DNA of 64,000 bases from Melioribacteraceae bacterium (lineage in GTDB: Bacteria > Bacteroidota > Ignavibacteria > Ignavibacteriales > Melioribacteraceae). The notes under the pieces are model-generated. The model had not been told where the DNA came from and made no database searches. It saw only the letters and a list, made by a program, of their open reading frames with translations. The position numbers were made by a program, and so were the translations under genes. The stretch spans positions 1 through 64,000 of the forward strand of contig JANQIV010000112.1 in NCBI GenBank assembly GCA_028282005.1, given 5' to 3'. Positions within the stretch are counted from its first letter, which is position 1; each line of letters starts with the position of its first letter. Shown here piece by piece: positions 1-64,000 of this stretch.

Positions 1-2
1 AT

Positions 3-1181
3 AATCATCCGAGTGATAGAGATAATTTAACTTTGTTATTCAAACTCTTCAGAGAAAAACTTGATGAGATCGATTCAAAACTTTTGTTAACTGCTGCTGT
101 TCCTGCCGGTAAAAAACATGCTGTTAATTTCAATATTGAAGAAGACCAAAAATATCTTGATTGGTATTGTTTAATGACGTATGACTTTTATGGCGGGTGG
201 GATAAGGAAACCGGGCATCTTACAAATTTATATGATGCTTTGGAAGAGCCAAAACCGAGAAGCAAAAAATTATCGATGGATAGAACTGTCAAACTATTCA
301 GAGATGAATTTAATGTTAGTCCTGATAAACTCATTCCCGGTGTAGCTTTTTATGGCAGAGCTTGGTCTGGTGTACAACCTGGAAATAATAATGGTTTGTT
401 TGTTCCCGGCAACAATAATAGTGATGAAATAAGAAAATATATGTTGCGTAATTATTCCTATGTTGACACTCTTTTAGAAAAAGGTTTCAAGTTCTATTGG
501 GATAGAAATGCTCAAGTTTCTTGGCTTTATAATGAAGATAAAGGAATACTTTGGACACTTGATGAAGAAAAATCAATTGCGCTAAAAGGGAGATACATTG
601 ATGCATATGGATTAAAAGGAACAATGTTTTGGGAGCTTTCCGGAGACGATGCTGTGGGAACACTAATTAATTCTGTTCACACAATGAATCCAAGAGACGT
701 AAATATTGAATCTGAAAATAAAGAAAAATTGATAACTGATATCAAAATTCTTAGTCCACTTGCAGAAGATAAAATTTCTGCAGGCAAAGATTTACTTATC
801 ATTACTGACGCACCGGAAGATAAAGTAGCTAAAGTTGAATTTTTTATTGATGGTAATTCAATCGGCTATAATACGATGCCTCCATTTGATTGGGTTTGGT
901 TCAATACAAAAGAAGGGGAACACGAAGTAATCGTAAAAGCCCTTGACAAAAATGGGAATGAAATCATTTCCGATCCTTTGATGGTAAGCGTAAGAAAACC
1001 TAGTAACTACGTAAAGGTATGGCAATATGGTGAGCAATACTGCGAAGGTGACATTGTTTATTATGAAAGTAAATTTTATAAATGCAAAAGTGAAGCTGTA
1101 AATTACTTGCAAATTATTAGGCCATCCAATTCAGAATATTGGAGAGAAGTAACTATCAGTGATCATAAATTTGAAAAATAA
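3..1181 (+). CDS. GH18 chitinase, C-terminal part with Ig-like and chitin-binding domains (5' truncated by window edge)
   Basis: The frame is open to the left edge, so the N-terminus, signal peptide and catalytic DxxDxDxE motif lie outside the window; an internal TTG at 33 is not the true start. The visible part has GH18 features: a DRDNLTLLFKLFREKLD helix, LDWYCLMTYDFYGGWD (the barrel strand with substrate-binding Met/Tyr/Asp), GVAFYGRAW, and a late GTMFWELSGD strand carrying the conserved Trp. From about residue 245 follows an Ig-like domain (KVEFFIDGN, EHEVIVKALDKNGN), then a short C-terminal module with spaced W, GD, Y and C residues typical of CBM5/12 chitin binding. It probably degrades chitin outside the cell to chitooligosaccharides. 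It is the first visible gene of a six-gene operon, 32 bases before the phosphorylase. Confidence 0.9.
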   Translation, partial: NHPSDRDNLTLLFKLFREKLDEIDSKLLLTAAVPAGKKHAVNFNIEEDQKYLDWYCLMTYDFYGGWDKETGHLTNLYDALEEPKPRSKKLSMDRTVKLFRDEFNVSPDKLIPGVAFYGRAWSGVQPGNNNGLFVPGNNNSDEIRKYMLRNYSYVDTLLEKGFKFYWDRNAQVSWLYNEDKGILWTLDEEKSIALKGRYIDAYGLKGTMFWELSGDDAVGTLINSVHTMNPRDVNIESENKEKLITDIKILSPLAEDKISAGKDLLIITDAPEDKVAKVEFFIDGNSIGYNTMPPFDWVWFNTKEGEHEVIVKALDKNGNEIISDPLMVSVRKPSNYVKVWQYGEQYCEGDIVYYESKFYKCKSEAVNYLQIIRPSNSEYWREVTISDHKFEK

Positions 1182-1213
1182 TTTTTTGCTTTTTGCAATA
1201 ATGGAGATTTAAT

Positions 1214-3616
1214 ATGCGTTACGGTTATTTTGATGATGATAAAAGAGAATATGTAATCGAAAGACCTGATGTTCCGGTATCATGGACAAACTATCTTGGC
1301 GTAAAAGATTTATGTACGGTAATCTCCCATAACGCCGGCGGTTATTCATTTTACAAATCCACTGAACATCAGCGTGTAACTAGATTTAGGCCAAACGCGA
1401 TACCAATGGACAGGCCCGGGCATTATGTTTATTTAAGAGATGAAGAAACCGGAGAATACTGGACAATTTCATGGCAACCTGTTGGTAAAGATTTTACTAA
1501 AGCCAAGTACACTTGCCGTCATGGTTTATCCTATTCAAAATTCCAGTGTGATTATAATGATATTGAAGCTGAACAGCTTTTATTTATTCCCCTTGAAGAT
1601 GATGTTGAACTTTGGGATGTAAAAATTAAAAATAAAGACGGACGCCCAAGAAAATTAAGTGTGTTCTCTTACGTTGAGTTTTCATTCCACCACGTTACAA
1701 TCGATAATCAAAATTTTCAAATGAGTCTTTACGCAAGCGGCTCAAACTATAAAGATGGAATAATTGAATACGACTTTTTCTATGAACCGTGGACATACCA
1801 TTTCTTTGCCTCAAATTTTAAACCGTATAGCTATGATTGCGTAAGAGATACTTTTATTGGAAGTTATAGAACAGAGTCAAATCCAATTGCAGTTGAAAAT
1901 GGTGGATGCCGTAACAGTACTGAGCTCGGAGGTAATCATTGTGGTGCACTTCACAAAAAAATTATTCTTCAACCAGGTGAAGAATCACGTATAATTTTTA
2001 TGCTTGGTGTTGGTTCCCGTAAGGAAAGAGGATATTCGATTAAAGAAAAATATTCTGATGAAGCAAAAGTAGATAAAGCTTTCGGAGAACTTAAAAAATA
2101 TTGGGAAAATAAAACTTCAATACTTCAGTGCAAAACACCGAACAAAGGTCTGGATACAATGATCAATACCTGGACACTTTACCAGGCTGAGACTTGTGTT
2201 GTTTGGTCACGCTTCGGATCATTTATTGAAACCGGCGGAAGAGTTGGATTGGGTTATCGTGATACCTCTCAAGATATAATGGGTGTTGTTCACACCAATA
2301 AATATAAAACGAAACAAAGAATTTTAGAATTACTGAATGGATTAACTTCTGAGGGTTACGGATTGCATTTATTCGATCCTGAAGTTTTCCAGCCAAAAGA
2401 AGAAAAACTCCCTGGTGTAAAATTACCGACTGTTGTACCAACCCCAAGTGCTGATGAAATTGTCCACGGGCTTGAAGATGTTTGTGCAGATGATGCATTG
2501 TGGCTTGTAGCTTCAATATGTGAATGGGTCGTCGAAAATGGTGAAATAGAATTCTTCAATCATGTCGCCCCATACGCTGATGGCGGCGAAGGCACTGTTT
2601 ATGAACACTTGAAAAAGATTCTTGATTTCTCTGCAAAATACATTGGACAAACCGGGATTTGTAAAGGGCTTCGTGCAGATTGGAATGATTGTTTAAATCT
2701 TGGCGGTGGTGAAAGCTCAATGGTTTCATTTATGCATCACTGGGTATTAAGAATATTTGTAGAATCAGCGCAAAAATTAGGTCGTGAAGAAGACGTTAAA
2801 AAATATTCTGAAATGGCTGATAAAGTAAAAGCAGCTTGTGAAGAAGTTCTTTGGGACGGTGAATGGTATTTGAGAGGGTTCACGAAAAAAGGAAAGAAAA
2901 TAGGAACTAGTGAAAATGCTGAAGGAAAGATTTTCTTAAATGCTCAAAGCTGGGCAGTTTATTCAGATGTTGCCTCAAATGAACGTGGGGTAAAATGTAT
3001 GGATGCAGTTGATAACCACTTATTCTCTCAGTACGGAATACATCTGCTATGGCCTGCTTATTCAAAGCCTGATGATGACATCGGTTACGTAACTCGTGTC
3101 TACAAAGGGATTAAAGAAAACGCCGCAATTTTCAGCCACCCAAATCCTTGGGCTGTAATTGCCGAGTGTAAACTTGGGCGCGGCACACAAGCAATGAAAT
3201 TTTATGATTCAATTTTACCGTACAACCAAAATGATATAATTGAGAAAAGACAGTCTGAACCATATTCATATTGCCAATTTATTATGGGTAAAGATCACAC
3301 TGCCCACGGCAGGGCAAGGCATCCGTGGCTTACCGGAACAGCTTCTTGGTTTTATACAGCAGCTACAAAGTATATTCTTGGAATTAAGCCTACTTATGAA
3401 GGACTTGAAATCGATCCATGCGTTCCCTCCGATTGGGATGAATTTGAAGTAACAAGAAAATGGCTGGGAGCAGATTATAAGATAAAAGTAACAAATCCTG
3501 ATAAAGTTGAAAAAGGGGTTCGCTCAGTTAAATTAAATGGTGAAGTTATAGATGGTATCATCCCAATTCAGCAACCTGGTACCGTAAACCAAATTGAAGT
3601 TGTAATGGGAAACTAA
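1214..3616 (+). CDS. chbP: N,N'-diacetylchitobiose phosphorylase (GH94)
   Basis: This enzyme family splits N,N'-diacetylchitobiose with phosphate into GlcNAc-1-phosphate and GlcNAc in the cytoplasm, saving one ATP. The 800-residue protein has the family's usual length and lacks a signal peptide. It begins MRYGYFDDDKREYVI and keeps the N-terminal beta-sandwich followed by an (alpha/alpha)6 barrel. The motif LRADWNDCLNLGGG places the catalytic acid at Asp492, the same number as in the characterised Vibrio chitobiose phosphorylase. AIFSHPNPW, the following YNQNDIIEKR and the DHTAHGRARHPWLTG block are also family-specific. These details favour chitobiose over cellobiose as substrate. ATG start with a GGAG ribosome site about eight bases upstream. 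It follows the chitinase by 32 bases, which fits intracellular use of chitin dimers. Confidence 0.95.
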   Translation: MRYGYFDDDKREYVIERPDVPVSWTNYLGVKDLCTVISHNAGGYSFYKSTEHQRVTRFRPNAIPMDRPGHYVYLRDEETGEYWTISWQPVGKDFTKAKYTCRHGLSYSKFQCDYNDIEAEQLLFIPLEDDVELWDVKIKNKDGRPRKLSVFSYVEFSFHHVTIDNQNFQMSLYASGSNYKDGIIEYDFFYEPWTYHFFASNFKPYSYDCVRDTFIGSYRTESNPIAVENGGCRNSTELGGNHCGALHKKIILQPGEESRIIFMLGVGSRKERGYSIKEKYSDEAKVDKAFGELKKYWENKTSILQCKTPNKGLDTMINTWTLYQAETCVVWSRFGSFIETGGRVGLGYRDTSQDIMGVVHTNKYKTKQRILELLNGLTSEGYGLHLFDPEVFQPKEEKLPGVKLPTVVPTPSADEIVHGLEDVCADDALWLVASICEWVVENGEIEFFNHVAPYADGGEGTVYEHLKKILDFSAKYIGQTGICKGLRADWNDCLNLGGGESSMVSFMHHWVLRIFVESAQKLGREEDVKKYSEMADKVKAACEEVLWDGEWYLRGFTKKGKKIGTSENAEGKIFLNAQSWAVYSDVASNERGVKCMDAVDNHLFSQYGIHLLWPAYSKPDDDIGYVTRVYKGIKENAAIFSHPNPWAVIAECKLGRGTQAMKFYDSILPYNQNDIIEKRQSEPYSYCQFIMGKDHTAHGRARHPWLTGTASWFYTAATKYILGIKPTYEGLEIDPCVPSDWDEFEVTRKWLGADYKIKVTNPDKVEKGVRSVKLNGEVIDGIIPIQQPGTVNQIEVVMGN

Positions 3617-3654
3617 AATAGTATTTACGGTACAAAATTTTAAGAAGGAAACGT

Positions 3655-4923
3655 ATGTCACAAAACATAGCTAAAAAAAAGCATCCTGCTGTCTGGGTTC
3701 CAACCCTTTATTTTTCTGAAGGTTTACCTTTTGTAGCAACAGCAACAGTATCTGTTTTAATGTATAAAAGCTTTAGATTGAGCGATGCCCAAATTGCTTT
3801 TTTCACTACTCTTATTATGTGGCCCTGGACACTAAAACCATTATGGAGTCCATTACTCGAAATGTTCAAAACAAAAAAACATTTCGTAGTTGCTACTCAA
3901 TTTATTGGTGGTGTTGCGTTTGGTTTGTTGGCTTTATCTTTACAGCTCGATGATTTTTTCCAGTACTCTCTGGCTATGTTTGTTATTATTGCTTTTAACT
4001 CTGCAACACATGACATTGCAGCCGATGGAGTTTACATAAACACACTCAGCTCTAAAGAACAAGCTCAATATGTCGGCTGGCAAGGTGCCTTTTATAATAT
4101 AGCTAAAATTTTATCGCAAGGTGCTTTGGTTTATGTTGCCGGGAAACTTGAATTAGTAATCGGAGTTGCAGAAGCCTGGATGATAGTAATGGGCTTATTC
4201 GGTGGAATACTTATATTACTCGCTCTTTACCACATTAAAATGCTTCCGACAGGCGGAGCTTCAACAAGTGTTAAAAATGTAAAAGAAGCATTCGGTACTT
4301 TCTGGGAAGTCTTAAGAACATTCTTTCAAAAGAAAAATATTTATTGGGGAATTGCTTTTATCATTTTATACCGTTCTGCCGAAGGCCAGTTGACAAAAAT
4401 AGTTCCTTTATTTTTACGCGCTGCTCGGGAAGATGGCGGATTGGGTTTACTAACTTCAGAAATTGGAATTGCATACGGCATTTTTGGTGCAGCAGCTTTT
4501 GTTTTAGGTTCTATTGCCGGCGGCTATTTTGTTGCAAAGCGCGGTTTAAAAAGTTCTATCTTTATTTTGTGTATCATCTTTAACATTCCGGATGCAGTTT
4601 ATACTTACCTTGCATTTGCTACGCCCGAGAGTTTTGTAACCATCTGTAGTGCAATAGTTTTGGAATGGTTCGGATACGGATTCGGTTTTGTTGGTGTTAC
4701 ATTATTTATGATGCAGCAAATTGCACCAGGCAAATATAAAATGGCGCACTATGCTTTTGCCACTGCTTTAATGAATTTAGGTTTTATGCTTCCATCCATG
4801 TTGAGCGGCTATTTAAGTGACTGGCTTGGATATCAAAAATTCTTTGTTTGGGTAATGATTGCTACAATACCGTCATTTTTAGTTGCCTGGTTTGTACCGT
4901 TCAACAAAGTTGAAAACGAATAA
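3655..4923 (+). CDS. MFS permease, AmpG-like; probable chitobiose or amino-sugar importer
   Basis: A 422-residue inner-membrane protein with about twelve hydrophobic segments and no signal peptide. The start (WVPTLYFSEGLPF), the TLIMWPWTLKPLWSPL loop and HDIAADGVY resemble the AmpG/PAT branch of the major facilitator superfamily, whose known members import muropeptides containing GlcNAc-anhydroMurNAc. Its place directly after the chitobiose phosphorylase (38 bases) suggests that it brings the disaccharide into the cytoplasm for phosphorolysis; this is inference from context. A good AAGGAA ribosome site lies just before the ATG. An alternative role in muropeptide recycling cannot be excluded from sequence alone. 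Confidence 0.8.
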   Translation: MSQNIAKKKHPAVWVPTLYFSEGLPFVATATVSVLMYKSFRLSDAQIAFFTTLIMWPWTLKPLWSPLLEMFKTKKHFVVATQFIGGVAFGLLALSLQLDDFFQYSLAMFVIIAFNSATHDIAADGVYINTLSSKEQAQYVGWQGAFYNIAKILSQGALVYVAGKLELVIGVAEAWMIVMGLFGGILILLALYHIKMLPTGGASTSVKNVKEAFGTFWEVLRTFFQKKNIYWGIAFIILYRSAEGQLTKIVPLFLRAAREDGGLGLLTSEIGIAYGIFGAAAFVLGSIAGGYFVAKRGLKSSIFILCIIFNIPDAVYTYLAFATPESFVTICSAIVLEWFGYGFGFVGVTLFMMQQIAPGKYKMAHYAFATALMNLGFMLPSMLSGYLSDWLGYQKFFVWVMIATIPSFLVAWFVPFNKVENE

Positions 4924-4940
4924 TTTACGAGAAATAGAAA

Positions 4941-6980
4941 ATGAGAATTCCAAAGTCATTATTCTTTTTTATTTCCTTTCTCTTTTTATTTAATCAAATA
5001 AGTGTTGCACAACATCCTTCTGATAATGTAGCCTTAATGCCGGTTCCAAAATCTGTTTATTTTTCGGATAGGACATTTAAATTAAATGACACCTTTAAGA
5101 TTTCCATTGACGGCTTAAAATCGGATAGACTCATAAAATATTCAAATAGGACAATGGAAAGGCTAGCCGGAAGAACAGGCCTTTTCATGAAAGAGCCATT
5201 TGTATTATTAAATGAAGCCAACGCAGATTTATCGATTAAAATAAATAGGATTGGGAAAGTAGTTTTACATGAAAGTGAATCTTATACCCTAAGTATTTCG
5301 AAAACTAAAATTATGCTTTCCGCGGAAACAGATATTGGTGCACTGCGAGGGCTCGAAACTTTTCTTCAGTTACTGAATGCTGATTCAACCGGGTACTATT
5401 TTCCAACAGTAAATATTGCAGATGAGCCAAGGTTTCCATGGAGAGGCTTAATGCTTGATGTTGCCCGCCATTACATGCCCATGGAGATGATCAAAAGAAA
5501 TTTGGATGGAATGGCTGCGGTAAAATTAAACGTAATGCATTGGCATCTAACTGAAGACCAAGGATTTAGAGTAGAAAGCAAGACATTTCCGAAACTTCAT
5601 CAAATGGGTTCCGATGGTTTATATTACACCCATGAACAAATAACAGAAATTGTTCAATATGCTGATGACCGTGGTATCAGAGTTGTACCTGAATTTGACA
5701 TCCCTGGACATGCTACAAGTTGGTTTGTTGGTTATCCGGAGTATGCGAGTGCTCCGGGTCCTTATCAAATTGAAAGGAAATGGGGAATATTTGATCCATC
5801 ATTTAATCCGGCAAAAGAAGAGACTTATAAATTTTTAGAAGAATTTTTTGATGAGATTTTACTACTGTTCCCTGATGAATATGTTCACATTGGCGGTGAT
5901 GAAAATAACGGAAAACAATGGGACGCAAATCCTGAAATTCAAAAGTTCAAAAAAGAAAACAATATTAAAACCAACAAAGAACTGCAAAGTTTTTTTAATC
6001 TAAAAATTCTTGACATACTTACGAAGAATAAAAAAATCATGGTTGGTTGGGACGAAATTTTTCAACCTGAAATGCCGAACAATATTGTAATACATTCCTG
6101 GCGAGGGAAAGAATCTTTAGTTGCTGCAGCTAAGCAAGGTTACCGGGCAATCTTATCCAGAGGGTATTACATTGATTTGAACTTTTCTACCGTTCACCAT
6201 TATTTAAATGACCCTCTTCCGGATGATATTGATTTAAATGATGATCAAAAGAAGCTTATTCTTGGTGGCGAAGCAACAATGTGGTCGGAATATGTAACAA
6301 ATGAAAATGTTGATTCGCGTATTTGGCCGCGTACAGCTTCAATAGCGGAAAGGCTTTGGTCGCCTTCAAATGTTAAAGATATTGATGATATGTTCAGGCG
6401 ATTGAAAACTGTAAGTTTTAGACTGGAAGAACTCGGCATACAACACATCAAAAATTATGAAATGATGTTGAGAAGATTGGCAAATAATCATGACACAAAC
6501 GCATTAAAAAATTTCATTGGTTTAATTGAACCTGTAAAAGAATATCGCAGGCAAGAATTAAAACAGCAAACACAGCAAACTCCTTTAACTCGTGCTGTCG
6601 ATGTTTCGGTGCCTGACGCAGAAGTAGCACGTGAGTTTAGAAATATGGTAGATTATTTTCTTTCTACAAAAAGCAGTGTAAAGGAAATTAAAGACTGGCT
6701 CACATTATGGAAAGAAAATCACAACAATTTGTTGCCGGTAATAAACGTTTCGCCGATACTTTGGGAGGTTAAAAGTCTATCAGAAGATTTATCGAAAATC
6801 TCAAAGATTGGTTTGGAAGCAATAGATGCAATATCTAACGATCAAACTAAACCAAAAGACTGGTTCGAAAAAAGTTCAAAGGTGGTTGAAAAATCAAAAG
6901 AGCCAAGGGGACAGGCAATCTTAATGATTACAGACGCCATTGAAAAATTGGTTAAGGCAGCGGCATTGTCGGAAATGTAG
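4941..6980 (+). CDS. GH20 beta-N-acetylhexosaminidase, secreted or periplasmic
   Basis: It removes terminal GlcNAc (or GalNAc) from chitooligosaccharides by substrate-assisted catalysis. The 679-residue protein begins with a signal peptide (KSLFFFISFLFLFNQISVAQ). An N-terminal GH20b-type alpha/beta domain runs to about residue 160, followed by the TIM barrel from RFPWRGLMLDVARHYMP. The catalytic pair in HIGGDE is Asp320-Glu321; MHWHLTEDQGFR and GGEATMWSEYV are further family motifs. The last 170 residues are helical. It starts 17 bases after the permease and ends 15 before the symporter, so it belongs to the chitin operon, where it would feed free GlcNAc to the symporter. Confidence 0.93.
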   Translation: MRIPKSLFFFISFLFLFNQISVAQHPSDNVALMPVPKSVYFSDRTFKLNDTFKISIDGLKSDRLIKYSNRTMERLAGRTGLFMKEPFVLLNEANADLSIKINRIGKVVLHESESYTLSISKTKIMLSAETDIGALRGLETFLQLLNADSTGYYFPTVNIADEPRFPWRGLMLDVARHYMPMEMIKRNLDGMAAVKLNVMHWHLTEDQGFRVESKTFPKLHQMGSDGLYYTHEQITEIVQYADDRGIRVVPEFDIPGHATSWFVGYPEYASAPGPYQIERKWGIFDPSFNPAKEETYKFLEEFFDEILLLFPDEYVHIGGDENNGKQWDANPEIQKFKKENNIKTNKELQSFFNLKILDILTKNKKIMVGWDEIFQPEMPNNIVIHSWRGKESLVAAAKQGYRAILSRGYYIDLNFSTVHHYLNDPLPDDIDLNDDQKKLILGGEATMWSEYVTNENVDSRIWPRTASIAERLWSPSNVKDIDDMFRRLKTVSFRLEELGIQHIKNYEMMLRRLANNHDTNALKNFIGLIEPVKEYRRQELKQQTQQTPLTRAVDVSVPDAEVAREFRNMVDYFLSTKSSVKEIKDWLTLWKENHNNLLPVINVSPILWEVKSLSEDLSKISKIGLEAIDAISNDQTKPKDWFEKSSKVVEKSKEPRGQAILMITDAIEKLVKAAALSEM

Positions 6981-6995
6981 ACTTAAGGATTTTAA

Positions 6996-8906
6996 ATGAC
7001 TCAACTTTACTTATTGGATATAATTGTAATAATCTGTTTTTTTTTAGTGATCTTCTCAATTGCAGCTTATTATTCACGCAAAGCCGGAAAAGATACCGGT
7101 GAGTTTTTTCTTTCCGGTAGAAACATGCCATGGTACATTGCCGGCACCGCGATGGTTGCTACTACATTTGCTGCAGATACACCTCTCGCTGTTACCGAGC
7201 TCATTGCAAAAAATGGTATAGCAGGAAATTGGCTCTGGTGGAACATGGCTATTGGTGCAATGCTTACGGTATTTTTCTTTGCTAAACTCTGGCGCAGAGC
7301 AAATATTATGACTGATGTTGAATTCGTTGAGCTACGCTATTCGGGTAAGTCGGCGGCTATTCTAAGGGGATTTAGAGCATTATATCTTGGCCTTTTTATG
7401 AACGCAATTGTAATGGGCTGGGTAAACAAAGCGATGGAAAAAATTTTTCGTGTTACTTTTCCCGAGTACGACGCATTTTTATTGGTTGCAATCGCAGCCT
7501 GCATAATTGCTGTTTATGCCTCTGCTTCAGGTTTATTGGGAACTGCCCGCACTGATAGTTTTCAATTTGTATTTGCAATGGTTGGATGCATTATTCTTGC
7601 CGTTATTGTGATTAATTTACCTGAGATCGGCAGTCTTGTTGTATTAAAGGAAAAACTAGCGCCGCAAGTATTGGATTTCTTTCCAAGAATTGGGGACGTC
7701 TCTGTTGAAGGAATTACCGGAGGGGCACTTTCAATATCGGTAGGTGCTTTTTTTGCCCATGTGGGGCTTCAATGGTGGTCTAGCTGGTATCCTGGTGCTG
7801 ATCCCGGCGGTGGCGGTTATGTAGCACAAAGAATGATGTCCGCAAAAGATGAAAAGCACAGTTTATTTGCTACCCTTTGGTTTACAATTGCGCATTATAC
7901 TTTGCGTCCTTGGCCTTGGATTTTAGTAGCGTTGGCTGCGTTGGTTCTTTTGCCAAGAGCGACAAGTTTCGAAGAATTACGATCAGAAAATCTTTCCTAC
8001 TTTCAAAAAGCTGAGCAAGTATTCAATAAAAAAGTTATTGATGAAAATGATCCGGTTTTTGAAACTGCAGAATTTAAAGCCTATTATGAAAAATATGAAA
8101 ATACGGTTGATCCGGGTGTAATGTATCCGAAATTAATGATTAAATACTTACCGACAGGATTTCTTGGATTATTAATTGCGGTTTTTCTTGCAGCATACAT
8201 GTCGACAATTGCATCTCAACTTAATTGGGGTACATCTTATTTAATTAATGATTTTTACAGAAGATTTATTAAATCTGGAAAAGATGAAAAGCACTACGTA
8301 TTAGTTTCCCGGATCGGAATAATACTGATGACAATATTTTCGTTGTTGCTTACAAAGTATGTACTCACTACAATTTCTGGAGCATGGGAGTTTATAATCA
8401 ATGCCAGTGCAGGGATGGGAGTTGTACTCATTCTTCGTTGGTATTGGTGGAGAATAAATGCTTGGTCGGAAATTTCCGCGATGATTGTGCCTCTAATTAT
8501 TTACCCGATCTCAAAATATGGTTTTGGATTAGAGTCTCCGATAACACTTTATCCAATTGTTATCGGGACATCCTTGGTTTGGTTAATTGTAACCTATATT
8601 ACAAAACCTGTTCAAGAAAATAAACTAATAGAATTTTATAAAAGAACACGACCGGGCGGTATAGGGTGGAAGCACATTGAAAAAATGATTCCGGGAATGA
8701 GTTTTGAAAGTAATCTTGGGCGATTGTTTATAAATTGGATTATGGGTGTTGTATTAATCTATTCTTTTTTATTCGGAATAGGTAAAATAATATTTGCTGA
8801 ATACTTATCCGGGTTAATCTTTTTAGTTGTTGGTACACTTGCAGGCTACGTTATTCATTTCAACTTGAAAAAAAATGAATCATTCGGCAGTACTGAATTA
8901 CAATAA
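6996..8906 (+). CDS. sodium:solute symporter (SSS family), probable GlcNAc transporter
   Basis: A 636-residue polytopic inner-membrane protein with the SSS (LeuT-fold) hallmarks GEFFLSGRNMPWYIAGTAMVATTFAADTP at the N-terminus and a later AAYMSTIASQLNWGTSYLINDFYRRF segment. It is longer than classical SSS proteins because of a soluble loop at about residues 325-370 and extra C-terminal helices. Related proteins in Bacteroidota couple sodium to sugar uptake. Its position between a GH20 hexosaminidase and a NagX-like gene suggests free GlcNAc as substrate; this is inference. It starts 15 bases after the GH20 stop. Confidence 0.85.
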   Translation: MTQLYLLDIIVIICFFLVIFSIAAYYSRKAGKDTGEFFLSGRNMPWYIAGTAMVATTFAADTPLAVTELIAKNGIAGNWLWWNMAIGAMLTVFFFAKLWRRANIMTDVEFVELRYSGKSAAILRGFRALYLGLFMNAIVMGWVNKAMEKIFRVTFPEYDAFLLVAIAACIIAVYASASGLLGTARTDSFQFVFAMVGCIILAVIVINLPEIGSLVVLKEKLAPQVLDFFPRIGDVSVEGITGGALSISVGAFFAHVGLQWWSSWYPGADPGGGGYVAQRMMSAKDEKHSLFATLWFTIAHYTLRPWPWILVALAALVLLPRATSFEELRSENLSYFQKAEQVFNKKVIDENDPVFETAEFKAYYEKYENTVDPGVMYPKLMIKYLPTGFLGLLIAVFLAAYMSTIASQLNWGTSYLINDFYRRFIKSGKDEKHYVLVSRIGIILMTIFSLLLTKYVLTTISGAWEFIINASAGMGVVLILRWYWWRINAWSEISAMIVPLIIYPISKYGFGLESPITLYPIVIGTSLVWLIVTYITKPVQENKLIEFYKRTRPGGIGWKHIEKMIPGMSFESNLGRLFINWIMGVVLIYSFLFGIGKIIFAEYLSGLIFLVVGTLAGYVIHFNLKKNESFGSTELQ

Positions 8907-8926
8907 TTATTACTTAAGGAATTGAA

Positions 8927-10036
8927 TTGAAATCTGAACGTTTGATGTCGCTTGATGTTTTTAGAGGTATTACTATTGCAGCAATGATATTGGTTAATAA
9001 CCCCGGAACTTGGGATTATGTTTATCCTCCACTTAGACATGCTGATTGGAACGGATGTACGCCGACAGATTTAATATTTCCTTTCTTTTTATTTATTGTC
9101 GGTGTAGCAATTACTTTTTCGCTTTCAAAGAAAAAAGCTGACAAACAAACAATTAACAAAACTATAGTATCGATTATTAAGCGCAGTGCTACCTTATTTT
9201 TACTTGGATTATTTTTAAATACATTTCCAATTTTTGATTTTTCAACTATTCGTATCCCTGGGGTCCTTCAACGGATTGCGGTGGTTTATCTATTCTCTTC
9301 AGTACTATTCTTAAAAATGGATAATAAAAATCTGATTTACATTGGCAGTGCAATACTACTAATTTACTGGGTATTAATGACATTAGTTCCTGTTCCCGGA
9401 GTTGGTTATGCAAATTTGGAACCTGCAAAGAATTTGGCTGCATGGTTAGATAACACATTGCTTAATGGTCATTTGTGGAGAATATCAAAGGTTTGGGATC
9501 CGGAAGGTATTCTGCCAACACTGCCTGCAATTTCGTCTACAATAATTGGAATTTCAGCCGGACGTTGGCTTAAAAGTGAAAATGATCAAGCAAAAAAAAC
9601 TGTCTGGCTTTTTGTATGGGGTAATGTCCTTTTGTTGATTGGTTATGTCTGGGATGGATGGTTTCCAATCAATAAAAATTTGTGGACAAGTTCTTATGTT
9701 ATTTTTACCGGCGGATATTCTCTAGTTTTCTTTGCTATGTGTTATTGGATAATTGATGTTCAAGGTTACAAGAAATGGCCAAAACCATTCCAGGTTTACG
9801 GAATGAATGCAATTGCAGTTTATTTTCTATCCGGCATTATGACTTTGACTTTCTTTTACACTAATGTGAATAGCAACGGAAAAACAGTTTCTCTTCATGA
9901 TTATCTTTTCAGCAATTTATTTTTATCTTGGCTAGAACCTATCAATGCTTCTTTAATGTGGGGAATTAGTTTTATACTTGTTTGGCTTGGTCTAATGTGG
10001 ATTCTTTATTACAAAAAGATCTTTATAAAAGTATAA
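8927..10036 (+). CDS. nagX: NagX-like membrane acyltransferase-family protein (DUF5009/COG4299)
   Basis: A 369-residue integral membrane protein related to the heparan-alpha-glucosaminide N-acetyltransferase/YeiB group. It begins RLMSLDVFRGITIAAMILVNNPG and carries the HADWNGCTPTDLIFPFFLFIVG block with the family's conserved histidine and Asp-Leu-Ile-Phe-Pro, followed by about ten transmembrane segments. The start is TTG at 8927, set by a TAAGGA ribosome site seven bases upstream and by the family's N-terminus; no ATG fits. In several bacteria nagX lies among GlcNAc genes, as here. The biochemical role (transacetylation or transport of amino sugars) is not settled. It is the last gene of the chitin operon. 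Confidence 0.85.
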   Translation: MKSERLMSLDVFRGITIAAMILVNNPGTWDYVYPPLRHADWNGCTPTDLIFPFFLFIVGVAITFSLSKKKADKQTINKTIVSIIKRSATLFLLGLFLNTFPIFDFSTIRIPGVLQRIAVVYLFSSVLFLKMDNKNLIYIGSAILLIYWVLMTLVPVPGVGYANLEPAKNLAAWLDNTLLNGHLWRISKVWDPEGILPTLPAISSTIIGISAGRWLKSENDQAKKTVWLFVWGNVLLLIGYVWDGWFPINKNLWTSSYVIFTGGYSLVFFAMCYWIIDVQGYKKWPKPFQVYGMNAIAVYFLSGIMTLTFFYTNVNSNGKTVSLHDYLFSNLFLSWLEPINASLMWGISFILVWLGLMWILYYKKIFIKV

Positions 10037-10172
10037 AAAAGTATTTCTCCATCCCCGTTCAATATTCTTCGAGTATCAATTAGCATTTAATTGATTTTTT
10101 GAAATTTAAATCATATAGTGAAAGCTACATTTATCACATCATTTATCTTTATAAAAAACTAAAGGATTCAAA

Positions 10173-10529
10173 ATGGATAAAGAACCATATGTTTACAATG
10201 CAAATGTTGTGTCTGTTTATGATGGCGACACAATAACTGTAGATATTGATTTGGGATTATCAACTTTTGTAAAAGGTGAAAAAATTAGATTGCACAGAAT
10301 TAATGCTCCTGAAGTGCGTGGCAAAGAGAAAGAAATGGGAAAAAAATCGAGAGATTTTTTGAGAGGTATAATTTTGGGAAGAGATGTTTTGATTCAAACC
10401 ATTAAAGATAAAAAAGGCAAGTATGGAAGATACCTTGGAGAAATATGGTATAAAAATGATGACGGTAAATATGTAAACGTCAATGATCTAATGGTAAAGA
10501 AAAAATTTGCAATACTTAAAAGTTACTAA
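10173..10529 (+). CDS. thermonuclease (SNase)-like nuclease
   Basis: A 118-residue protein consisting of one staphylococcal-nuclease OB-fold domain. VVSVYDGDTITVDIDLG supplies the calcium-binding aspartates, LHRINAPEVRGKEKE the first catalytic arginine, and GKYGRYLGEIW the second conserved arginine region. These calcium-dependent enzymes cut DNA and RNA, but this one has no signal peptide or lipobox, unlike secreted nucleases. AAAGGA precedes the ATG. It stands alone in a 136-base gap from the chitin operon and converges with the next minus-strand gene with one base between them. Confidence 0.85.
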   Translation: MDKEPYVYNANVVSVYDGDTITVDIDLGLSTFVKGEKIRLHRINAPEVRGKEKEMGKKSRDFLRGIILGRDVLIQTIKDKKGKYGRYLGEIWYKNDDGKYVNVNDLMVKKKFAILKSY

Positions 10530-10530
10530 T

Positions 10531-11154
10531 TTATTCTACCTTACGAATTAATAATCCTGTTGTTGAAACCATTACATCTAATTTAGAATGCCTTTTAACA
10601 CTTACAAATGTACCCGAACCGTATTCAGCATCAACAAAAGGTGATAGGAATTCATAACTTTCCCTTAGGTCATACATATCAAAATATTGGTTACGGGATA
10701 AAGAAAATACTGTCCGTTCTTTTGTTTGCTCATCAAATAATTTTGTGTATCTGCCACCCACACGGTCCAGTTGATACAGAGTGTGAATCCCAAAAATATT
10801 AGCAATGGGATGCCATTTAAGAATACGTGCATCAACATAAATTTCATCTCCTGATAAAATATACCGAGCAATTGAGCTATCAGGAAAAGTAAAAGAAGCA
10901 GCAAACTTTTTGTTACCTAACGGTTCAATTTGAATTGTTGCCGCAAGTTCTTCCCTTGTTAAAGCATTATATCCTTGCAAAGATATTGAAAGGGTTGCAC
11001 AAAGTAATGTTAATGCAACCATCAGTAACAATGTTACGAAACTTAAAGCAGTACCGGTAAGCTTTCTATTTCTTGCAGCCTTAAATGTGATGCCTAGAAA
11101 AACGAAAGTTAGTACAGCAAATACAATTGACAAAACAATGAGAGTAGAATTCAT
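10531..11154 (-). CDS. hypothetical membrane protein with two N-terminal transmembrane segments
   Basis: I do not recognise the family. The 207-residue protein has two hydrophobic segments (about residues 5-24 and 34-56) followed by a predicted extracytoplasmic beta-rich domain containing IQIEPLGNKKFAASFTFPDSS and SLSRNQYFDMYDLRESY. The pattern of a small membrane anchor plus a periplasmic domain is clear; no catalytic motif is visible. It lies 28 bases downstream of the DUF819 gene on the same strand and may be its operon partner. The stop faces that of the nuclease gene with one base between. Confidence 0.7.
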   Translation of the reverse strand: MNSTLIVLSIVFAVLTFVFLGITFKAARNRKLTGTALSFVTLLLMVALTLLCATLSISLQGYNALTREELAATIQIEPLGNKKFAASFTFPDSSIARYILSGDEIYVDARILKWHPIANIFGIHTLYQLDRVGGRYTKLFDEQTKERTVFSLSRNQYFDMYDLRESYEFLSPFVDAEYGSGTFVSVKRHSKLDVMVSTTGLLIRKVE

Positions 11155-11182
11155 TTTTTAGAAATCAGTTTTATTATTAAAA

Positions 11183-12328
11183 TTATTTTAGCCAATAGCC
11201 GACTGCAACGCCTATGAAAGTTGCAATAGCATAGCCAAGTGTTCCACAGAGTATTGCTGGGATAACAAGGTCTTTCCACTTTCTTGCAACTGCCATTGCC
11301 GCGGCAGTAGTTGGTCCACCCATATTAGCATTTGATGCAATTACGATTTCAGACAAATCGAGTTTGAAAATATAACTTGCTGTTAAAAGAAAAATTAAAT
11401 GAACAAAAAGTATCAATCCGGCAAATACAAATAGAATAGGTCCGTATTTTAGTACGATCATAATATTGGCACTTGCGCCAATTACGGCAAAAAAGACTTG
11501 CATTAAAAGCATTCCGATTTTATCTGCGCCATTTATTTTTCCGATACTTTTTGGAAAGAACGTTGCAATGCCTACTATTACTGTGGTTATAATTAAAATA
11601 CCAATGCCTTTAACACCGCTTAAGCCGGCAATCCAAAATCCGAAAGCACAAATTGCAAAACTTATTGCTAATGACCTGCCCATATCATAAAGGTTAATTT
11701 TATCATCTTCTGATTCAGCCAATTTTACTTCATCTATTTTCTGAGCTTTTTGTTCATAATCATTCTTAAATCTTCTCTGCAAAAATTTTATTGAAGGCAG
11801 TGAGAACAGAACTAAAAAATATAACGTCATCACAAGGTTATCTGCAGCAATGCCTGCAGCAAGCAAGTCCCCGGATTTCATTTGTACGGCCTCAGCCGAT
11901 GCAACATAGTTCATTGATCCGCCGATATATGTTGAGCAGAAAATAGCGGCTAGTTTCCAGCCCTCTTTCCCAAGTGGTATTAAATTATAAGAGAGTACTG
12001 TCCCAAGCACCGTACCGATCCCCCCGAAAACAAAGGCCAGGAGGGTTGGTCCGGCTTCTTTGAATATCTTCTTTAGATTTGCTTTAAAAAGTAAAAGTGG
12101 AATAGCCAAAGGAACGAGATACGACCAAACGACATCATAAGATGGTGCCGAAGATGGAATAATAGATAAATTTGATAATACAAATGCAGCCAGAATTGTA
12201 ATAACTACTGCGGATAATTTTGAGCCCCATTTTGTTTTTTCTGCCCATAAACCAAATGCTGCTGTTATAAAAAGTACTGCCCATAATGCCCAATGCTGGT
12301 CTTCTGCAATTAATGTATTTTCGAACAA
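11183..12328 (-). CDS. DUF819 family membrane protein (YjcL-like)
   Basis: A 381-residue polytopic membrane protein with about ten hydrophobic segments. Family features are the opening LIAEDQHWALWAVLFITAAFGLWAE, the YIGGSMNYVASAEAV segment and ASNANMGGPTTAAAMAVARKWKDLVIPAILCG near the C-terminus. GGSMN and GGPTTAAA resemble the paired re-entrant-loop motifs of ion-coupled transporters. The substrate is unknown. An AAGGAG ribosome site precedes the ATG, and the gene starts 15 bases after a cupin gene. A transporter role is inference from topology. Confidence 0.85.
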   Translation of the reverse strand: MFENTLIAEDQHWALWAVLFITAAFGLWAEKTKWGSKLSAVVITILAAFVLSNLSIIPSSAPSYDVVWSYLVPLAIPLLLFKANLKKIFKEAGPTLLAFVFGGIGTVLGTVLSYNLIPLGKEGWKLAAIFCSTYIGGSMNYVASAEAVQMKSGDLLAAGIAADNLVMTLYFLVLFSLPSIKFLQRRFKNDYEQKAQKIDEVKLAESEDDKINLYDMGRSLAISFAICAFGFWIAGLSGVKGIGILIITTVIVGIATFFPKSIGKINGADKIGMLLMQVFFAVIGASANIMIVLKYGPILFVFAGLILFVHLIFLLTASYIFKLDLSEIVIASNANMGGPTTAAAMAVARKWKDLVIPAILCGTLGYAIATFIGVAVGYWLK

Positions 12329-12343
12329 AAAGATTCTCCTTAA

Positions 12344-12664
12344 CTAGTAAAATACAGCAATCCAATAAGTATGTTCATTTGGATCAGTATATTCAACTCT
12401 GTGTTTAGCATGAGCGGGGATATTCAAATAATCGCCCTTGCACATTAGTGTTTTGGTACCGTCTTCAAAAACTAATTCCGCCTTGCCCTGAATTAAAATT
12501 ACAAACTCATTCAGTTCTTGATCATACCAAAAGTCTTTTGGCGATTTATGCCCATGTGAAACAATACGCTCAATTTTCACATTTTTTGATTCTACCAATT
12601 TCTCGACATATTCCTCTTCGAGATTTTCTGGGATGTATTCGAATATGTTTTTTAGTTTGATCAA
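12344..12664 (-). CDS. small cupin-domain protein
   Basis: A 106-residue single-domain cupin. The motifs are SHGHKSPKDFWYDQELNEFVILIQG (cupin motif 1 with metal-ligand His and Glu) and GDYLNIPAHAKHRVE (motif 2 with a His). The protein is too short to carry another domain, and small cupins of this type have no assigned substrate. One base separates its start from the upstream MscS gene and 15 bases separate it from DUF819, so the three are probably cotranscribed. Metal binding is likely because the histidines are kept; the function is unknown. Confidence 0.8.
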   Translation of the reverse strand: MIKLKNIFEYIPENLEEEYVEKLVESKNVKIERIVSHGHKSPKDFWYDQELNEFVILIQGKAELVFEDGTKTLMCKGDYLNIPAHAKHRVEYTDPNEHTYWIAVFY

Positions 12665-12665
12665 T

Positions 12666-13889
12666 TTAATTTCCTGATAAATCGCTGATCTTATTAAAAT
12701 CTTTTCCAGTTGGGTTTTGATAAATACCTAACTCGAACATTGAAACAACAGCAAAGAAATGATCAAATATATCAGCCTGAATTTCTTCGTATGGTATCCA
12801 ATCAGTAGTACTTGTAAAAACATAAATCTCAATTGGAATTCCGTTTGGGCCCGGTGCTAGTTGCCTTACTAAAAATGTAAGTCCTTTGTGAATATCTTCC
12901 CTGCTCCTTAAATAAGCTTTTATATATTCCCTGAAAGTTCCGATATTTGTCAATCTTCTGCCGTTAATAAGTTCTTCAGTAGTTACAGATTTTTCTAAAT
13001 TGTATTTTTCAATTTCGTGTCGTTTTGATTTAACGTACTCAGAGATCAAATCAAACTTTTCAAATTTGTTGAGCATTTCATCATTACAGAATTTTACTGA
13101 AGAAAGATCAATGTAAATAGGGCGTTTAATTCTTCTGCCACCCATTTCCTGCATTCCGCGCCAGTTTTTAAATGATACTTCAACCAATTTATGTGTAGGG
13201 AAAATAGAAACAGTTTTATCAAAATTTCTAACTTTGATTGTGTGAAGTGCAATATCCATAATATCTCCGTCAATATTAAGTGACGGTACTTCAATCCAGT
13301 CGCCGATGCGGACCATATCGTAAGAAGTAATTTGGATGCTTGCAATAAAGGATAAAATTGTGTCGCGGAAAACAAATAAAATAATTGCTGTTAAAGCACC
13401 AATCCCGGTGAGCAATGTTAGTGGATCTTGATTTGTAAGAATACCTACTGTGACTATTCCGCCAACAATAAATACAATTATACTTACAATCTGAAGATAG
13501 CCCTTTATTGGCCTATCTTTGTGCCTCTCCTCTTTTTCCCATATTTCATTAAATGATGTGAATAAAGAAGAAATTGAAACTATTACCAAGACAGCAATAA
13601 TTGCTTCAATAATATTTTTGAAAGTATGTTCAACACTTGGCACTAAATGAAAAAAACTATGAAAAACTAAAAGGGGAGCTATATATGCCAACCTATTTAA
13701 AAACTTTTTATTAAGAAGGATATCATCATACTTAGTCTTTGTTCTTTTGATAATCTTGTTAACAACCGATAAAATTATTTTTTTCGTAATTATTAATACA
13801 AAATAAGCTAATAGAATTATCCCGATAATGATCAAAGTATTTTTTACATAAACGTGTTCATTAAGCCATAGTAGAATTTCGTTTATCAT
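12666..13889 (-). CDS. mechanosensitive ion channel, MscS family (YbdG-like)
   Basis: A 407-residue inner-membrane protein. About five transmembrane segments precede the pore helix and MscS beta domain: LTGIGALTAIILFVFRDTILSFIASIQI is the pore-lining TM3 region, followed by MVRIGDWIEVPSLNIDGDIMDIALHTIKVRNFD. The C-terminal domain is long, as in E. coli YbdG. Such channels release solutes on hypo-osmotic shock. The gene sits between a GNAT gene (10 bases) and the cupin gene (one base) on the minus strand. Confidence 0.9.
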   Translation of the reverse strand: MINEILLWLNEHVYVKNTLIIIGIILLAYFVLIITKKIILSVVNKIIKRTKTKYDDILLNKKFLNRLAYIAPLLVFHSFFHLVPSVEHTFKNIIEAIIAVLVIVSISSLFTSFNEIWEKEERHKDRPIKGYLQIVSIIVFIVGGIVTVGILTNQDPLTLLTGIGALTAIILFVFRDTILSFIASIQITSYDMVRIGDWIEVPSLNIDGDIMDIALHTIKVRNFDKTVSIFPTHKLVEVSFKNWRGMQEMGGRRIKRPIYIDLSSVKFCNDEMLNKFEKFDLISEYVKSKRHEIEKYNLEKSVTTEELINGRRLTNIGTFREYIKAYLRSREDIHKGLTFLVRQLAPGPNGIPIEIYVFTSTTDWIPYEEIQADIFDHFFAVVSMFELGIYQNPTGKDFNKISDLSGN

Positions 13890-13899
13890 GTAGTATCCT

Positions 13900-14403
13900 T
13901 TATTTTTCTGAATTAGCCAAGTTAGTTAAAGTATCGCCAGCAATTCTAAATACTGTCCATTCGTCCATTGATTCAGCGCCTAAGTTTTCATAAAAGTCAA
14001 TTGCCGGTTTATTCCAATCAAGTACCCACCATTCAAGCCTTCCGCAATCCCTTTCAATTGCAAGTTTAGCCAAAAAGGAAAGCATAATTTTTCCTATCCC
14101 GTTACCTCTTGCTTCGGGTAGAACGTACAAATCTTCTAAATACAAGCCTGGCTTGGCTAAAAAAGTTGAAAAATTATGAAAAAAAATAGCGAAGGCTACC
14201 GGATTATCATCAACATAAGCAAGAATTGCCTCTGCTTTTGAATTTTCTCCAAATAAATTTTCCTGAATTAGCTCTTCTGTTGCAGTTACTTCATGCTCTA
14301 GTTTTTCGTACTTTGCTAATTCTTTAATGAATCGGAGAATTATTTTTGCATCCTTTTTATTCGCAAATTTGATTATTAAGTTATTGTTAATATTTAATCT
14401 CAT
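13900..14403 (-). CDS. GNAT family N-acetyltransferase (diamine acetyltransferase-like)
   Basis: A 167-residue acetyltransferase. The acetyl-CoA loop is seen in LYVLPEARGNGIGKIML (R/Q-x-x-G-x-G/A) and the SAT-like C-terminus in LEWWVLDWNKPAIDFYENLGA. The family acetylates small amines such as polyamines or amino acids; the substrate here is not certain. The frame is open to 14547, but the extra 48 residues are hydrophobic, unrelated to the family and overlap the divergent gene, so ATG at 14403 is chosen. Only 34 bases separate this start from the plus-strand gene at 14438. Confidence 0.85.
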   Translation of the reverse strand: MRLNINNNLIIKFANKKDAKIILRFIKELAKYEKLEHEVTATEELIQENLFGENSKAEAILAYVDDNPVAFAIFFHNFSTFLAKPGLYLEDLYVLPEARGNGIGKIMLSFLAKLAIERDCGRLEWWVLDWNKPAIDFYENLGAESMDEWTVFRIAGDTLTNLANSEK

Positions 14404-14437
14404 CCAATTAGCACTAAAAATAAAAAAGAGAAAGGGT

Positions 14438-15514
14438 ATGAATTCAAAACTACAAATTATTTTATTTGTACTGACATTTCTACTGCTACAAGATAATACT
14501 TTCTGCCGAGATTTTAATAGTAAAATTTCCGGCAAGGTAATCGACAAAGAGACTAACGAACCGATCCCTAATGCACAAGTTTATATCTCAGGAACTACTT
14601 ACGGTACTACTACTGATCTTAAAGGCGAATATCAAATCAAAAATGTCCCACCGGGAATTCACGATCTAGTTGTTTCAATGATATCATTTAAAACAGAGAT
14701 CAAAGCCATTGCAATGAGAGCAGACAAGCACATGGAAGTTAATTTCAAACTTGGCCAGCAGCCAATTGAAATGGGGGAAATTGTTGTTGAGTCTGAGAGG
14801 CCTGAGAACTGGGATAGGAATTTGAGAACATTTAAAGAAAAATTTTTAGGGACGACTATATATGCAGAAGATTGTGAAATTGAGAATGAGCTTCGTTTGG
14901 ATTTTGAATTAACTGAAGGAAAGCTTATTGCCAGGGCTGACAGACCTTTGGTAATAAATAACAACTCGCTTGGATACAAAATTTACTGTGACATTATTGC
15001 ATTCGTCTATTACATTGAAAATACTGAGACCAAGTATACAATTATGACGAGATATGTTGATATGGAAACTGACGATCCGAATCAGAAGCAGCAATGGGAA
15101 AAAAATAGGGAAAGTGCTTATTTAGGTTCGATAAGACATTTTTTGAAGAGCATGAAAAAGGGCACTTATAAAAATGATGGTTACCAAGTGTATCATGCGA
15201 AACCTGCTAGTCAAAGAATAAATCCGATTAAGTTGGAATGGTTTGTTGGTGAAATTGGAGAAGATGAACAAATAATTAGAGATGGGTTTTTACCGGGTGA
15301 ACATGTTTTAAATTTCCAAGACTTTTTACTGGTTTGGTATGACCATCCTAACATTGGCAGAAGACAAGAATCTTATTTTATGCTCAATTATTATGAAGTA
15401 AATATCGATGAGTACGGATATTGTTATGAAATATTACCGTTCAAAAAAACAGGCTATTGGGCTACCACAGGCATGGCCGACATGCTGCCAAAGTACTATG
15501 GAGAGTTCAACTAA
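14438..15514 (+). CDS. secreted protein with N-terminal carboxypeptidase-like regulatory (beta-sandwich) domain
   Basis: A 358-residue exported protein. The chosen ATG at 14438 has a GAAAGGG ribosome site and opens a signal peptide (LQIILFVLTFLLLQDNTFC); an upstream in-frame start at 14327 would run into the divergent GNAT gene. Residues about 25-110 form a CarbopepD_reg-like domain: GKVIDKETNEPIPNAQVYISGT, GEYQIKNVPPG. This is the type often found at the front of outer-membrane proteins in Bacteroidota. The remaining 250 residues are beta-rich and of unknown function. No TonB plug or barrel is present. The stop overlaps that of the convergent putative porin gene by four bases. Confidence 0.75.
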   Translation: MNSKLQIILFVLTFLLLQDNTFCRDFNSKISGKVIDKETNEPIPNAQVYISGTTYGTTTDLKGEYQIKNVPPGIHDLVVSMISFKTEIKAIAMRADKHMEVNFKLGQQPIEMGEIVVESERPENWDRNLRTFKEKFLGTTIYAEDCEIENELRLDFELTEGKLIARADRPLVINNNSLGYKIYCDIIAFVYYIENTETKYTIMTRYVDMETDDPNQKQQWEKNRESAYLGSIRHFLKSMKKGTYKNDGYQVYHAKPASQRINPIKLEWFVGEIGEDEQIIRDGFLPGEHVLNFQDFLLVWYDHPNIGRRQESYFMLNYYEVNIDEYGYCYEILPFKKTGYWATTGMADMLPKYYGEFN

Positions 15515-16674
15515 AAATAATACTCTGTTTGAAAATAAATTGAAGTTGAGTAATACCAATATTCAGAATTCTCGGGACCGTAGAAAAATTGAGTCCCGAG
15601 ATTCAAATAGAAATCTTCTGTCGCAGAATAGTTCCCAATTAATGATAGATAACCACTTCCGTCGTTCAGATTAGTGTTATTTGAAAATGTAAATGTCAGC
15701 AGCGGATGATATTGATAGCTGGAATTAAAATGGATATAATTTTTCGAAAGATTTATAATCTCGCCTTTGAAAAGCCTATCTAATTCGTAATTATCTTTAT
15801 TTGTTTTGCCTTCACCATTAAATTGATATTCTAGCATTAAATACAATTTTCGTGAAACTTGAGCATCAATTCCGAGAATATATTTCACAAAATTTTGATC
15901 TAATTTATTTTCATCTGCTGAAAAAATTCCTTCGCCTCTTACTCCGGCGCCAAAAAAATTTCCGGCAAAGTCTGCCCCGGTAACAATTCTGTTCTCAAAA
16001 TTTCCTGCCATCACTGAAAAATCGTATTCGCCGATATTAGTTCTGAAACGTCCGCCAAAGTTGCTGTTGCCAATTTTTTCGTTTGGATTGAACACCAAAT
16101 TTAGATCAGTGAAATTCCCGAGAAAATATTTTAAAGCAATTACATCAGCTCCGTCTTTTTCAACTTTTGAAAATGATGCCGGATTTATCGGATTAAATAA
16201 ATCTGTGGGATTCCAGACTCTTCCTGTTCCCCAGGAAATACGTTGCCGGCCTAAAGTTACATTCCCTTTGCCAAAAGCATATTTTAAATAGAGTCTATCG
16301 ATAAAGTGAGAGATTGAAAATTTTTCTTCATTCACCGGCGTCCAAGTTAAATCGAACAATTGTCGCGAAGTTTTTTGTGGTACCGTTTGAAATAATTCAC
16401 TTGAAGTATTCTTATAGAGAGAGACAATTTCGTACTCAACATTTAATCGGAAGTCATCGCCGAAGTAAAATACTGGGCGCAATCGCGCCCGTGATAAATT
16501 TAGAATTTGTGAATTATCAAGTTCGTATTCTTCTGCTAAGGACTTATTGAACTTTTGATAGATAGAAAAATTATTTACATATCCTGAGAAGTCGTATTCG
16601 ACCTGACTAAACAAAAAGTTGCTAGTAGAAAGAAGAAAGTAAAACGTATATTTAAGTATTCTCTTGTTTAACAT
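15511..16674 (-). CDS. putative outer-membrane beta-barrel protein (porin-like)
   Basis: A 387-residue protein with a signal peptide (YTFYFLLSTSNFLFSQ) followed by alternating polar/hydrophobic strands, many aromatic girdle residues and a C-terminal aromatic end (IYFQTEYYF), as expected for an outer-membrane barrel. VTLGRQRISWGTGRVWNPTDLFNP resembles the strand-loop found in alginate-export/capsule-type and related porins in Bacteroidota. The cargo is unknown. It stands alone on the minus strand; its stop overlaps the neighbouring plus-strand gene by four bases. Confidence 0.7.
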   Translation of the reverse strand: MLNKRILKYTFYFLLSTSNFLFSQVEYDFSGYVNNFSIYQKFNKSLAEEYELDNSQILNLSRARLRPVFYFGDDFRLNVEYEIVSLYKNTSSELFQTVPQKTSRQLFDLTWTPVNEEKFSISHFIDRLYLKYAFGKGNVTLGRQRISWGTGRVWNPTDLFNPINPASFSKVEKDGADVIALKYFLGNFTDLNLVFNPNEKIGNSNFGGRFRTNIGEYDFSVMAGNFENRIVTGADFAGNFFGAGVRGEGIFSADENKLDQNFVKYILGIDAQVSRKLYLMLEYQFNGEGKTNKDNYELDRLFKGEIINLSKNYIHFNSSYQYHPLLTFTFSNNTNLNDGSGYLSLIGNYSATEDFYLNLGTQFFYGPENSEYWYYSTSIYFQTEYYF

Positions 16675-16702
16675 ATTTGAATAAAATAGATTATCTAATA
16701 AC

Positions 16703-17020
16703 CTAGCTTTGAATCAATCTCCAGCCAGCGTATAAAATATTATCGTAAACATTACCAATTCCCAGATAAAGCAATTTCCCTTTTTGATACCAGTGTAATA
16801 GGTAATAATTTTCTTTCTTTATAATTTCCATTTCATATTTATGTGTTACCTCTCCAATATCATTAAAATATGTCACAACATATTTACCTTCGTATGATTT
16901 GTTAATATCGCCTTCTACATTTCCAGAACCGGTGTATTCTTTATCATTAATTTTATAAATCCATTCGGCTTTCATTTGGTTATCATTCAAAAAATATTTT
17001 ACAAATCCAATGTCTTGCAT
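16703..17020 (-). CDS. hypothetical protein (105 aa), beta-rich
   Basis: I do not recognise this family. The 105-residue protein has no signal peptide or membrane segment. Its alternating pattern, MKAEWIYKINDKEYTGSGNVEG then YEGKYVVTYFNDIGEVTHKYEMEI and NYYLLHWYQKGKLLYLGIGN, suggests a small beta-barrel of lipocalin or calycin type. One base separates it from the stop of the NmrA-like reductase gene upstream, so the two are translationally linked and probably functionally related. Coding is supported by this tight coupling and the normal amino-acid composition. Confidence 0.65.
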   Translation of the reverse strand: MQDIGFVKYFLNDNQMKAEWIYKINDKEYTGSGNVEGDINKSYEGKYVVTYFNDIGEVTHKYEMEIIKKENYYLLHWYQKGKLLYLGIGNVYDNILYAGWRLIQS

Positions 17021-17021
17021 T

Positions 17022-17855
17022 TTATTTTCCTTCTTTCTTGAAAAAATCTTCTAATCTATTTGTACCGTATTTAGGAGCAACCATATCTATCGTAGTAACA
17101 TTAGTTACAAATTCCAATTCGCCATATGTCTTCTCTGAAGTAAAAAGTTTCATAACTACAATAATTAATCTTACTAACCATTTAGGGGTATTTATTATTT
17201 TTGGTTTTTTACCTAAGGTAATAAATGCAAGTGTCATAATTTCATTATGAGTGAAAACCTCTGGACCACCAATAATCACCTCCAATTCATTATTATCAAT
17301 TGATTCTACACATGCTTTTGCTACATCTGCGCCATGAATAGGATTGATCTTGTTTTCACCATCACCAAATATGTATCCTTTGCCTTTTTGGGCTAGTGCC
17401 AAATATTGTTTCATATCTGAAAAAAATCCATTTGGATACAAAATTGCATATGGTATTCCAAATTCCTTTAGGTAATTTTCAAATTTTATTTTTGCTTGAA
17501 CCATTTTGACATGTCCTAATACATCTGTCCCTAGTCCTGAAACATAAATAAATTTAGAAACTTCGCTCTTATCAGCTTCTATCAAAACATTTACATTAGC
17601 TTGATAGTCTACGGCCATGTAAGTCATTCCATCTTTCTGTTTAGTAATACCTAAACACGAAATGACTACGTCAATATCTTTTGCGATATCTTTAATTGAT
17701 TCTGGATTTGTAGCTTCACCAATAAATATTTCATCTGCTCCTAAATCGACTTGCCTTCTTGACAGTGCTCTAACCCAATATCCTTTGGATTTAAGTTCTT
17801 TTACTACGTATTTTCCTAAGTAACCGGTTGCACCGATTACTAATACTCGTTCCAT
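17022..17855 (-). CDS. NAD(P)-binding NmrA/SDR-like protein
   Basis: A 277-residue atypical short-chain dehydrogenase-type protein. The dinucleotide-binding motif is VIGATGYLGKYV at residues 5-16, with RALSRR after the second strand, which suggests an NADPH preference. The body resembles the NAD(P)H-binding group related to complex I assembly factor and NmrA proteins (FIYVSGLGTDVLG, YAILYPNGFFSD, INPIHGADVAKACVE). The usual YxxxK catalytic pair is not obvious, so it may be a redox sensor rather than an oxidoreductase. GGAG five bases before the ATG marks the start. It follows a LysE pseudogene by 11 bases. Confidence 0.8.
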   Translation of the reverse strand: MERVLVIGATGYLGKYVVKELKSKGYWVRALSRRQVDLGADEIFIGEATNPESIKDIAKDIDVVISCLGITKQKDGMTYMAVDYQANVNVLIEADKSEVSKFIYVSGLGTDVLGHVKMVQAKIKFENYLKEFGIPYAILYPNGFFSDMKQYLALAQKGKGYIFGDGENKINPIHGADVAKACVESIDNNELEVIIGGPEVFTHNEIMTLAFITLGKKPKIINTPKWLVRLIIVVMKLFTSEKTYGELEFVTNVTTIDMVAPKYGTNRLEDFFKKEGK

Positions 17856-17866
17856 TATTTCTCCGT

Positions 17867-18299
17867 TTAAATACTCATAGTTATAAAAAATACACTTAAC
17901 GAGCAGAACAACAATCCGCTGATTATTGAAAAGTGTCTTGCCCTATTATTTTTAGTTAACCAAATTCTAATTGTTGATGCTAGAACGGAATAAGTTGTTA
18001 AAATTTATTTGAATAGTTTTCATTAATAATTGTTTGATTCCTAGATAAAAAAGATAAACAGCACCTGCTATTTTGATTACTGTGAATGTAATTGGAGATG
18101 TCTTTAGAACAACACTTAATCCAAAAATTGATGCAGAACCAAGAATTAATAAACCAGTACTGTTGCCAAACATTATCGGAATAGTTTTTTTCCAACCATT
18201 TTCAATTGATCTTGTAATCACCAATAAAACTGCAGGGCCTGGTGAACCAGCAGGGATTAAGGCAGTCGGTACAAATAATATATATAATTCCGAATTCAT
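17867..18299 (-). pseudogene. LysE/RhtB-type amino-acid exporter, degenerate (internal deletion and frameshift)
   Basis: The first about 90 residues are a normal LysE N-terminus (IPAGSPGPAVLLVITRSIENGW, then GAVYLFYLGIKQLL). After KTIQ the frame ends at a stop following RSSINN, giving 110 residues where the family has about 205. In the next frame the DNA encodes YSVLASTIRIWLTKNNRARHF followed by SIISGLLFCSLSVFF, which matches the LysE C-terminal end (final helix pair) and stops at 17867. The middle, with the NPK loop and about 70 residues, is missing. So an internal deletion removed part of the gene and shifted the frame. Both remnants are only lightly degraded, so the loss looks recent. Confidence 0.75.
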
Positions 18300-18341
18300 G
18301 ACTATTTACTCACATAGCAAAAGAAAACAATTTCATTTGCT

Positions 18342-19019
18342 TCACTTTTCTTCAACAATTTTTCCGTCTTTTAAAATCAATAAACGTTTTGCTCTTTCTA
18401 TTACCTGGCTATCATGAGATGAAAAAATAAAAGTGATATTTTTTTCTTTATTCATCTTCTGCATTAAATCCAGTAACTTTGCACCCGTTTCAGAATCAAG
18501 ATTAGCCGTAGGTTCATCCGCTAAAACTACCGAAGGATTGTTAACAATTGCGCGGGTAACAGCAACGCGCTGTTGCTGTCCACCGCTCATTTCATTCGGC
18601 CGTTTGTTTGCCAATTCATCAATCTCTAATTCTTTCATCAATGCCAAAGCTTTATCTTGTCTTTCTTCTTCATTTATACCTAAAAGCATCATGCTAAATT
18701 CTATGTTTTCAAGTGCTGTTAAAACCGGAATTAAATTGTAAGCTTGAAAAACAAAACCAAGATTTTTCAATCTAAATTCAGATAGCTCCTTTTTGGATTT
18801 CGTTGAGATATCTTCATTTTCTATAAATATGTTACCTTCGGTTGGTTTGTCTAAAGCTCCCATTAAATTTAATAATGTTGTTTTGCCAGAACCCGATGGG
18901 CCGGCGATAACCATAAAGTCACCTTTAGCTATTTCTAAATCAATGCCTTTCAAAGCATGTACGGGCACACCATTGTCGTTATAAATTTTTTCTAGTTTTT
19001 CTGTTCTGATAATCTGCAT
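18342..19019 (-). CDS. ABC transporter ATP-binding protein (LolD/MacB type)
   Basis: A 225-residue ATPase with Walker A GPSGSGKTTLLN, Q-loop LGFVFQAYNLIPVLTALEN, signature MSGGQQQRVAVTRAI, Walker B VVLADEPTANLD and H-loop FSSHD. The LDSETGAKLLDLM region and Q-loop sequence are typical of the LolD/MacB/FtsE group, which pairs with FtsX-like permeases. It is the last gene of the operon that starts with the LolA-like gene at 22267, 39 bases after the second permease. It would power extraction or export of a lipid-like or protein substrate across the envelope. Confidence 0.93.
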   Translation of the reverse strand: MQIIRTEKLEKIYNDNGVPVHALKGIDLEIAKGDFMVIAGPSGSGKTTLLNLMGALDKPTEGNIFIENEDISTKSKKELSEFRLKNLGFVFQAYNLIPVLTALENIEFSMMLLGINEEERQDKALALMKELEIDELANKRPNEMSGGQQQRVAVTRAIVNNPSVVLADEPTANLDSETGAKLLDLMQKMNKEKNITFIFSSHDSQVIERAKRLLILKDGKIVEEK

Positions 19020-19058
19020 AGCGTTTACTCAAATTGTTTTCAATAGTTATTAAAATTT

Positions 19059-20273
19059 TTACACATAGCGAACCGCATATATTGGTTCTAATTTTATTGC
19101 TTTATAAGCTGGATAAAGTGCTGCGAGCACAGAAACAATAGGTAGAATGATCAAAGTTGCCGCAAAGTCGTTAATATTTAATACAGGATATATTACTGCA
19201 CCGATACCGAATGAATTCAGTCCATCTGAAAAAACTGCGAGGTTTATTCCCGAATTGTAAAAAGGCCACATAACCAACAGACTAAATATTATTCCCCCAA
19301 TCGTCCCGGTAACTCCTAAAATAAAAGCTTCAAGAGTGATCATTGAAATTATCTTTCCGTTTTTCATTCCGATGGACATAAGTACACCAATTTCTTGGAT
19401 TCTTTCATAGACCGACATAAGCATTGTGTTGATAATGCCAAAAATCAATGCCACACCAACAATTATGTTTAATATCCACATCCATTGTTTAGACATGTCA
19501 ATTTGAAAAATGATCATTGGCAGCAAGTCAACGTAAGATAGAACTTCGTATTCATCGGGAAGTTGATTTTTAATTTGTTCTTTGATAATATCAGCCTGCT
19601 GGTAGTCTTCGCAGATAATTGAAAATTCATATTCTTTATTTTCAACTTCCAGCATTTCCTGAGTAATCTGCTTGTTTGCATAGATATATATTTTGTCAAA
19701 TTCTGAGCTAAAGGTTTTATAAATACCAACTATTCTAAACATCTCTGAACCGATTGAACCATCGGGTGTATTTGCCATTGCTACTACTTTATCTCCGATT
19801 CCGACTTCAAGTTTTTCCGCAAGCTTTTTACCAATGACTAAGTCTCTTTTGTTTTCTGTTAAATAAGTCCCTTCGATTATCGATTCTTTTATTTTGGTTA
19901 CATCTTTTTCCTCGATGGGATTTACACCATTCAAAAACACTCCGGATGAATTGCTTGCACTACTCAGTAACCCGAATGAAATTAATTTCTTTGAATAGTT
20001 TTTAATTCCTGTTTGTTCTTTTATTGCACCTTCTACCAATTCCGGATCGGGGATATAACTTTGGATTACTTTGTTATCGTTGAATCCCTTTTTATGAATT
20101 AAGATGTGTGAAACACTCGAACTGATTTGGTTTTTCAACATTTGGAACAACATCCCATTCATAAATCCGTTTGTAAAGAAAACCATCATTACACCAACCA
20201 CGATAGATATCATCACTATCAGTGATCTTCTTTTGTTGCGCCAAATATTTCGCCAAGCTAAAGTTAACAGCAT
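19059..20273 (-). CDS. FtsX/MacB-type ABC permease (second of pair)
   Basis: A 404-residue permease with the MacB/LolE layout. One N-terminal transmembrane segment follows LAWRNIWRNKRRSLIV, then a periplasmic domain of about 220 residues, then three C-terminal segments forming the FtsX domain (IINTMLMSVYERIQEIGVLMSIGMKNG is the conserved cytoplasmic loop contacting the ATPase). It ends LYPAYKAIKLEPIYAVRYV, a usual C-terminus of this family. It resembles the neighbouring permease at 20289 and the two probably form a heterodimer like LolC/LolE. The permeases are 15 bases apart. Confidence 0.9.
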   Translation of the reverse strand: MLLTLAWRNIWRNKRRSLIVMISIVVGVMMVFFTNGFMNGMLFQMLKNQISSSVSHILIHKKGFNDNKVIQSYIPDPELVEGAIKEQTGIKNYSKKLISFGLLSSASNSSGVFLNGVNPIEEKDVTKIKESIIEGTYLTENKRDLVIGKKLAEKLEVGIGDKVVAMANTPDGSIGSEMFRIVGIYKTFSSEFDKIYIYANKQITQEMLEVENKEYEFSIICEDYQQADIIKEQIKNQLPDEYEVLSYVDLLPMIIFQIDMSKQWMWILNIIVGVALIFGIINTMLMSVYERIQEIGVLMSIGMKNGKIISMITLEAFILGVTGTIGGIIFSLLVMWPFYNSGINLAVFSDGLNSFGIGAVIYPVLNINDFAATLIILPIVSVLAALYPAYKAIKLEPIYAVRYV

Positions 20274-20288
20274 TTTCTTCCTCTAAAA

Positions 20289-21521
20289 TTAAGTGTATCT
20301 AATTCCTTTTAACGGCTCTAATTTAAATACTTTCCATGCCGGATAAATGCATGAAAGAAATGATGCAAATAGAATCATAAATGAAGTATTAATAAATATC
20401 ATTGGTTCAATTGATGAGGGCATTGTCGGCAGCCATCCATATTCTTCAATTACTGCAGCATATTCACCGGTTGAAAATTCTATCGGATTTAAGTGAAAGT
20501 AATAATTCGTAAACCAGCCAATAATATTACCAATTAATAATCCCACAATAGTAAGTGCTATTGTTTCAATAAAAATCAATTTTACAAGTTTCATTTGAGG
20601 CATTCCTATTGATAATGTTACTCCAAATTCATTGAATCTTTCAGTTACTGACATTAAAACTGTGTTTAATATTCCGAATGCAACAATTATTATCAAAAAC
20701 ATCAGCATGAAGATTCCGCTAATGTTATCAAGTTCAATCGATTGCTTAAAATCGGGCATCACTTCATCCCAAGAAAGGACTGCTAAATTCTCGTTTCCTA
20801 TTGATTCTGTAAGAGACTCTTTAACTTTGTTGATATTATTTAATCCGTCTATTTTGACTGCAACGGCATGAATTCTACCATACATAGCAGTTAACTCCTG
20901 AGCCGGTTTCAATCCAATGAATGCGGACATCCCGTCAAACTCTTGCATTCCCAACTTTGAAGTTCCGATAATCTTAAACTTGAGGTTACCGAGTGATCCG
21001 TCAAATCCTTGAGTTAACACAACAATCTCGTCGCCAATTTCAGCATTAAGCTTTTCAAGAAGTTTATAACCAAGGACTATCTCGTGAGTTGGGTCTGGGC
21101 TTAAAAACTTTCCTTCATAAATTTTGGTTGCCAAATTTGTTACTGTTTTTTCAGCAACGGGATCAACTGCTAAAATAGCCGCCCCCTGAGAGTTATCTTT
21201 AAAACTTATCAGACCGTCGGCATACAAGCGTTCACTAAAGGATAAAATATTTTCGTTGGATTCAAGTATGGTTATAATTTTTTCATCTACCTTAAAACTC
21301 TTTCTTAAAGACGGATTTGCATTGTACTCTGCATTTTGGATTTGCAGGTAACCGGAAAACATATTCACGGCATTTTCGATGTTAATGGCGTAAACACCTT
21401 TTTGGATTCCCCTCATACCTACTGCTGCGAACGTTGCAAATGCAATAGCGGCAAGGGTTATTAAGGATCTACGCTTATTGCGCCATAAATTGCGCCATGC
21501 TAATTTTAATAAAAGCTTCAC
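20289..21521 (-). CDS. FtsX/MacB-type ABC permease (first of pair)
   Basis: A 410-residue inner-membrane protein with LAWRNLWRNKRRSLITLAAIAFATF at the N-terminus, a MacB-like periplasmic domain, and FtsX-type segments with ILNTVLMSVTERFNEFGVTLSIGM. It is paralogous to the 404-residue permease that follows. Two bases separate it from the LolA-like gene upstream, so translation is coupled. With the ATPase it forms a LolCDE- or MacB-like system. There is no membrane-fusion or TolC-type gene beside it, which argues against a MacAB-TolC pump and for a lipid or lipoprotein extraction role; this is inference. Confidence 0.9.
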   Translation of the reverse strand: MKLLLKLAWRNLWRNKRRSLITLAAIAFATFAAVGMRGIQKGVYAINIENAVNMFSGYLQIQNAEYNANPSLRKSFKVDEKIITILESNENILSFSERLYADGLISFKDNSQGAAILAVDPVAEKTVTNLATKIYEGKFLSPDPTHEIVLGYKLLEKLNAEIGDEIVVLTQGFDGSLGNLKFKIIGTSKLGMQEFDGMSAFIGLKPAQELTAMYGRIHAVAVKIDGLNNINKVKESLTESIGNENLAVLSWDEVMPDFKQSIELDNISGIFMLMFLIIIVAFGILNTVLMSVTERFNEFGVTLSIGMPQMKLVKLIFIETIALTIVGLLIGNIIGWFTNYYFHLNPIEFSTGEYAAVIEEYGWLPTMPSSIEPMIFINTSFMILFASFLSCIYPAWKVFKLEPLKGIRYT

Positions 21522-21523
21522 TG

Positions 21524-22267
21524 CTAATTACCTCTTTCTAATTCTTGGAAAGAAAAAACTCTATCTTTTATATTTATGTCAAATTCCATGTCGATTATTT
21601 TGAAGGTTGTTGAATGTCCTTCTTTAATCATGTTTACCATCTTCCACTCAGAAGGGACAACTCTGTTTCCAACGTTTTTTATATCTGAGAAAACCATGTA
21701 ACGAATAAGTTTACCTTTTTCGTCGTAATATTCAGTAGCTGCCGGAAGAAGATCGGATTGGCGTACCCAGTAGTAAAGTTTTCCCCAAACTACAGGTGCA
21801 TCTGGTTTTGGATCTAAGTGAATCTTCCAACAAGGCTCATCATTTACATTTTCCACAGCAATAATTTTCAAGTAATAGTCATCGTAAAGTGAAGATTCTC
21901 GAACAAGATCGTCATTTGTGAAATCTGATCCGTTCCAAGATTGCAGCATCATTGATGGCGGAATTTTTATGGTTGTTTCTGTATTCTTTAAATAATTCCA
22001 CATTTCGTTGCCGATTTTCAATGTTTTATTCCCGGCTTCTTTTCTTGGTGATTTTACCTTTATCAGCGCCTTTTCATTTCCGATCCACCAGCTTTCCATT
22101 TTCAATGTTCTATTATAATCCGGAGTAATAATTGTCATTTCAACATCTCCGTAAGCAGAGTTTCCTTTTATTGCGTCTTCAGATTTCTTTAAAATTTCGT
22201 AGGCATCTTGAGGAAAAAGTTGAATTGAAAAAAGAAACGTAAATAGGATAATCGAATAAGTTTTCAT
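21524..22267 (-). CDS. LolA-like periplasmic protein (outer membrane lipoprotein-sorting family)
   Basis: A 247-residue exported protein with a signal peptide (MKTYSIILFTFLFSIQLFPQ). The mature part has the LolA/COG2834 half-barrel pattern: AYEILKKSEDAIKGNSAYGDVEMTI, MWNYLKNTETTIKIPPSMMLQSW, LYYWVRQSDLLPAATEYYDEKGKLIRYMVFSD. Proteins of this group carry lipids or lipoproteins through the periplasm. ATG at 22267 is preferred over the longer frame to 22306 because AAAGGA lies just upstream, a signal peptide begins there, and the longer start would lie inside the operator. It is the first gene of the TetR-controlled ABC operon. Confidence 0.85.
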   Translation of the reverse strand: MKTYSIILFTFLFSIQLFPQDAYEILKKSEDAIKGNSAYGDVEMTIITPDYNRTLKMESWWIGNEKALIKVKSPRKEAGNKTLKIGNEMWNYLKNTETTIKIPPSMMLQSWNGSDFTNDDLVRESSLYDDYYLKIIAVENVNDEPCWKIHLDPKPDAPVVWGKLYYWVRQSDLLPAATEYYDEKGKLIRYMVFSDIKNVGNRVVPSEWKMVNMIKEGHSTTFKIIDMEFDINIKDRVFSFQELERGN

Positions 22268-22286
22268 TGTTTTGTCCTTTCTTAAA

Positions 22287-22306
22287 TTGACTAAACGTTC
22301 AGTCAA
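22287..22306 (-). promoter_or_regulatory. palindromic operator O1, upstream of the LolA-like/ABC operon
   Basis: The 20-base element TTGACTAAACGTTCAGTCAA is an inverted repeat with only one mismatched pair (positions 7 and 14). It abuts the -10 element of the minus-strand promoter, so a bound dimer would cover the transcription start. Fifteen of 20 positions match a second copy before the divergent tetR gene. Binding by that TetR protein is inference from position and symmetry. Confidence 0.75.
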
Positions 22307-22335
22307 AAATTACATCATTTGGACGCGTTTGTCAA
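22307..22335 (-). promoter_or_regulatory. minus-strand promoter of the LolA-like/ABC operon
   Basis: Read on the minus strand, TTGACA (22335-22330) and TAATTT (22312-22307) are separated by exactly 17 bases. This is a near-consensus housekeeping promoter about 40 bases before the LolA-like ATG. Operator O1 starts at the next base. Confidence 0.65.
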
Positions 22336-22363
22336 CAAAAAAGTTTTAAAATAATTTTTTATT

Positions 22364-22391
22364 TGCTTTTTGAGTTGTTTTCGGGTATTTT
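22364..22391 (+). promoter_or_regulatory. candidate plus-strand promoter of tetR
   Basis: TTGCTT (22364-22369) and TATTTT (22386-22391) are 16 bases apart. Operator O2 begins two bases downstream, the same geometry as at the divergent promoter. The elements are weaker than those of the ABC operon. Confidence 0.45.
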
Positions 22392-22392
22392 T

Positions 22393-22412
22393 ATGACTGA
22401 ACATTTATTCAA
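22393..22412 (+). promoter_or_regulatory. operator O2, upstream of tetR
   Basis: ATGACTGAACATTTATTCAA matches O1 at 15 of 20 positions with the same centre, but its right half is less symmetrical. It ends 11 bases before the TetR start codon, just downstream of a candidate -10. This suggests autorepression at lower affinity than O1. Confidence 0.65.
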
Positions 22413-22423
22413 TAGTAGATAAT

Positions 22424-23023
22424 ATGCCTAGAACAAGCGAACAATTAGAAAAAATTAAAGAGCAAACAAGAATGAAAATCTTAGAGAGTGCTCTTGAATT
22501 ATTTGCATTAAAAGGATTTCACGGTTCATCAATGCAGGAAATTGCGAAAAAAGCCGGGGTCTCAAAAGGACTCGCGTATAATTATTTTAACAGTAAAGAA
22601 GAGATATTAAAAGAAATTCTCAATGATGCGAAAAAAGCCGGCGGACTTATAATGACTCAAGTATTTGAGGAAGAAGATAATTTTAAGCAAGTTCAATTAT
22701 TAATTGAGGCCACTTTTGAACATATCGCAGCAGGGGAAACTTACTGGAGAATGTTTTCTTCATTAATGCTTCAGCCGAATGTAGTTGAATCGTTTGATTT
22801 TGTTGATGAGTTTGGGACTAATCTTGTTGAATTAACTACTAAAATGTTTAAGAGGATGGGGATCAAAAATGCAAAAACAGAAGCACTTTTATTAGATGCT
22901 TCAATTGACGGAATAATTCTGCACTATTTGTTTTTCAAGGATAAGTATCCGCTGCAAAGAGTGAAAAAAGAATTGATAAAAAAATACAGCAAAGAAGAAT
23001 TGCTAAAGAAAACAGATCAATAA
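22424..23023 (+). CDS. TetR/AcrR family transcriptional regulator
   Basis: A 199-residue repressor. The N-terminal DNA-binding domain (residues about 12-60) contains MKILESALELFALKGFHGSS and the helix-turn-helix MQEIAKKAGVSKGLAYNYFNSKEEIL. The C-terminal ligand domain is not closely identifiable. The gene is divergent from the LolA-like/ABC operon, and matching palindromes lie in both divergent promoters, so it probably represses both that operon and itself. The ligand is unknown; a hydrophobic compound or lipid would fit the target genes. Its 3' end overlaps the convergent acetolactate decarboxylase gene by seven bases. Confidence 0.92.
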   Translation: MPRTSEQLEKIKEQTRMKILESALELFALKGFHGSSMQEIAKKAGVSKGLAYNYFNSKEEILKEILNDAKKAGGLIMTQVFEEEDNFKQVQLLIEATFEHIAAGETYWRMFSSLMLQPNVVESFDFVDEFGTNLVELTTKMFKRMGIKNAKTEALLLDASIDGIILHYLFFKDKYPLQRVKKELIKKYSKEELLKKTDQ

Positions 23024-23715
23024 TCTACTATTACTCCTTCAGAATAATCAATTTCTACTATGGCATTATCAATATTACAATCCAGTAAATGGCCTCCGCC
23101 TTTCTTGCCATCTATTAAACAGTGAAAATGATAGCCGGGAAAATTAACACCGTCAAAATATTCCGGAAACCAGAAACCGATAATCCCGGCTCGAGTATTC
23201 TCAAATTCAAATACTGCTTGATTGGCAACTACTGATTGAATATTGGGATAAGGTTTATTCTGTTTTTGAACACTTCTTGTTTTTAAATAAGAAAAATTGC
23301 CGATAATTTTTACGGCAACTGCTTTGTCGGTAACAAGTTGGTCTAAAGTTGATCTTAATCTTGCCAGATCAATTGTCTCATTGATCTGGAACGAAGTATC
23401 AGCTTCAAATTTTTTAATTACACTGAAAGGGGTATTTTTATCTAAAGCTTGTTCTAACACTTCTCCTTCGTAACTTACTCTGAAGAATTTGCCATCCCAA
23501 ATTACTAACTCACCATTTACTCCGTTTAATGTACCTAATCCAAAATCACCAAATTTTGAAACTTCTGTTAAAGTTAGATCACTATTATATTTTTTATCAA
23601 AAAAAGCTTGTTTTGAAGAGTACTGGTAAATGTAATCCTCAAGTTTAGATTGGGCAGAAATAAAGGAAGTGATAAACAATAAAAAGCCAGCTATAAAAAA
23701 ATTAAAGTATCGCAT
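23017..23715 (-). CDS. budA: alpha-acetolactate decarboxylase, exported form
   Basis: It converts 2-acetolactate to acetoin and CO2. The 232-residue protein contains the family blocks FGDFGLGTLNGVNGELVI, TPFSVIKKF and FPGYHFHCLIDGKKGGGHLLD; HxH in the last block and the His of GGH are the zinc ligands. Unlike cytosolic AlsD, it begins with a clear signal peptide (FNFFIAGFLLFITSFISA), so it should act in the periplasm or outside. No acetolactate synthase or acetoin gene is nearby. It overlaps the start of the preceding membrane-protein gene by 14 bases. Confidence 0.88.
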   Translation of the reverse strand: MRYFNFFIAGFLLFITSFISAQSKLEDYIYQYSSKQAFFDKKYNSDLTLTEVSKFGDFGLGTLNGVNGELVIWDGKFFRVSYEGEVLEQALDKNTPFSVIKKFEADTSFQINETIDLARLRSTLDQLVTDKAVAVKIIGNFSYLKTRSVQKQNKPYPNIQSVVANQAVFEFENTRAGIIGFWFPEYFDGVNFPGYHFHCLIDGKKGGGHLLDCNIDNAIVEIDYSEGVIVDY

Positions 23716-24169
23716 TTAATTTCTCCAAAGGTAGATTAAACTCTTTTATCAATAATTTTGGCAAGGGTCTGTAAGCAAACTGAAGAATGAATAAGGCTCC
23801 AAAAATTAATAGGAAAATATTATTGCCGCTCATTATGTAGAATACAATATTGACCGTATTTCCGAACTCTAATAATGCTAACCTAATTATAGAATAATTT
23901 CTAAATATGCTTACAATTTCTTCAACCGGTTTTTCTGAAGAATTATTTTTAATAAAAACTTTTTGAATAAACTTAGAAAGCAAAATTATAATGGTGTTAA
24001 AAATTATTGCAATTATTTGTAATTCATCATTTGAAAAATAATCAAAAGTGAATTCGATTTGATTTGAAAGGAAAAGGAAAGAGAAAAACAAAAAAAGTTG
24101 CGAACCGATTATTGCAAGAAATATTATGTCCAGGTTTTTAAAATGTTTTTTTAACTCAGAAGTTTGCAT
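23702..24169 (-). CDS. hypothetical membrane protein, four transmembrane segments
   Basis: I do not recognise the family. The 155-residue protein has about four hydrophobic segments: IIFLAIIGSQLFLFFSFLFL, LQIIAIIFNTIIILLSKF, ALLEFGNTVNIVFYIM and NIFLLIFGALFILQFAY. A short charged loop containing SSEKPVEEIVSIFRNYSIIR lies between the second and third. The last residues encode KLNAIL and overlap the acetolactate decarboxylase start, so the two are probably cotranslated. No catalytic motif is visible. Confidence 0.6.
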   Translation of the reverse strand: MQTSELKKHFKNLDIIFLAIIGSQLFLFFSFLFLSNQIEFTFDYFSNDELQIIAIIFNTIIILLSKFIQKVFIKNNSSEKPVEEIVSIFRNYSIIRLALLEFGNTVNIVFYIMSGNNIFLLIFGALFILQFAYRPLPKLLIKEFNLPLEKLNAIL

Positions 24170-24180
24170 TAGCTTTTTGA

Positions 24181-24606
24181 TTAGTCAATATCAGCTAATA
24201 CAAACTTGCCGTTAATTTTAACAAATTCAAAATTAGTAATCAATTTTTGTGTGCCGCTGTTAAATGTTACAGGTTGAATATACCATTCAACACCTTCTTT
24301 ATTTGTTTTAATAGCTTCACCAAATGTATAGTTATCACTAATATCGATTAATGCTTTTATTTTCTTTAGTTTTCTCTTAACAACTTTTAATTCACTTTTT
24401 TCTGCCGGCTTAAAAGTATCTCTGAATTTTCTATCTTCATCACTTCCATCGTAAGCTAATAATCCTGCAGCAGTTTCATATTTTTTATTTTTGCTTATCT
24501 CAAAAATATTCTCGAGAGTATTGTTCGCGGTTATATCCTGCGCATAAACATAAACCGGTGAAAAAACTAAAACGACAAACAAAAGGCTAGCTAAATACTT
24601 TTTCAT
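24181..24606 (-). CDS. hypothetical periplasmic protein (141 aa)
   Basis: The protein begins with a signal peptide (KKYLASLLFVVLVFSPVYVYAQ). The mature 119 residues contain AAGLLAYDGSDEDRKFRDTFKP and an end of EFVKINGKFVLADID, a pattern like small NTF2-like or DUF4878-type periplasmic domains, but I cannot assign it. It lies 11 bases upstream of the four-segment membrane protein on the same strand and may be part of that operon. An alternative function cannot be proposed from sequence. Confidence 0.65.
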   Translation of the reverse strand: MKKYLASLLFVVLVFSPVYVYAQDITANNTLENIFEISKNKKYETAAGLLAYDGSDEDRKFRDTFKPAEKSELKVVKRKLKKIKALIDISDNYTFGEAIKTNKEGVEWYIQPVTFNSGTQKLITNFEFVKINGKFVLADID

Positions 24607-24738
24607 TTTTAATACCCATAATTTGTCTTTAAGTTATCAAAAATATTTTGAATTTTAAATACCATAAACTTTATACTTGCTTTTTTATAGCGCATAAAAT
24701 GAGAAAGAGTTCCCAAAAAAGGGATGACTTAAAACACA

Positions 24739-25512
24739 TTAATACATGAAGTGTTTTATCTGTTCTCCTTTTTCACCTATTTCTGCCATGGCTTCCATGC
24801 CGATTTTTAAGTGAAGATCAATGAAATTATCAGTTACTTTTTGGTCAGATTCTTCGGTCTTTACTCCTTCGGGTATCATCGGTTTGTCTGACACAAGCAG
24901 TAAAGCTCCTCTTGCGAGTTGGTTAACATAGCCCACAGTAAATATAGTCGCAGTTTCCATATCTATTCCGATTGCCCCAATTTTACGCAGATAAGTTTTG
25001 AATTCGTTATCCCATTCCCAGACTCTGCGGTTGGTTGTGTAAACTACGCCGGTTCGGTATTCCAACTTGTGTTTGATGATTTTATCGGAAACAAACTTAT
25101 GAAGCTTAAATGACGGCAGTGCGGGCACTTCTGCAGGAATGTAATCGTTGCTTGTTCCTTCTCCTCTTATTGCGGCTATCGGTAAAATGAAATGCCCAAT
25201 ATCTGTAGTATGTTTTAAACCTCCGCATTTACCAAGAAACAAAATGCCTTTTGGATTGGTTGCAACAAGTAAATCCATAATTGTGGCAGCATTAGCAGAT
25301 CCGATCCCGAAATTAATAATCGTTAAGCCACTACTGTTGGTTGCAGTTTGCATTGGCTTACCTTCTCCCTTTACTTCTGTGTTTGAGAGTTCTGCAAACT
25401 TAACAACATAATTATAAAAGTTAGTTAAAAGAAGGTAGTCGCCAAATTCATCGATTTTTGTGCCTGTGTATCTCGGGAGCCAATTTTTTGCTATTTCAAG
25501 TTTAGTTTTCAT
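24739..25512 (-). CDS. amn: AMP nucleosidase
   Basis: It hydrolyses AMP to adenine and ribose 5-phosphate. The 257-residue protein is the short type found in Bacteroidota, without the N-terminal domain of the E. coli enzyme. It has the phosphorylase/nucleosidase fold: INFGIGSANAATIMDLL, GILFLGKCGGLKH (phosphate-binding loop), GIDMETATIFTVGYVNQLARGALLLVSDKPM (base- and ribose-binding Met-Glu and the Asp). ATG at 25512 is chosen; a longer frame begins at 25545 but adds 11 unrelated residues and overlaps the upstream PAP2 gene further. Even so it overlaps that gene by 11 bases. Confidence 0.88.
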   Translation of the reverse strand: MKTKLEIAKNWLPRYTGTKIDEFGDYLLLTNFYNYVVKFAELSNTEVKGEGKPMQTATNSSGLTIINFGIGSANAATIMDLLVATNPKGILFLGKCGGLKHTTDIGHFILPIAAIRGEGTSNDYIPAEVPALPSFKLHKFVSDKIIKHKLEYRTGVVYTTNRRVWEWDNEFKTYLRKIGAIGIDMETATIFTVGYVNQLARGALLLVSDKPMIPEGVKTEESDQKVTDNFIDLHLKIGMEAMAEIGEKGEQIKHFMY

Positions 25513-26074
25513 TTTTTGCCACAATTCTTTTTTCAAAATAATCATTAATTTTCAAAGCAAGCAATGAAAATAAATATCCAATTCCCCAACCCAATAAAGC
25601 GCCAACCAAAATATCTGAAGGATAATGCACACCAACGTAAGGACGAGAAAATGCAATTAACCCTGCACTAACCAAAAGCACCCACTTAAGTTTTGGGAAT
25701 AGGCGATAAAAAAATACTGCTATTGCAAAATTATTAACACCATGAGAAGAAGGGAATGAATATGAACCGGAACAACCCAATAATGCGTTTGCATCAGTCA
25801 GTGCGTTGCACGGCCGTATTCGCTCAAATAAATTTTTAAGTAGAGAACTGTTTAATTGATCAGAAAATGTAATGACAAATATTGCACCAATGGCGGCTAT
25901 TTTACCGATTCTTCCACCCTTAAAAAAAGCAATGCACCATAAAATTATATAAGCAATGTACCAGTTTTTTACATTAGTGATTAGTGTGAAAAATTTATCG
26001 AATACCGGATTTGACAAAGTATGATTGATAAAGTAAAATATGTTTAAGTCGATTGAGTAGAGAAAATCAGCCAT
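25502..26074 (-). CDS. PAP2-family phosphatase (undecaprenyl-diphosphatase or lipid phosphatase)
   Basis: A 190-residue integral membrane phosphatase. The three PAP2 motifs are KNLFERIRPC (KxxxxxxRP), YSFPSSHGVN (PSGH-like with Ser-Ser-His) and SRPYVGVHYPSDILVGALLG (SRxxxxxHxxxD), so all catalytic residues are kept. About six transmembrane segments are visible. Members of this group remove phosphate from undecaprenyl diphosphate, phosphatidylglycerophosphate or lipid A; which of these is not clear here. It precedes and overlaps AMP nucleosidase. Confidence 0.9.
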   Translation of the reverse strand: MADFLYSIDLNIFYFINHTLSNPVFDKFFTLITNVKNWYIAYIILWCIAFFKGGRIGKIAAIGAIFVITFSDQLNSSLLKNLFERIRPCNALTDANALLGCSGSYSFPSSHGVNNFAIAVFFYRLFPKLKWVLLVSAGLIAFSRPYVGVHYPSDILVGALLGWGIGYLFSLLALKINDYFEKRIVAKNEN

Positions 26075-26248
26075 AAATCCAAAAGAATTGTTATAATAAT
26101 TTTTTTAGTATTCAAATTACTTCAAAAATAAGAATATCTTTTAGAAAAATGAATTTATCTATATATTTTCGCTTTTATTTTCCGATTATTTTTAATAATC
26201 TATAATCTTATTTTATTGCGAGGATAATTTTTTTTATTTCAGAATTTT

Positions 26249-28465
26249 ATGAGTTTCGACGATAAACAATTCCTAATCGCACCACTTAGAATTATAGCCC
26301 ATCTTGCTACTATTTCGGGGCTAAGTCTGTTATTATTTGAGATTAGCAGTTTTCCGGCACAATCACAATTAATATACATTACGCGCATCACTGCTGCTGT
26401 AATTATATTCTTAGTTATTGCACTTACTAATTTCAGTTTCAGCAAAAGCAATGCGAGTTTTCTTGCACATTTAGTATTGCTTTCGGTAATGCTTTCGTTT
26501 GGTGCAATAGTTTATTTTATACCTGAAACTCTTGTGCTCAACGTAACAATTGTATCACTAATAATTTTTACTGCTTCTCTTTTTTTAAGTTGGGATATTA
26601 AACATCAAATTGCGGTAGCAATCTATTACAACCTTATATTCGTTGCTTCAATTCTTTTTAATAACAATATTAAGCATTTTGACACAAGTAGTCCGGAAGC
26701 AATTTCTTACATTATTCTTCTTAGTATTATGGCAATAATTGCGGCTACTTTTAAAATGATAAAAGGCAAAGCCGAAGATGAAAAAGAAAAGATTGAAATT
26801 CAAAATCCAGCAGTTGAATACTTTTTCAAAAATAGTGGTGAGGGATTTTATCAGTCTGATATTAACGGAAATTTGATTCTCGTTAATAATACATTCAAAA
26901 CTATGTTTGGATTTGAAAATGTTGATAGTATTGAAAAAATTAATCTGCTTAAAGACATTTTAAAAAATTACAATCAAAGAAAGTATTTGTTGGAAAATTA
27001 TGAAAACGGTGAGACACAGATAAACGATATTTTACAAGCAAAAAAAAATGACGGCAATGAAATCGTAGTATCCATAAATGAATCCCTTATTTTAAATGAA
27101 GATAACACTCCCGATTATTTCATTGGTTTTTTAACTGACGTAACGGATAAACTAAAAAAAGAAGAAGAAAACGAAAAAGCTATTGCTGCGCTGAAAACGA
27201 AAATTAAAAAACACGAAGATGTTAAATTCAGCATTTTGAAAAACAGTGAATTCAAATCAAGATATTTATCAAATATTAACCATGATGTTAAAACTCCAAT
27301 GAATTCAATAATGGGATTTTTGACATTAATTGAAAATGAACTTTATGAAAATCCGGAAGAATTAAAAGAATTTGCTAAAGGAGCTAAAATCTCCTCAGAT
27401 GCTCTTCTTGATATGATTAATAATATTATTGACCTGGCAAGTATAGATAGCGAAAATGCCGTAGCAGAGCTTTATGAATTTCAGATCAAAGATGAACTGG
27501 AAAAATCAATATCTATTATAACTCCTGCCGTAAAGGAAAAAGCGCTTAAACTGAAATTTGAAATTGATTCTCAAACACCGATTACCCTTAAGGGTGATTT
27601 GATAAAGTACAGATTGATAATTAATAATATTTTGAATTTTTCAGTGAAGTCAACGCATGAAGGGGAAGTTGCAATAAGCGTAAAACCTGAGAAAGTTGAA
27701 AATGACAAAGTGAAAATTGTTACAATTGTTACTGACACCGGTAAAGGAATTTCAAAAGAGAGATTGAATCATCTTTTCAAAATTGAAGATTTGCTAAAAG
27801 ATACTAGTAATAAAAAAGAACCCGGCCTAGGATTAGTATTTGCGAAAGAACTTGTAAAGCAGATGGGCGGTAAGTTTGAGATTTCATCCAAAATTAACAA
27901 GGGGTCTACTTTTAAATACACTGTAAACTTAGAGTATATTGGAACTGATAAAATCGGACAATTCCAAAAAGAACCAAAACCTGTTGCCCAAATTGATGAC
28001 GAGCAGCCGGTTCCGCAGCCTGAGAGCGAAGCTGAAATTGAAAAAGTAATTCAAAAAGTTGAACCGCAAATTCATGAACCAATAAAAAAATCTTCTAAAA
28101 GAATTTTGTTAGTTGAGGACAATCCTATCAGCCAAAATATTGAATTAAAAGTTCTACGTGAAGTTGGATACCAGGTTGATGCCGTTTCTAATGGAGTAGA
28201 AGCAATTGAGGCAATAAAAAGCGGAAAATTCAAGCTCGTTTTGATGGATGTTGAAATGGCGGATATGGACGGAATTGAAGCGACTCAACGTATCAGAAGT
28301 TTGGATGACGATATTAAAAATATTCCGATAATTGCAGTTACTGCTCATTCAAGTATGAAAGATCGTGAGAGATGCTTAAACTCCGGTATGAATGACTATA
28401 TTGCTAAACCTATCAATATAAATTTCTTGAAAATGACCATTGACCAATGGTTGACTAACAGATAA
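26249..28465 (+). CDS. hybrid sensor histidine kinase/response regulator with membrane N-terminus and PAS domain
   Basis: A 738-residue signalling protein. Residues 1-170 hold about six transmembrane segments with short loops and no large periplasmic sensor domain. A PAS domain follows (about 185-295: EYFFKNSGEGFYQSDINGNLILVNNTFK), then a charged coiled coil. The HisKA box is NINHDVKTPMNSIMG with His345, and the HATPase has VTDTGKGISKERL and KEPGLGLVFAKELVKQMGG. A linker rich in E, P and Q leads to a receiver domain whose phospho-acceptor is Asp667 (LVLMDVEMADMDG). No output partner is adjacent, so phosphotransfer probably goes to a distant Hpt or regulator. It ends at a strong bidirectional terminator. 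Confidence 0.93.
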   Translation: MSFDDKQFLIAPLRIIAHLATISGLSLLLFEISSFPAQSQLIYITRITAAVIIFLVIALTNFSFSKSNASFLAHLVLLSVMLSFGAIVYFIPETLVLNVTIVSLIIFTASLFLSWDIKHQIAVAIYYNLIFVASILFNNNIKHFDTSSPEAISYIILLSIMAIIAATFKMIKGKAEDEKEKIEIQNPAVEYFFKNSGEGFYQSDINGNLILVNNTFKTMFGFENVDSIEKINLLKDILKNYNQRKYLLENYENGETQINDILQAKKNDGNEIVVSINESLILNEDNTPDYFIGFLTDVTDKLKKEEENEKAIAALKTKIKKHEDVKFSILKNSEFKSRYLSNINHDVKTPMNSIMGFLTLIENELYENPEELKEFAKGAKISSDALLDMINNIIDLASIDSENAVAELYEFQIKDELEKSISIITPAVKEKALKLKFEIDSQTPITLKGDLIKYRLIINNILNFSVKSTHEGEVAISVKPEKVENDKVKIVTIVTDTGKGISKERLNHLFKIEDLLKDTSNKKEPGLGLVFAKELVKQMGGKFEISSKINKGSTFKYTVNLEYIGTDKIGQFQKEPKPVAQIDDEQPVPQPESEAEIEKVIQKVEPQIHEPIKKSSKRILLVEDNPISQNIELKVLREVGYQVDAVSNGVEAIEAIKSGKFKLVLMDVEMADMDGIEATQRIRSLDDDIKNIPIIAVTAHSSMKDRERCLNSGMNDYIAKPININFLKMTIDQWLTNR

Positions 28466-28483
28466 GTTTTTAGTTTGACAAAC

Positions 28484-28510
28484 AAAAGGCAGGATTAAGT
28501 CCTGCCTTTT
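28484..28510. terminator. bidirectional rho-independent terminator
   Basis: A perfect 11-base stem, AAAAGGCAGGA and TCCTGCCTTTT, around a TTAAG loop, with A-rich and T-rich flanks. It lies between the convergent histidine kinase and ornithine aminotransferase genes and can end transcription of both. Confidence 0.85.
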
Positions 28511-28525
28511 TCTATTTTAAAGAAA

Positions 28526-29758
28526 CTATTCGTTTTCTATTTCTTTAATTGATTTCGCAATAATTGCAACAGCTTCGTGAATTTGTTCTTCAGTAATTAC
28601 TAATGGAGGAGCAAAACGAATAATATCTCCATGAGTCGGCTTAGCAAGCAAACCGTTTTCTTTCATTTTAACACAAACATCCCAAGCTTCTTTTCCGTTT
28701 TTAGGCTTAATAATAATCGCGTTCAATAAACCTTTACCACGAACTAGTGTAATCATTTCTGAATCAATTTTTCTTAATTCTTCTCTGAATATTTCACCAA
28801 GTTTTTCAGCTCTTTCTGCTAAGTTTTCTTCTTTTACAATTTCTAAAGCTGCAATAGCAACTTTACAAGCTATTGGGTTACCACCGTAAGTTGAACCGTG
28901 TTCGCCCGGTTTGATAACAAGCATAATGTCGTCATCTGCTAAAACAGCAGATACCGGGAAAGCACCGCCTGATAAAGCTTTACCAAGAATTAAAATGTCA
29001 GGGCGTACGTTCTCATAATCACAAGCTAATAATTTACCTGTTCTTGCAATACCTGTTTGAACTTCATCAGCGATGAAAAGAACATTTTTGGCTTTACACA
29101 TTTCATAAGCTTTAGTAATGTACCCTTCGTCAGGGACGAAAACACCGGCTTCACCTTGAATTGGTTCAACTAAGAAACCTGCAACATTCGGATCTTCCAA
29201 TTCTCTTGCTAATGCATCCAAATCATTATAAGGAATTTTAATGAAACCAGGAGTGTGCGGGCCAAATCCTTTATATGAATCAGGATCAGTTGACATTGAA
29301 ACTATTGTAATTGTTCTTCCGTGGAAGTTACCGTCACAAACAATGATTTTTGCTTTGTCTTCAGCAATACCCTTTTTGTCGTATGCCCATCTTCTGCAGA
29401 TTTTTAATGCTGTTTCATCAGCTTCAGCACCTGAGTTCATTGGCAATACTTTATCGTAACCAAAATATTCTGTAATATATTTTTCGTATGGACCTAACGC
29501 ATCATTGTAAAAAGCTCTTGAAGTAAGAGTTAGAGTTTTAGCTTGTTCCATCATTGTGTTGATTATTTTTGGGTGACAGTGGCCTTGATTTACTGCAGAA
29601 TAAGCTGACAAGAAATCAAAATATTTTTCGCCTTCAACGTCCCATAAATAAACACCTTCGCCTTTTGATAATACTACAGGGAGGGGATGATAATTATGTG
29701 CACCGTGTTTATCTTCCAATGCAATTAGTTCTTGAGTTTTTGTTGTTTCTTCTACCAT
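28526..29758 (-). CDS. rocD: ornithine-oxo-acid aminotransferase
   Basis: A PLP enzyme that converts ornithine and 2-oxoglutarate to glutamate semialdehyde and glutamate. The 410-residue length fits the family. The N-terminal [24 protein letters not shown] is typical of ornithine rather than acetylornithine aminotransferases. [13 protein letters not shown] binds the PLP phosphate, [15 protein letters not shown] holds the ring-contacting Asp, and [10 protein letters not shown] carries the Schiff-base lysine (Lys260). AAGGTG before the ATG is the ribosome site. The gene appears monocistronic, with a terminator right after the stop. Confidence 0.95.
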
Positions 29759-29888
29759 ATCTTCACCTTAAATTAAAATGAGTTTCAAAAAAAATATTAT
29801 GAAAATTATCAAATTTTATTCATAGTTCCGAATTATTTTGCAAGAAAAAAGAGCTCATTGTATTTTATTTTTTTGTTAAGCTCTCAAA

Positions 29889-29919
29889 TTGTTTTTAGAC
29901 GTCCATTTTTTTACTTTCG
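29889..29919 (+). promoter_or_regulatory. candidate Bacteroidota-type promoter upstream of yjbQ
   Basis: TTG at 29889-29891 and TACTTTCG at 29912-29919 are 20 bases apart, close to the -33 TTG / -7 TAnnTTTG consensus of Bacteroidota. It would start transcription near 29926. The match has one mismatch in the -7 element, so this is only a candidate. Confidence 0.35.
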
Positions 29920-29931
29920 GCATTAAAATAT

Positions 29932-30363
29932 TTGAGAAAAAAGGTGAAAATTAAAACTACGAATTTTACTGTCCGAACAGAGGGTAATACTGAATTAATT
30001 GATATTACCGACAAAGTGAAAGAACAATTGAGAGAAGTTGGCTTTTCAGAAGGCAATGTATTGGTGTTTGTTCCCGGTTCAACAGCAGGGATTACAACAA
30101 TTGAATACGAACCTGGCTTATTGAGGGATTACCCCAAGTTTTTTGAAAAAATTATTCCTTCAAATCAGACATATCATCACAATGAAACTTGGCACGATGG
30201 AAATGGACATTCACACGTGAGGGCTTCTCTGCAAGGAGGTTCGATTACAGTCCCTTTCGTTAGCGGGAAATTATTGCTTGGAACTTGGCAACAAATAATT
30301 TTAATTGATTTTGATGTTAGATCGAGGAACAGAAATATAATTACACAATTTATTGGAGAATAG
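29932..30363 (+). CDS. yjbQ: YjbQ/UPF0047 family protein
   Basis: A 143-residue single-domain protein of the UPF0047 family; members have been reported to have weak thiamine-phosphate synthase activity, but the physiological role is unclear. Conserved features are ITTIEYEPGL, the metal-site region YHHNETWHDGNGHSHVRASLQG, and LLLGTWQQIILIDFD near the end. The start is uncertain: TTG at 29932 is used here, but GTG at 29944 would remove four residues and leave a more usual leader if the candidate promoter is right. The following LOG-family gene begins two bases after the stop. Confidence 0.88.
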   Translation: MRKKVKIKTTNFTVRTEGNTELIDITDKVKEQLREVGFSEGNVLVFVPGSTAGITTIEYEPGLLRDYPKFFEKIIPSNQTYHHNETWHDGNGHSHVRASLQGGSITVPFVSGKLLLGTWQQIILIDFDVRSRNRNIITQFIGE

Positions 30364-30365
30364 AA

Positions 30366-30896
30366 TTGGCTAAAACTGTTACAATATTTGGCAGCTCAGT
30401 ACCCCAACCTGGTGAGCAAGAATATGAAGATGCATACTTCTTAGGAAAGTGCTTCGGGGTAAATGGATTCAATGTCTGCTCAGGTGGTTATATGGGAATT
30501 ATGGATGCAGTCTCAAAAGGGGCAAGAGATGCTGGTACTGAAGCACTGGGTATTACGCTTGATATTTATAATGCAACTCCAAGCAAATATTTGTCGCATA
30601 ATTTTTCAGCATGCACACTTTTTGAAAGATTAGAAAGATTATTTGCTAACGGTGATGCTTATGTAATTCTCCCGGGCGGAACAGGAACATTAGTTGAATT
30701 GGCTTTGGTGTGGGAGTATTTTAATAAATCAATGATGGAGATGAAGCCTGCTGCAGTTTATGGTAAAATTTGGAAAAATTTATATGACGATATGGAAACA
30801 AGAATTGCGTTTGAAAAAAGAAAAACCGGTTCAATAAAATATTTTGAAGATATCAGTAAATGTGCAGATTTTATTGTGAAAGGATTGAAGGCTTAA
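30366..30896 (+). CDS. LOG-family nucleotide 5'-monophosphate phosphoribohydrolase-like protein
   Basis: A 176-residue protein with a Rossmann-like fold. IFGSSVPQPGEQEY opens it, GFNVCSGGYMGIMDAVSKGA binds phosphate, and YVILPGGTGTLVELALVWEY is the LOG signature PGGxGTxxE. Family members release the base from nucleoside monophosphates, including cytokinin precursors; many were once annotated as lysine decarboxylases. TTG at 30366 is the start: it follows the yjbQ stop by two bases, and the GGAG in the yjbQ end serves as ribosome site. The stop overlaps that of the convergent GT9 gene by four bases. Confidence 0.88.
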   Translation: MAKTVTIFGSSVPQPGEQEYEDAYFLGKCFGVNGFNVCSGGYMGIMDAVSKGARDAGTEALGITLDIYNATPSKYLSHNFSACTLFERLERLFANGDAYVILPGGTGTLVELALVWEYFNKSMMEMKPAAVYGKIWKNLYDDMETRIAFEKRKTGSIKYFEDISKCADFIVKGLKA

Positions 30897-31957
30897 AGAT
30901 CGTTAATGAATTCCAAGGTAGCATCGTAAACCATATCAACGGTTAACTCTTTAATGCACTTAAATTGAATATCTTCTCTCGTGCAAATCAATGGCTTCGG
31001 AGAATAGAAGAAGCAAGGCGCACAATCCAAATTAAGAGAAATAATTTTATGTTTGGTTTTCCAAGGACGGATATAGTTTGTGTTTGTCGGGCCGATTATT
31101 GCAACAACCGGCAATACTATAGCTGAGGCCATATGCATCAAACTTGAGTCATTGCTAACGAATAAATTACATCTTTTCATCACAGCGATTGATTGCGGTA
31201 AGTTTTTGGTTTTAATCACATATGAATTTTCACTTCTAATTTTATTTTTAATATTTTCTTTTAAATCATCTTCTTCGGGACCGCCAAACAGAAAAATTTT
31301 TGCTTTATGATTTTCGATCAATCTTTTACCTAGTTCAGCAAATTTTTCCGGCTCCCATCTTCTTTTCATGTGATTTTTTAAAGTTGAACATCCGGCATGG
31401 AATCCAATAACTAAGTCGGTCTCTTTAATTTCAAGATTTTGTAAATAATTTTCTGCATAATTCAAATCTTCATTTGTAAAAGGAAAAATCATTGGTGGTA
31501 TTTCATCAATACTTTTACCAATAAGTTTTTCAACAAGTTTTATGTTTTCTTCAACGTTGTGTAATTCATCGTTTTCCTGAATTGTTACATTGTTTAGCCA
31601 ACCCAGATTTATGAAATTTTTTCGATTATAATTAACACCTGCTCTTCTTTTTGCAGCAACTAAAGTTGAAATAATATTATATTCTTTCCGGTTCGATGGG
31701 TAAACGTTAATTGTAGCATCATATTTTCTGCTGAGGCTGATAACAAATTTCAGTACATCAATTTTGCTGCGTTGCATAAAATCGAAGTAATGCACTTTAT
31801 TAATTTGAGGTAACCGTTCATACAAATCTGCCGCACCTTTGAACATTGCCAAACAGTCTACTTCAGAATTAGGCAATTCATCTTTTAGTTTCTGCAAAGC
31901 AGGCGTGAACATTAATGCGTCGCCAATTCCGGAGAGTGTAAATAGAAGTATCTTCAA
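30893..31957 (-). CDS. glycosyltransferase family 9 (heptosyltransferase-like)
   Basis: A 354-residue cytoplasmic GT-B enzyme. It begins ILLFTLSGIGDALMFTPALQKLK, the GT9 sugar-acceptor loop, and the donor-binding half includes VIGFHAGCSTLKNHMKRRWEPEKFAELGKRL, CNLFVSNDSSLMHMASAIVLPVVAIIGPTN. The C-terminus has a cysteine-rich LDCAPCFFYSPKPLICTREDIQFKC segment, found in a subset of the family. It probably adds heptose to LPS core, in line with hldD at 54936. The start is TTG at 31957; no ATG exists upstream before a terminator. Confidence 0.88.
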   Translation of the reverse strand: MKILLFTLSGIGDALMFTPALQKLKDELPNSEVDCLAMFKGAADLYERLPQINKVHYFDFMQRSKIDVLKFVISLSRKYDATINVYPSNRKEYNIISTLVAAKRRAGVNYNRKNFINLGWLNNVTIQENDELHNVEENIKLVEKLIGKSIDEIPPMIFPFTNEDLNYAENYLQNLEIKETDLVIGFHAGCSTLKNHMKRRWEPEKFAELGKRLIENHKAKIFLFGGPEEDDLKENIKNKIRSENSYVIKTKNLPQSIAVMKRCNLFVSNDSSLMHMASAIVLPVVAIIGPTNTNYIRPWKTKHKIISLNLDCAPCFFYSPKPLICTREDIQFKCIKELTVDMVYDATLEFINDL

Positions 31958-31974
31958 TTTCAGTTGCAGTTTAT

Positions 31975-32004
31975 TAAAAAAGAAGGCACTACAGAGAGTG
32001 CCTT
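31975..32004 (-). terminator. rho-independent terminator after the DUF2723 gene
   Basis: On the minus strand, AAGGCACT and AGTGCCTT enclose a six-base loop and are followed by CTTTTTTAA. It lies five bases after the stop of the DUF2723 gene. It is only 17 bases before the GT9 start, so GT9 needs either its own promoter there or readthrough. Confidence 0.8.
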
Positions 32005-32008
32005 AAAT

Positions 32009-34900
32009 TTATTGTTCAATATCGATTTCGTTTTTGTTTACTTCTGAAGTATCAGCATTCATAATCTTTTTGATCAAATCAATTCTTTGCTGAACAGATG
32101 GATCATTTGGAACTAATTGCTGGATTCTTAAAAGGATGTCGAGTGCTTTTCCATATTGCTCTGAGTTCTCATATAATTCTAATAATACTAAATACGGACT
32201 GTATCTTCCACCTAAGTTTGAAGGATTTCTGGCAATATCTTCTAAAGCTGCCTTTTCCACATCAAGTATTATTTCATTGTATTTCTCTTCAGCACCAGCT
32301 TGAAAATACATTTGACCGATATCATGAAGCAATCTATAATCAATAGGAATTATATTACGAGGAATTTTTTCTTCCATCGCGTCAAGAGCTTTTACAGCTT
32401 TGTCGAAATCTCTGTCAATGTAAAGATTGTGTAATGCGTATCTCACAAATGCATTACGGTAATTTCTTGAAAGTCTTTTATGATTGTCATCCAAGAAAAG
32501 AGTTGGATCGTTTATTCCTCTAAACTTAAAACCGGGCTGATAATCTTTACTGTATTCATAATATTCAGGCTCTTCAAAAATTTGTTTTCCCATTATCTCA
32601 GCATTAACGTAATACTGACTAGGATTCTTTTTAGGTACAACTCTGAAGGCCAATCCTTCCATTTGTAAATAATCATTCATCCCAAGCTGACTGCTTTCAG
32701 CTGTTGTTACTGAGAAATAAACAGGCCTTATCCAAGCATTTTCACGAACGATATCCAGTGCAACTAAATCCTGAACACGTGCTGCACCTATTTGGCCAAA
32801 CATTGCTCCCGGAGGCATATCCCAGCTAATTGAACTTATGGAATCAGGCAGATTATATTGAGCTAAAAGAGTGTCGGGTACAGGAAGATTTATTCTTGTT
32901 GTTTCCCAACGCACCGGCGTAATATTGTCTAACTCAACATCAGATAAACTCATTTTTATTTTTTCCGCACCGTGCGGTTCTGTATCACGAAGCTGGTAAA
33001 TATACCACGCAGTGTTTAATAAACTTAAGTTCGCTACCCGAACATCTCTTCGAACTCCCTCAACATCCTGCAGGTACCAAAGCGGGAAAGTATCATTATC
33101 ACCGTTTGTAAAAATGATTGCGTTTGGTGCGACACTTTGAAGCAAGTTGTAAGAGTAATCCCACGGTAAATAATTTTTTGTACGGTCATTTTCCCAGAAA
33201 TTATTCAGCAGCATATTAGCCGGCACAGCAACAAAGCCCGCCACCATAATTACTGCAATTAAGGGATTCAAAAGCTTTTGCCCGGAGAAAGTTTCCTTTA
33301 TAACATCAATAATTCCACGGATTCCCAACCCTATCCAAACGGAGAAAACAAAAAATGCACCGACATAAAAATAATCCCGCTCCCTCGGTTGGGGTTGCTG
33401 CTGATTCTGGTAATATGCCATAAGCCAGCCGAGGAAAACAAACATTACCAGGAATACAGCCCCCATTTTCCAATCCCGTTTAAAATGATAGAAGATTCCA
33501 AATAATCCTATTAGAAATGGTATTCCGAGTAATTCCCAGAAATTAACTCCGGAGTCTTGAACAGTCGACTCTCTTCCCACATAATTCCACAACAAATATC
33601 TATTAAACATGTGGTTCATTTGGTATGTAAGCAGAAAATCTAAATCGCTATCATAATTTGTAAAAACACCGGTTTGATGAGGTTCTTGCGAGTATCTCCT
33701 TTGAAACATTGGGTGTCTGCCATATTGCTCACGATCGAGATAACTGACCATTGATGAAAAAGTTTTAGGACTATTCAAATTTATCGGTGTATCCTGGCTT
33801 GATCTGATCGGTATCATTGTATAAGTTGTAAAACCAATAACTGCAAATAGTAAACACTTTGCAGCTAAGTTTAATGTTGGTTTCGATTCTTTTTGAGTCC
33901 AATAAATGATGTATCCAATAATTCCGATCAATATGAGTAACGTAATAATGCCAACAGTTGCATTATCACCGCTAACCAAGTAAAGCAAGTTCGGAATTTT
34001 TAATAATCCCGGATAAGCTGAAAGAAGTACTACTCCACCAATTATTATCGGTAAGTAAAATGAATTTCTGTCGAATAGCTTTTTCCAAAATATTGCTATA
34101 AAAATTATTGATGCAACAACAAAAATCATTACCATTCGCATATCAAAAGAAGACATCTCTTCAGAAGGTAGAGTTGAACCATGGGTTTGAGTTGACCAAA
34201 GTGCTGCCCCGATTAACAATATTAATCCGACATGACCTAAAAATATGTAGCTAGTTCTAAGAAGAGTTTCTTCATTATCAATAAATTTTCTGAACATAAT
34301 TATCATTACAATTGAAACACTGCAAAGCACAGCCATCAAATGCACACCTGTCGAAAGTCCGACGAGATATGCAATTAATATTAAATACTTCTCGTTATCC
34401 GGCTCATCTGCTTTTTCATTCCAAACTAAAATCAACCAAGTGATAATCGCGATAAAGAAATTAGCGAAGGCGTAAACTTCTGCTTCAATTGCGTTAAACC
34501 AAAATGTATCCGCAAAAGCGAGTGAAAGCGCTCCAATTGCCCCGGCAACATAAGTGCCTAATTCATCAAACTTACTTTTATATTCACCTTTATTGTAATT
34601 CTCAACTAATTTAACTACTACCAAATAGAGGAAGTAAACAGTAAATGCGCTCGAAAGAACTGACATCATATTTACGCGAAAAGCTACATTATCTCCGATA
34701 GGAAACATTGAAAAGAGTTTTCCCATCATTAGCCAAAGTGGTGTTCCCGGCGGGTGAGGAACCTGCATTAGAAAAGCTGATGCTATAAATTCACCGCAAT
34801 CCCAAAAAGATACATTTGATTGAACAGTTAATAAATAAACGAATAGTGTTATAAAAAATACGGCTGCGCCAATTATTCTTCGCAGTAAAGTTGAATCCAT
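32009..34900 (-). CDS. DUF2723 (GT117-type) membrane glycosyltransferase with C-terminal TPR-like region
   Basis: A 963-residue protein with about 13 transmembrane segments in the first 550 residues. The N-terminal SNVSFWDCGEFIASAFLMQVPHPPGTPLW is the DUF2723 hallmark, with the Asp-Cys-Gly-Glu cluster in the first large loop, as in the PMT-like GT-C fold. A second loop carries QNQQQPQPRERDYFYVGAFF and FTNGDNDTFPLWYLQDVEGVRRDVRVANLSLLNT. The last 180 residues are soluble helices resembling tetratricopeptide repeats. The family is widespread in Bacteroidota and is thought to glycosylate secreted proteins; the target is unknown. A strong terminator follows. Confidence 0.88.
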   Translation of the reverse strand: MDSTLLRRIIGAAVFFITLFVYLLTVQSNVSFWDCGEFIASAFLMQVPHPPGTPLWLMMGKLFSMFPIGDNVAFRVNMMSVLSSAFTVYFLYLVVVKLVENYNKGEYKSKFDELGTYVAGAIGALSLAFADTFWFNAIEAEVYAFANFFIAIITWLILVWNEKADEPDNEKYLILIAYLVGLSTGVHLMAVLCSVSIVMIIMFRKFIDNEETLLRTSYIFLGHVGLILLIGAALWSTQTHGSTLPSEEMSSFDMRMVMIFVVASIIFIAIFWKKLFDRNSFYLPIIIGGVVLLSAYPGLLKIPNLLYLVSGDNATVGIITLLILIGIIGYIIYWTQKESKPTLNLAAKCLLFAVIGFTTYTMIPIRSSQDTPINLNSPKTFSSMVSYLDREQYGRHPMFQRRYSQEPHQTGVFTNYDSDLDFLLTYQMNHMFNRYLLWNYVGRESTVQDSGVNFWELLGIPFLIGLFGIFYHFKRDWKMGAVFLVMFVFLGWLMAYYQNQQQPQPRERDYFYVGAFFVFSVWIGLGIRGIIDVIKETFSGQKLLNPLIAVIMVAGFVAVPANMLLNNFWENDRTKNYLPWDYSYNLLQSVAPNAIIFTNGDNDTFPLWYLQDVEGVRRDVRVANLSLLNTAWYIYQLRDTEPHGAEKIKMSLSDVELDNITPVRWETTRINLPVPDTLLAQYNLPDSISSISWDMPPGAMFGQIGAARVQDLVALDIVRENAWIRPVYFSVTTAESSQLGMNDYLQMEGLAFRVVPKKNPSQYYVNAEIMGKQIFEEPEYYEYSKDYQPGFKFRGINDPTLFLDDNHKRLSRNYRNAFVRYALHNLYIDRDFDKAVKALDAMEEKIPRNIIPIDYRLLHDIGQMYFQAGAEEKYNEIILDVEKAALEDIARNPSNLGGRYSPYLVLLELYENSEQYGKALDILLRIQQLVPNDPSVQQRIDLIKKIMNADTSEVNKNEIDIEQ

Positions 34901-34928
34901 TAGTTCCTCATTAAAAAATTAGAATTGA

Positions 34929-35159
34929 TTATTCACCACTATCGGGCTTTTTGAAAAAATGATCGTAATTTTTGCGTTCTCTGTTCGCATGATATTTTTC
35001 GTAATAGCCTTTCAATCTTGCCATGGAAATTTTGTCGAGGTCTTCTTCCATTTTATGCCTTTTTTTAAGCATACTGTAATCTTCATATTCCCTGGTATCC
35101 ATTTTTCTTTCATACCTTCTCAAGGCTTCAAAATATTTATTTTGATCTCTGTAACTCAT
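34929..35159 (-). CDS. small charged hypothetical protein (76 aa)
   Basis: I do not recognise it. The 76 residues are almost all charged or aromatic, start MSYRDQNKYFEALRRYERKMD and include LKKRHKMEEDLDKISMARLKGYYEK, which reads as one long amphipathic helix or a helical pair. There is no signal or membrane segment. It lies 28 bases upstream of the DUF2723 gene on the same strand and could share its transcript. Small helical proteins like this may be adaptors, but this is a guess. Confidence 0.5.
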   Translation of the reverse strand: MSYRDQNKYFEALRRYERKMDTREYEDYSMLKKRHKMEEDLDKISMARLKGYYEKYHANRERKNYDHFFKKPDSGE

Positions 35160-35250
35160 TTGTATTTAATTATTTGTGCAATTACAAACTTCTAATATAT
35201 GAAATTTTTATATTTGGCATAATCAAGAAAATTTAAACAAAGGGAAATAT

Positions 35251-35886
35251 TTGCAATTATACAAAAGCTTTAACCCGGCTGTTTCAATAATTTTACCAAC
35301 TTTTAACAGAGCACAACTTTTATCGAGAGCAATTGAATCTGTGCTTAATCAAAGTTTTGAAGACTGGGAATTGATAATTATTGATGACGGTAGTTCAGAC
35401 GATACTTATGAAGTTGTGAATAAATATTTAGTAGAGCATGACAACATCCGCTACATTAAGCACACAAACCGCTTTATTTCGCTTAGCTTGAATGTTGGTG
35501 TGAAAGCATCCTGCGGAAAATATATTACTTATTTAAGCAGTGATGATGAGTTTAAAAAAGACCATTTAAAACTTAGATGCGATTTTTTGGAAAAAAATCC
35601 GCATGTTGATTTCATTCACGGTGGACTTGAAATTATTGGCGATGAATTTGTAAAAGATAAAAATGACCTCTCAAAAAAAATTCATTTAAGTGAATGTAAA
35701 GTCGGGGGCACATTTTTTTATAAAAGGGAAGTAGCTGAAAAAATTGGAGGCTACAAAGATTTAAAGTATAGTGAAGACTCAGATTTTTACGACAGGGTTT
35801 ACGAAAAATTTAAAATAGCAAAAGTTGATTGGCAAACTTACGTATATTATAGAGATACACCTGACAGTATTTGCAATAGTATTTAG
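35251..35886 (+). CDS. glycosyltransferase family 2
   Basis: A 211-residue GT-A enzyme. SIILPTFNRAQLLSRAIESVLNQSFEDWELIIIDDGSSDDT binds the nucleotide-sugar, YITYLSSDDEFKKDHL holds the metal-binding Asp-Asp, and KYSEDSDFYDRVYEKF has the acceptor-side acidic motif. It is shorter than most GT2 proteins and has no membrane helices. The start is TTG at 35251, set by AAAGGGA six bases upstream. The donor and acceptor cannot be told from sequence. It is monocistronic and a REP-like repeat follows the stop. Confidence 0.9.
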   Translation: MQLYKSFNPAVSIILPTFNRAQLLSRAIESVLNQSFEDWELIIIDDGSSDDTYEVVNKYLVEHDNIRYIKHTNRFISLSLNVGVKASCGKYITYLSSDDEFKKDHLKLRCDFLEKNPHVDFIHGGLEIIGDEFVKDKNDLSKKIHLSECKVGGTFFYKREVAEKIGGYKDLKYSEDSDFYDRVYEKFKIAKVDWQTYVYYRDTPDSICNSI

Positions 35887-35906
35887 ATGATAGCAAATAA
35901 AGAGTT

Positions 35907-35982
35907 TGTCACTCTGAACTTGTTTCAGAGTCTTATCGTAGAATGTTTCAAAAATTGATCCCGAAACAAGTTTGGGATGACA
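35907..35982. repeat. REP-like palindromic repeat, copy 1
   Basis: A 76-base element that begins TGTCACTCTGAACTTGTTTC and ends GATGACA, giving terminal inverted TGTCA/TGACA. Its two arms are imperfect inverted repeats of each other, and it closely matches copy 2 at 36908. The two copies flank the methyltransferase gene. Confidence 0.8.
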
Positions 35983-36010
35983 TTGCTTAGGTAAATTTAT
36001 TATTTTTTAG

Positions 36011-36814
36011 TTAACTCTTGATTGCTTTTACCGAATACAAATACGGAATTTTATTGCCGAATTTTTTAATTACAAATTTATCTTCGCCAATTTTTTCCAT
36101 GTCCGGAAAAACATTATAAACTGAAAACGGAAATTCCCTTATTGATTTTAACTGCAAACCCTTTTCCAACAAGCAAGTAATAACATAAGCCAAATCGTGA
36201 TTCCAGCTGTAGTCTGTTCCACTGATGTTTGCATCTCTATCGGTGTAAGTTCCTTCAATTTCATCTTCAATTGGTTCGCCTGTGTGAAAATATGAATATT
36301 TGAAGTATTCAAAGTCGTCATCAAAAGCCCAAAGGTACGGGTGAAACTCAACCATGTAAAACATTCCGCCAGGCTTTAAGAACTTTGAAATTAATTCCGC
36401 CCATTTATTTAAATCCGGCAACCATCCGATCACTCCGTACGAAGTAAAAACGATATCAAATTTTTTATTCAAATGTTTTTCAATATCATAAATATTGCAG
36501 CAGATAAATTCAGCATCAAAATTCAATTCATCGTTTAACTGTTTTGCCTGTTCAATTGCTTTTTCCGAAAGATCAACACCGGTTACTTTTGCACCCATTC
36601 TTGCAAGAGAAAGGCTGTCTTGCCCAAAATGACATTGCAAATGTAAAATTGACTTCCCGCTTACATCGCTAAGTTCTTCTAGCTCGATAAACTTTAGTGA
36701 AGTTTTACCTTCTTTAAAACCGGCCACATCATAAAACTCTGATTTTACGTGCACCCCGGTTCTGTCGTTCCATAATTTTTTATTCGCTTCAAAAAATTTG
36801 TTCAGATTTTCCAT
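36011..36814 (-). CDS. class I SAM-dependent methyltransferase
   Basis: A 267-residue enzyme with SAM-binding motif I VSGKSILHLQCHFGQDSLSLARMGAKVTGVDLSEKAIEQAK, an adenine-side FICCNIYDIE, and KFDIVFTSYGVIGWLPDLNKWAELISKFLKPGGMFYMVEFHP after strand 4. The C-terminal half resembles the methyltransferases annotated as small-molecule or ubiquinone-biosynthesis-like; the substrate is unknown. The gene is alone on the minus strand between two REP-like repeats, with a GGAA-type ribosome site not obvious. It might be a mobile or acquired gene, but codon use is not visibly different. Confidence 0.88.
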   Translation of the reverse strand: MENLNKFFEANKKLWNDRTGVHVKSEFYDVAGFKEGKTSLKFIELEELSDVSGKSILHLQCHFGQDSLSLARMGAKVTGVDLSEKAIEQAKQLNDELNFDAEFICCNIYDIEKHLNKKFDIVFTSYGVIGWLPDLNKWAELISKFLKPGGMFYMVEFHPYLWAFDDDFEYFKYSYFHTGEPIEDEIEGTYTDRDANISGTDYSWNHDLAYVITCLLEKGLQLKSIREFPFSVYNVFPDMEKIGEDKFVIKKFGNKIPYLYSVKAIKS

Positions 36815-36907
36815 ACTCTATTCTTTTAATTTGAGGAACAAAAATACTGAATATTGAGTACGAACTCAAAAAATGAATCTTAAATTTAAAATCAGAAAAC
36901 TAAAAAA

Positions 36908-36970
36908 TGTCATTCTGAACTTGTTTCAGAATCTTGCCAGAATAGATTCCGGATCAAGTCCGGAATGACA
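36908..36970. repeat. REP-like palindromic repeat, copy 2
   Basis: A 63-base element from TGTCATTCTGAACTTGTTTC to CCGGAATGACA. The left arm TCATTCTGAACTTG pairs imperfectly with CAAGTCCGGAATGA of the right arm, so it would fold into a long hairpin. It matches copy 1 over the first 28 bases with two mismatches. Confidence 0.8.
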
Positions 36971-37055
36971 AATCAAAAAATAAGGATCAAAAATTTGATT
37001 TAGAGTTTTTCTGAAACTATTTTCGTTACCTTAATTGAAATCTATTGGAGAAATA

Positions 37056-37739
37056 ATGAGATACTTTTTAATTCTTATTTTATTAATAACTACAAATTGT
37101 GCTCAACAAACAGAAACAGATTTGACCACAAAAATTGATTCTGTCAGCTATTCGGTTGGACATAGCTTGGGGCAAAATATTAGAGTTCAAAATTTGGATC
37201 TGGAATTGGAAGTGCTAATTAAAGGATTGAAAGATGGTATTGGCAATGATTCGAGTTTACTTTCCGAAGAAGAAATTACTCAAATACTTGTGGCTTTTCA
37301 GCAGGAACAAATTCAAAAACAAAATGCAAAGTTAGAAGCAGAAAAAAAAATAAACCTGGAAGCTGAACAAAAATTCCTTGCAGAAAATAAAACGAAAGAA
37401 GGTGTTGTAACTTTACCAAGCGGACTGCAATACAAAGTAATTACAAATGGAAATGGCCCTAAACCAAAGGGGACTGACAAAGTAAAAGTAAATTATCGCG
37501 GTACTTTAATTGACGGTACTGAATTTGACAATTCTTACAAAAGAGCGCAACCGTTAACTTTTGAACTTGGCAAAGTAATTAAAGGCTGGACAGAAGGTGT
37601 TCAGCTTATGCCTGTTGGTTCAAAATTTATGTTTTACATTCCGTCAAACTTGGCGTACGGACCGAACAGAAGAAGTGAAATTATTGGTCCAAATTCATGT
37701 TTGATTTTTGAAATCGAATTGCTCTCAATAGAGAAGTAA
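37056..37739 (+). CDS. FKBP-type peptidyl-prolyl cis-trans isomerase, exported (Mip/FklB-like)
   Basis: A 227-residue folding catalyst. ATG at 37056 with GGAG five bases upstream begins a signal sequence (YFLILILLITTNC); Cys at its end suggests a lipoprotein, although TTNC is a poor lipobox. Residues about 25-110 are the Mip-type dimerisation domain (DSVSYSVGHSLGQNI, then a long charged helix). The FKBP domain contains YRGTLIDGTEFDNSYKR and VIKGWTEGVQLMPVGSKFMFYIPSNLAYG, with the usual active-site aromatics. An in-frame TTG at 37035 gives a longer form but disrupts the signal. The stop touches that of rlmL directly. Confidence 0.9.
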   Translation: MRYFLILILLITTNCAQQTETDLTTKIDSVSYSVGHSLGQNIRVQNLDLELEVLIKGLKDGIGNDSSLLSEEEITQILVAFQQEQIQKQNAKLEAEKKINLEAEQKFLAENKTKEGVVTLPSGLQYKVITNGNGPKPKGTDKVKVNYRGTLIDGTEFDNSYKRAQPLTFELGKVIKGWTEGVQLMPVGSKFMFYIPSNLAYGPNRRSEIIGPNSCLIFEIELLSIEK

Positions 37740-38882
37740 TTAAGTATACTTAGCTTTCTTGCTGCCTTTGTACATTTCGTATTTGTGCAGTTTTACTTCA
37801 AGCGGCCCATTAAATAAAGTAAGTTTTTTTGAAGGACGAAGCCCTAAGTTTTTTAGGGCTTCTTTGTTTGAAGTCAATATCCATGCATCGTAGCCGACGT
37901 AGTTTGCTTTTAATGCATCACCGATCATTTTATAAAAATCATTTATGTCATTCTTTTTCATTCTTTCACCGTAAGGGGGATTGATTATTAATGTCCCGCT
38001 ACCCTCAGGCGGTGTCGACTGCGAAAACTGTTTCGTTAAAAATTTTACAGAATCTTTCAGTTCAGCATTACTTAAATTCTCTTCAGTAATTTTTATCGTG
38101 TTGGAGTTTATGTCGGAACCCAAAATATCAATTTCAACGTCTTTGATTTTTTCTTCGGATTTCTTTTTGATTTTTTGCCAAAGTACTGAATCAAAATCTT
38201 TCCAGTTCATAAAACCGAATTTATCTCGAATTAAGCCGGGAGCTTTGTTTGCTGCAATCATTGCTGCTTCAATCAAGATTGTGCCCGATCCGCACATCGC
38301 ATCAACAAAATTTGTTTTGCCATCCCACCCCGAATGTTTAATAATCCCGGCAGCAAGCACTTCATTTAACGGAGCCTGGTTTTTACTTTTCCGGTAGCCT
38401 CTTTTATGAAGTGATTCTCCTGAACTATCGAGTGAGATTGTGCATTTCTCTTGATTGATATGAACATTAATTTTCAGTGATGGATTTTCAATATTTACAT
38501 CCGGGCGTTCATTAAATTTATTACGGAACTGATCAGCAATAGCATCTTTGGTTTTTAGCGAAACATATTTTGAATGCTTAAAAAATTTGGAATGTACAAC
38601 ACTTTCAATTGAAAAAGTATCTTTGTTTGAAATGTATTTGCTCCAGTCGATCTTTTTTACACATTTGTACAACTCATCTTCATTACGGACATAATAAGTT
38701 TTAATCGGCACCAAAATGTTAAGAGCCGTTCTCAATTGAAGATTTGCTTTATAAAGTAGTTCTTTGTTCCCTTCAAAATAAACAGCACGGGTGGTGGTTT
38801 TTATCTCTTGTGCATTCAGCTCTTTTAATTCTTCAGCAAGAACGTTTTCCAATCCAAATAATGTTTTTGCAATTAACTTAAT
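37740..38882 (-). CDS. rlmL: THUMP-domain 23S rRNA guanine-N2 methyltransferase (RlmL-like), probable ATT start
   Basis: A SAM-dependent enzyme that methylates a guanine in 23S rRNA. A THUMP domain (about residues 50-160) is followed by the catalytic domain with VDAMCGSGTILIEAAMIA (SAM binding), LGSDINS and the active-site motif IINPPYGERM. The frame shows no ATG near the N-terminus; the first NTG is TTG at 38852, which would cut the conserved start. Beginning at ATT (38882-38880) gives (M)KLIAKTLFGLENVLAEEL, the usual opening of this family, with AAAGGA eight bases before. The 380-residue length then fits. ATT is the likely initiator, or a mutated ATG. Confidence 0.88.
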   Translation of the reverse strand: MKLIAKTLFGLENVLAEELKELNAQEIKTTTRAVYFEGNKELLYKANLQLRTALNILVPIKTYYVRNEDELYKCVKKIDWSKYISNKDTFSIESVVHSKFFKHSKYVSLKTKDAIADQFRNKFNERPDVNIENPSLKINVHINQEKCTISLDSSGESLHKRGYRKSKNQAPLNEVLAAGIIKHSGWDGKTNFVDAMCGSGTILIEAAMIAANKAPGLIRDKFGFMNWKDFDSVLWQKIKKKSEEKIKDVEIDILGSDINSNTIKITEENLSNAELKDSVKFLTKQFSQSTPPEGSGTLIINPPYGERMKKNDINDFYKMIGDALKANYVGYDAWILTSNKEALKNLGLRPSKKLTLFNGPLEVKLHKYEMYKGSKKAKYT

Positions 38883-38896
38883 TTCGAAATTCCTTT
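38880..38896 (-). promoter_or_regulatory. ribosome-binding site and ATT initiation codon of rlmL
   Basis: Read on the minus strand: AAAGGA (38896-38891), an eight-base spacer ATTTCGAA, then ATT. The AAAGGA overlaps the TAA stop (38897-38895) of the preceding gene, so translation is probably coupled. No ATG or GTG is in frame between that stop and the conserved FGLE. Confidence 0.6.
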
Positions 38897-39380
38897 AATT
38901 TGATAAATATTTTTCCGGTATAATTATGGGTTCTTTTTCGTCATACCAGATTATTGAAATAATTTTCCAGTTTTCGTTTTCTTTGATTAGCTGAATGCTG
39001 TTAACCCCTCTTTTGTAGGGCTTTGCTTCATAAGTGCTTAACCGATGTGCAATGTTGCCAAAGAGCTCTGTTTTTCCCCAGAGCTCCTTTTCTTCAAAGT
39101 ATGTTTTTTTATTTTTAGTAATAGCGTCTTTGTACATTTGAGCAAATTCAGTTGGAGTCCATTTACCTGGGTTTGCTTCACTTGTTGAAACTAATTTCGC
39201 ATCTTTAAAGAAAACACTTTCAAATTTTTCCCAATCTGGTTCACGGCTTTCATCTCTCGTAATTGAATCGTACAAATTGTCGATTACTATTTTAATTTTC
39301 TCGAGATCTTCTTTTTCAGTTTTTGTTTGAGAAAAATTCACTGAGACAGCCATTAAAAAAAGAATAATGATGTTTTTCAT
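38895..39380 (-). CDS. exported NTF2/SnoaL-like protein
   Basis: A 161-residue protein with a signal peptide (KNIIILFLMAVSVNFSQ). The mature part has the NTF2-like cone fold pattern: an N-terminal helix IKIVIDNLYDSITRDESREPDWEKFESVFFKDAKLVS, and C-terminal strands GNIAHRLSTYEAKPYKRGVNSIQLIKENENWKIISIIWYDE. Proteins of this kind bind small ligands or act as isomerases, but no catalytic His-Asp pair is evident. The stop overlaps the ribosome site of rlmL. It follows an aminopeptidase gene by 17 bases. Confidence 0.7.
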   Translation of the reverse strand: MKNIIILFLMAVSVNFSQTKTEKEDLEKIKIVIDNLYDSITRDESREPDWEKFESVFFKDAKLVSTSEANPGKWTPTEFAQMYKDAITKNKKTYFEEKELWGKTELFGNIAHRLSTYEAKPYKRGVNSIQLIKENENWKIISIIWYDEKEPIIIPEKYLSN

Positions 39381-39397
39381 TTTATTTACCGTTCAAC

Positions 39398-40591
39398 TTA
39401 TTTCGGTACTACCCAAATGTTGTTTTCAATTTCCAGTTTAACGTCATCCAAATAAATTGCTTTGCCACTTCCATCTTTTCTAAAATCAGTTACAATGTCA
39501 ACGTGTTGTGCCGACTCATTAAAGATACCTTGTGATTTAAATTCTTCAATACTTTTTTTGCCTTCTTCATTGCCGGGATCGTCAACATAACATTCGGGAT
39601 AACTTTGTCCAATCGCAATGTGGAAAGTACCGCCAACTTTTTCAACAAATAATGGGTGTTTTAAAACTTTGCTGATTCCGTTATTCATTCCAAGTGCGCA
39701 TTCACCAAGTCTGTGCGAACCTTCGTCGGTTTCAATAATCTTTTGAAGAGCTTCGTGGCCTTTATCTGCAGAGTATTCAACAATTTTTCCGTCTTCAAAT
39801 TTTAGGTAGATACCTTGAATATCTGTTCCGCCTTGGAATACCGGGAGGTCAACAAATATTTCACCTTCAACCGTGTTTGCATCCGGACTGGTAAAAACTT
39901 CACCATCGGGGAAGTTTCTTTTGCCGGTACATTTAACAACATTTCTTCCGGAGATATCCATTTTCAATTCAAGCTCGTGATCTTTATTAGGACAATGTGT
40001 AATCACACGAAGTTCATCACTCTTTAATAAGGTTTGATAAATATCTTCTTCAACTTCGTCAAGTAATCGCGGATCAACTGTTGAAGCACTGACAACAACA
40101 GTTGTGTAATCTTCAAGTGTTAAACCTTCCATATCTGCAAAACCTTGTGTCGGGAAAAGAGTGAGTACCCACGGTTTTGAAAGTCTTATATTTTTAATTG
40201 GTGCGTCGGCTTTCATTACTTCCTGTGCAAGTTCTTCATTTACGCCTTGAAAAAACTCAGTGTTTTGAACACCAAGAATTTCGATATATTTTGTCATTGC
40301 GTTGTAACGGTCAAAATGCCATTGGGGTACGTTTTCAATCTGCTCTTTACTGCCATGCTTTGCAATTGAAGCTCCCCAAACTTTTCCCCTATCATTATCT
40401 GGTGCAACAATGTTTATATCAGCTATTGCACCTTTTTCATAAATTTTATCCTGCATTACTGAGATTAATGGCCAGCAAATGTTTTCTCCTTTTACCATTA
40501 CAATATCATCTTTGGAGATTCCGCCAAGTGAATAATCTAAAATGTATTCTGCCCAAATTTCTAAATCTTTTTGATCAATTTTTGCACTCAT
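39398..40591 (-). CDS. M29-family aminopeptidase
   Basis: A 397-residue cytoplasmic metallopeptidase of the thermophilic aminopeptidase (AmpS/AmpT) family. Metal-ligand candidates are Glu in NTVEGEIFVDLP, Glu in HRLGECALGMN, His in GTFHIAIGQSYPEC, and His and Asp in AQHVDIVTDF. The family removes N-terminal amino acids using two divalent ions. ATG at 40591 is chosen because AGAGGA lies six bases upstream; the frame extends seven residues to 40612. It is upstream of the NTF2-like protein and rlmL on the same strand. Confidence 0.88.
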   Translation of the reverse strand: MSAKIDQKDLEIWAEYILDYSLGGISKDDIVMVKGENICWPLISVMQDKIYEKGAIADINIVAPDNDRGKVWGASIAKHGSKEQIENVPQWHFDRYNAMTKYIEILGVQNTEFFQGVNEELAQEVMKADAPIKNIRLSKPWVLTLFPTQGFADMEGLTLEDYTTVVVSASTVDPRLLDEVEEDIYQTLLKSDELRVITHCPNKDHELELKMDISGRNVVKCTGKRNFPDGEVFTSPDANTVEGEIFVDLPVFQGGTDIQGIYLKFEDGKIVEYSADKGHEALQKIIETDEGSHRLGECALGMNNGISKVLKHPLFVEKVGGTFHIAIGQSYPECYVDDPGNEEGKKSIEEFKSQGIFNESAQHVDIVTDFRKDGSGKAIYLDDVKLEIENNIWVVPK

Positions 40592-40675
40592 TTTTTCCTC
40601 TTTCTGATTCAATTATTTAATATTTTACGAGATCAATGTATTATTAATTTTCCCAAAACTAAATCTAATAATAAT

Positions 40676-41401
40676 ATGTTTAGAAAAATACCATTAGCGA
40701 TATTTCTTCTTTTTCTAATTCAATTTACTTCTTGCTCAAGTAACCGCGAAATCATATCGTACGAACCATTAGAGCAGATTCTTAAAAAACCATTAAATGA
40801 ATGGACTTTGGGTGACTGCAATAAAGTTATAAAAAGTTATTCAACACATAATGAAAGAGGGTATTCCAAGATGAAGAAGATGTCTGCAAATAATGTAAAA
40901 GTTTACATTACTGCAGTGCCCTTGCATGAACAAACGATTAAAGCAAGAGTTAAAAAAGAAGCATTGGTAAGGAGATATACTGATAATGATTTTATTTTAA
41001 GACTTAAAGAAGAACTCGAGTTTTTTACAAATAAAACTGTCGATATTAATTCAGGAAAAATAATCCTAAAATCTGGTATTGAGAATCAAAAACTAAAGGC
41101 ATTATCATTTGATGTAAATATTGAAAATATCACAGATCCAATAGTGGGTTTAGAAATGTATAATGCAGAACTTGGATTTTTTATTGAATCCAAAGATGGA
41201 AAATTTGGCAGAGTGACCGAATTATACAGTCATTATTATGAAGATTATTTTATCCTTTATGATCAGGTAAGTGCGATTTTTACATTTTCATTAATTGATG
41301 ATTCAAGCGAAAAGATTTACAAGAATGATATCCTTACTGAAGGATATCAACTTGTCTTTAATGGATTGAGTGTGGAACCTGTTATATTAAAATGGTTTTA
41401 A
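40676..41401 (+). CDS. hypothetical lipoprotein (241 aa)
   Basis: I do not recognise the family. ATG at 40676 starts a typical lipoprotein signal (LAIFLLFLIQFTSC with Cys as first mature residue). The mature protein has DCNKVIKSYSTHNERGYSKM near its start, FILRLKEELEFFTNKTVDINSG in the middle and a C-terminal region ending VFNGLSVEPVILKWF, which looks beta-rich. The frame extends upstream to 40571 but this would overlap the aminopeptidase start. Three bases separate the stop from the next convergent gene. The role is unknown. Confidence 0.65.
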   Translation: MFRKIPLAIFLLFLIQFTSCSSNREIISYEPLEQILKKPLNEWTLGDCNKVIKSYSTHNERGYSKMKKMSANNVKVYITAVPLHEQTIKARVKKEALVRRYTDNDFILRLKEELEFFTNKTVDINSGKIILKSGIENQKLKALSFDVNIENITDPIVGLEMYNAELGFFIESKDGKFGRVTELYSHYYEDYFILYDQVSAIFTFSLIDDSSEKIYKNDILTEGYQLVFNGLSVEPVILKWF

Positions 41402-41404
41402 GTT

Positions 41405-41854
41405 TTATTCAACTTTTACAAAAGTGAAAGCAACTTCTTTTGGTTCACCATTTTCCACACCATGGATAGTAACTTCAATTGTGTTCTTTTTTGTAAAATG
41501 ATAAATAAGTTTTTGCGGGAAATCATGCTCAGGATTCTCAAAAACAAAATTGTCATTTTCGGATGAGGTCAAATAAAATAGTGCGGGCTTCTGGTTTTTA
41601 GGGGCTGCAATATATGCCCAGAAATTTCCAACCTTCTTCACATATAAAACTTCGTTTATTTTCTTTTGATTATTCTTTGTTGAAAAACTGATCCCGGTTA
41701 TTTCCGTGTCATCTTTTATCGTCCATTCTTCATATGCTTCAAATCTGTCGGTATCAATTTTCCATTTACCGGGGAGCAAATTTAAAATTTGATCCTGTCC
41801 ATTCATTGCAGAAGATAAAATTATTAAGGAGAGCAAAATTTTCATTTTAGTCAT
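41405..41854 (-). CDS. exported DUF6265-like protein (149 aa)
   Basis: A small secreted protein with a signal peptide (KILLSLIILSSAMNGQ). The mature part has a calycin-like pattern: LLPGKWKIDTDRFEAYEEW, EVLYVKKVGNFWAYIAAPKNQKPALFYLTSSENDNFVFENPEHDFPQKLIYH. The EHDFPQ motif with a nearby Tyr is seen in the DUF6265 group; function unknown. AAGGAAG four bases before the first ATG supports 41854 as start, and an ATG nine bases inside is possible. It lies 12 bases after the next gene upstream, which also looks like a lipocalin-type protein. Confidence 0.7.
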   Translation of the reverse strand: MTKMKILLSLIILSSAMNGQDQILNLLPGKWKIDTDRFEAYEEWTIKDDTEITGISFSTKNNQKKINEVLYVKKVGNFWAYIAAPKNQKPALFYLTSSENDNFVFENPEHDFPQKLIYHFTKKNTIEVTIHGVENGEPKEVAFTFVKVE

Positions 41855-41866
41855 TTAACTTCCTTT

Positions 41867-42952
41867 CTAGATTTCCTTCTTCAATTTAATTAATTGTTTT
41901 GAAATTTGTTGCTGAGTTGAATCAATAATTGTATATCTCAAAATCTCAAATTTATTTTCATTGTTAATTTTATATTTATCTATTTCAGTTGTACTTTTTG
42001 AATAAAGTTGTGAATACTCATCAAATTTCAATTCATTATTTGTTTCTTTCCAGAGTTTCGTAATTATTCCCGAATCAGTTTTATCATCCAATCTCATTGA
42101 AAGCCAAACTTTATTCAGCTCTCTGTAAGTTAACATCCCGACTTCTTCATAATTTGATTCAGACTTTAATTCGTAAAACATAGAAATACCGTTTTGAGTT
42201 TTCCACCCATTCAATTCGATGTTCTCTATTTTAGTTCCATTATTAGTTGAATCGGAAATTGTCCCTTTCCAATTTCCCTCGAGAAAGTGAAATCTTTTGC
42301 TTTCTTCGGATGTACTATAGCTATCGTCCGAATATGAATGGAATGTCTCATTTGGATTCGGCCATTCCGGAATATTTTTTTTACGGAAGTTCTCCATTAT
42401 CCAATTTGTTCTCCAGGTTTTACCGGTATCCAAAGAGGAACCGTCATTCCAGCGGTATGAAGTGTCTGTAATATCTGAAAATGTGAAACGGCTTTTAATT
42501 AATCTGCCGTTTTGATTCGGATACTGATTGAAAATTTCGCCTCTATTAAAACGGAAATTACCAGTTAAAAAGAAAAATCCTCCATTGTTAGGCTGAGGCC
42601 AGTTTAAGCACACGATCCATTTATCTTGTGCTTTATCATAGTAACGGAGACTGAAACCTTTTACTAAATTGTTGTTTCGACCGGTGCCATCCCAAAATTC
42701 CATAATTGCTTTACCATCTAAAACCGGCCAAACTTTGAGGTATCCTTCACCTTCATCTTTCCAAGAATTGTCATCTTGCCTAAACCGGTTGTTCACATAC
42801 CACTCGCCAATCCAAAAATCAAATTGGCGAGCTTTTTTAAATGACCAATCATCTGAATAAAACTTTTTATCATTTATTATGAATGAATTGAAAATGGAAA
42901 ATGAAATTATTGATAATGCTGTAAGTCCGAAAAAAGAAATTATGTTTTTCAA
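41867..42952 (-). CDS. exported protein with two DUF1579-like/calycin repeats
   Basis: A 361-residue protein with an N-terminal hydrophobic signal (ISFFGLTALSIISFSIF). The mature protein contains two related units, one opening FDFWIGEWYVNNRF at about residue 45 and one opening FHFLEGNWKGTIS at about residue 225. Such a Trp-containing start is typical of DUF1579 and other calycin-like barrels. KYFLGN-type or enzyme motifs are absent, and a ligand cannot be named. It precedes the 149-residue protein of similar design by 12 bases, suggesting a small operon of barrel proteins. Confidence 0.7.
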   Translation of the reverse strand: MKNIISFFGLTALSIISFSIFNSFIINDKKFYSDDWSFKKARQFDFWIGEWYVNNRFRQDDNSWKDEGEGYLKVWPVLDGKAIMEFWDGTGRNNNLVKGFSLRYYDKAQDKWIVCLNWPQPNNGGFFFLTGNFRFNRGEIFNQYPNQNGRLIKSRFTFSDITDTSYRWNDGSSLDTGKTWRTNWIMENFRKKNIPEWPNPNETFHSYSDDSYSTSEESKRFHFLEGNWKGTISDSTNNGTKIENIELNGWKTQNGISMFYELKSESNYEEVGMLTYRELNKVWLSMRLDDKTDSGIITKLWKETNNELKFDEYSQLYSKSTTEIDKYKINNENKFEILRYTIIDSTQQQISKQLIKLKKEI

Positions 42953-42998
42953 TTTTTTTCTCCTCTATTTTACAAATCTTGTCCTCCAAGCTGCTTTA

Positions 42999-44177
42999 CT
43001 AGCGAAGAAGAATCATCTTTTTACTTTCGATGAATGATCCGGCCTGAAGAGTATAAAAATAAATTCCACTTACCAATTGTTCAGCATTAAACTGTACGTC
43101 GTATGTTCCGGCTGACTGTTGTTCGTCAACTAAAGTTGTAATTTGATTCCCAAGTACGTCAAAAACTTTTAACTTAACTTCACTGATGGCTGATAAATGG
43201 TAACTAATAACAGTATTCGGATTAAACGGATTCGGGTAATTTTGATTTAGTTTGTATTCTGAAATGATTTCAGAATTATTTTCTTCAACATCTGTTACAT
43301 TATCAATCACACCCTCAATTTTTCTTACTAATACCGGGTTAATATCTTGTGCAGAATTTGTCGAAACCTTATCGCTTATATAAATGGTATTGCCGTCGGG
43401 ACTGAGTCCAATTCCGTTTGGCCTTGAGAAAGTTGCCGAAAAGGCGTCCCCATCATCATTGCCGTTATTTCCTGAACCTGCCAATATTTTTGTAGTTCCG
43501 TCTAATTCAACTTCGTAGATTCTGTTTCCGCCACGGTCAACAACATAGAGCCTTCCGTTTCTGTAAGTTAAATGTCCGTTATTACTGCCTGGCAAAGTAG
43601 CTATAACTGAGACCTGTCCTTCGGGCGTAATTTTGACCACAAAACCATTATTAAAATTACAAGTATATAAGTTGCCATTTTCATCTGATGTAAGTCCATT
43701 CGGACAGCTCAATAAAATGCTTTGTGCAAGTATCGTTGAACTTCCGTCAGGGTTAACTTTTCTTATTGAATTTGCACCGCAGTTTGCAACGAACAAAACA
43801 CCGTCTTTATCAATTGCTACCCCCACTGGGCTAGCGTGTCCTGAAGAAATATTTTCAACATTTCCGTTAGCATCAATTCTGCTAATAACTCCTGAATTGA
43901 TATTTGACTGGTAAAGAAATCCGTCGTAGTAAAAATTTCCCGAAGCACCGTTTAATCCGGTTGCGAAAACTTCTACTTCACCATCCGGTGAAATTTTGTA
44001 AACTTCTTCTCCACCGCCTGATAATGTTTCCCCAAAGTTTGCGACGTAGATATTTCCGGAACTGTCTACAGACAACCCCCCGCTTGCATTTAATTGACCG
44101 GTTAAAGTTGTTACTTGCTGAGAATGTATTAAAGTGCTGATTAAAAATATAAATGCTATAGTCGATATGACTCTCAT
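42999..44177 (-). CDS. NHL-repeat beta-propeller protein with type IX secretion C-terminal sorting domain
   Basis: A 392-residue secreted protein. A signal peptide (VISTIAFIFLISTLIHSQ) precedes about five to six NHL blades with recurring GLSVDSSGNIYVANFG, GVAIDKDGVLFVANCGANSIRKV, GLTSDENGNLYTCNF and GIGLSPDGNTIYISD. The last 90 residues are a Por/type IX sorting domain: LNQNYPNPFNPNTVISYHLS, LKVFDVLGNQITTLVDEQQSAGTY, LVSGIYFYTLQAGSF and KKMILLR. So it is exported across the outer membrane by T9SS. The ligand or partner is unknown. This domain supports an Ignavibacteria/Bacteroidota origin. Confidence 0.92.
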   Translation of the reverse strand: MRVISTIAFIFLISTLIHSQQVTTLTGQLNASGGLSVDSSGNIYVANFGETLSGGGEEVYKISPDGEVEVFATGLNGASGNFYYDGFLYQSNINSGVISRIDANGNVENISSGHASPVGVAIDKDGVLFVANCGANSIRKVNPDGSSTILAQSILLSCPNGLTSDENGNLYTCNFNNGFVVKITPEGQVSVIATLPGSNNGHLTYRNGRLYVVDRGGNRIYEVELDGTTKILAGSGNNGNDDGDAFSATFSRPNGIGLSPDGNTIYISDKVSTNSAQDINPVLVRKIEGVIDNVTDVEENNSEIISEYKLNQNYPNPFNPNTVISYHLSAISEVKLKVFDVLGNQITTLVDEQQSAGTYDVQFNAEQLVSGIYFYTLQAGSFIESKKMILLR

Positions 44178-44277
44178 GTTTCCCCCATTTTTTTGTTTTG
44201 TTGAAAATTACGGGGTGAATTTAGCTTTAATTATTCGACAAGTCGTCTCATTTGCGGTTGGTGAGACCAATTTGAGT

Positions 44278-45483
44278 TTAAAATCCGCTGAACCAATCCA
44301 ATGTACTTTTGAACCATGGGCTTTCGGAACCTTCGTGATCTTTTCCGTCGTAACCAATTATTGAAATTTTTTGTGGATCAGCACCATTGCTAAGAAATTT
44401 TTGATACGTATTAAGCGAATTTTGATAATAAGTTGTTGAATCATCTTTCCCGTAGTGAAGCATAGTTGGAGTCACAGGGGTCCAATTATAAATATTGCTT
44501 TCAACTAATTTTAATTTCACCTTATTATTTGGATTTGATTCAAACTCGTTAAGGAAAGATTGATTGTATAAGGTATCGTGATTTAAGACCCCGTTTGCAA
44601 AATCAATTGAGATAACATTTTCTGAGAAAAAATTATCTTCAAATGCGCCGGGTAGATTCAGAATTTTTTCAAATTCACTTGCGTAGGGTTCTTTGAAGAA
44701 ATCTGATAAAGGATTGCTCCAATCATAAATTTGATGGAAAGTAATAATAATATATGCACCTCCTAACGCTTCTGTCGGTGTGTCTCCAAGTATCCTGTTG
44801 GTAAATGTATAATCCATATCATAGGCTCCGGAAGCCGGGGAAGATGCGATTAAGTTAATATTCAAACCTGGATTTTGTTCGATTCTTCTTTGGGCGCCAA
44901 GTACAATATTTGCTCCTTCTGAAAATCCTGTTATAAAAATTTTATTTTCATAGTTTACATTATATTGATCCAATAAATCTTTTGCTGAATTAATAATTCC
45001 AACTACTGCTTCTGCACCAGGTTCCGGCAGAAGCCACGGATGAAATTCGTTAGCAGATTCTCCGAATCCTATGTAATCAGGTGCTAAAACTATATAGCCT
45101 GCTGATGAAAACTGTGTAAACCTGTGAATAAAATTTCCCTTCACAGCATTAGAAGGAGCCCAAGAATCTCTCTGAAGCGTTCCGTGATTATCTATTAATA
45201 TGCTGGGTGTTTCAATATCTTTTGGAATTGCTACCGCACCGGAAGCAGTAATATTTTTACCTTTATGATTAATATTATATATAATTTTATGGACAGAGAC
45301 ATCATACTTAAAATACAACATCACATTAGTAAAACTGCTGCCGTTTTTAATTTCTTCAGCGGTCATTTCGAATAATTTGTTTGGTATTTCTTGTGAAGTG
45401 TTTCTAATAGGATTTGAAGATTCATCACCGCTGCAAGCAACAATAATTATGAAAACAATAATTAAGTATTTATAATTACTCAC
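44278..45483 (-). CDS. secreted lipase/esterase-like alpha/beta hydrolase (lipoprotein)
   Basis: A 401-residue exported hydrolase. The signal sequence ends at a lipobox-like IIVAC, giving a lipid-anchored protein. The alpha/beta fold shows DNHGTLQRDSWAPSN (oxyanion strand), APDYIGFGES, nucleophile elbow ITGFSEGANIVLG, acid region MLHYGKDDSTTYY and a late DHEGSESPW histidine, so a Ser-Asp-His triad is intact. It resembles the secretory lipase group acting on esters; the substrate is unknown. It is monocistronic; the NHL gene starts 100 bases downstream on the same strand. Confidence 0.85.
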   Translation of the reverse strand: MSNYKYLIIVFIIIVACSGDESSNPIRNTSQEIPNKLFEMTAEEIKNGSSFTNVMLYFKYDVSVHKIIYNINHKGKNITASGAVAIPKDIETPSILIDNHGTLQRDSWAPSNAVKGNFIHRFTQFSSAGYIVLAPDYIGFGESANEFHPWLLPEPGAEAVVGIINSAKDLLDQYNVNYENKIFITGFSEGANIVLGAQRRIEQNPGLNINLIASSPASGAYDMDYTFTNRILGDTPTEALGGAYIIITFHQIYDWSNPLSDFFKEPYASEFEKILNLPGAFEDNFFSENVISIDFANGVLNHDTLYNQSFLNEFESNPNNKVKLKLVESNIYNWTPVTPTMLHYGKDDSTTYYQNSLNTYQKFLSNGADPQKISIIGYDGKDHEGSESPWFKSTLDWFSGF

Positions 45484-45660
45484 AAAACCCCCAAAAGTTT
45501 TTACAAAAATTATTGAAAAGTAAAAGCCAAAATAGGTTTAATCATATTTTAATAAATCATATGTATATATGGTTTTTAATCTAGATTACCCTGAAATGAC
45601 GATAATTAAACTATATGTTTTATTGGAAGTTTTAAGAGTTGATTATGGCAATAAACTATT

Positions 45661-46806
45661 TCAGTTTGCTAATTCTTCTATGTTAATCAGCTTTAAATAT
45701 TCGGTTGGCGTAAGCCCAGTATGTTTTTTAAATATTCTATTAAAAGATGCTTTTGAATTAAAACCTGAATCAAGCGCAATTGCAAGAATAGTTTGAAGAT
45801 TTCTGTCTCCATTTTTCAAGTTTTCTTTTACTTCGTTTACCCGATATTCGTTAATAAAGTCGTTAAAAGTTTTTCCGAGCGCTTTATTTAAAAACTCAGA
45901 AAACTGCCGCACTGAAATATTAAGCTTTGATGCTATATCGGAGTATTTTAAGTCGGACTGGAGAAATAACTTCTCACTTTGCATAATTTTATCAATTTTC
46001 ATTAATGTTGAATCAATAAATTCTTGATCGAATGTTATGCCGTTCTTTCTTTTTTTTATAATATTGATTGGTTGAAATTCTTCCGGCCGCACAACAGCCA
46101 AATATCCAATTGAATAAAGAATGATAGAGAAAACCGCAAAAGGAACTTTAGTGAGTAACTGAGGGGCGATGCTTGTTAAAAAGTAAGCAGATAAAATCAA
46201 AAGCAAACCAATAAAGAATAAATTCATTAAAAGAATAAAAAGAATTAACCAGTTTAAATAGGCATCTGATAAAGCTTTTTTATTTGCCGGCTTTGTCCGT
46301 TTATAGCACGAAACCAGGTGAAAAATATAAAGGAAATATAAACTGCCTTGAATTGGTTTAACCATTGTCATAGCATAATTATAAATTGATCCACCAGGAG
46401 GGACTATTTCTCCGGTTATATATTTTAATTTTATTGTAGCAGGTAAAATGTAAAACGGTGCTAATTTGAAAATAAATAAAGCAAACGGAATAATGTGAAG
46501 TAATGATAAAACGCTAAGATTGATTTTTTCTTTTAATAGTATTTTTACGTAATAATAAGTCAATGGAGGCAAGAGATACCAAATCGGGACAGTAAGTAAA
46601 CTGAAATGGGGGTTCTCTAAGAAAAATCCCATCTGACCCAAAAAAATATCCAATAAATAAAATGAAAGTAAAAACAGTATGATCGACAAAAGTAAGTTTG
46701 GTTTTCTATCACCTTTTTTCTGAAACAGAAAAGTGAAGCCGATGAAAAAACCTTGGAATGTAGCGACGGCATAAAATACCGTCCAAAAATTTATATTAGC
46801 TTGCAT
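45661..46806 (-). CDS. membrane-bound AraC-family transcriptional regulator
   Basis: A 381-residue protein. Seven or so transmembrane segments fill the first 235 residues (FWTVFYAVATFQGFFIGFTFLF to FSIILYSIGYLAVV). The C-terminal HTH_18 domain has SDIASKLNISVRQFSEFLNKALGKTFNDFINEYRV and LQTILAIALDSGFNSKASFNRIFKKHTGLTPTEYLK, both helix-turn-helix units of AraC. The membrane part suggests that it senses a signal in or across the membrane. The lipase gene follows at 177 bases on the same strand, but a link is only positional. Confidence 0.9.
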   Translation of the reverse strand: MQANINFWTVFYAVATFQGFFIGFTFLFQKKGDRKPNLLLSIILFLLSFYLLDIFLGQMGFFLENPHFSLLTVPIWYLLPPLTYYYVKILLKEKINLSVLSLLHIIPFALFIFKLAPFYILPATIKLKYITGEIVPPGGSIYNYAMTMVKPIQGSLYFLYIFHLVSCYKRTKPANKKALSDAYLNWLILFILLMNLFFIGLLLILSAYFLTSIAPQLLTKVPFAVFSIILYSIGYLAVVRPEEFQPINIIKKRKNGITFDQEFIDSTLMKIDKIMQSEKLFLQSDLKYSDIASKLNISVRQFSEFLNKALGKTFNDFINEYRVNEVKENLKNGDRNLQTILAIALDSGFNSKASFNRIFKKHTGLTPTEYLKLINIEELAN

Positions 46807-47004
46807 TTAGTTTCATAATGATTCTGTCCGAAGCTAATAAAAGAGAGTTTGTAAATCAAGATCACAAATTAATCATAAAATATTCTATTAATAGTCATTT
46901 AGTACCTAAATTTTCCCCACTGGAATTTTGCGTCCATAATTTTTAGTACAAGTATTCTCCTTTTCGTCTACGTCAAATCCTGCACAGCAGCTATAGGAAA
47001 TACA

Positions 47005-48051
47005 ATGTTAAGGGTAAACTTGGTGGTTCTTGCTTATTTAATGTTTTTCTTCTCAACTAATTTATTATTTGGAATAATACAGCCATTTAATAATAATTTC
47101 CAAAAATCATTAGCCTCAGATGTTAATCTAAAGCAAAATGTAATAGATGAGTTAGAGCAATTTCTTGATTTACATCAAGAGCTAAAAGTAAATTCAATTT
47201 CGATTATAAAGAATGAAAAGTTGGTTTTTGAAAAATATTTTCACGGGTTTGACTCTAATAAAAACATCAAATTAAAATCGCTGGGTAAAAGTATTACTTC
47301 TATTTTGCTTGGGATAGCTATTGATAAAGGTTTCATAAGAAGTGTTGATGAACCGATTATTTCTTTTTTCCCTGAGTTTAAAAAATTATCAAACTGGGAT
47401 AACAATAAAGAAAAAATTACAATCCGTCATTTAATTACCATGTCTGCCGGATTAGACTGCGGTGCCGGATCGAAAACTAATAAATGTATAAGTGAAGTAT
47501 TTTCTGCAGAGGATATGTTTGAAGCTTATTTTCAATTGCACTTAGCAAGCAAACCGGGTAGTACCTGGTTTTATAACGACGGTAATGTAATGATAATAAA
47601 TAGAATTATTGAGTTAGCTTCAAATATGAGACTTGATCAATTTCAGAAAAAATATTTGGACTCATTTTTAGGGATTGAAGGTAATTATGCTATGGTAGAA
47701 ATGCGCCCGAAAGATATGGCAAAGATTGGACAGCTGATTCTAAACAGAGGAAGATGGAAAGGTCACCAGATTGTATCTGAACAATGGGTAAATGAATCAT
47801 TAAAAGTACATTTCCCGGTTAAAGATTCATTTATGGGAAAAAGCTATGGATACTTTTGGTGGCAGTATAAATTTATAGCAAACGGTAAGGAATTTTTAAC
47901 ACATTATGCATACGGAAACGGAGGACAGTTTATCTTCATAATTCCTGATGAAAACTTGGTTGTTGTATTCACCGGGGATAATTATAATAGTTACAAATCC
48001 ATAAGAGAACCAATATCTTTACTTTTGAAATATGTATTTATGGCTGTATAA
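47005..48051 (+). CDS. serine hydrolase, beta-lactamase class C fold
   Basis: A 348-residue exported protein with an N-terminal hydrophobic segment (LVVLAYLMFFFSTNLLFG). The catalytic SxxK is Ser92-Leu-Gly-Lys95, in LKSLGKSITSILLGIAIDKG. The Tyr motif is Tyr190-Asn-Asp instead of the usual Tyr-x-Asn. Near the C-terminus YAYGNGGQFIFIIPDENLVVVFTG gives the third motif (HGG-like, here GNGG). The fold is shared by esterases, D-aminopeptidases and class C beta-lactamases. The altered second and third motifs favour esterase-type activity over a true beta-lactamase; this is inference. Confidence 0.85.
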   Translation: MLRVNLVVLAYLMFFFSTNLLFGIIQPFNNNFQKSLASDVNLKQNVIDELEQFLDLHQELKVNSISIIKNEKLVFEKYFHGFDSNKNIKLKSLGKSITSILLGIAIDKGFIRSVDEPIISFFPEFKKLSNWDNNKEKITIRHLITMSAGLDCGAGSKTNKCISEVFSAEDMFEAYFQLHLASKPGSTWFYNDGNVMIINRIIELASNMRLDQFQKKYLDSFLGIEGNYAMVEMRPKDMAKIGQLILNRGRWKGHQIVSEQWVNESLKVHFPVKDSFMGKSYGYFWWQYKFIANGKEFLTHYAYGNGGQFIFIIPDENLVVVFTGDNYNSYKSIREPISLLLKYVFMAV

Positions 48052-48087
48052 ATTTTATTTAACAGCTGTAGTAATACATAAAGCTCT

Positions 48088-51000
48088 TTAATAATTTAAA
48101 ACTGACCCAAGCCACTTTTCAACTTCTTCAACGGATAAATTTTTTCTCTTCGCATAATTTTCAACTTGCTCTTTTGAGATTTTTCCGGTTGTAAAATATT
48201 TTGCATTCGGATTAGCAAAATATAATCCGCAAACCGATGCTGCCGGATACATCGCCAAACTCTCTGTTAAAGTAATTCCGGTATTTTTTTCAACATCCAG
48301 TAATTTGAAGAGAGTTAATTTTTCAGTATGGTCGGGTTGTGCAGGGTAACCGGGTGCCGGACGAATACCTTTATAATTTTCTTTAATAAGTTCTGCATTG
48401 TCTAAATTTTCATCAGCAGCATAACCCCAATCTACTTTTCGAACTTTTTCATGCAGCAATTCTGCGAAAGCTTCGGCTAGTCTGTCCGCAAGTGCTTTTA
48501 CTAAAATTATGTTGTAATCATCGTGAGCTTCTTCAAATTCTTTTGTCAGTTTTTCGATTCCAATTCCTGCAGTTACCGCAAATCCTCCTATGTAATCTTG
48601 AGTCCCAATTTCTTTTGGGATTACAAAATCTGACAAAGCAATATTGGGGAATTTATCTGCTTTTTTGGATTGCTGACGGATAGAATGAAATTGTGTAATT
48701 TTTTTACTCCCATTTAGGTGGGAATATATTTCAATGTCATCCCCAATTGCATTTGCAGGGAATAAGCCAAACACACCTTTTGCAGTGAGTAATTTATTAT
48801 TACAGATTTTATTGAGTAATTCATTTGCATCATCAAATAATTTTTTTGCTTCGTTGCCGTAATTCTCGTTTTCAAAAATTTCAGGATATTTTCCTTTTAA
48901 TTCCCAAGTAAGGAAGAACGGTGTCCAGTCAATGTATTTACGAATTTCTTCTAAAGAGTAATTGTCTAAAACTTGAACGCCCAATTGATTTGGCTTAGTA
49001 ATAATTTCGTTTTCCCAATCTATTTTTAGTCTGTTATCTCTTGCCTTAGTCAAAGGCAAATATTCTTTTGTAGATTTTTTATTCGAATAATCTACTCTTA
49101 GTTTTTCATATTCATCTTTTATATTATTAACAAATTTTGAGTTTGCTTCTTCATTTATCAAATTACTCACAACAGGAACACTGCGGGATGCGTCAAGCAC
49201 GTGAACTGTTGGTCCGCTAAAGTTTGGTTCTATTTTTATAGCTGTGTGAATTCTTGAGGTTGTTGCTCCTCCAATCAATAATGGTTTTTTGATCTGCTGT
49301 CTTTCCATTTCTTTAGCTACGTGTACCATTTCATCTAAAGATGGAGTAATCAATCCGCTCAAGCCAATCACATCAACATCTTTTTCAATTGCGGTTGAAA
49401 GAATTTTATCGGACGGAACCATTACGCCGAGATCAATTATATCGTAGTTGTTGCAGCCAAGCACAACGCCAACTATGTTTTTACCTATGTCATGAACATC
49501 ACCTTTTACCGTAGCAAGCAGAATTGTTCCTTTACTTTTTGTGTTGCCAGTTTCGGCTTTTTCTTTTTCAATAAATGGAACAAGGTAAGCAACAGCTTTT
49601 TTCATTACGCGTGCACTTTTTACAACTTGCGGCAAAAACATTTTGCCGGAGCCAAATAGATCACCAACGGCTCCCATGCCATCCATTAAAGGCCCTTCAA
49701 TAACTCGAAGTGGTGAAGGGTACTTTTGGCGGGCTTCCTCGGTATCCTCTTCAATAAATTCTGTAATGCCTTTGATCAACGAATGCTTTAATCTCTCTTC
49801 AACTGATTCATTTCTCCATTCTAAAACTTGCTCTTCTTTAGCGGAGTCTTGTCTTACATTTTCTGCAAACTCAACTAATCTTTCTGTTGAATCATGCCTT
49901 CTGTTCAGTAATACGTCTTCAACTCTTTCAAGTAAATCTTTTGGTACTTCTTCATAGATTTCAAGTTGCCCGGCATTTACAATCCCCATATCCATACCGG
50001 CTTTTACAGCGTGGTACAGAAATGCGGCATGAATAGCTTCTCTTACTTTGTTGTTGCCACGGAAAGAAAATGAAATATTACTGACGCCGCCGGAAACTTT
50101 TGCGTGCGGTAGATTTTCTTTGATCCACTTAGTAGCATTTATGAAATCAACTGCGTAATTGTTGTGCTCTTCAATTCCGGTTGCTATCGCAAATATATTG
50201 GGGTCTATAATAATATCTTGTGGAGGGAAGCCGACTTGTTCAGTCAATATTTTATACGCTCGTTCTGCAATTTCGATTTTTCTTTCGTAGGTGTCAGCTT
50301 GTCCTTTTTCATCGAACGCCATTACTATTACTGCCGCACCATAATTCAAGATTTTCTTTGCATGGTCTATAAACTCTTTTTCACCTTCTTTTAAACTTAT
50401 TGAGTTAACAATACCTTTGCCTTGTAAACATTTTAATCCGGCTTCAATTACAGTCCATTTTGATGAGTCAATCATGATAGGCAGCTTAGCGATATCCGGC
50501 TCTGAGGCCAATAGTTGGAGAAATTTAACCATAGAGTTTTCAGAATCGATCATTGCTTCATCCATGTTTATATCGAGCACTTGAGCCCCGCCTTCAACCT
50601 GATGCCTAGCAACACTTAATGCTTCTTCAAAATTTTCTTCCTTAATTAATCTTGCAAACTTTTTTGAGCCCGCAACGTTCGTTCTTTCGCCAACATTTAT
50701 AAAATTTGAATCGGGGCGGAATGTTAAAGGCTCAAGTCCACTGAGAATTAAATAAGGTTTTATTTCTTTCGGTTTTCTTGGTTTAATTAATTTTACCATT
50801 TCTGCAAAAACAGCAATGTGATCCGGAGTAGTACCACAGCATCCGCCGACGATATTGTAAAAGCCTTCGTTGCCAAATTCTTTTAATGTTTCTGCCATCA
50901 ATTCCGGAGTTTCATCGTATCCTCCAAACTCATTCGGTAAACCCGCATTTGGGTAAAGGCTTGTATAGAAAGGAGAAATATTAGACAACTCTTCAATGAA

Positions 51001-51762
51001 CGAGCGCATTTGTTTTGGGCCAAGTGCGCAGTTTAATCCTACTGATAAAATGTCTTTCGCATGAGAGATGGAGTTATAAAATGCTTCAGTTGTTTGGCCT
51101 GATAAAGTTCTTCCGCTTAGGTCAACTATAGTACCTGAAATCATTATCGGCAATGATTTATTTATTTCATCGAGATACTCTCTAATTCCGAAAAGAGCAG
51201 CTTTCGAATTTAACGTATCAAAAATGGTTTCAACTAAAATTATGTCGGAACCGCCGTCAACTAATCCTTTTGTTGCTTCTTTATACGATTCTTTAACTTC
51301 ATCAAAAGTAACTGATCTAAATCCGGGATTATTTACATCCGGGGAAATAGAAAGTGATTTACTTGTTGGTCCCAAAGCTCCTGCAACAAAACGTGGTTTA
51401 TCCGGATTTTGTTTTGTGTATTCGTTCGTGATTTCTTTAGCAATTTTTGCAGACTCAAAATTTATGTCGTAAACATAGTCCTCAGTTTTATATTCTTTTT
51501 GGGAAACGACACTTGCGTTGAATGTGTTTGTTTCAATTATATCAGCACCGGCTTCAAGATATTTTTTATGAATTTCTTTAATTACATCGGGGCAAGTAAC
51601 AGATAGTAAATCGTTATTGCCTTTTAAATCAACAAGATGGTCTTTAAGCTTTTCTCCCCTAAAATCAGACTCACTCAAATTATAACTTTGAATTAGGCTT
51701 CCCATTGCTCCATCAATAACTAAAATTCGCTCTTCTAAAATTTGTTTTAAAGTTGTTATCAT
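48088..51762 (-). CDS. metH: cobalamin-dependent methionine synthase
   Basis: It transfers a methyl group from methyltetrahydrofolate to homocysteine through cobalamin. All modules are present in the 1224 residues. The homocysteine domain has zinc cysteines in GLNCALG and [11 protein letters not shown]; the folate domain starts [15 protein letters not shown]; the cap and B12 domain have [13 protein letters not shown] with the lower-ligand His757 (equivalent to His759 in E. coli); and the C-terminal activation domain has [12 protein letters not shown] for SAM binding. It is single and full-length. The 120-base leader contains a terminator-like hairpin, possibly regulatory. Confidence 0.97.
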
Positions 51763-51883
51763 AACAATAAATTTAAATTTAATTCAATAAAGTTAATTAT
51801 AAGACGTAAAATATTTTTTATTTGTTCAACAATATAATATTTAAAACGATCAAATTATAGTAGCTTAGTTAATATAAAATTAA

Positions 51884-51912
51884 TAAAAAAACCCCGACTG
51901 CCAGTCGGGGTT
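51884..51912 (-). terminator. strong rho-independent terminator upstream of metH
   Basis: On the minus strand AACCCCGAC and GTCGGGGTT form a nine-base GC-rich stem around a five-base loop, followed by a run of Ts. It is either the terminator of the upstream regulator operon or an attenuator 120 bases before metH. Confidence 0.8.
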
Positions 51913-51983
51913 CAAATTTTCGCACCCAATGCGAAACCCAGCCGAATCTTAAGCTCCTTTCAATGATTCTTCAATTAAATATA
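51884..51983 (-). ncRNA. candidate structured RNA (metH leader or small RNA)
   Basis: Between the response-regulator gene and metH, the minus strand can form three successive hairpins. GAATC pairs with GATTC around an AAAGGAGCTT-containing loop; TTTCGCA pairs with TGCGAAA around TTGGG (51936-51918); then comes the terminator stem at 51912-51890. The block is more GC-rich than its surroundings. I do not recognise a SAM, SAH or cobalamin riboswitch core in it. A processed 3' end of the regulator mRNA, a small RNA or an attenuator are all possible. Confidence 0.35.
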
Positions 51984-52002
51984 CTTTTTTTAATTACAGT
52001 AT

Positions 52003-52024
52003 AAATAGCAAAAGATTGCTATTT
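52003..52024 (-). terminator. hairpin just after the response-regulator gene
   Basis: AAATAGCAA and TTGCTATTT form a perfect nine-base AT-rich stem with a four-base loop, 13 bases after the stop codon. No long T-run follows, so it is a weak terminator or a stabilising 3' hairpin. Confidence 0.45.
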
Positions 52025-52037
52025 GTGATATAGAACA

Positions 52038-52670
52038 CTAGGAATCTAATCCGACAAGCCTGCTCGACAAAGCATATCTTATCAAGTCTGCATTATTTTT
52101 TATTTCCAGTTTTTGTACGATATTTTGTCTGTGATTTATAACAGTGAATTGACTGATATTTAATTTATCAGCAATTTCTTTGTAGGTTAAACCTTGCACA
52201 ATGTATTTAACAATTTCTTTTTCTCTTTTTGTTAAGTGGTCTTGTGATTGATTTTTTTCAAATTTCTTTATATCGTTTGTAATTTCTTTTGAAAAATATT
52301 TTTCACCATTTAAGATTGAATTGATCGCTTCAATCAACTCTTCTGTATTGGATGTTTTTAAAACATATCCATCCACATCATTTTTAATAGCATCATTTAT
52401 ATAATTACTATTATGGTGCATTGAAAGAATAATTACTTTTGCGGATTCGTCCATTGATTTGACTTCTGTAAGTGCAGAAATTCCATCAGAGTTAGGCATT
52501 TCAATATCGAAAATGGAAATTTCCGGTTTGTTTTCTCTGAATTTTTCAATTGCTTCTTTTCCTGTTGAAGCCTCGGCAATAACTTCTAAGTTTTCGTATT
52601 GGCTAATTGCCGCAATTAACCCTTCTCTAAAAATTGTATGGTCATCTGCTATTAGTATTTTAGTTTTCAT
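52038..52670 (-). CDS. NarL/FixJ-type response regulator
   Basis: A 210-residue regulator. The receiver domain has ILIADDHTIFREG (acidic pair), phospho-acceptor Asp55 in SIFDIEMPNSDG and the conserved Lys in GYVLKTSNTEE. The C-terminal LuxR helix-turn-helix contains LTKREKEIVKYIVQGLTYKEIADKLNISQFTVINHRQNIVQKL. It overlaps the upstream histidine kinase gene by 11 bases, so the pair is translationally coupled and should signal together. The target genes are unknown. Confidence 0.93.
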   Translation of the reverse strand: MKTKILIADDHTIFREGLIAAISQYENLEVIAEASTGKEAIEKFRENKPEISIFDIEMPNSDGISALTEVKSMDESAKVIILSMHHNSNYINDAIKNDVDGYVLKTSNTEELIEAINSILNGEKYFSKEITNDIKKFEKNQSQDHLTKREKEIVKYIVQGLTYKEIADKLNISQFTVINHRQNIVQKLEIKNNADLIRYALSSRLVGLDS

Positions 52671-54753
52671 TCTTTACCAATGGAATATTTATAAAAATAA
52701 CGGTTCCTTCTTCTATTTTAGACTCAATATGATAGTCGCCACCCAATACTTTTACTCTATAAATCATATTGCTAATACCAGAGTACTTATTAACATGCTC
52801 ATTGTCAAATTCAAATCCTTTTCCGCTGTCTTCAATTTCAACAAATAATCTATTTTCCCTTTTAAAGATTTGGACTGTAACTTCTGTAGCTTGAGCGTGT
52901 TTGAAAATATTATTTAATGCTTCTTGAATTATTCTGTAAATATTAATTTCTATTTTGAAATTACCAATATCTTCTAAACCATAAGTTTTTAAGTTAACAT
53001 TAAACTCTGAGATTTCTTCAAACAATCCGCACAAATTTTCTAAAGATTTAATGAAGCCGTATTTTTCCAAATCCACAGGGTGAAGAGAGTGAGTAACTTT
53101 CCGTACTTCACTTGAAGCTGTTGTTAATATCTCTATAGATTTATTAATGTTCTTTTTCAATTCATAATTAGTTTTTGGAAGTAATGTGGACAAGAAATAT
53201 TTAGCGGAAACAATTAATTGTCCGATACTATCATGCAATTCCATTGAAATCCTTTTTCGTTCGGCTTCCTGAGTATTGAGAATTGCATTCGAGATTTTTA
53301 TTTGCTCATCCATTTTCTCTTTAATTAATTCGGAATTCTTTAATTCCGTAACATCTTCAATTAAGCAAATAATGTTTGTTATCCTGCCATTTTCTCCTTC
53401 TATTGAGTAAAATTTAATTTTTAGCCATAAGCCTTTTTCGCACATAAAGGATTCATTTGAATCAACGAAAATTGGCTCAGTTTCAAAATATTTTTTTGAA
53501 CTAAATAATTCTCCCAACGTATCAAATATATCTAAAGTGGATATGTTAAAATCTTTCCATAAATCAAAAATGTTAGCGATCTTTGAAATATTTTCGCCAA
53601 ATAGTTTTTCATATTTTTCATTGTTTCTTATAATCCTGCCTTTTTTATCTATCACTAGAACAGCTATTGGCGACTGATTAATTAATTCGGTTAACTGCAG
53701 AGTCCTTTCGTCAACTTCTCTTTCAAGATTTTCATTTAATTTAGATAATTCTTTTTCAGCCTTCTTCCTATTCTCAATTTCATATTCCAACTTATACCGT
53801 TGTGCGAAGAAAGATTTTATGAGAGAAGCAATTCTGCCAAACTCATCATTGCGGTTTGCCAATCCCTCAATTGGTATTGTCGTACCTTTGTTTAATGAAT
53901 CGGAAATGCTGTTTACTGGTTGATTTATTAGCTTGTTCATCATTATCAATAACAATACAAACAAAAATGTGGCAAACAAAAAATAAAGAGCATAAAAATA
54001 AATTGAAGAATTACTTAGGCTACTCAAAAAATCAGAATGATAATTTGTTAATAGATAACCAATTGTTTTATCATCCCAATCTTTAAGAGGAATGGAGAAT
54101 ACAGTTTCCCAATTTTCGTAATCAATATTAAGTGCTTGATTAATTAATGAAAATGATGTTTCAGTAGAAGTAAAACTTGAGATTTCAGAAAGAAATTGTC
54201 CTTCAATAAACTTTGCGACAACAATGTACCCATCGTCTTTTGATTCAATATATTTTTCATAAGATTTATTTATTGATGTGGCAATAAAATGGCAAAGCTT
54301 GTTATCAACAGAGTAGTAAAAATCCAGAGCTTGATAAGTCTTTAGGGTATCGTAGAAATCTGGTGCAAAACTCGGGAAGTTTGATAATATTTCTACATCG
54401 TTAACACTGTGAACTAGTTTGAATTTGTCGTCAAAGACCCAAACTCCGTCAAGTAAATATCCTTCAAGCATCCAGTTAATATTTTCTTTTTCAAACTGTT
54501 CGTATGGGGATTTTATATATTCTGCGAGATCTGCCCAAAAACCATATTCTTCGGTTATTACTGTATAAAGATCCTGAGTTCTAAGTTCAAATAATTCTTT
54601 AACAGCTTTTTGTTTTTCCAAAGAGTTTCTTAAAAATATATCGTTTAACTTATCTGTTTCTTTGCTAATGAATAGAAAAGTTGTAATTGAGAAAACCCCA
54701 AAAATTAAAAGAACAGTTAGCAAAATCTTATTTTGTAAGCTTATATTCATCAA
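52660..54753 (-). CDS. CHASE4-PAS sensor histidine kinase (NarX/DesK-type)
   Basis: A 697-residue membrane kinase. A first transmembrane segment (ILLTVLLIFGVFSITTFLFI) and a second at about 235-260 enclose a CHASE4-like periplasmic domain with DLYTVITEEYGFWADLAEYIKSPYEQF. A HAMP-like region, coiled coil and PAS domain follow (LINQSPIAVLVIDKKGRIIRNNEKYEKLFG). The kinase core is HisKA_3 type: AERKRISMELHDSIGQLIVSAKYFLS with the phospho-His, and IYRIIQEALNNIFKHAQAT plus VEIEDSGKGFEF in the ATPase. It overlaps its response regulator by 11 bases. The signal is unknown. Confidence 0.93.
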   Translation of the reverse strand: MMNISLQNKILLTVLLIFGVFSITTFLFISKETDKLNDIFLRNSLEKQKAVKELFELRTQDLYTVITEEYGFWADLAEYIKSPYEQFEKENINWMLEGYLLDGVWVFDDKFKLVHSVNDVEILSNFPSFAPDFYDTLKTYQALDFYYSVDNKLCHFIATSINKSYEKYIESKDDGYIVVAKFIEGQFLSEISSFTSTETSFSLINQALNIDYENWETVFSIPLKDWDDKTIGYLLTNYHSDFLSSLSNSSIYFYALYFLFATFLFVLLLIMMNKLINQPVNSISDSLNKGTTIPIEGLANRNDEFGRIASLIKSFFAQRYKLEYEIENRKKAEKELSKLNENLEREVDERTLQLTELINQSPIAVLVIDKKGRIIRNNEKYEKLFGENISKIANIFDLWKDFNISTLDIFDTLGELFSSKKYFETEPIFVDSNESFMCEKGLWLKIKFYSIEGENGRITNIICLIEDVTELKNSELIKEKMDEQIKISNAILNTQEAERKRISMELHDSIGQLIVSAKYFLSTLLPKTNYELKKNINKSIEILTTASSEVRKVTHSLHPVDLEKYGFIKSLENLCGLFEEISEFNVNLKTYGLEDIGNFKIEINIYRIIQEALNNIFKHAQATEVTVQIFKRENRLFVEIEDSGKGFEFDNEHVNKYSGISNMIYRVKVLGGDYHIESKIEEGTVIFINIPLVKNEN

Positions 54754-54935
54754 ATCTAAATATTATTTGTTATAGTGCAAAAATATAATAAAATGAAATC
54801 TAAGAGCATAACCATTAGAACACAATTTGTAGTTAAACTTGCTAGGCTAAAATACGATTGTAATTATCGAGATTGAAAATTTGTTTAATTTTTCATATTA
54901 CGTAAATTTAGTCTGTAAAAATTTAGGAGTGTAAA

Positions 54936-55910
54936 ATGATAATCGTTACAGGTGGTGCAGGATTTATTGGCAGTGTTACCGTTGGCAAGTTGAATGAATT
55001 GGGAAAGAAAAATATTATTATTGTTGATGAACTCGGAACCGAAGAAAAATGGAAAAATTTAAACGGACTTGAATTTGCAGATATATATCACAAAGATGAT
55101 TTTTATAAGCAGATTGTTGATGATAGCCTGGCTTTTGGAATAGATTCGATAATTCATTTGGGCGCGTGTTCTTCAACCACAGAAAAAGATGCAGATTTTT
55201 TACTCCAAAATAATTTCAGATATTCTGTTGAGCTGGCAAAGTATTCACTGCCAAGAAAGATCAGGTTTATCTATGCATCATCTGCTGCTACTTACGGTGA
55301 TGGTTCCGCCGGATATGATGATAAAATAGAGGAAATGGAAAAACTAAGACCGCTGAATATGTACGGTTATTCAAAACACCTTTTTGATATGTGGCTCAAA
55401 AACAATAACATATTAAATAAAGTTGTCGGATTAAAATATTTTAATGTCTATGGCCCGAATGAGTATCATAAAGATGATATGCGAAGTGTGGTCCACAAAG
55501 CATACGGACAAATAAAAGAGACCGGAAGAGTAAAGCTTTTTAGATCATATAACGAAAACTACAAAGACGGCGAACAATTGAGAGATTTCATATATGTTAA
55601 AGATGCAGTTGATATGACTTTGTACTTTCTAAAAAACAAAAATCAAAGTGGGATTTTCAATGTTGGTACTGGTAAAGCTCGTAGCTGGAATGATCTTGTA
55701 ACTGCTGTATTTAATGCTATGGGTGAACCGGTTAAAATTGAATATATCGAAATGCCTGAGCATCTTCGCGAAAAGTATCAATATTTTACAGAAGCCAATT
55801 TACACAATTTACGCAGAGCCGGATACGATAAAAAAGTATCTTCGCTTGAAGATGGTATAAAAGATTATGTGCAAAACTATCTGATGACTGAAAAATACTT
55901 AAAAAGTTAG
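54936..55910 (+). CDS. hldD: ADP-L-glycero-D-manno-heptose 6-epimerase
   Basis: It makes the heptose donor for LPS inner core. The 324-residue extended SDR has the NAD(P) site MIIVTGGAGFIGS, IHLGACSSTTEKDADFLLQNN, the catalytic Ser region YASSAATYGDG, and YxxxK in MYGYSKHLFDMW. LKYFNVYGPNEYHKDDMRSVVHKAY and QLRDFIYVKDAVDMTLYF are specific to HldD. AGGAG before the ATG. It is monocistronic, downstream of the divergent kinase. With the GT9 gene at 30893 it implies heptose-containing LPS. Confidence 0.95.
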   Translation: MIIVTGGAGFIGSVTVGKLNELGKKNIIIVDELGTEEKWKNLNGLEFADIYHKDDFYKQIVDDSLAFGIDSIIHLGACSSTTEKDADFLLQNNFRYSVELAKYSLPRKIRFIYASSAATYGDGSAGYDDKIEEMEKLRPLNMYGYSKHLFDMWLKNNNILNKVVGLKYFNVYGPNEYHKDDMRSVVHKAYGQIKETGRVKLFRSYNENYKDGEQLRDFIYVKDAVDMTLYFLKNKNQSGIFNVGTGKARSWNDLVTAVFNAMGEPVKIEYIEMPEHLREKYQYFTEANLHNLRRAGYDKKVSSLEDGIKDYVQNYLMTEKYLKS

Positions 55911-55956
55911 AAAAGTAATTGATAATTCTTAATTCAAAATTCATGATGATATTTAA

Positions 55957-56415
55957 ATGAAATTAGCCACACTTTGTTATGTGATGAAAGACGGTCACAC
56001 ATTAATGCTTTATAGAAACAAAAAAGAAAATGATTATCATGAAGGGAAGTGGAACGGGTTAGGTGGAAAGTTTGAACCTGGCGAAACACCCGAGGAATGT
56101 GCAATCCGTGAAATAAAAGAAGAAGCTGGATTGACCGTAAAAAGCTTGGTGATGAAAGGTTTTATTACCTTTCCGCTCTTTGACGGCAAAGATGACTGGT
56201 ACGTATTTGTTTTTATAATTGACAGTTTTGAAGGAGATTTAATTGACTCACCCGAAGGAAAACTTGAATGGATTCCCAATGAAAAATTACCGGATTTAAA
56301 TCTTTGGGAGGGGGACACCATCTTTATAAATTGGCTTTTCCAAGAAAAATTCTTCAGTGCAAAATTCAATTATGAAAATGGAAAATTCATCGACTATTCT
56401 GTGAACTTCAATTAA
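55957..56415 (+). CDS. NUDIX hydrolase, MutT-like
   Basis: A 152-residue hydrolase of the 8-oxo-dGTP diphosphatase type. The NUDIX box is GKFEPGETPEECAIREIKEEAGL, with the N-terminal NDYHEGKWNGLGGK and aromatic core DDWYVFVFIIDSFEGDLIDSPEGKLEWIP. The family removes damaged or excess nucleotides and needs magnesium; the substrate here is likely an oxidised dNTP. It starts 47 bases after hldD without a clear ribosome site. Nothing unusual is visible. Confidence 0.9.
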   Translation: MKLATLCYVMKDGHTLMLYRNKKENDYHEGKWNGLGGKFEPGETPEECAIREIKEEAGLTVKSLVMKGFITFPLFDGKDDWYVFVFIIDSFEGDLIDSPEGKLEWIPNEKLPDLNLWEGDTIFINWLFQEKFFSAKFNYENGKFIDYSVNFN

Positions 56416-56577
56416 TAAATTTTTTATTCTCCCGAAATTAAACTTTCCCAAATATGAAGCGATAATTAATTTGATTCCGTTTGTTGTAGTCCGTTAATAT
56501 GTTCTTAATTTCGTGAAAAGTTTTTTTATATAACGATTCCCTTGAGTATTAAATTAAAAAAATCATTTGAGGTTAAA

Positions 56578-56781
56578 ATGGTTGAAATAGAGGGGAAAAT
56601 ACAATTTTTAAGTTGTCCGAATTGTGGCAAAGGAATTAGGGTAGAATCACCTGAACAGTTTCGTACGCCAAAAAAAGTTGAATTAGTAATTGGAAGTCAA
56701 CGTGCACCAATGGCGCATAGAAAAACTGATTCTTTTTGTGCCCATTGTTTAAAAACAATGAGTGTGCTTTGGTTTTTTTAG
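56578..56781 (+). CDS. small zinc-ribbon-like protein (67 aa)
   Basis: A 67-residue protein with two CxxC pairs, CPNC near residue 18 and CAHC near the end, the pattern of a small zinc ribbon. It has no membrane segment or signal. ATG at 56578 with TTGAGG upstream is preferred to TTG at 56542, which would add 12 residues of lysine-rich sequence. It does not match a named ribosomal or topoisomerase-type ribbon I know. It may bind nucleic acid or act as a protein adaptor. The stop is immediately followed by the convergent hydrolase stop. Confidence 0.65.
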   Translation: MVEIEGKIQFLSCPNCGKGIRVESPEQFRTPKKVELVIGSQRAPMAHRKTDSFCAHCLKTMSVLWFF

Positions 56782-57576
56782 TTATTTGATTCTTCTTTTC
56801 AAAAACCCTGAAATCAAGTCATTAACCATACCGGGATTTTCAATCGGACTTAAATGTCCTGCCCTAGGCGTAATAGCAAATTCTGCATTCTTAAATCTAT
56901 CCGCCATATCACGCATTACAGTTGGAGGTGTTAATTTATCAAAAGCTCCTGCAATTACCAATGTCGGAATCTGAACTTTACTTAAATATTCTGTTGTGTC
57001 CGTTCTGCTCAGCATAGCCAGTAATGCACCTTTCACACCCAACGGATTATTTTGTTTTGCTCTTGAAATTGTTAAATCAACAATTTCCTTAAAATCTTTT
57101 AACGACTCTTTTGCGAAACATCCGGTAACAAATTCTTCAGTAAATGCATCTAATCCGTCTACATTTATTTGGTTTATTTTTTCGGCACGAATTAATTTCC
57201 CACTGTTATCATCTGCTGTTGATTTAGTGTTGCAAAGGATCAATCCTTTAAATGTGCGTTGATGTTTTTCAACAGCTCGTAAGGCAATGTATCCTCCCAT
57301 CGAAAGGCCGCAAAGCACTGGCTTTTCAATTTGCAGTTCGCCTATAATCGAATAAAGATCACTCACAAAAGCTTCCATTGTATACTGCCCGTCACCAACA
57401 TAGCTACTGCCCAAACCTCTTATATCATAAGTTATGCAGTAATAATCTTTTTGTAGCAAGTTAACCTGGTTATTCCACAGAGATCTGTCAAAGGGAAATC
57501 CATGTATGAAAATAATTGGCTGTTTGTTTTTGTCGCCGGAAATATTTACAACCATACTGTTGATTATTTTCTGCAT
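56782..57576 (-). CDS. alpha/beta hydrolase
   Basis: A 264-residue cytoplasmic hydrolase. PIIFIHGFPFDRSLWNNQ is the oxyanion-hole strand with His-Gly, VLCGLSMGGYIALRAVEKH is the nucleophile elbow with Ser, VIAGAFDKLTPP supplies the Asp and RAGHLSPIENPGMVNDLI the catalytic His. It resembles 3-oxoadipate enol-lactonase/BioH-like proteins, a group with broad esterase activity; the substrate is not clear. There is no signal peptide. It is the last gene before the 378-base gap preceding the surface-glycan region. Confidence 0.88.
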   Translation of the reverse strand: MQKIINSMVVNISGDKNKQPIIFIHGFPFDRSLWNNQVNLLQKDYYCITYDIRGLGSSYVGDGQYTMEAFVSDLYSIIGELQIEKPVLCGLSMGGYIALRAVEKHQRTFKGLILCNTKSTADDNSGKLIRAEKINQINVDGLDAFTEEFVTGCFAKESLKDFKEIVDLTISRAKQNNPLGVKGALLAMLSRTDTTEYLSKVQIPTLVIAGAFDKLTPPTVMRDMADRFKNAEFAITPRAGHLSPIENPGMVNDLISGFLKRRIK

Positions 57577-57954
57577 AAATCCCTCATTGTTTAATTTGAA
57601 TTATATTTCGTTATTTTTTCGTGACCGAAATTTATTGTCACAAATATACCGCATATGAATAATTATAAAAAATTATTTAGTGTTTTAAACTTGACATCAA
57701 AAAAATATATTTTCTTTAGTTTTATAAAGTAAAATTCCGTAGTTGTGTAGATTAAATTTTTATCAAATCTTATAAATTAACTTACCCTCTTTTTAAACAT
57801 TTTGTAAATTTGGATAATATTATCTCCTATCTTATTTTGGCAACTCAGATTCCATATCTTGAATATTATAGAATGAATTCAGTTCTGAAGATTACTGATG
57901 ACTTTCCTGTGGGTTACTTGGCGAAGCTATGTCTAATTTAAAGAAAGAATCAAT
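57577..57954. other. 378-base gap between divergent genes
   Basis: I see no gene or RNA in this AT-rich stretch. It contains TTGACA at about 57691, but no well-spaced -10 follows. It presumably holds promoters of the hydrolase and of the ABC permease. A loose RNA-like sequence just before 57955 was considered and not supported. Confidence 0.5.
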
Positions 57955-58797
57955 TTGAGAAAAGAAACTACCTACAATCCGGAATCACAACTAAAACGGC
58001 CCAAACAATTTATCCTCAGCTTTCTTAATGATTTACAATCCTCTAGTGAACTTGGCTACAGATTGTTTTTGAGAAACCTTCGCTCACAGTACCGCCAATC
58101 ATTACTGGGTTATATTTGGATTTTCGTCCCTCCCACAGCCACTGCCTTAATATGGATAATATTGAATCAGTCCAAAATTATAAATGTGGGTGAAACCCAA
58201 CTCCCTTACCCGGTTTATGTTTTTACCGGAACGATGATCTGGCAAAGTTTTATTGATGCAATCCGGAACCCGCTAAAACAAATCAACAGTTCAAAATCTA
58301 TAATGAGCAAAATTAATGTCCCTTGGGAAAGTTTTTTGTTTTCTGGTTTTGCAGAAGTAATATTCAATTTTGCAGTCAGGCTTGCAATATTGTTAATTAT
58401 TCTTCTGGTTTTTAGTGTACAAATCTCTTTTATGAGTTTTCTTTCCTTGTTAACTATACTAGCACTAATCCTGTTCGGGTTTTCAATAGGCTTGCTGGTA
58501 CTGCCCGTAGGTTCTTTATATCAAGATATTGAGAAAGGAATTCCGTTAGTAACTACTTTTTGGTTTTACTTAACACCGGTAGTGTATGTGTTACCTGAAT
58601 CCGGATTGCTGAAAACTTTTGCAAGTATCAACCCGGTAACACCGCTTATTGTTAGCTCAAGGGAACTTTTAACAGGATTCGAAGTGAGCCAACTCTTTCC
58701 AACTTTAGTTATCTCCGGGATAACAATTATTTTACTCACATTAGGTTTGTTATTTTGCAGAATTGCAAAACCTCATTTAATATCAAGAATCACTTAA
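57955..58797 (+). CDS. ABC-2 type polysaccharide export permease (TagG/Wzm-like)
   Basis: A 280-residue inner-membrane protein with six transmembrane segments. The amphipathic start GYRLFLRNLRSQYRQSLLGYIWIFVPP and the IINVGETQLPYPVYVFTGTMIWQSFIDA segment match the permeases that export O-antigen, teichoic acid or other polysaccharides. TTG at 57955 is the best start, with a purine-rich AAAGAAAGAA upstream; no ATG is near. The partner ATPase, normally next to it, is not in the window, so the system may be completed elsewhere. SGNH and sulfotransferase genes follow within 46 bases. Confidence 0.85.
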   Translation: MRKETTYNPESQLKRPKQFILSFLNDLQSSSELGYRLFLRNLRSQYRQSLLGYIWIFVPPTATALIWIILNQSKIINVGETQLPYPVYVFTGTMIWQSFIDAIRNPLKQINSSKSIMSKINVPWESFLFSGFAEVIFNFAVRLAILLIILLVFSVQISFMSFLSLLTILALILFGFSIGLLVLPVGSLYQDIEKGIPLVTTFWFYLTPVVYVLPESGLLKTFASINPVTPLIVSSRELLTGFEVSQLFPTLVISGITIILLTLGLLFCRIAKPHLISRIT

Positions 58798-58843
58798 ACA
58801 TGTTTTATCCTCGACTTTATTATTCATATTTCCTTTAGATATT

Positions 58844-60076
58844 ATGATTCCTAACGATTTAAAATCACTAAAAAAAATTTCTTCTCGTTTGAAAGTTGTT
58901 TTCAAGACTATTTCAATATCGTTAGGCGGAATTGTTTTTATAATACTTTTTCTAGAAATTTTTTTGAGAAGTGAGTATTCACAATACAATGTTTTTGGAC
59001 CTTTTGGTGATTTGCCGGAAAGATTAGTTCCAACAATAAATAGCAAAGGTTTTAGGGATGTTGATCATTCGTTTGATAAACCCGATAGTGTAGTTAGAGT
59101 TTTATTTTTAGGTGATTCTTTTACCTTTGGATTTAGTGTAGCAGACAATGAAGTATATACAAATATATTCGCTGAATTAGCGGGTCCCACAGTTGAAGTT
59201 ATAAATTTATCATGGCCAGGTTGGAACACAAAAAATCAACTGGACGTTTTGACAAATTGGGTAGGCTGGAATTATATCAATTTTATGTACTCGAATGATA
59301 CACTTTGGAATTACAGTATTCCGGATTTACTAAAGGAATATAATAATCGGGGCAAGAATTCATTGAAAAACGAGTTGGATTATTTAAAAGAACAATACAG
59401 AAAAAGTTCTGATAAAAGAATTTATGAATTGTATTCTAAATATGGTTTAAGTGGTACAGATTATTTGAGGAAGTTATTTCAATTGCAAAACGAATTAAGT
59501 ATTTCCTCTAAAACTGAGCCGTTGGGAATTTTATACAAACCGGATGTAGTAGTTATAGGTTTTGTATTAAACGATGTAATTCCAAATGAAGAACAGTTAT
59601 TAGCTAGAAATAATCTGCAAATCCCTTTTTTAATTGATCTTGATGTAATTAGATTTTTGAATCATAAACTCAATCGGTTACATATAAAATACATTGAACC
59701 CAAACCCTTTAGCAACACATTAAAAAGTTACTACGATTTAGAGAATAAAAACTGGAAAAATTACGAAGAAGTTTTAGTAAAATTAGCCGGTGTTCTTAAA
59801 GAAAATAACATTATTGGAATAGCAGTTCCATTAGTTACCGGATGCTGGGATGAAAGTACAAAATGGTACCGAATAATCAGAAATAAATTTGAAGCGGTTG
59901 GAATTAAAACGGTTGATTTATGCCCTTCATTTAATGAGAAATTTTCTACTGTTTCATGGAGTGAATTACAAGCGCTGCCGAACGATAGACACCCGGGACC
60001 GGAAGTTCATAAATTTTACGCAACTGAAATCTGGAAAAATTTGGAACCAATAGTTAAAAACTTACATAACAACTAA
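58844..60076 (+). CDS. membrane-anchored SGNH hydrolase-like protein, copy 1
   Basis: A 410-residue protein with one transmembrane anchor (about residues 26-42) and an extracytoplasmic SGNH domain. The catalytic blocks are LFLGDSFTFG with Ser92, INLSWPGWNT (Gly), GFVLNDV (Asn) and a C-terminal NDRHPGPEVH (Asp-His), so the esterase machinery looks intact. This domain type transfers or removes acyl groups on surface glycans. It is paralogous to the genes at 61020 and 62225; copy 3 is its closest relative over most of the length. It starts 46 bases after the export permease. Confidence 0.85.
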   Translation: MIPNDLKSLKKISSRLKVVFKTISISLGGIVFIILFLEIFLRSEYSQYNVFGPFGDLPERLVPTINSKGFRDVDHSFDKPDSVVRVLFLGDSFTFGFSVADNEVYTNIFAELAGPTVEVINLSWPGWNTKNQLDVLTNWVGWNYINFMYSNDTLWNYSIPDLLKEYNNRGKNSLKNELDYLKEQYRKSSDKRIYELYSKYGLSGTDYLRKLFQLQNELSISSKTEPLGILYKPDVVVIGFVLNDVIPNEEQLLARNNLQIPFLIDLDVIRFLNHKLNRLHIKYIEPKPFSNTLKSYYDLENKNWKNYEEVLVKLAGVLKENNIIGIAVPLVTGCWDESTKWYRIIRNKFEAVGIKTVDLCPSFNEKFSTVSWSELQALPNDRHPGPEVHKFYATEIWKNLEPIVKNLHNN

Positions 60077-60094
60077 TAATTATTTAGGTGAAGT

Positions 60095-61030
60095 TTGAAT
60101 TGTCTTTTACACATAGGTTTCTCTAAAGCCGGCTCATCTTTTCTTCAAGAATGGTTTAGTAAACACCCGGAAATTAACTATACTTATGTAACTTTTGATA
60201 GCACGGGTAAAATGTTAAACTTGGAAAAACCAATCCTTACAACTAACTATAATCTCAATGGAAAAGTTAATGTTTTTAGTAGAGAAGGAATAATAAGTTT
60301 CCCAGATCTTGCAAATAAAGGACTGATAGAATCGTGTTTGAAAAAATATCAGCCATATCAATTTGGTGATTATCTTGTTAAGAAAAAAGCATTGCAAGAA
60401 CATACATGCAATGAATTACATAATAAAATACCAGATTCAAAAATCCTAATTATAACAAGAGGATTTGAAAGTGTAATCTATTCTCTTTATTCTCAAGCAA
60501 TCAAAGGTGGTTTCCCAATAAATTTTGACGAATACTTAAATAAGCCTAAAAAAATATTATTGCTAAATTATGATTACAATTATTTGATAAACTTATATGT
60601 AGAAAAATTTAATAAAAAAAATGTAATAGTTTTACCTTATGAGTTATTAAGAGATAATCAGAATAATTTCATATCTATTGTTGAAAAATCACTTAATGTA
60701 AATCATTATGATATAAAAATAGGTAAAGTTAATCCCTCACTCTCTAAAGAAGAATTATTCTGGTATCCGGTTTTATCAAATATAATATTGAGTTTACCAG
60801 GAAAAAGAGGATCAATTTATAGGTCGGACTTCTACAAGAAATACAAAGATTATTTAAAGGAAAATAGGCTGAAGTCTATTGCTAAAGTCTTATCTCAACT
60901 TGTTCCATCTTCAAGAAAAAGTGATCAAATTCCTAAAGGATATTTAGATGAATTTAAGGGTAAGGCTGATATATTAAAGAATTACCCTTATTATGAGAAT
61001 TATCTGGGAGAATACTTGATTGATAATTGA
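60095..61030 (+). CDS. sulfotransferase-family protein
   Basis: A 311-residue cytoplasmic protein. It starts NCLLHIGFSKAGSSFLQEWFSKHP, the PAPS 5'-phosphosulfate-binding loop (GFSKAGSSF), and has SKILIITRGFESVIYSLYSQAIKGG, the 3'-phosphate-binding Arg-Ser region (here ITRGFESV). Such enzymes add sulfate to carbohydrates or other acceptors. TTG at 60095 is the start, set by AGGTGAAG just upstream. It lies between the first and second SGNH copies and overlaps the next gene by 11 bases, which suggests that sulfation and acylation of one glycan are linked; this is inference. Confidence 0.82.
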   Translation: MNCLLHIGFSKAGSSFLQEWFSKHPEINYTYVTFDSTGKMLNLEKPILTTNYNLNGKVNVFSREGIISFPDLANKGLIESCLKKYQPYQFGDYLVKKKALQEHTCNELHNKIPDSKILIITRGFESVIYSLYSQAIKGGFPINFDEYLNKPKKILLLNYDYNYLINLYVEKFNKKNVIVLPYELLRDNQNNFISIVEKSLNVNHYDIKIGKVNPSLSKEELFWYPVLSNIILSLPGKRGSIYRSDFYKKYKDYLKENRLKSIAKVLSQLVPSSRKSDQIPKGYLDEFKGKADILKNYPYYENYLGEYLIDN

Positions 61031-62228
61031 TGCTGTAAAAAGTTTAGACAAACAAAACAAGTTAAAGTCCCTTTCAAAAAAAATATTACTGGCTGTTACA
61101 TCGACTTTTTTAATATTTGTTATTTCAATGGTTATTCTGGAAATAATTTTACGAACCGAGTATTCTCAATATCATGTATTTGGTGTTTATGGAGAATTGC
61201 CAAAAGATCTGCAACCCAAAATAAATAGTAACGGTTTTAGGGATAGAGAACATAAATTTGAAAATCCCGATAGCCTTTTTAGAATAATAGTCTTAGGTGA
61301 CTCATTTACTTTTGGGCAGGGAGTTGCCGATGAAGAGTTATATGTTAACAAATTATCAAAGCTGGCCGGCAACAAATTTGAATTTATTAATTTATCAAGA
61401 ATGGGTTGGGGAACCGCGGACCAGTTAAACGTTATGGCCAAATGGCAGGGATGGGATAAAGAAGCACTTTTCCAAAGTCACATGTTAGATATCAATATCA
61501 ATGACTTTAATGACCTTAAAAACAAAGTTCCTCAAATAATCGAATCGTTCCAAAGTCAATCATTAATAAAGCAAAATTATTTATTGGCAAAAAGAAGGAA
61601 TAAAAAATTTGATAAAATTAAAGGTGAACTTTGGCAGAAATTGGAATCAGATACTTCCCAAATATCTTTTGGACTTAATTACAATCCCAAAATAGTTTTA
61701 ATCGGCCTGGTTGCAAATGATTTTATTGAAATCTCTGATTACGCTGGTTATTCAAAGAAAAAGAAAAAAAAGATTCCCTTAAAAGTAATACCTTTTGATT
61801 CAGATGCATTAAGATTCATGGTTAAAAATATAAACAAAATGTTTTTCTCTAAATCAATTTATAATGATTTCGATATTAATAAAGCCTTACAAAGTTGGGA
61901 AAAGAATGTCTTTGAGTTAGGTGAAGTTTTATTGGAGAATAATATTTTAGGAATTGTTGTTCCTCTAAATGACCGTTTACATCCCGATGCCAAATACGTA
62001 GCTGTACCAAAAATGTTAAAAGTCTTTGAAAAAGCCGGATTCAGTGTTATAGATATAAGAACAAAATACAGAAAAATTATTGACAAAAATGGATTCAAAA
62101 AATTAAAAGCATTGCCAAATGATGGTCATCCCGGGCCAGTTTTACATAGCTTCTATGCACAAGAAATTTGGAAAGAATTAAAATCCCATATAGAAAGATT
62201 ACAATCTATTAATCATCAGAGAAAATGA
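61020..62228 (+). CDS. membrane-anchored SGNH hydrolase-like protein, copy 2
   Basis: A 402-residue paralog of the gene at 58844. It has a transmembrane segment at about 22-42, then the SGNH domain with VLGDSFTFGQG (Ser95), INLSRMGWGT, GLVANDF and NDGHPGPVLH, so all four blocks are kept. It is the most divergent copy in the middle, with a lysine-rich insert (KKKKKKIPLK) at about residue 245. TTG at 61020 with GGGAG nine bases upstream is the start, inside the 3' end of the sulfotransferase gene. Its stop overlaps the next ATG by four bases. Confidence 0.85.
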   Translation: MIIDAVKSLDKQNKLKSLSKKILLAVTSTFLIFVISMVILEIILRTEYSQYHVFGVYGELPKDLQPKINSNGFRDREHKFENPDSLFRIIVLGDSFTFGQGVADEELYVNKLSKLAGNKFEFINLSRMGWGTADQLNVMAKWQGWDKEALFQSHMLDININDFNDLKNKVPQIIESFQSQSLIKQNYLLAKRRNKKFDKIKGELWQKLESDTSQISFGLNYNPKIVLIGLVANDFIEISDYAGYSKKKKKKIPLKVIPFDSDALRFMVKNINKMFFSKSIYNDFDINKALQSWEKNVFELGEVLLENNILGIVVPLNDRLHPDAKYVAVPKMLKVFEKAGFSVIDIRTKYRKIIDKNGFKKLKALPNDGHPGPVLHSFYAQEIWKELKSHIERLQSINHQRK

Positions 62229-63418
62229 AAAAGAAAATCACACTATCCATTTTTTCGTTTCTAATTATACTTTTTTTATTTACAACAATTTTCGAAATAT
62301 TTTTAAGAACAGAATATTCACAAATTCATGTGTTTGGGCCTTACGGTGATTTACCCGAAAGATTAGTCCCAACAATAAATAGCCAGGGCTTTCGTGATGT
62401 TGAACATACATTTGAAAAACCGGATAGTATAACTAGGATTTTATTCTTGGGTGACTCATTTACTTTTGGGCATGGAGTTGCTGATGAAGAAGTTTACACA
62501 AAAATAATAGACGAATTAGCAGGCCCTTCATTTGAAATTATTAATTTATCAAAACCAGGCTGGAATACTCAAGATCAATTAGATGTTTTAACAAATTGGC
62601 CTGGCTGGAATTATATTAATTTTCTTTACTATAATGATTCACTTTGGGAAAAAAGTAATGAAGATTTACTAGTCAATTATTATAAATGGAATAAATCTCA
62701 TACTTCTAGTACAGTTGACCTTTTGAGAGATCGGTACAAAAAAAGTAATCCCAAAAGAATATATGATTTTCAAAATAAGTTTGATTTGCTTCTCAATAAT
62801 AAGAACAAATTCACTGAATTTAAAAATTATTTAATTAAGTCAATAGAGACTAAACCCTTAGGACTGAGCTATAATCCGGATATAGTTGTATTTGGGTTTG
62901 TCTTAAATGATGTGCTTCCAAAGGAAGAAAGGTCGTTTCAAAATTTAAATTTCAATATAGGATTAAATTTAGACATAGAAAGATTTATAAGTTTTAGAAT
63001 GCGACAATTCAGAATTAGAAATAACTACATCCCTTCTCACTACAATAAAGTAAAAAAATTTTATAATCCGGAGAATAAGAATTGGATAAATTATGAAAAA
63101 ATTCTAAAAGAATTATCAGAAACTCTAAAAACAAATAATATAATTGGGATTGCCGTTCCATTGGTCACTAGCACAACTAAGGAGGAACTTGCAATGTATA
63201 ATATCATTCTTAACAAATTTGAAAAGTATGGATTTAGGACTATCGACCTGGCTCCATCATTTGACGAAAGATTTTCAGCTATTCCTTGGAGTGAGCTGAA
63301 AGCATTGCCAAATGATGGCCATCCCGGACCAATTGTACATAACTTCTATGCACAAGAAATCTGGAAAGAATTAAAACCAATTATTGACAGTACAAAAAGT
63401 TCCAAGTATAGATTATAA
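62225..63418 (+). CDS. membrane-anchored SGNH hydrolase-like protein, copy 3
   Basis: A 397-residue paralog with an N-terminal anchor (KITLSIFSFLIILFLFTTIF) and SGNH blocks LFLGDSFTFGHG (Ser79), INLSKPGWNT, GFVLNDV and NDGHPGPIVH. Most of its length resembles copy 1 (GDLPERLVPTINSQGFRDVEH, QLDVLTNWPGWNYINF, NNIIGIAVPLVT, PWSELKALPND). Its last about 25 codons are instead close to copy 2 at DNA level. It starts within an ATGA overlap with copy 2, so the two are coupled. A degenerate piece of a fourth copy follows the stop. Confidence 0.85.
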   Translation: MKKKITLSIFSFLIILFLFTTIFEIFLRTEYSQIHVFGPYGDLPERLVPTINSQGFRDVEHTFEKPDSITRILFLGDSFTFGHGVADEEVYTKIIDELAGPSFEIINLSKPGWNTQDQLDVLTNWPGWNYINFLYYNDSLWEKSNEDLLVNYYKWNKSHTSSTVDLLRDRYKKSNPKRIYDFQNKFDLLLNNKNKFTEFKNYLIKSIETKPLGLSYNPDIVVFGFVLNDVLPKEERSFQNLNFNIGLNLDIERFISFRMRQFRIRNNYIPSHYNKVKKFYNPENKNWINYEKILKELSETLKTNNIIGIAVPLVTSTTKEELAMYNIILNKFEKYGFRTIDLAPSFDERFSAIPWSELKALPNDGHPGPIVHNFYAQEIWKELKPIIDSTKSSKYRL

Positions 63419-63486
63419 TGGTTTTAGGGATAGAGCATAAATTTGAAAATCCTGAGCTTATTTAGAATAATAGTATGAGGCTGGTG
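63418..63486 (+). pseudogene. fossil fragment of a fourth SGNH copy
   Basis: From 63418 the DNA matches copy 2 from 61230 (GGTTTTAGGGATAGAG, then CATAAATTTGAAAATCC and TTTAGAATAATAGT) over about 68 bases, with two small deletions that break the frame. In copy 2 this region encodes the conserved NGFRDREHKFENP block. No intact copy follows. It is the leftover of a duplicated or recombined gene. Confidence 0.75.
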
Positions 63487-63551
63487 CAAATGCATGACAA
63501 TCCGGTACATAGGAAAAATTTAAAACAAATTGATTTTAGAAAGGACAAATA

Positions 63552-64000
63552 ATGAAAAAGCATAAAGTAGTACTTTTTCATCCCAAAACTTCAAGGCAAA
63601 AATATTATTTCCCGCTTGCTTTGTTACATATAGGTTCAATACTTGATCCAGAAAAATATGAAGTTGTTATAATAGATGAACAAGTTGAACAAAACTATAT
63701 TGAACTAGTTCGTTCTCATATTGACGATGCAGTTTGTTTAGGGGTTAGTGCCATAACAGGAAAATGTCTAAAACAAGCCATTAGAGCATCAGAGGAAGCA
63801 AAAGATAAAAATCCGAATATAAAAGTAATTTGGGGAGGCTGGCATGCTTCGCTTTTTTCTACAATGCTTCTAAAAGATGTACCAAGTATTGATTTAGTTG
63901 TGCAAGGACAGGGTGAAATAACCTTTAAAGAAACTATTGAGAGCATAGTAAAAAATGGAGGGTTTAAAAATATTAACGGTCTCATTTATAGAGAAGGTGA
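63552..64000 (+). CDS. B12-binding radical SAM protein, N-terminal part (3' truncated by window edge)
   Basis: ATG at 63552 (GGACAAATA upstream) opens a frame of 149 codons that runs off the window. The visible part is a cobalamin-binding-type domain: VVLFHPKTSRQKYYFPLALLHIGSILDPEKYEVVIIDEQ, VCLGVSAITGKCLKQAI, VIWGGWHASLF and DLVVQGQGEITFKETI. This is the usual N-terminal half of BchE-like radical SAM enzymes; the CxxxCxxC cluster would come next and is not visible. Many such enzymes methylate or rearrange sugars and lipids. Its link with the SGNH/sulfotransferase genes is positional. Confidence 0.8.
   Translation, partial: MKKHKVVLFHPKTSRQKYYFPLALLHIGSILDPEKYEVVIIDEQVEQNYIELVRSHIDDAVCLGVSAITGKCLKQAIRASEEAKDKNPNIKVIWGGWHASLFSTMLLKDVPSIDLVVQGQGEITFKETIESIVKNGGFKNINGLIYREG

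Follow-up and report, generated by a model that had tools for sequence, protein, structure and literature searches.

To our knowledge, class II terpene cyclases act on the products of UbiA-type prenyltransferases in few bacterial pathways, and an enzyme set of prenyltransferase, cyclase and sulfotransferase has, as far as we know, been proposed and not found for the sulfated meroterpenoids of sponges. The alginate acetylation system, like the PatA/PatB pair, couples an MBOAT protein to an SGNH protein. Wzm/Wzt loci for O-antigens and capsules combine an ABC-2 permease, an ATPase with a Wzt_C-like tail, and GT2 and GT4 glycosyltransferase genes on one strand. In the merosterol pathway, as outlined in the cited parts of two reports (PMC5618424, PMC9401909), the monodomain class II cyclase MstE is partnered with a UbiA-like prenyltransferase. 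The section of the 2017 review cited here states that no biosynthetic pathway had been identified for sponge meroterpenoids, sulfated adociasulfates included (PMC5618424).

We analyzed a stretch of 64,000 nucleotides of a Melioribacteraceae genome (the window), at the end of which a sequence-only reading had described six genes on one strand, between 57955 and 64000. All six plus-strand frames were confirmed in place (Table 1), separated by 46, 18, -11, -4 and 133 bases. Following the annotation past 64000, as that reading had advised, we found that the sixth frame ends at 64958 and that the genes belong to a one-strand block of 17.7 kb (57955 to 75667), whose first third lies inside the window. 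The remainder encodes a Wzt-type ATPase, a UbiA-family protein, a cyclase candidate, a second sulfotransferase (ST2) and another radical SAM protein, and contains three genes for glycosyltransferases. The UbiA gene directly follows Wzt with zero gap, and the cyclase and ST2 genes overlap by 14 bases.

Table 1. Positions of the principal genes of the block and the matches on which their annotation is based
Feature	Position	Strand	Evidence
ABC-2 transporter permease, Wzm type	57955..58797	+	PF01061 (ABC2_membrane) 40.4 bits, cut-off 26.9
SGNH1, membrane-anchored SGNH/GDSL protein, 410 aa	58844..60076	+	catalytic blocks; one N-terminal hydrophobic segment; Lipase_GDSL_2 29.7 bits, below cut-off 32.9
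ST1, PAPS-type sulfotransferase, 311 aa	60095..61030	+	PF13469 (Sulfotransfer_3) 28.2 bits, cut-off 27 (narrow)
SGNH2, membrane-anchored SGNH/GDSL protein, 402 aa	61020..62228	+	catalytic blocks; one N-terminal hydrophobic segment
SGNH3, membrane-anchored SGNH/GDSL protein, 397 aa	62225..63418	+	catalytic blocks; one N-terminal hydrophobic segment; SGNH-fold model
B12-binding radical SAM protein, 468 codons	63552..64000 (first 149 codons; contig end 64958)	+	PF02310 and PF04055 above cut-off, whole gene
Wzt-type ATPase	contig 65072-66319		PF00005 80.4 bits, cut-off 25; Wzt_C-like tail
ST2, second sulfotransferase	contig 68450-69391		Sulfotransfer_3 20.8 bits, below cut-off 27

The earlier proposal of an exported glycan is supported by the pairing of the Wzm permease with a Wzt partner and by the three glycosyltransferase genes, which are of the GT2 and GT4 families and include a tandem GT4 gene in a single frame. 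Judged from its gene content, the block is supported as a Wzm/Wzt-type exported-glycan locus, and it has the permease, the ATPase (with a candidate Wzt_C-like tail) and the one-strand glycosyltransferase genes of O-antigen and capsule loci. Unlike those loci, it carries SGNH, sulfotransferase and radical SAM genes between Wzm and Wzt, and adds a UbiA gene and a relative of terpene cyclases. The permease scored 55 bits against the NCBIfam galactan Wzm/RfbD model, far below the cut-off of 380, and the C-terminal tail of Wzt, a putative carbohydrate-binding domain, reached 27.3 bits against Wzt_C, short of the cut-off of 30.4.

The cyclase candidate, encoded at contig positions 67387-68463, is a single-domain protein of 358 aa that no Pfam family covers. 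As a lone query it gave no significant PDB or Pfam match, and its assignment therefore rests on a four-member profile, which matched drimenol synthase (9mhs; E 4.3e-15) and squalene-hopene cyclase (1gsz; E 8.9e-10). The three other close homologs are only 23-24% identical to the protein of this genome. Mutants of the drimenol synthase AsDMS at D331, D333 and Y427 are described as inactive in the part of the source cited here (PMC12365925). These positions correspond to D110, D112 and Y236 of our candidate, which are invariant in all four homologs (Y427 is Y417 of the AsDMS chain, the offset in numbering being derived from the DxDTT motif). The fourth position of the D-x-D motif reads C, N, D and D across the four, with Cys here against Thr in AsDMS. 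Homology to the beta domain, the D-x-D general-acid motif and the catalytic Tyr, which in AsDMS is hydrogen-bonded to the acid, all point to a monodomain class II terpene cyclase. The TC-beta domain and its D-x-D and Tyr residues are shared with the HAD-TC-beta drimenol synthases; unlike these, the protein has no HAD phosphatase domain and has a UbiA neighbour. Identity as a drimenol synthase of that type was rejected, since the N-terminal HAD domain is missing: Pfam gave no HAD match, and the profile aligned only with the TC-beta part.

The neighbouring UbiA protein matches PF01040 (38.9 bits, cut-off 34.2), and its two Asp-rich motifs (N70, D71, D74, D78, and D203, D207) are invariant in four of four sequences. 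A UbiA of this one subfamily lies near the cyclase in all four cases, which represent four families, at distances ranging from a 4-base overlap (G170) and an 8-base gap (here) to about 250 bases (G194) and 5.3 kb (G141); single-sequence matches at these loci had E values of 8e-28 to 3e-33. The UbiA profile matched six of 395 genomes, including all four with a close cyclase (the 395-genome counts are taken as one shared draw, as sizes and genome handles recur). Assuming independent genomes, the chance of such sharing is 1.5e-8, or 1e-6 without this genome, a figure that flatters the link because the profile was built from cassette proteins; the adjacency and the single-sequence matches are independent of the profile. 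The genome has three further loci of the UbiA family, none of which matched the UbiA of the cassette even with the threshold relaxed to E 10. In G033, which has a fifth and more remote homolog of the cyclase, no UbiA lies within the 14 kb covered, a stretch cut short upstream by the contig end.

ST1 and ST2 are paralogs with 39% identity. Their family occurs in 3/395 phylum genomes and adjoins the cyclase in two of those. A compact set of UbiA, single-domain cyclase and sulfotransferase is present in two genomes of different families. The genome also encodes an APS kinase for PAPS supply (PF01583, E 1.6e-68). A single-sequence model of ST1 was too poor for use of the fold (mean pLDDT 36). For the B12 radical SAM protein we propose no specific reaction, since no NCBIfam equivalog came near its cut-off (the best, BchE, at 135 bits against 481).

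The claim that the three SGNH proteins are intact and membrane-anchored stands: each keeps the GDSFTFG, ND and D-x-H-P-G-P blocks, and the array holds a fourth SGNH remnant as well. The three are paralogs: SGNH2 and SGNH3 are 43% identical to each other, and identities to SGNH1 are 38 and 56%. All three matched GDSL/SGNH models only below cut-offs. The nearest named models were LA_2486 and LA_2490 (NCBIfam), and membership of those families was rejected, as the best score, 36.5 bits, fell far short of the cut-off (300). The structure prediction suggested earlier was run on SGNH3 and gave an SGNH fold (mean pLDDT 75, pTM 0.73), which, together with the Ser, Asn and His blocks, places the protein in the SGNH hydrolase superfamily. 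Foldseek returned 25 matches at E <= 0.001, annotated as thioesterases, GDSL lipases or carbohydrate esterases, among them TesA and acetylxylan esterases, with PatB acetyltransferases lower down (E 0.003-0.004). In a second structural comparison carbohydrate esterases and TesA were tied at Z about 16, and PatB was absent among the 50 matches listed. The prediction thus delivered the fold and left esterase and acyltransferase unseparated, both of which the modelled fold would fit. The SGNH proteins resemble those of MBOAT-SGNH pairs in being membrane-anchored and in putatively acting on a polymer outside the cytoplasm; in contrast to those pairs, a domain search found no MBOAT or acyltransferase-3 partner, nor another acyl-donor membrane protein, in the block. 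Elsewhere in the genome there are two MBOAT matches (contigs C105 and C48) and one acyltransferase-3 match (C175). The several ester groups of the sequence-only reading thus stay putative.

The SGNH trio profile matched 3/296 phylum genomes and SGNH3 alone 2/38 near relatives, this genome included in both counts. The surroundings of SGNH relatives are mixed: glycan-type in one genome (G002; a WecG-type transferase, a polysaccharide deacetylase and a radical SAM protein), a sigma-54 activator with a Clp ATPase in another (G274), and a sigma-54 activator in a third (G091). Because the trio is rare and these contexts are mixed, it is rejected as a conserved unit, and the six genes are not supported as one: the sequence-only reading was to fall if the gene set was unconserved or its SGNH genes had unrelated contexts in relatives, which is what these genomes showed. 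We also compared the block proteins with 15 loci (stretches of 6 to 21 kb), using single-sequence queries, for which absence means little, and entering the tandem GT4 as halves. Wzm, the sulfotransferases, the B12 radical SAM protein, UbiA and the cyclase had no match in these loci at E 1e-4. Glycosyltransferases matched in six (L014, L016, L020, L021, L022 and L023), Wzt matched in L021 (E 2e-9) and L025 (2e-11), as any ABC ATPase would, and L024 and L027 were without any match, the SGNH queries included.

We give an even chance to the reading that this is a surface-glycan block with a built-in cassette of UbiA, monodomain class II cyclase and ST2. Rather less probable, though still to be taken seriously, is an ordinary strain-specific O-antigen or capsule locus, in which UbiA would make a lipid-linked sugar donor for the glycosyltransferases, in the manner of DPPR synthase, and the cyclase-like protein would be an alpha/alpha barrel repurposed without terpene chemistry. 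It would account for the lack of the close cyclase form in the order's other genomes (164 genomes), and in G113 and G202 the UbiA subfamily accompanies GT4 and/or GT2 genes with no cyclase, so that UbiA may serve glycosyltransferases instead. The UbiA profile does match DPPR synthase (8j8j) weakly, at E 0.003, but chlorophyll synthase outscores it (E 2e-4). Invariance of the two Asp and the Tyr at such low overall identity is hard to explain without catalysis, and the cassette in G141 adds a P450, as an acyltransferase-P450 fusion, which also argues against this alternative.

The same fusion makes G141 resemble a metabolite cluster, and in G170, G141 and G194 the genes around cyclase and UbiA include none with a match to Wzm or the SGNH proteins, as would be expected if two unrelated sets met here, a glycan export locus and a cluster for a sulfated, glycosylated meroterpenoid inserted by chance between Wzt and the glycosyltransferases. 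We consider this unlikely: the junctions after Wzt and between cyclase and ST2 are as tight as if in one transcript, and the two halves are linked by the paralogous sulfotransferases, one inside the SGNH array and the other beside the cyclase. Low probability also attaches to the original view of a decoration unit centred on three SGNH acyl-ester enzymes and sulfation, with the rest incidental. Three intact genes and a remnant in one array favour it, as do the acetylxylan esterases and, lower, PatB among the structural matches; what weighs against it is its poor conservation as a unit, together with the block's lack of any MBOAT or acyltransferase-3 gene.

Under the reading of a glycan block with a built-in cassette, GT2 and GT4 enzymes would build the chain in the cytoplasm and Wzm/Wzt would export it, the Wzt tail possibly reading the chain end, and the three anchored, periplasm-facing SGNH proteins would add acyl esters to the glycan or remove them. 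UbiA would join an isoprenoid to an acceptor, the D-x-D motif of the cyclase would protonate the prenyl product and so close the rings, and one or both sulfotransferases would add sulfate from PAPS, the glycosyltransferases also finishing the product; the terpenoid could be attached to the glycan or be a separate product. By analogy, merosterol-like logic may thus operate inside a Wzm/Wzt locus. UbiA and a single-domain class II cyclase are partners in both (adjacent here), MstE being likened through the cited part of its description and not by sequence. Unlike the merosterol pathway, the block has no recognised oxidative or aromatic-acceptor genes (nor any recognised acceptor or isoprenoid-supply gene), adds sulfotransferases, and lies inside a glycan export locus. 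More speculatively, and with little confidence, we suggest that UbiA, the monodomain class II cyclase and the PAPS sulfotransferase are a unit of patchy distribution that makes a sulfated polycyclic meroterpenoid or terpenoid. Here this product would be joined to the Wzm/Wzt glycan, or would cap or anchor it, to yield a sulfated surface polysaccharide bearing a terpenoid. A link between the product and the exported glycan, if shown, would add a new type of decoration to those of polysaccharides. We found no description of this gene combination in the open-access literature, judged by titles and abstract openings. The three cassette genes are small and can be directly expressed and tested, and a protein outside all Pfam families gains a likely role.

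No tRNA was detected in the window, and no Rfam family in the window or in stretches L005 and L006. In L005, scanning for promoters and terminators yielded 82 and 9 hits, near the level of shuffled sequences (77.7 and 6.4).

The six frames that the sequence-only reading had described at 57955-64000 on the + strand are all present. Since the window takes up bases 1-64,000 of a 91,435-base contig (C62, whose numbering continues that of the window; the genome has 4.09 Mb in 271 contigs), the block could be followed beyond its edge. The extended annotation carries the block to 75667, on a single strand throughout and with intergenic gaps of -14 to 133 bases. Its G+C is 31.2%, versus 32.9 and 34.9% in the flanks. 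The SGNH array has lost one copy, as seen from the remnant of a fourth gene. The kind of locus, a genome-specific ABC-exported glycan locus, is ordinary; its content is unusual.

Features of the block and its surroundings on contig C62 (L005 and L006 are stretches of C62; ST1 and ST2, PAPS-type sulfotransferases; SGNH1-3, anchored SGNH/GDSL proteins)
Feature	Position	Strand	Remark
Epimerase gene	54936		upstream of block
NUDIX-type gene	55957		upstream of block; assigned by eye
Alpha/beta hydrolase gene		opposite	upstream of block
Wzm (ABC-2 permease)	57955-58797	+	
SGNH1	58844-60076	+	
ST1	60095-61030	+	
SGNH2	61020-62228	+	
SGNH3	62225-63418	+	
B12 radical SAM	63552-64958	+	
Fourth-SGNH remnant (C-terminal)	64972-65085 (L005 12973-13086)	+	just past window, between B12 radical SAM gene and Wzt
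Wzt (partner ATPase)	65072-66319	+	
UbiA	66320-67378	+	
Unnamed 358-aa protein (cyclase candidate)	67387-68463	+	
ST2	68450-69391	+	
Second radical SAM protein	69451-70818	+	NCBIfam twitch type, 158.5 of 170 bits
Tandem GT4-GT4, 847 aa	70884-73427 (L005 18885 into L006 1428)	+	two GT4 domains, one frame
GT4	73424-74656	+	
GT2	74660-75667	+	
Prolyl-oligopeptidase-type peptidase			downstream of block; assigned by eye

The 358-aa protein matches no Pfam family and was found in 4 of 296 phylum genomes, its own counted. The three other homologues, from three other families, align over nearly full length at 24-25% identity (E 1e-9 to 3e-12), and all four sequences share P-x-D-x-D-x-T. A profile of this alignment matched the drimenol synthases 9mhs (E 4e-15) and 9m7d (E 5e-14), squalene-hopene cyclase 1gsz (E 9e-10) and AstC (E 2e-4). 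With the SQHop_cyclase_C model, the homologue at locus L043 (genome G141) scored 27.3, just over the cut-off of 26.1, and that at L044 25.8, just under it; our protein, searched singly, gave no match. In AsDMS (9mhs), a HAD-TC-beta drimenol synthase, the middle Asp of DxDTT is described as essential (PMC9128629), and the mutants D331A, D331N, D333N and Y427F as inactive (PMC12365925). D331, D333 and Y427 align with D110, D112 and Y236 of the 358-aa protein, invariant in 4/4 sequences. Because the profile matches and these essential residues agree, the protein is best read, from the alignments, as a single-domain class II cyclase that, unlike AsDMS, has no HAD part.

In our block UbiA, cyclase and ST2 are consecutive, the first two 8 bases apart and the last two overlapping by 14. 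Each of the three other genomes has a UbiA homologue near its cyclase (phmmer E 8e-28 to 3e-33 against the block UbiA): in G170 the two genes overlap by 4 bases, in G194 they lie about 250 bases apart with UbiA on the opposite strand, and in G141 UbiA comes 5.3 kb further on. These genomes also share one kind of GT4 gene (G170's versus G141's, E 6e-101; versus G194's, E 6e-80). In G141 a homologue of ST1/ST2 (E 1e-44) directly adjoins the cyclase, and an acyltransferase-P450 fusion is also present. The row in G141 (L043 9099-16460), which reads cyclase, sulfotransferase, acyltransferase-P450 fusion, GT4, GT2, UbiA, resembles a metabolite cluster for a sulfated terpenoid.

Searched against draws of 395 genomes from the phylum, the cyclase profile (E 1e-5) found eight: the four with the close form, G033 as an intermediate, and three with matches in larger frames (G216, G087, G125). 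At E 1e-15, the UbiA profile found six (the four with a close cyclase, plus G113 and G202) and the sulfotransferase profile three: our own, twice, G141 and, weakly, G295, with no cyclase or UbiA match in the 12 kb examined. Among the 164 genomes of the order that were searched, cyclase matches were limited to our own genome, G033 and a weak one in G087; the cassette is thus patchily spread, probably by transfer.

Some contexts count against reading these genes as a cassette. The same UbiA subfamily lies between GT4 and GT2 genes in G113 (L074 7832-11077) and adjoins a GT2 gene in G202 (L075 6780-8731), a UbiA-glycosyltransferase neighbourhood with no cyclase match near UbiA at either locus. 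Conversely, G033 (L061 1803-13677) has a more distant single-domain cyclase relative with a DLDDT motif, no UbiA in the 14 kb examined, and neighbours that by eye look like a peptide-maturation or peptide-natural-product set (radical SAM/SPASM, peptidase-ABC exporters). The best PDB match of the block UbiA is chlorophyll synthase (E 2e-4), followed by DPPR synthase (E 0.003). Our genome holds four other UbiA-family matches, three over the cut-off and one under; none of those three gave a match to the cassette UbiA at E 10.

Of the new statements made here, the one most open to testing places UbiA, a monodomain class II cyclase and a PAPS sulfotransferase in a single pathway. Its steps are those discussed for sulfated sponge meroterpenoids in a 2017 review, which states that the pathway to a sponge meroterpenoid had yet to be identified in any case (PMC5618424). 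A decorating role for the cassette product on the exported glycan is conjecture, favoured by gene order.

The six genes first described do not form a conserved unit, because matches to the SGNH trio are few and their neighbourhoods mixed. A single-sequence search with SGNH3 found 2 of 38 near relatives, and a three-SGNH profile 3 of 296 phylum genomes at E 1e-10 (own genome counted in both). Within the phylum, the SGNH gene lies amid glycan-type genes in G002 and beside regulators in G274 and G091. A scan of genome contigs gave 15 distant SGNH loci (best segments 26-43% identity), in whose stretches the block's other special genes found no match.

SGNH1-3 are paralogues, the other two sharing 38 and 56% identity with SGNH1 and 43% with each other. 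Conserved in all of them are the Ser block GDSFTFG, the ND block and, at the C-terminal end, D-x-H-P-G-P, with Asp two residues ahead of His. Each has one N-terminal hydrophobic segment (3/3), which together with the basic N-terminus suggests that the SGNH domains are periplasmic. An AlphaFold model of SGNH3 (16 sequences; mean pLDDT 75, pTM 0.73) resembles esterases and thioesterases of the SGNH fold, at Z about 16 across some 175 residues, which does not separate esterase from transferase; it also matches CgnD over a longer stretch (Z 18.6 but rmsd 6.2). In a codon-block comparison of the SGNH genes (58844-63418), 61-80% of bases were alike in columns 41-160 and 40-63% in columns 161-360; the stronger likeness may reflect either selection or gene conversion.

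In MBOAT-SGNH pairs, acyl groups are described as handed from MBOAT to the SGNH partner (PMC12148441). A domain search of the block proteins found no MBOAT or acyltransferase-3 gene; elsewhere our genome has two MBOAT matches and one acyltransferase-3 match. At L048 7201-10230 (contig C105, same genome), an MBOAT gene adjoins its own GDSL-type protein (32.8 bits, cut-off 32.9), likely a separate acyltransferase pair.
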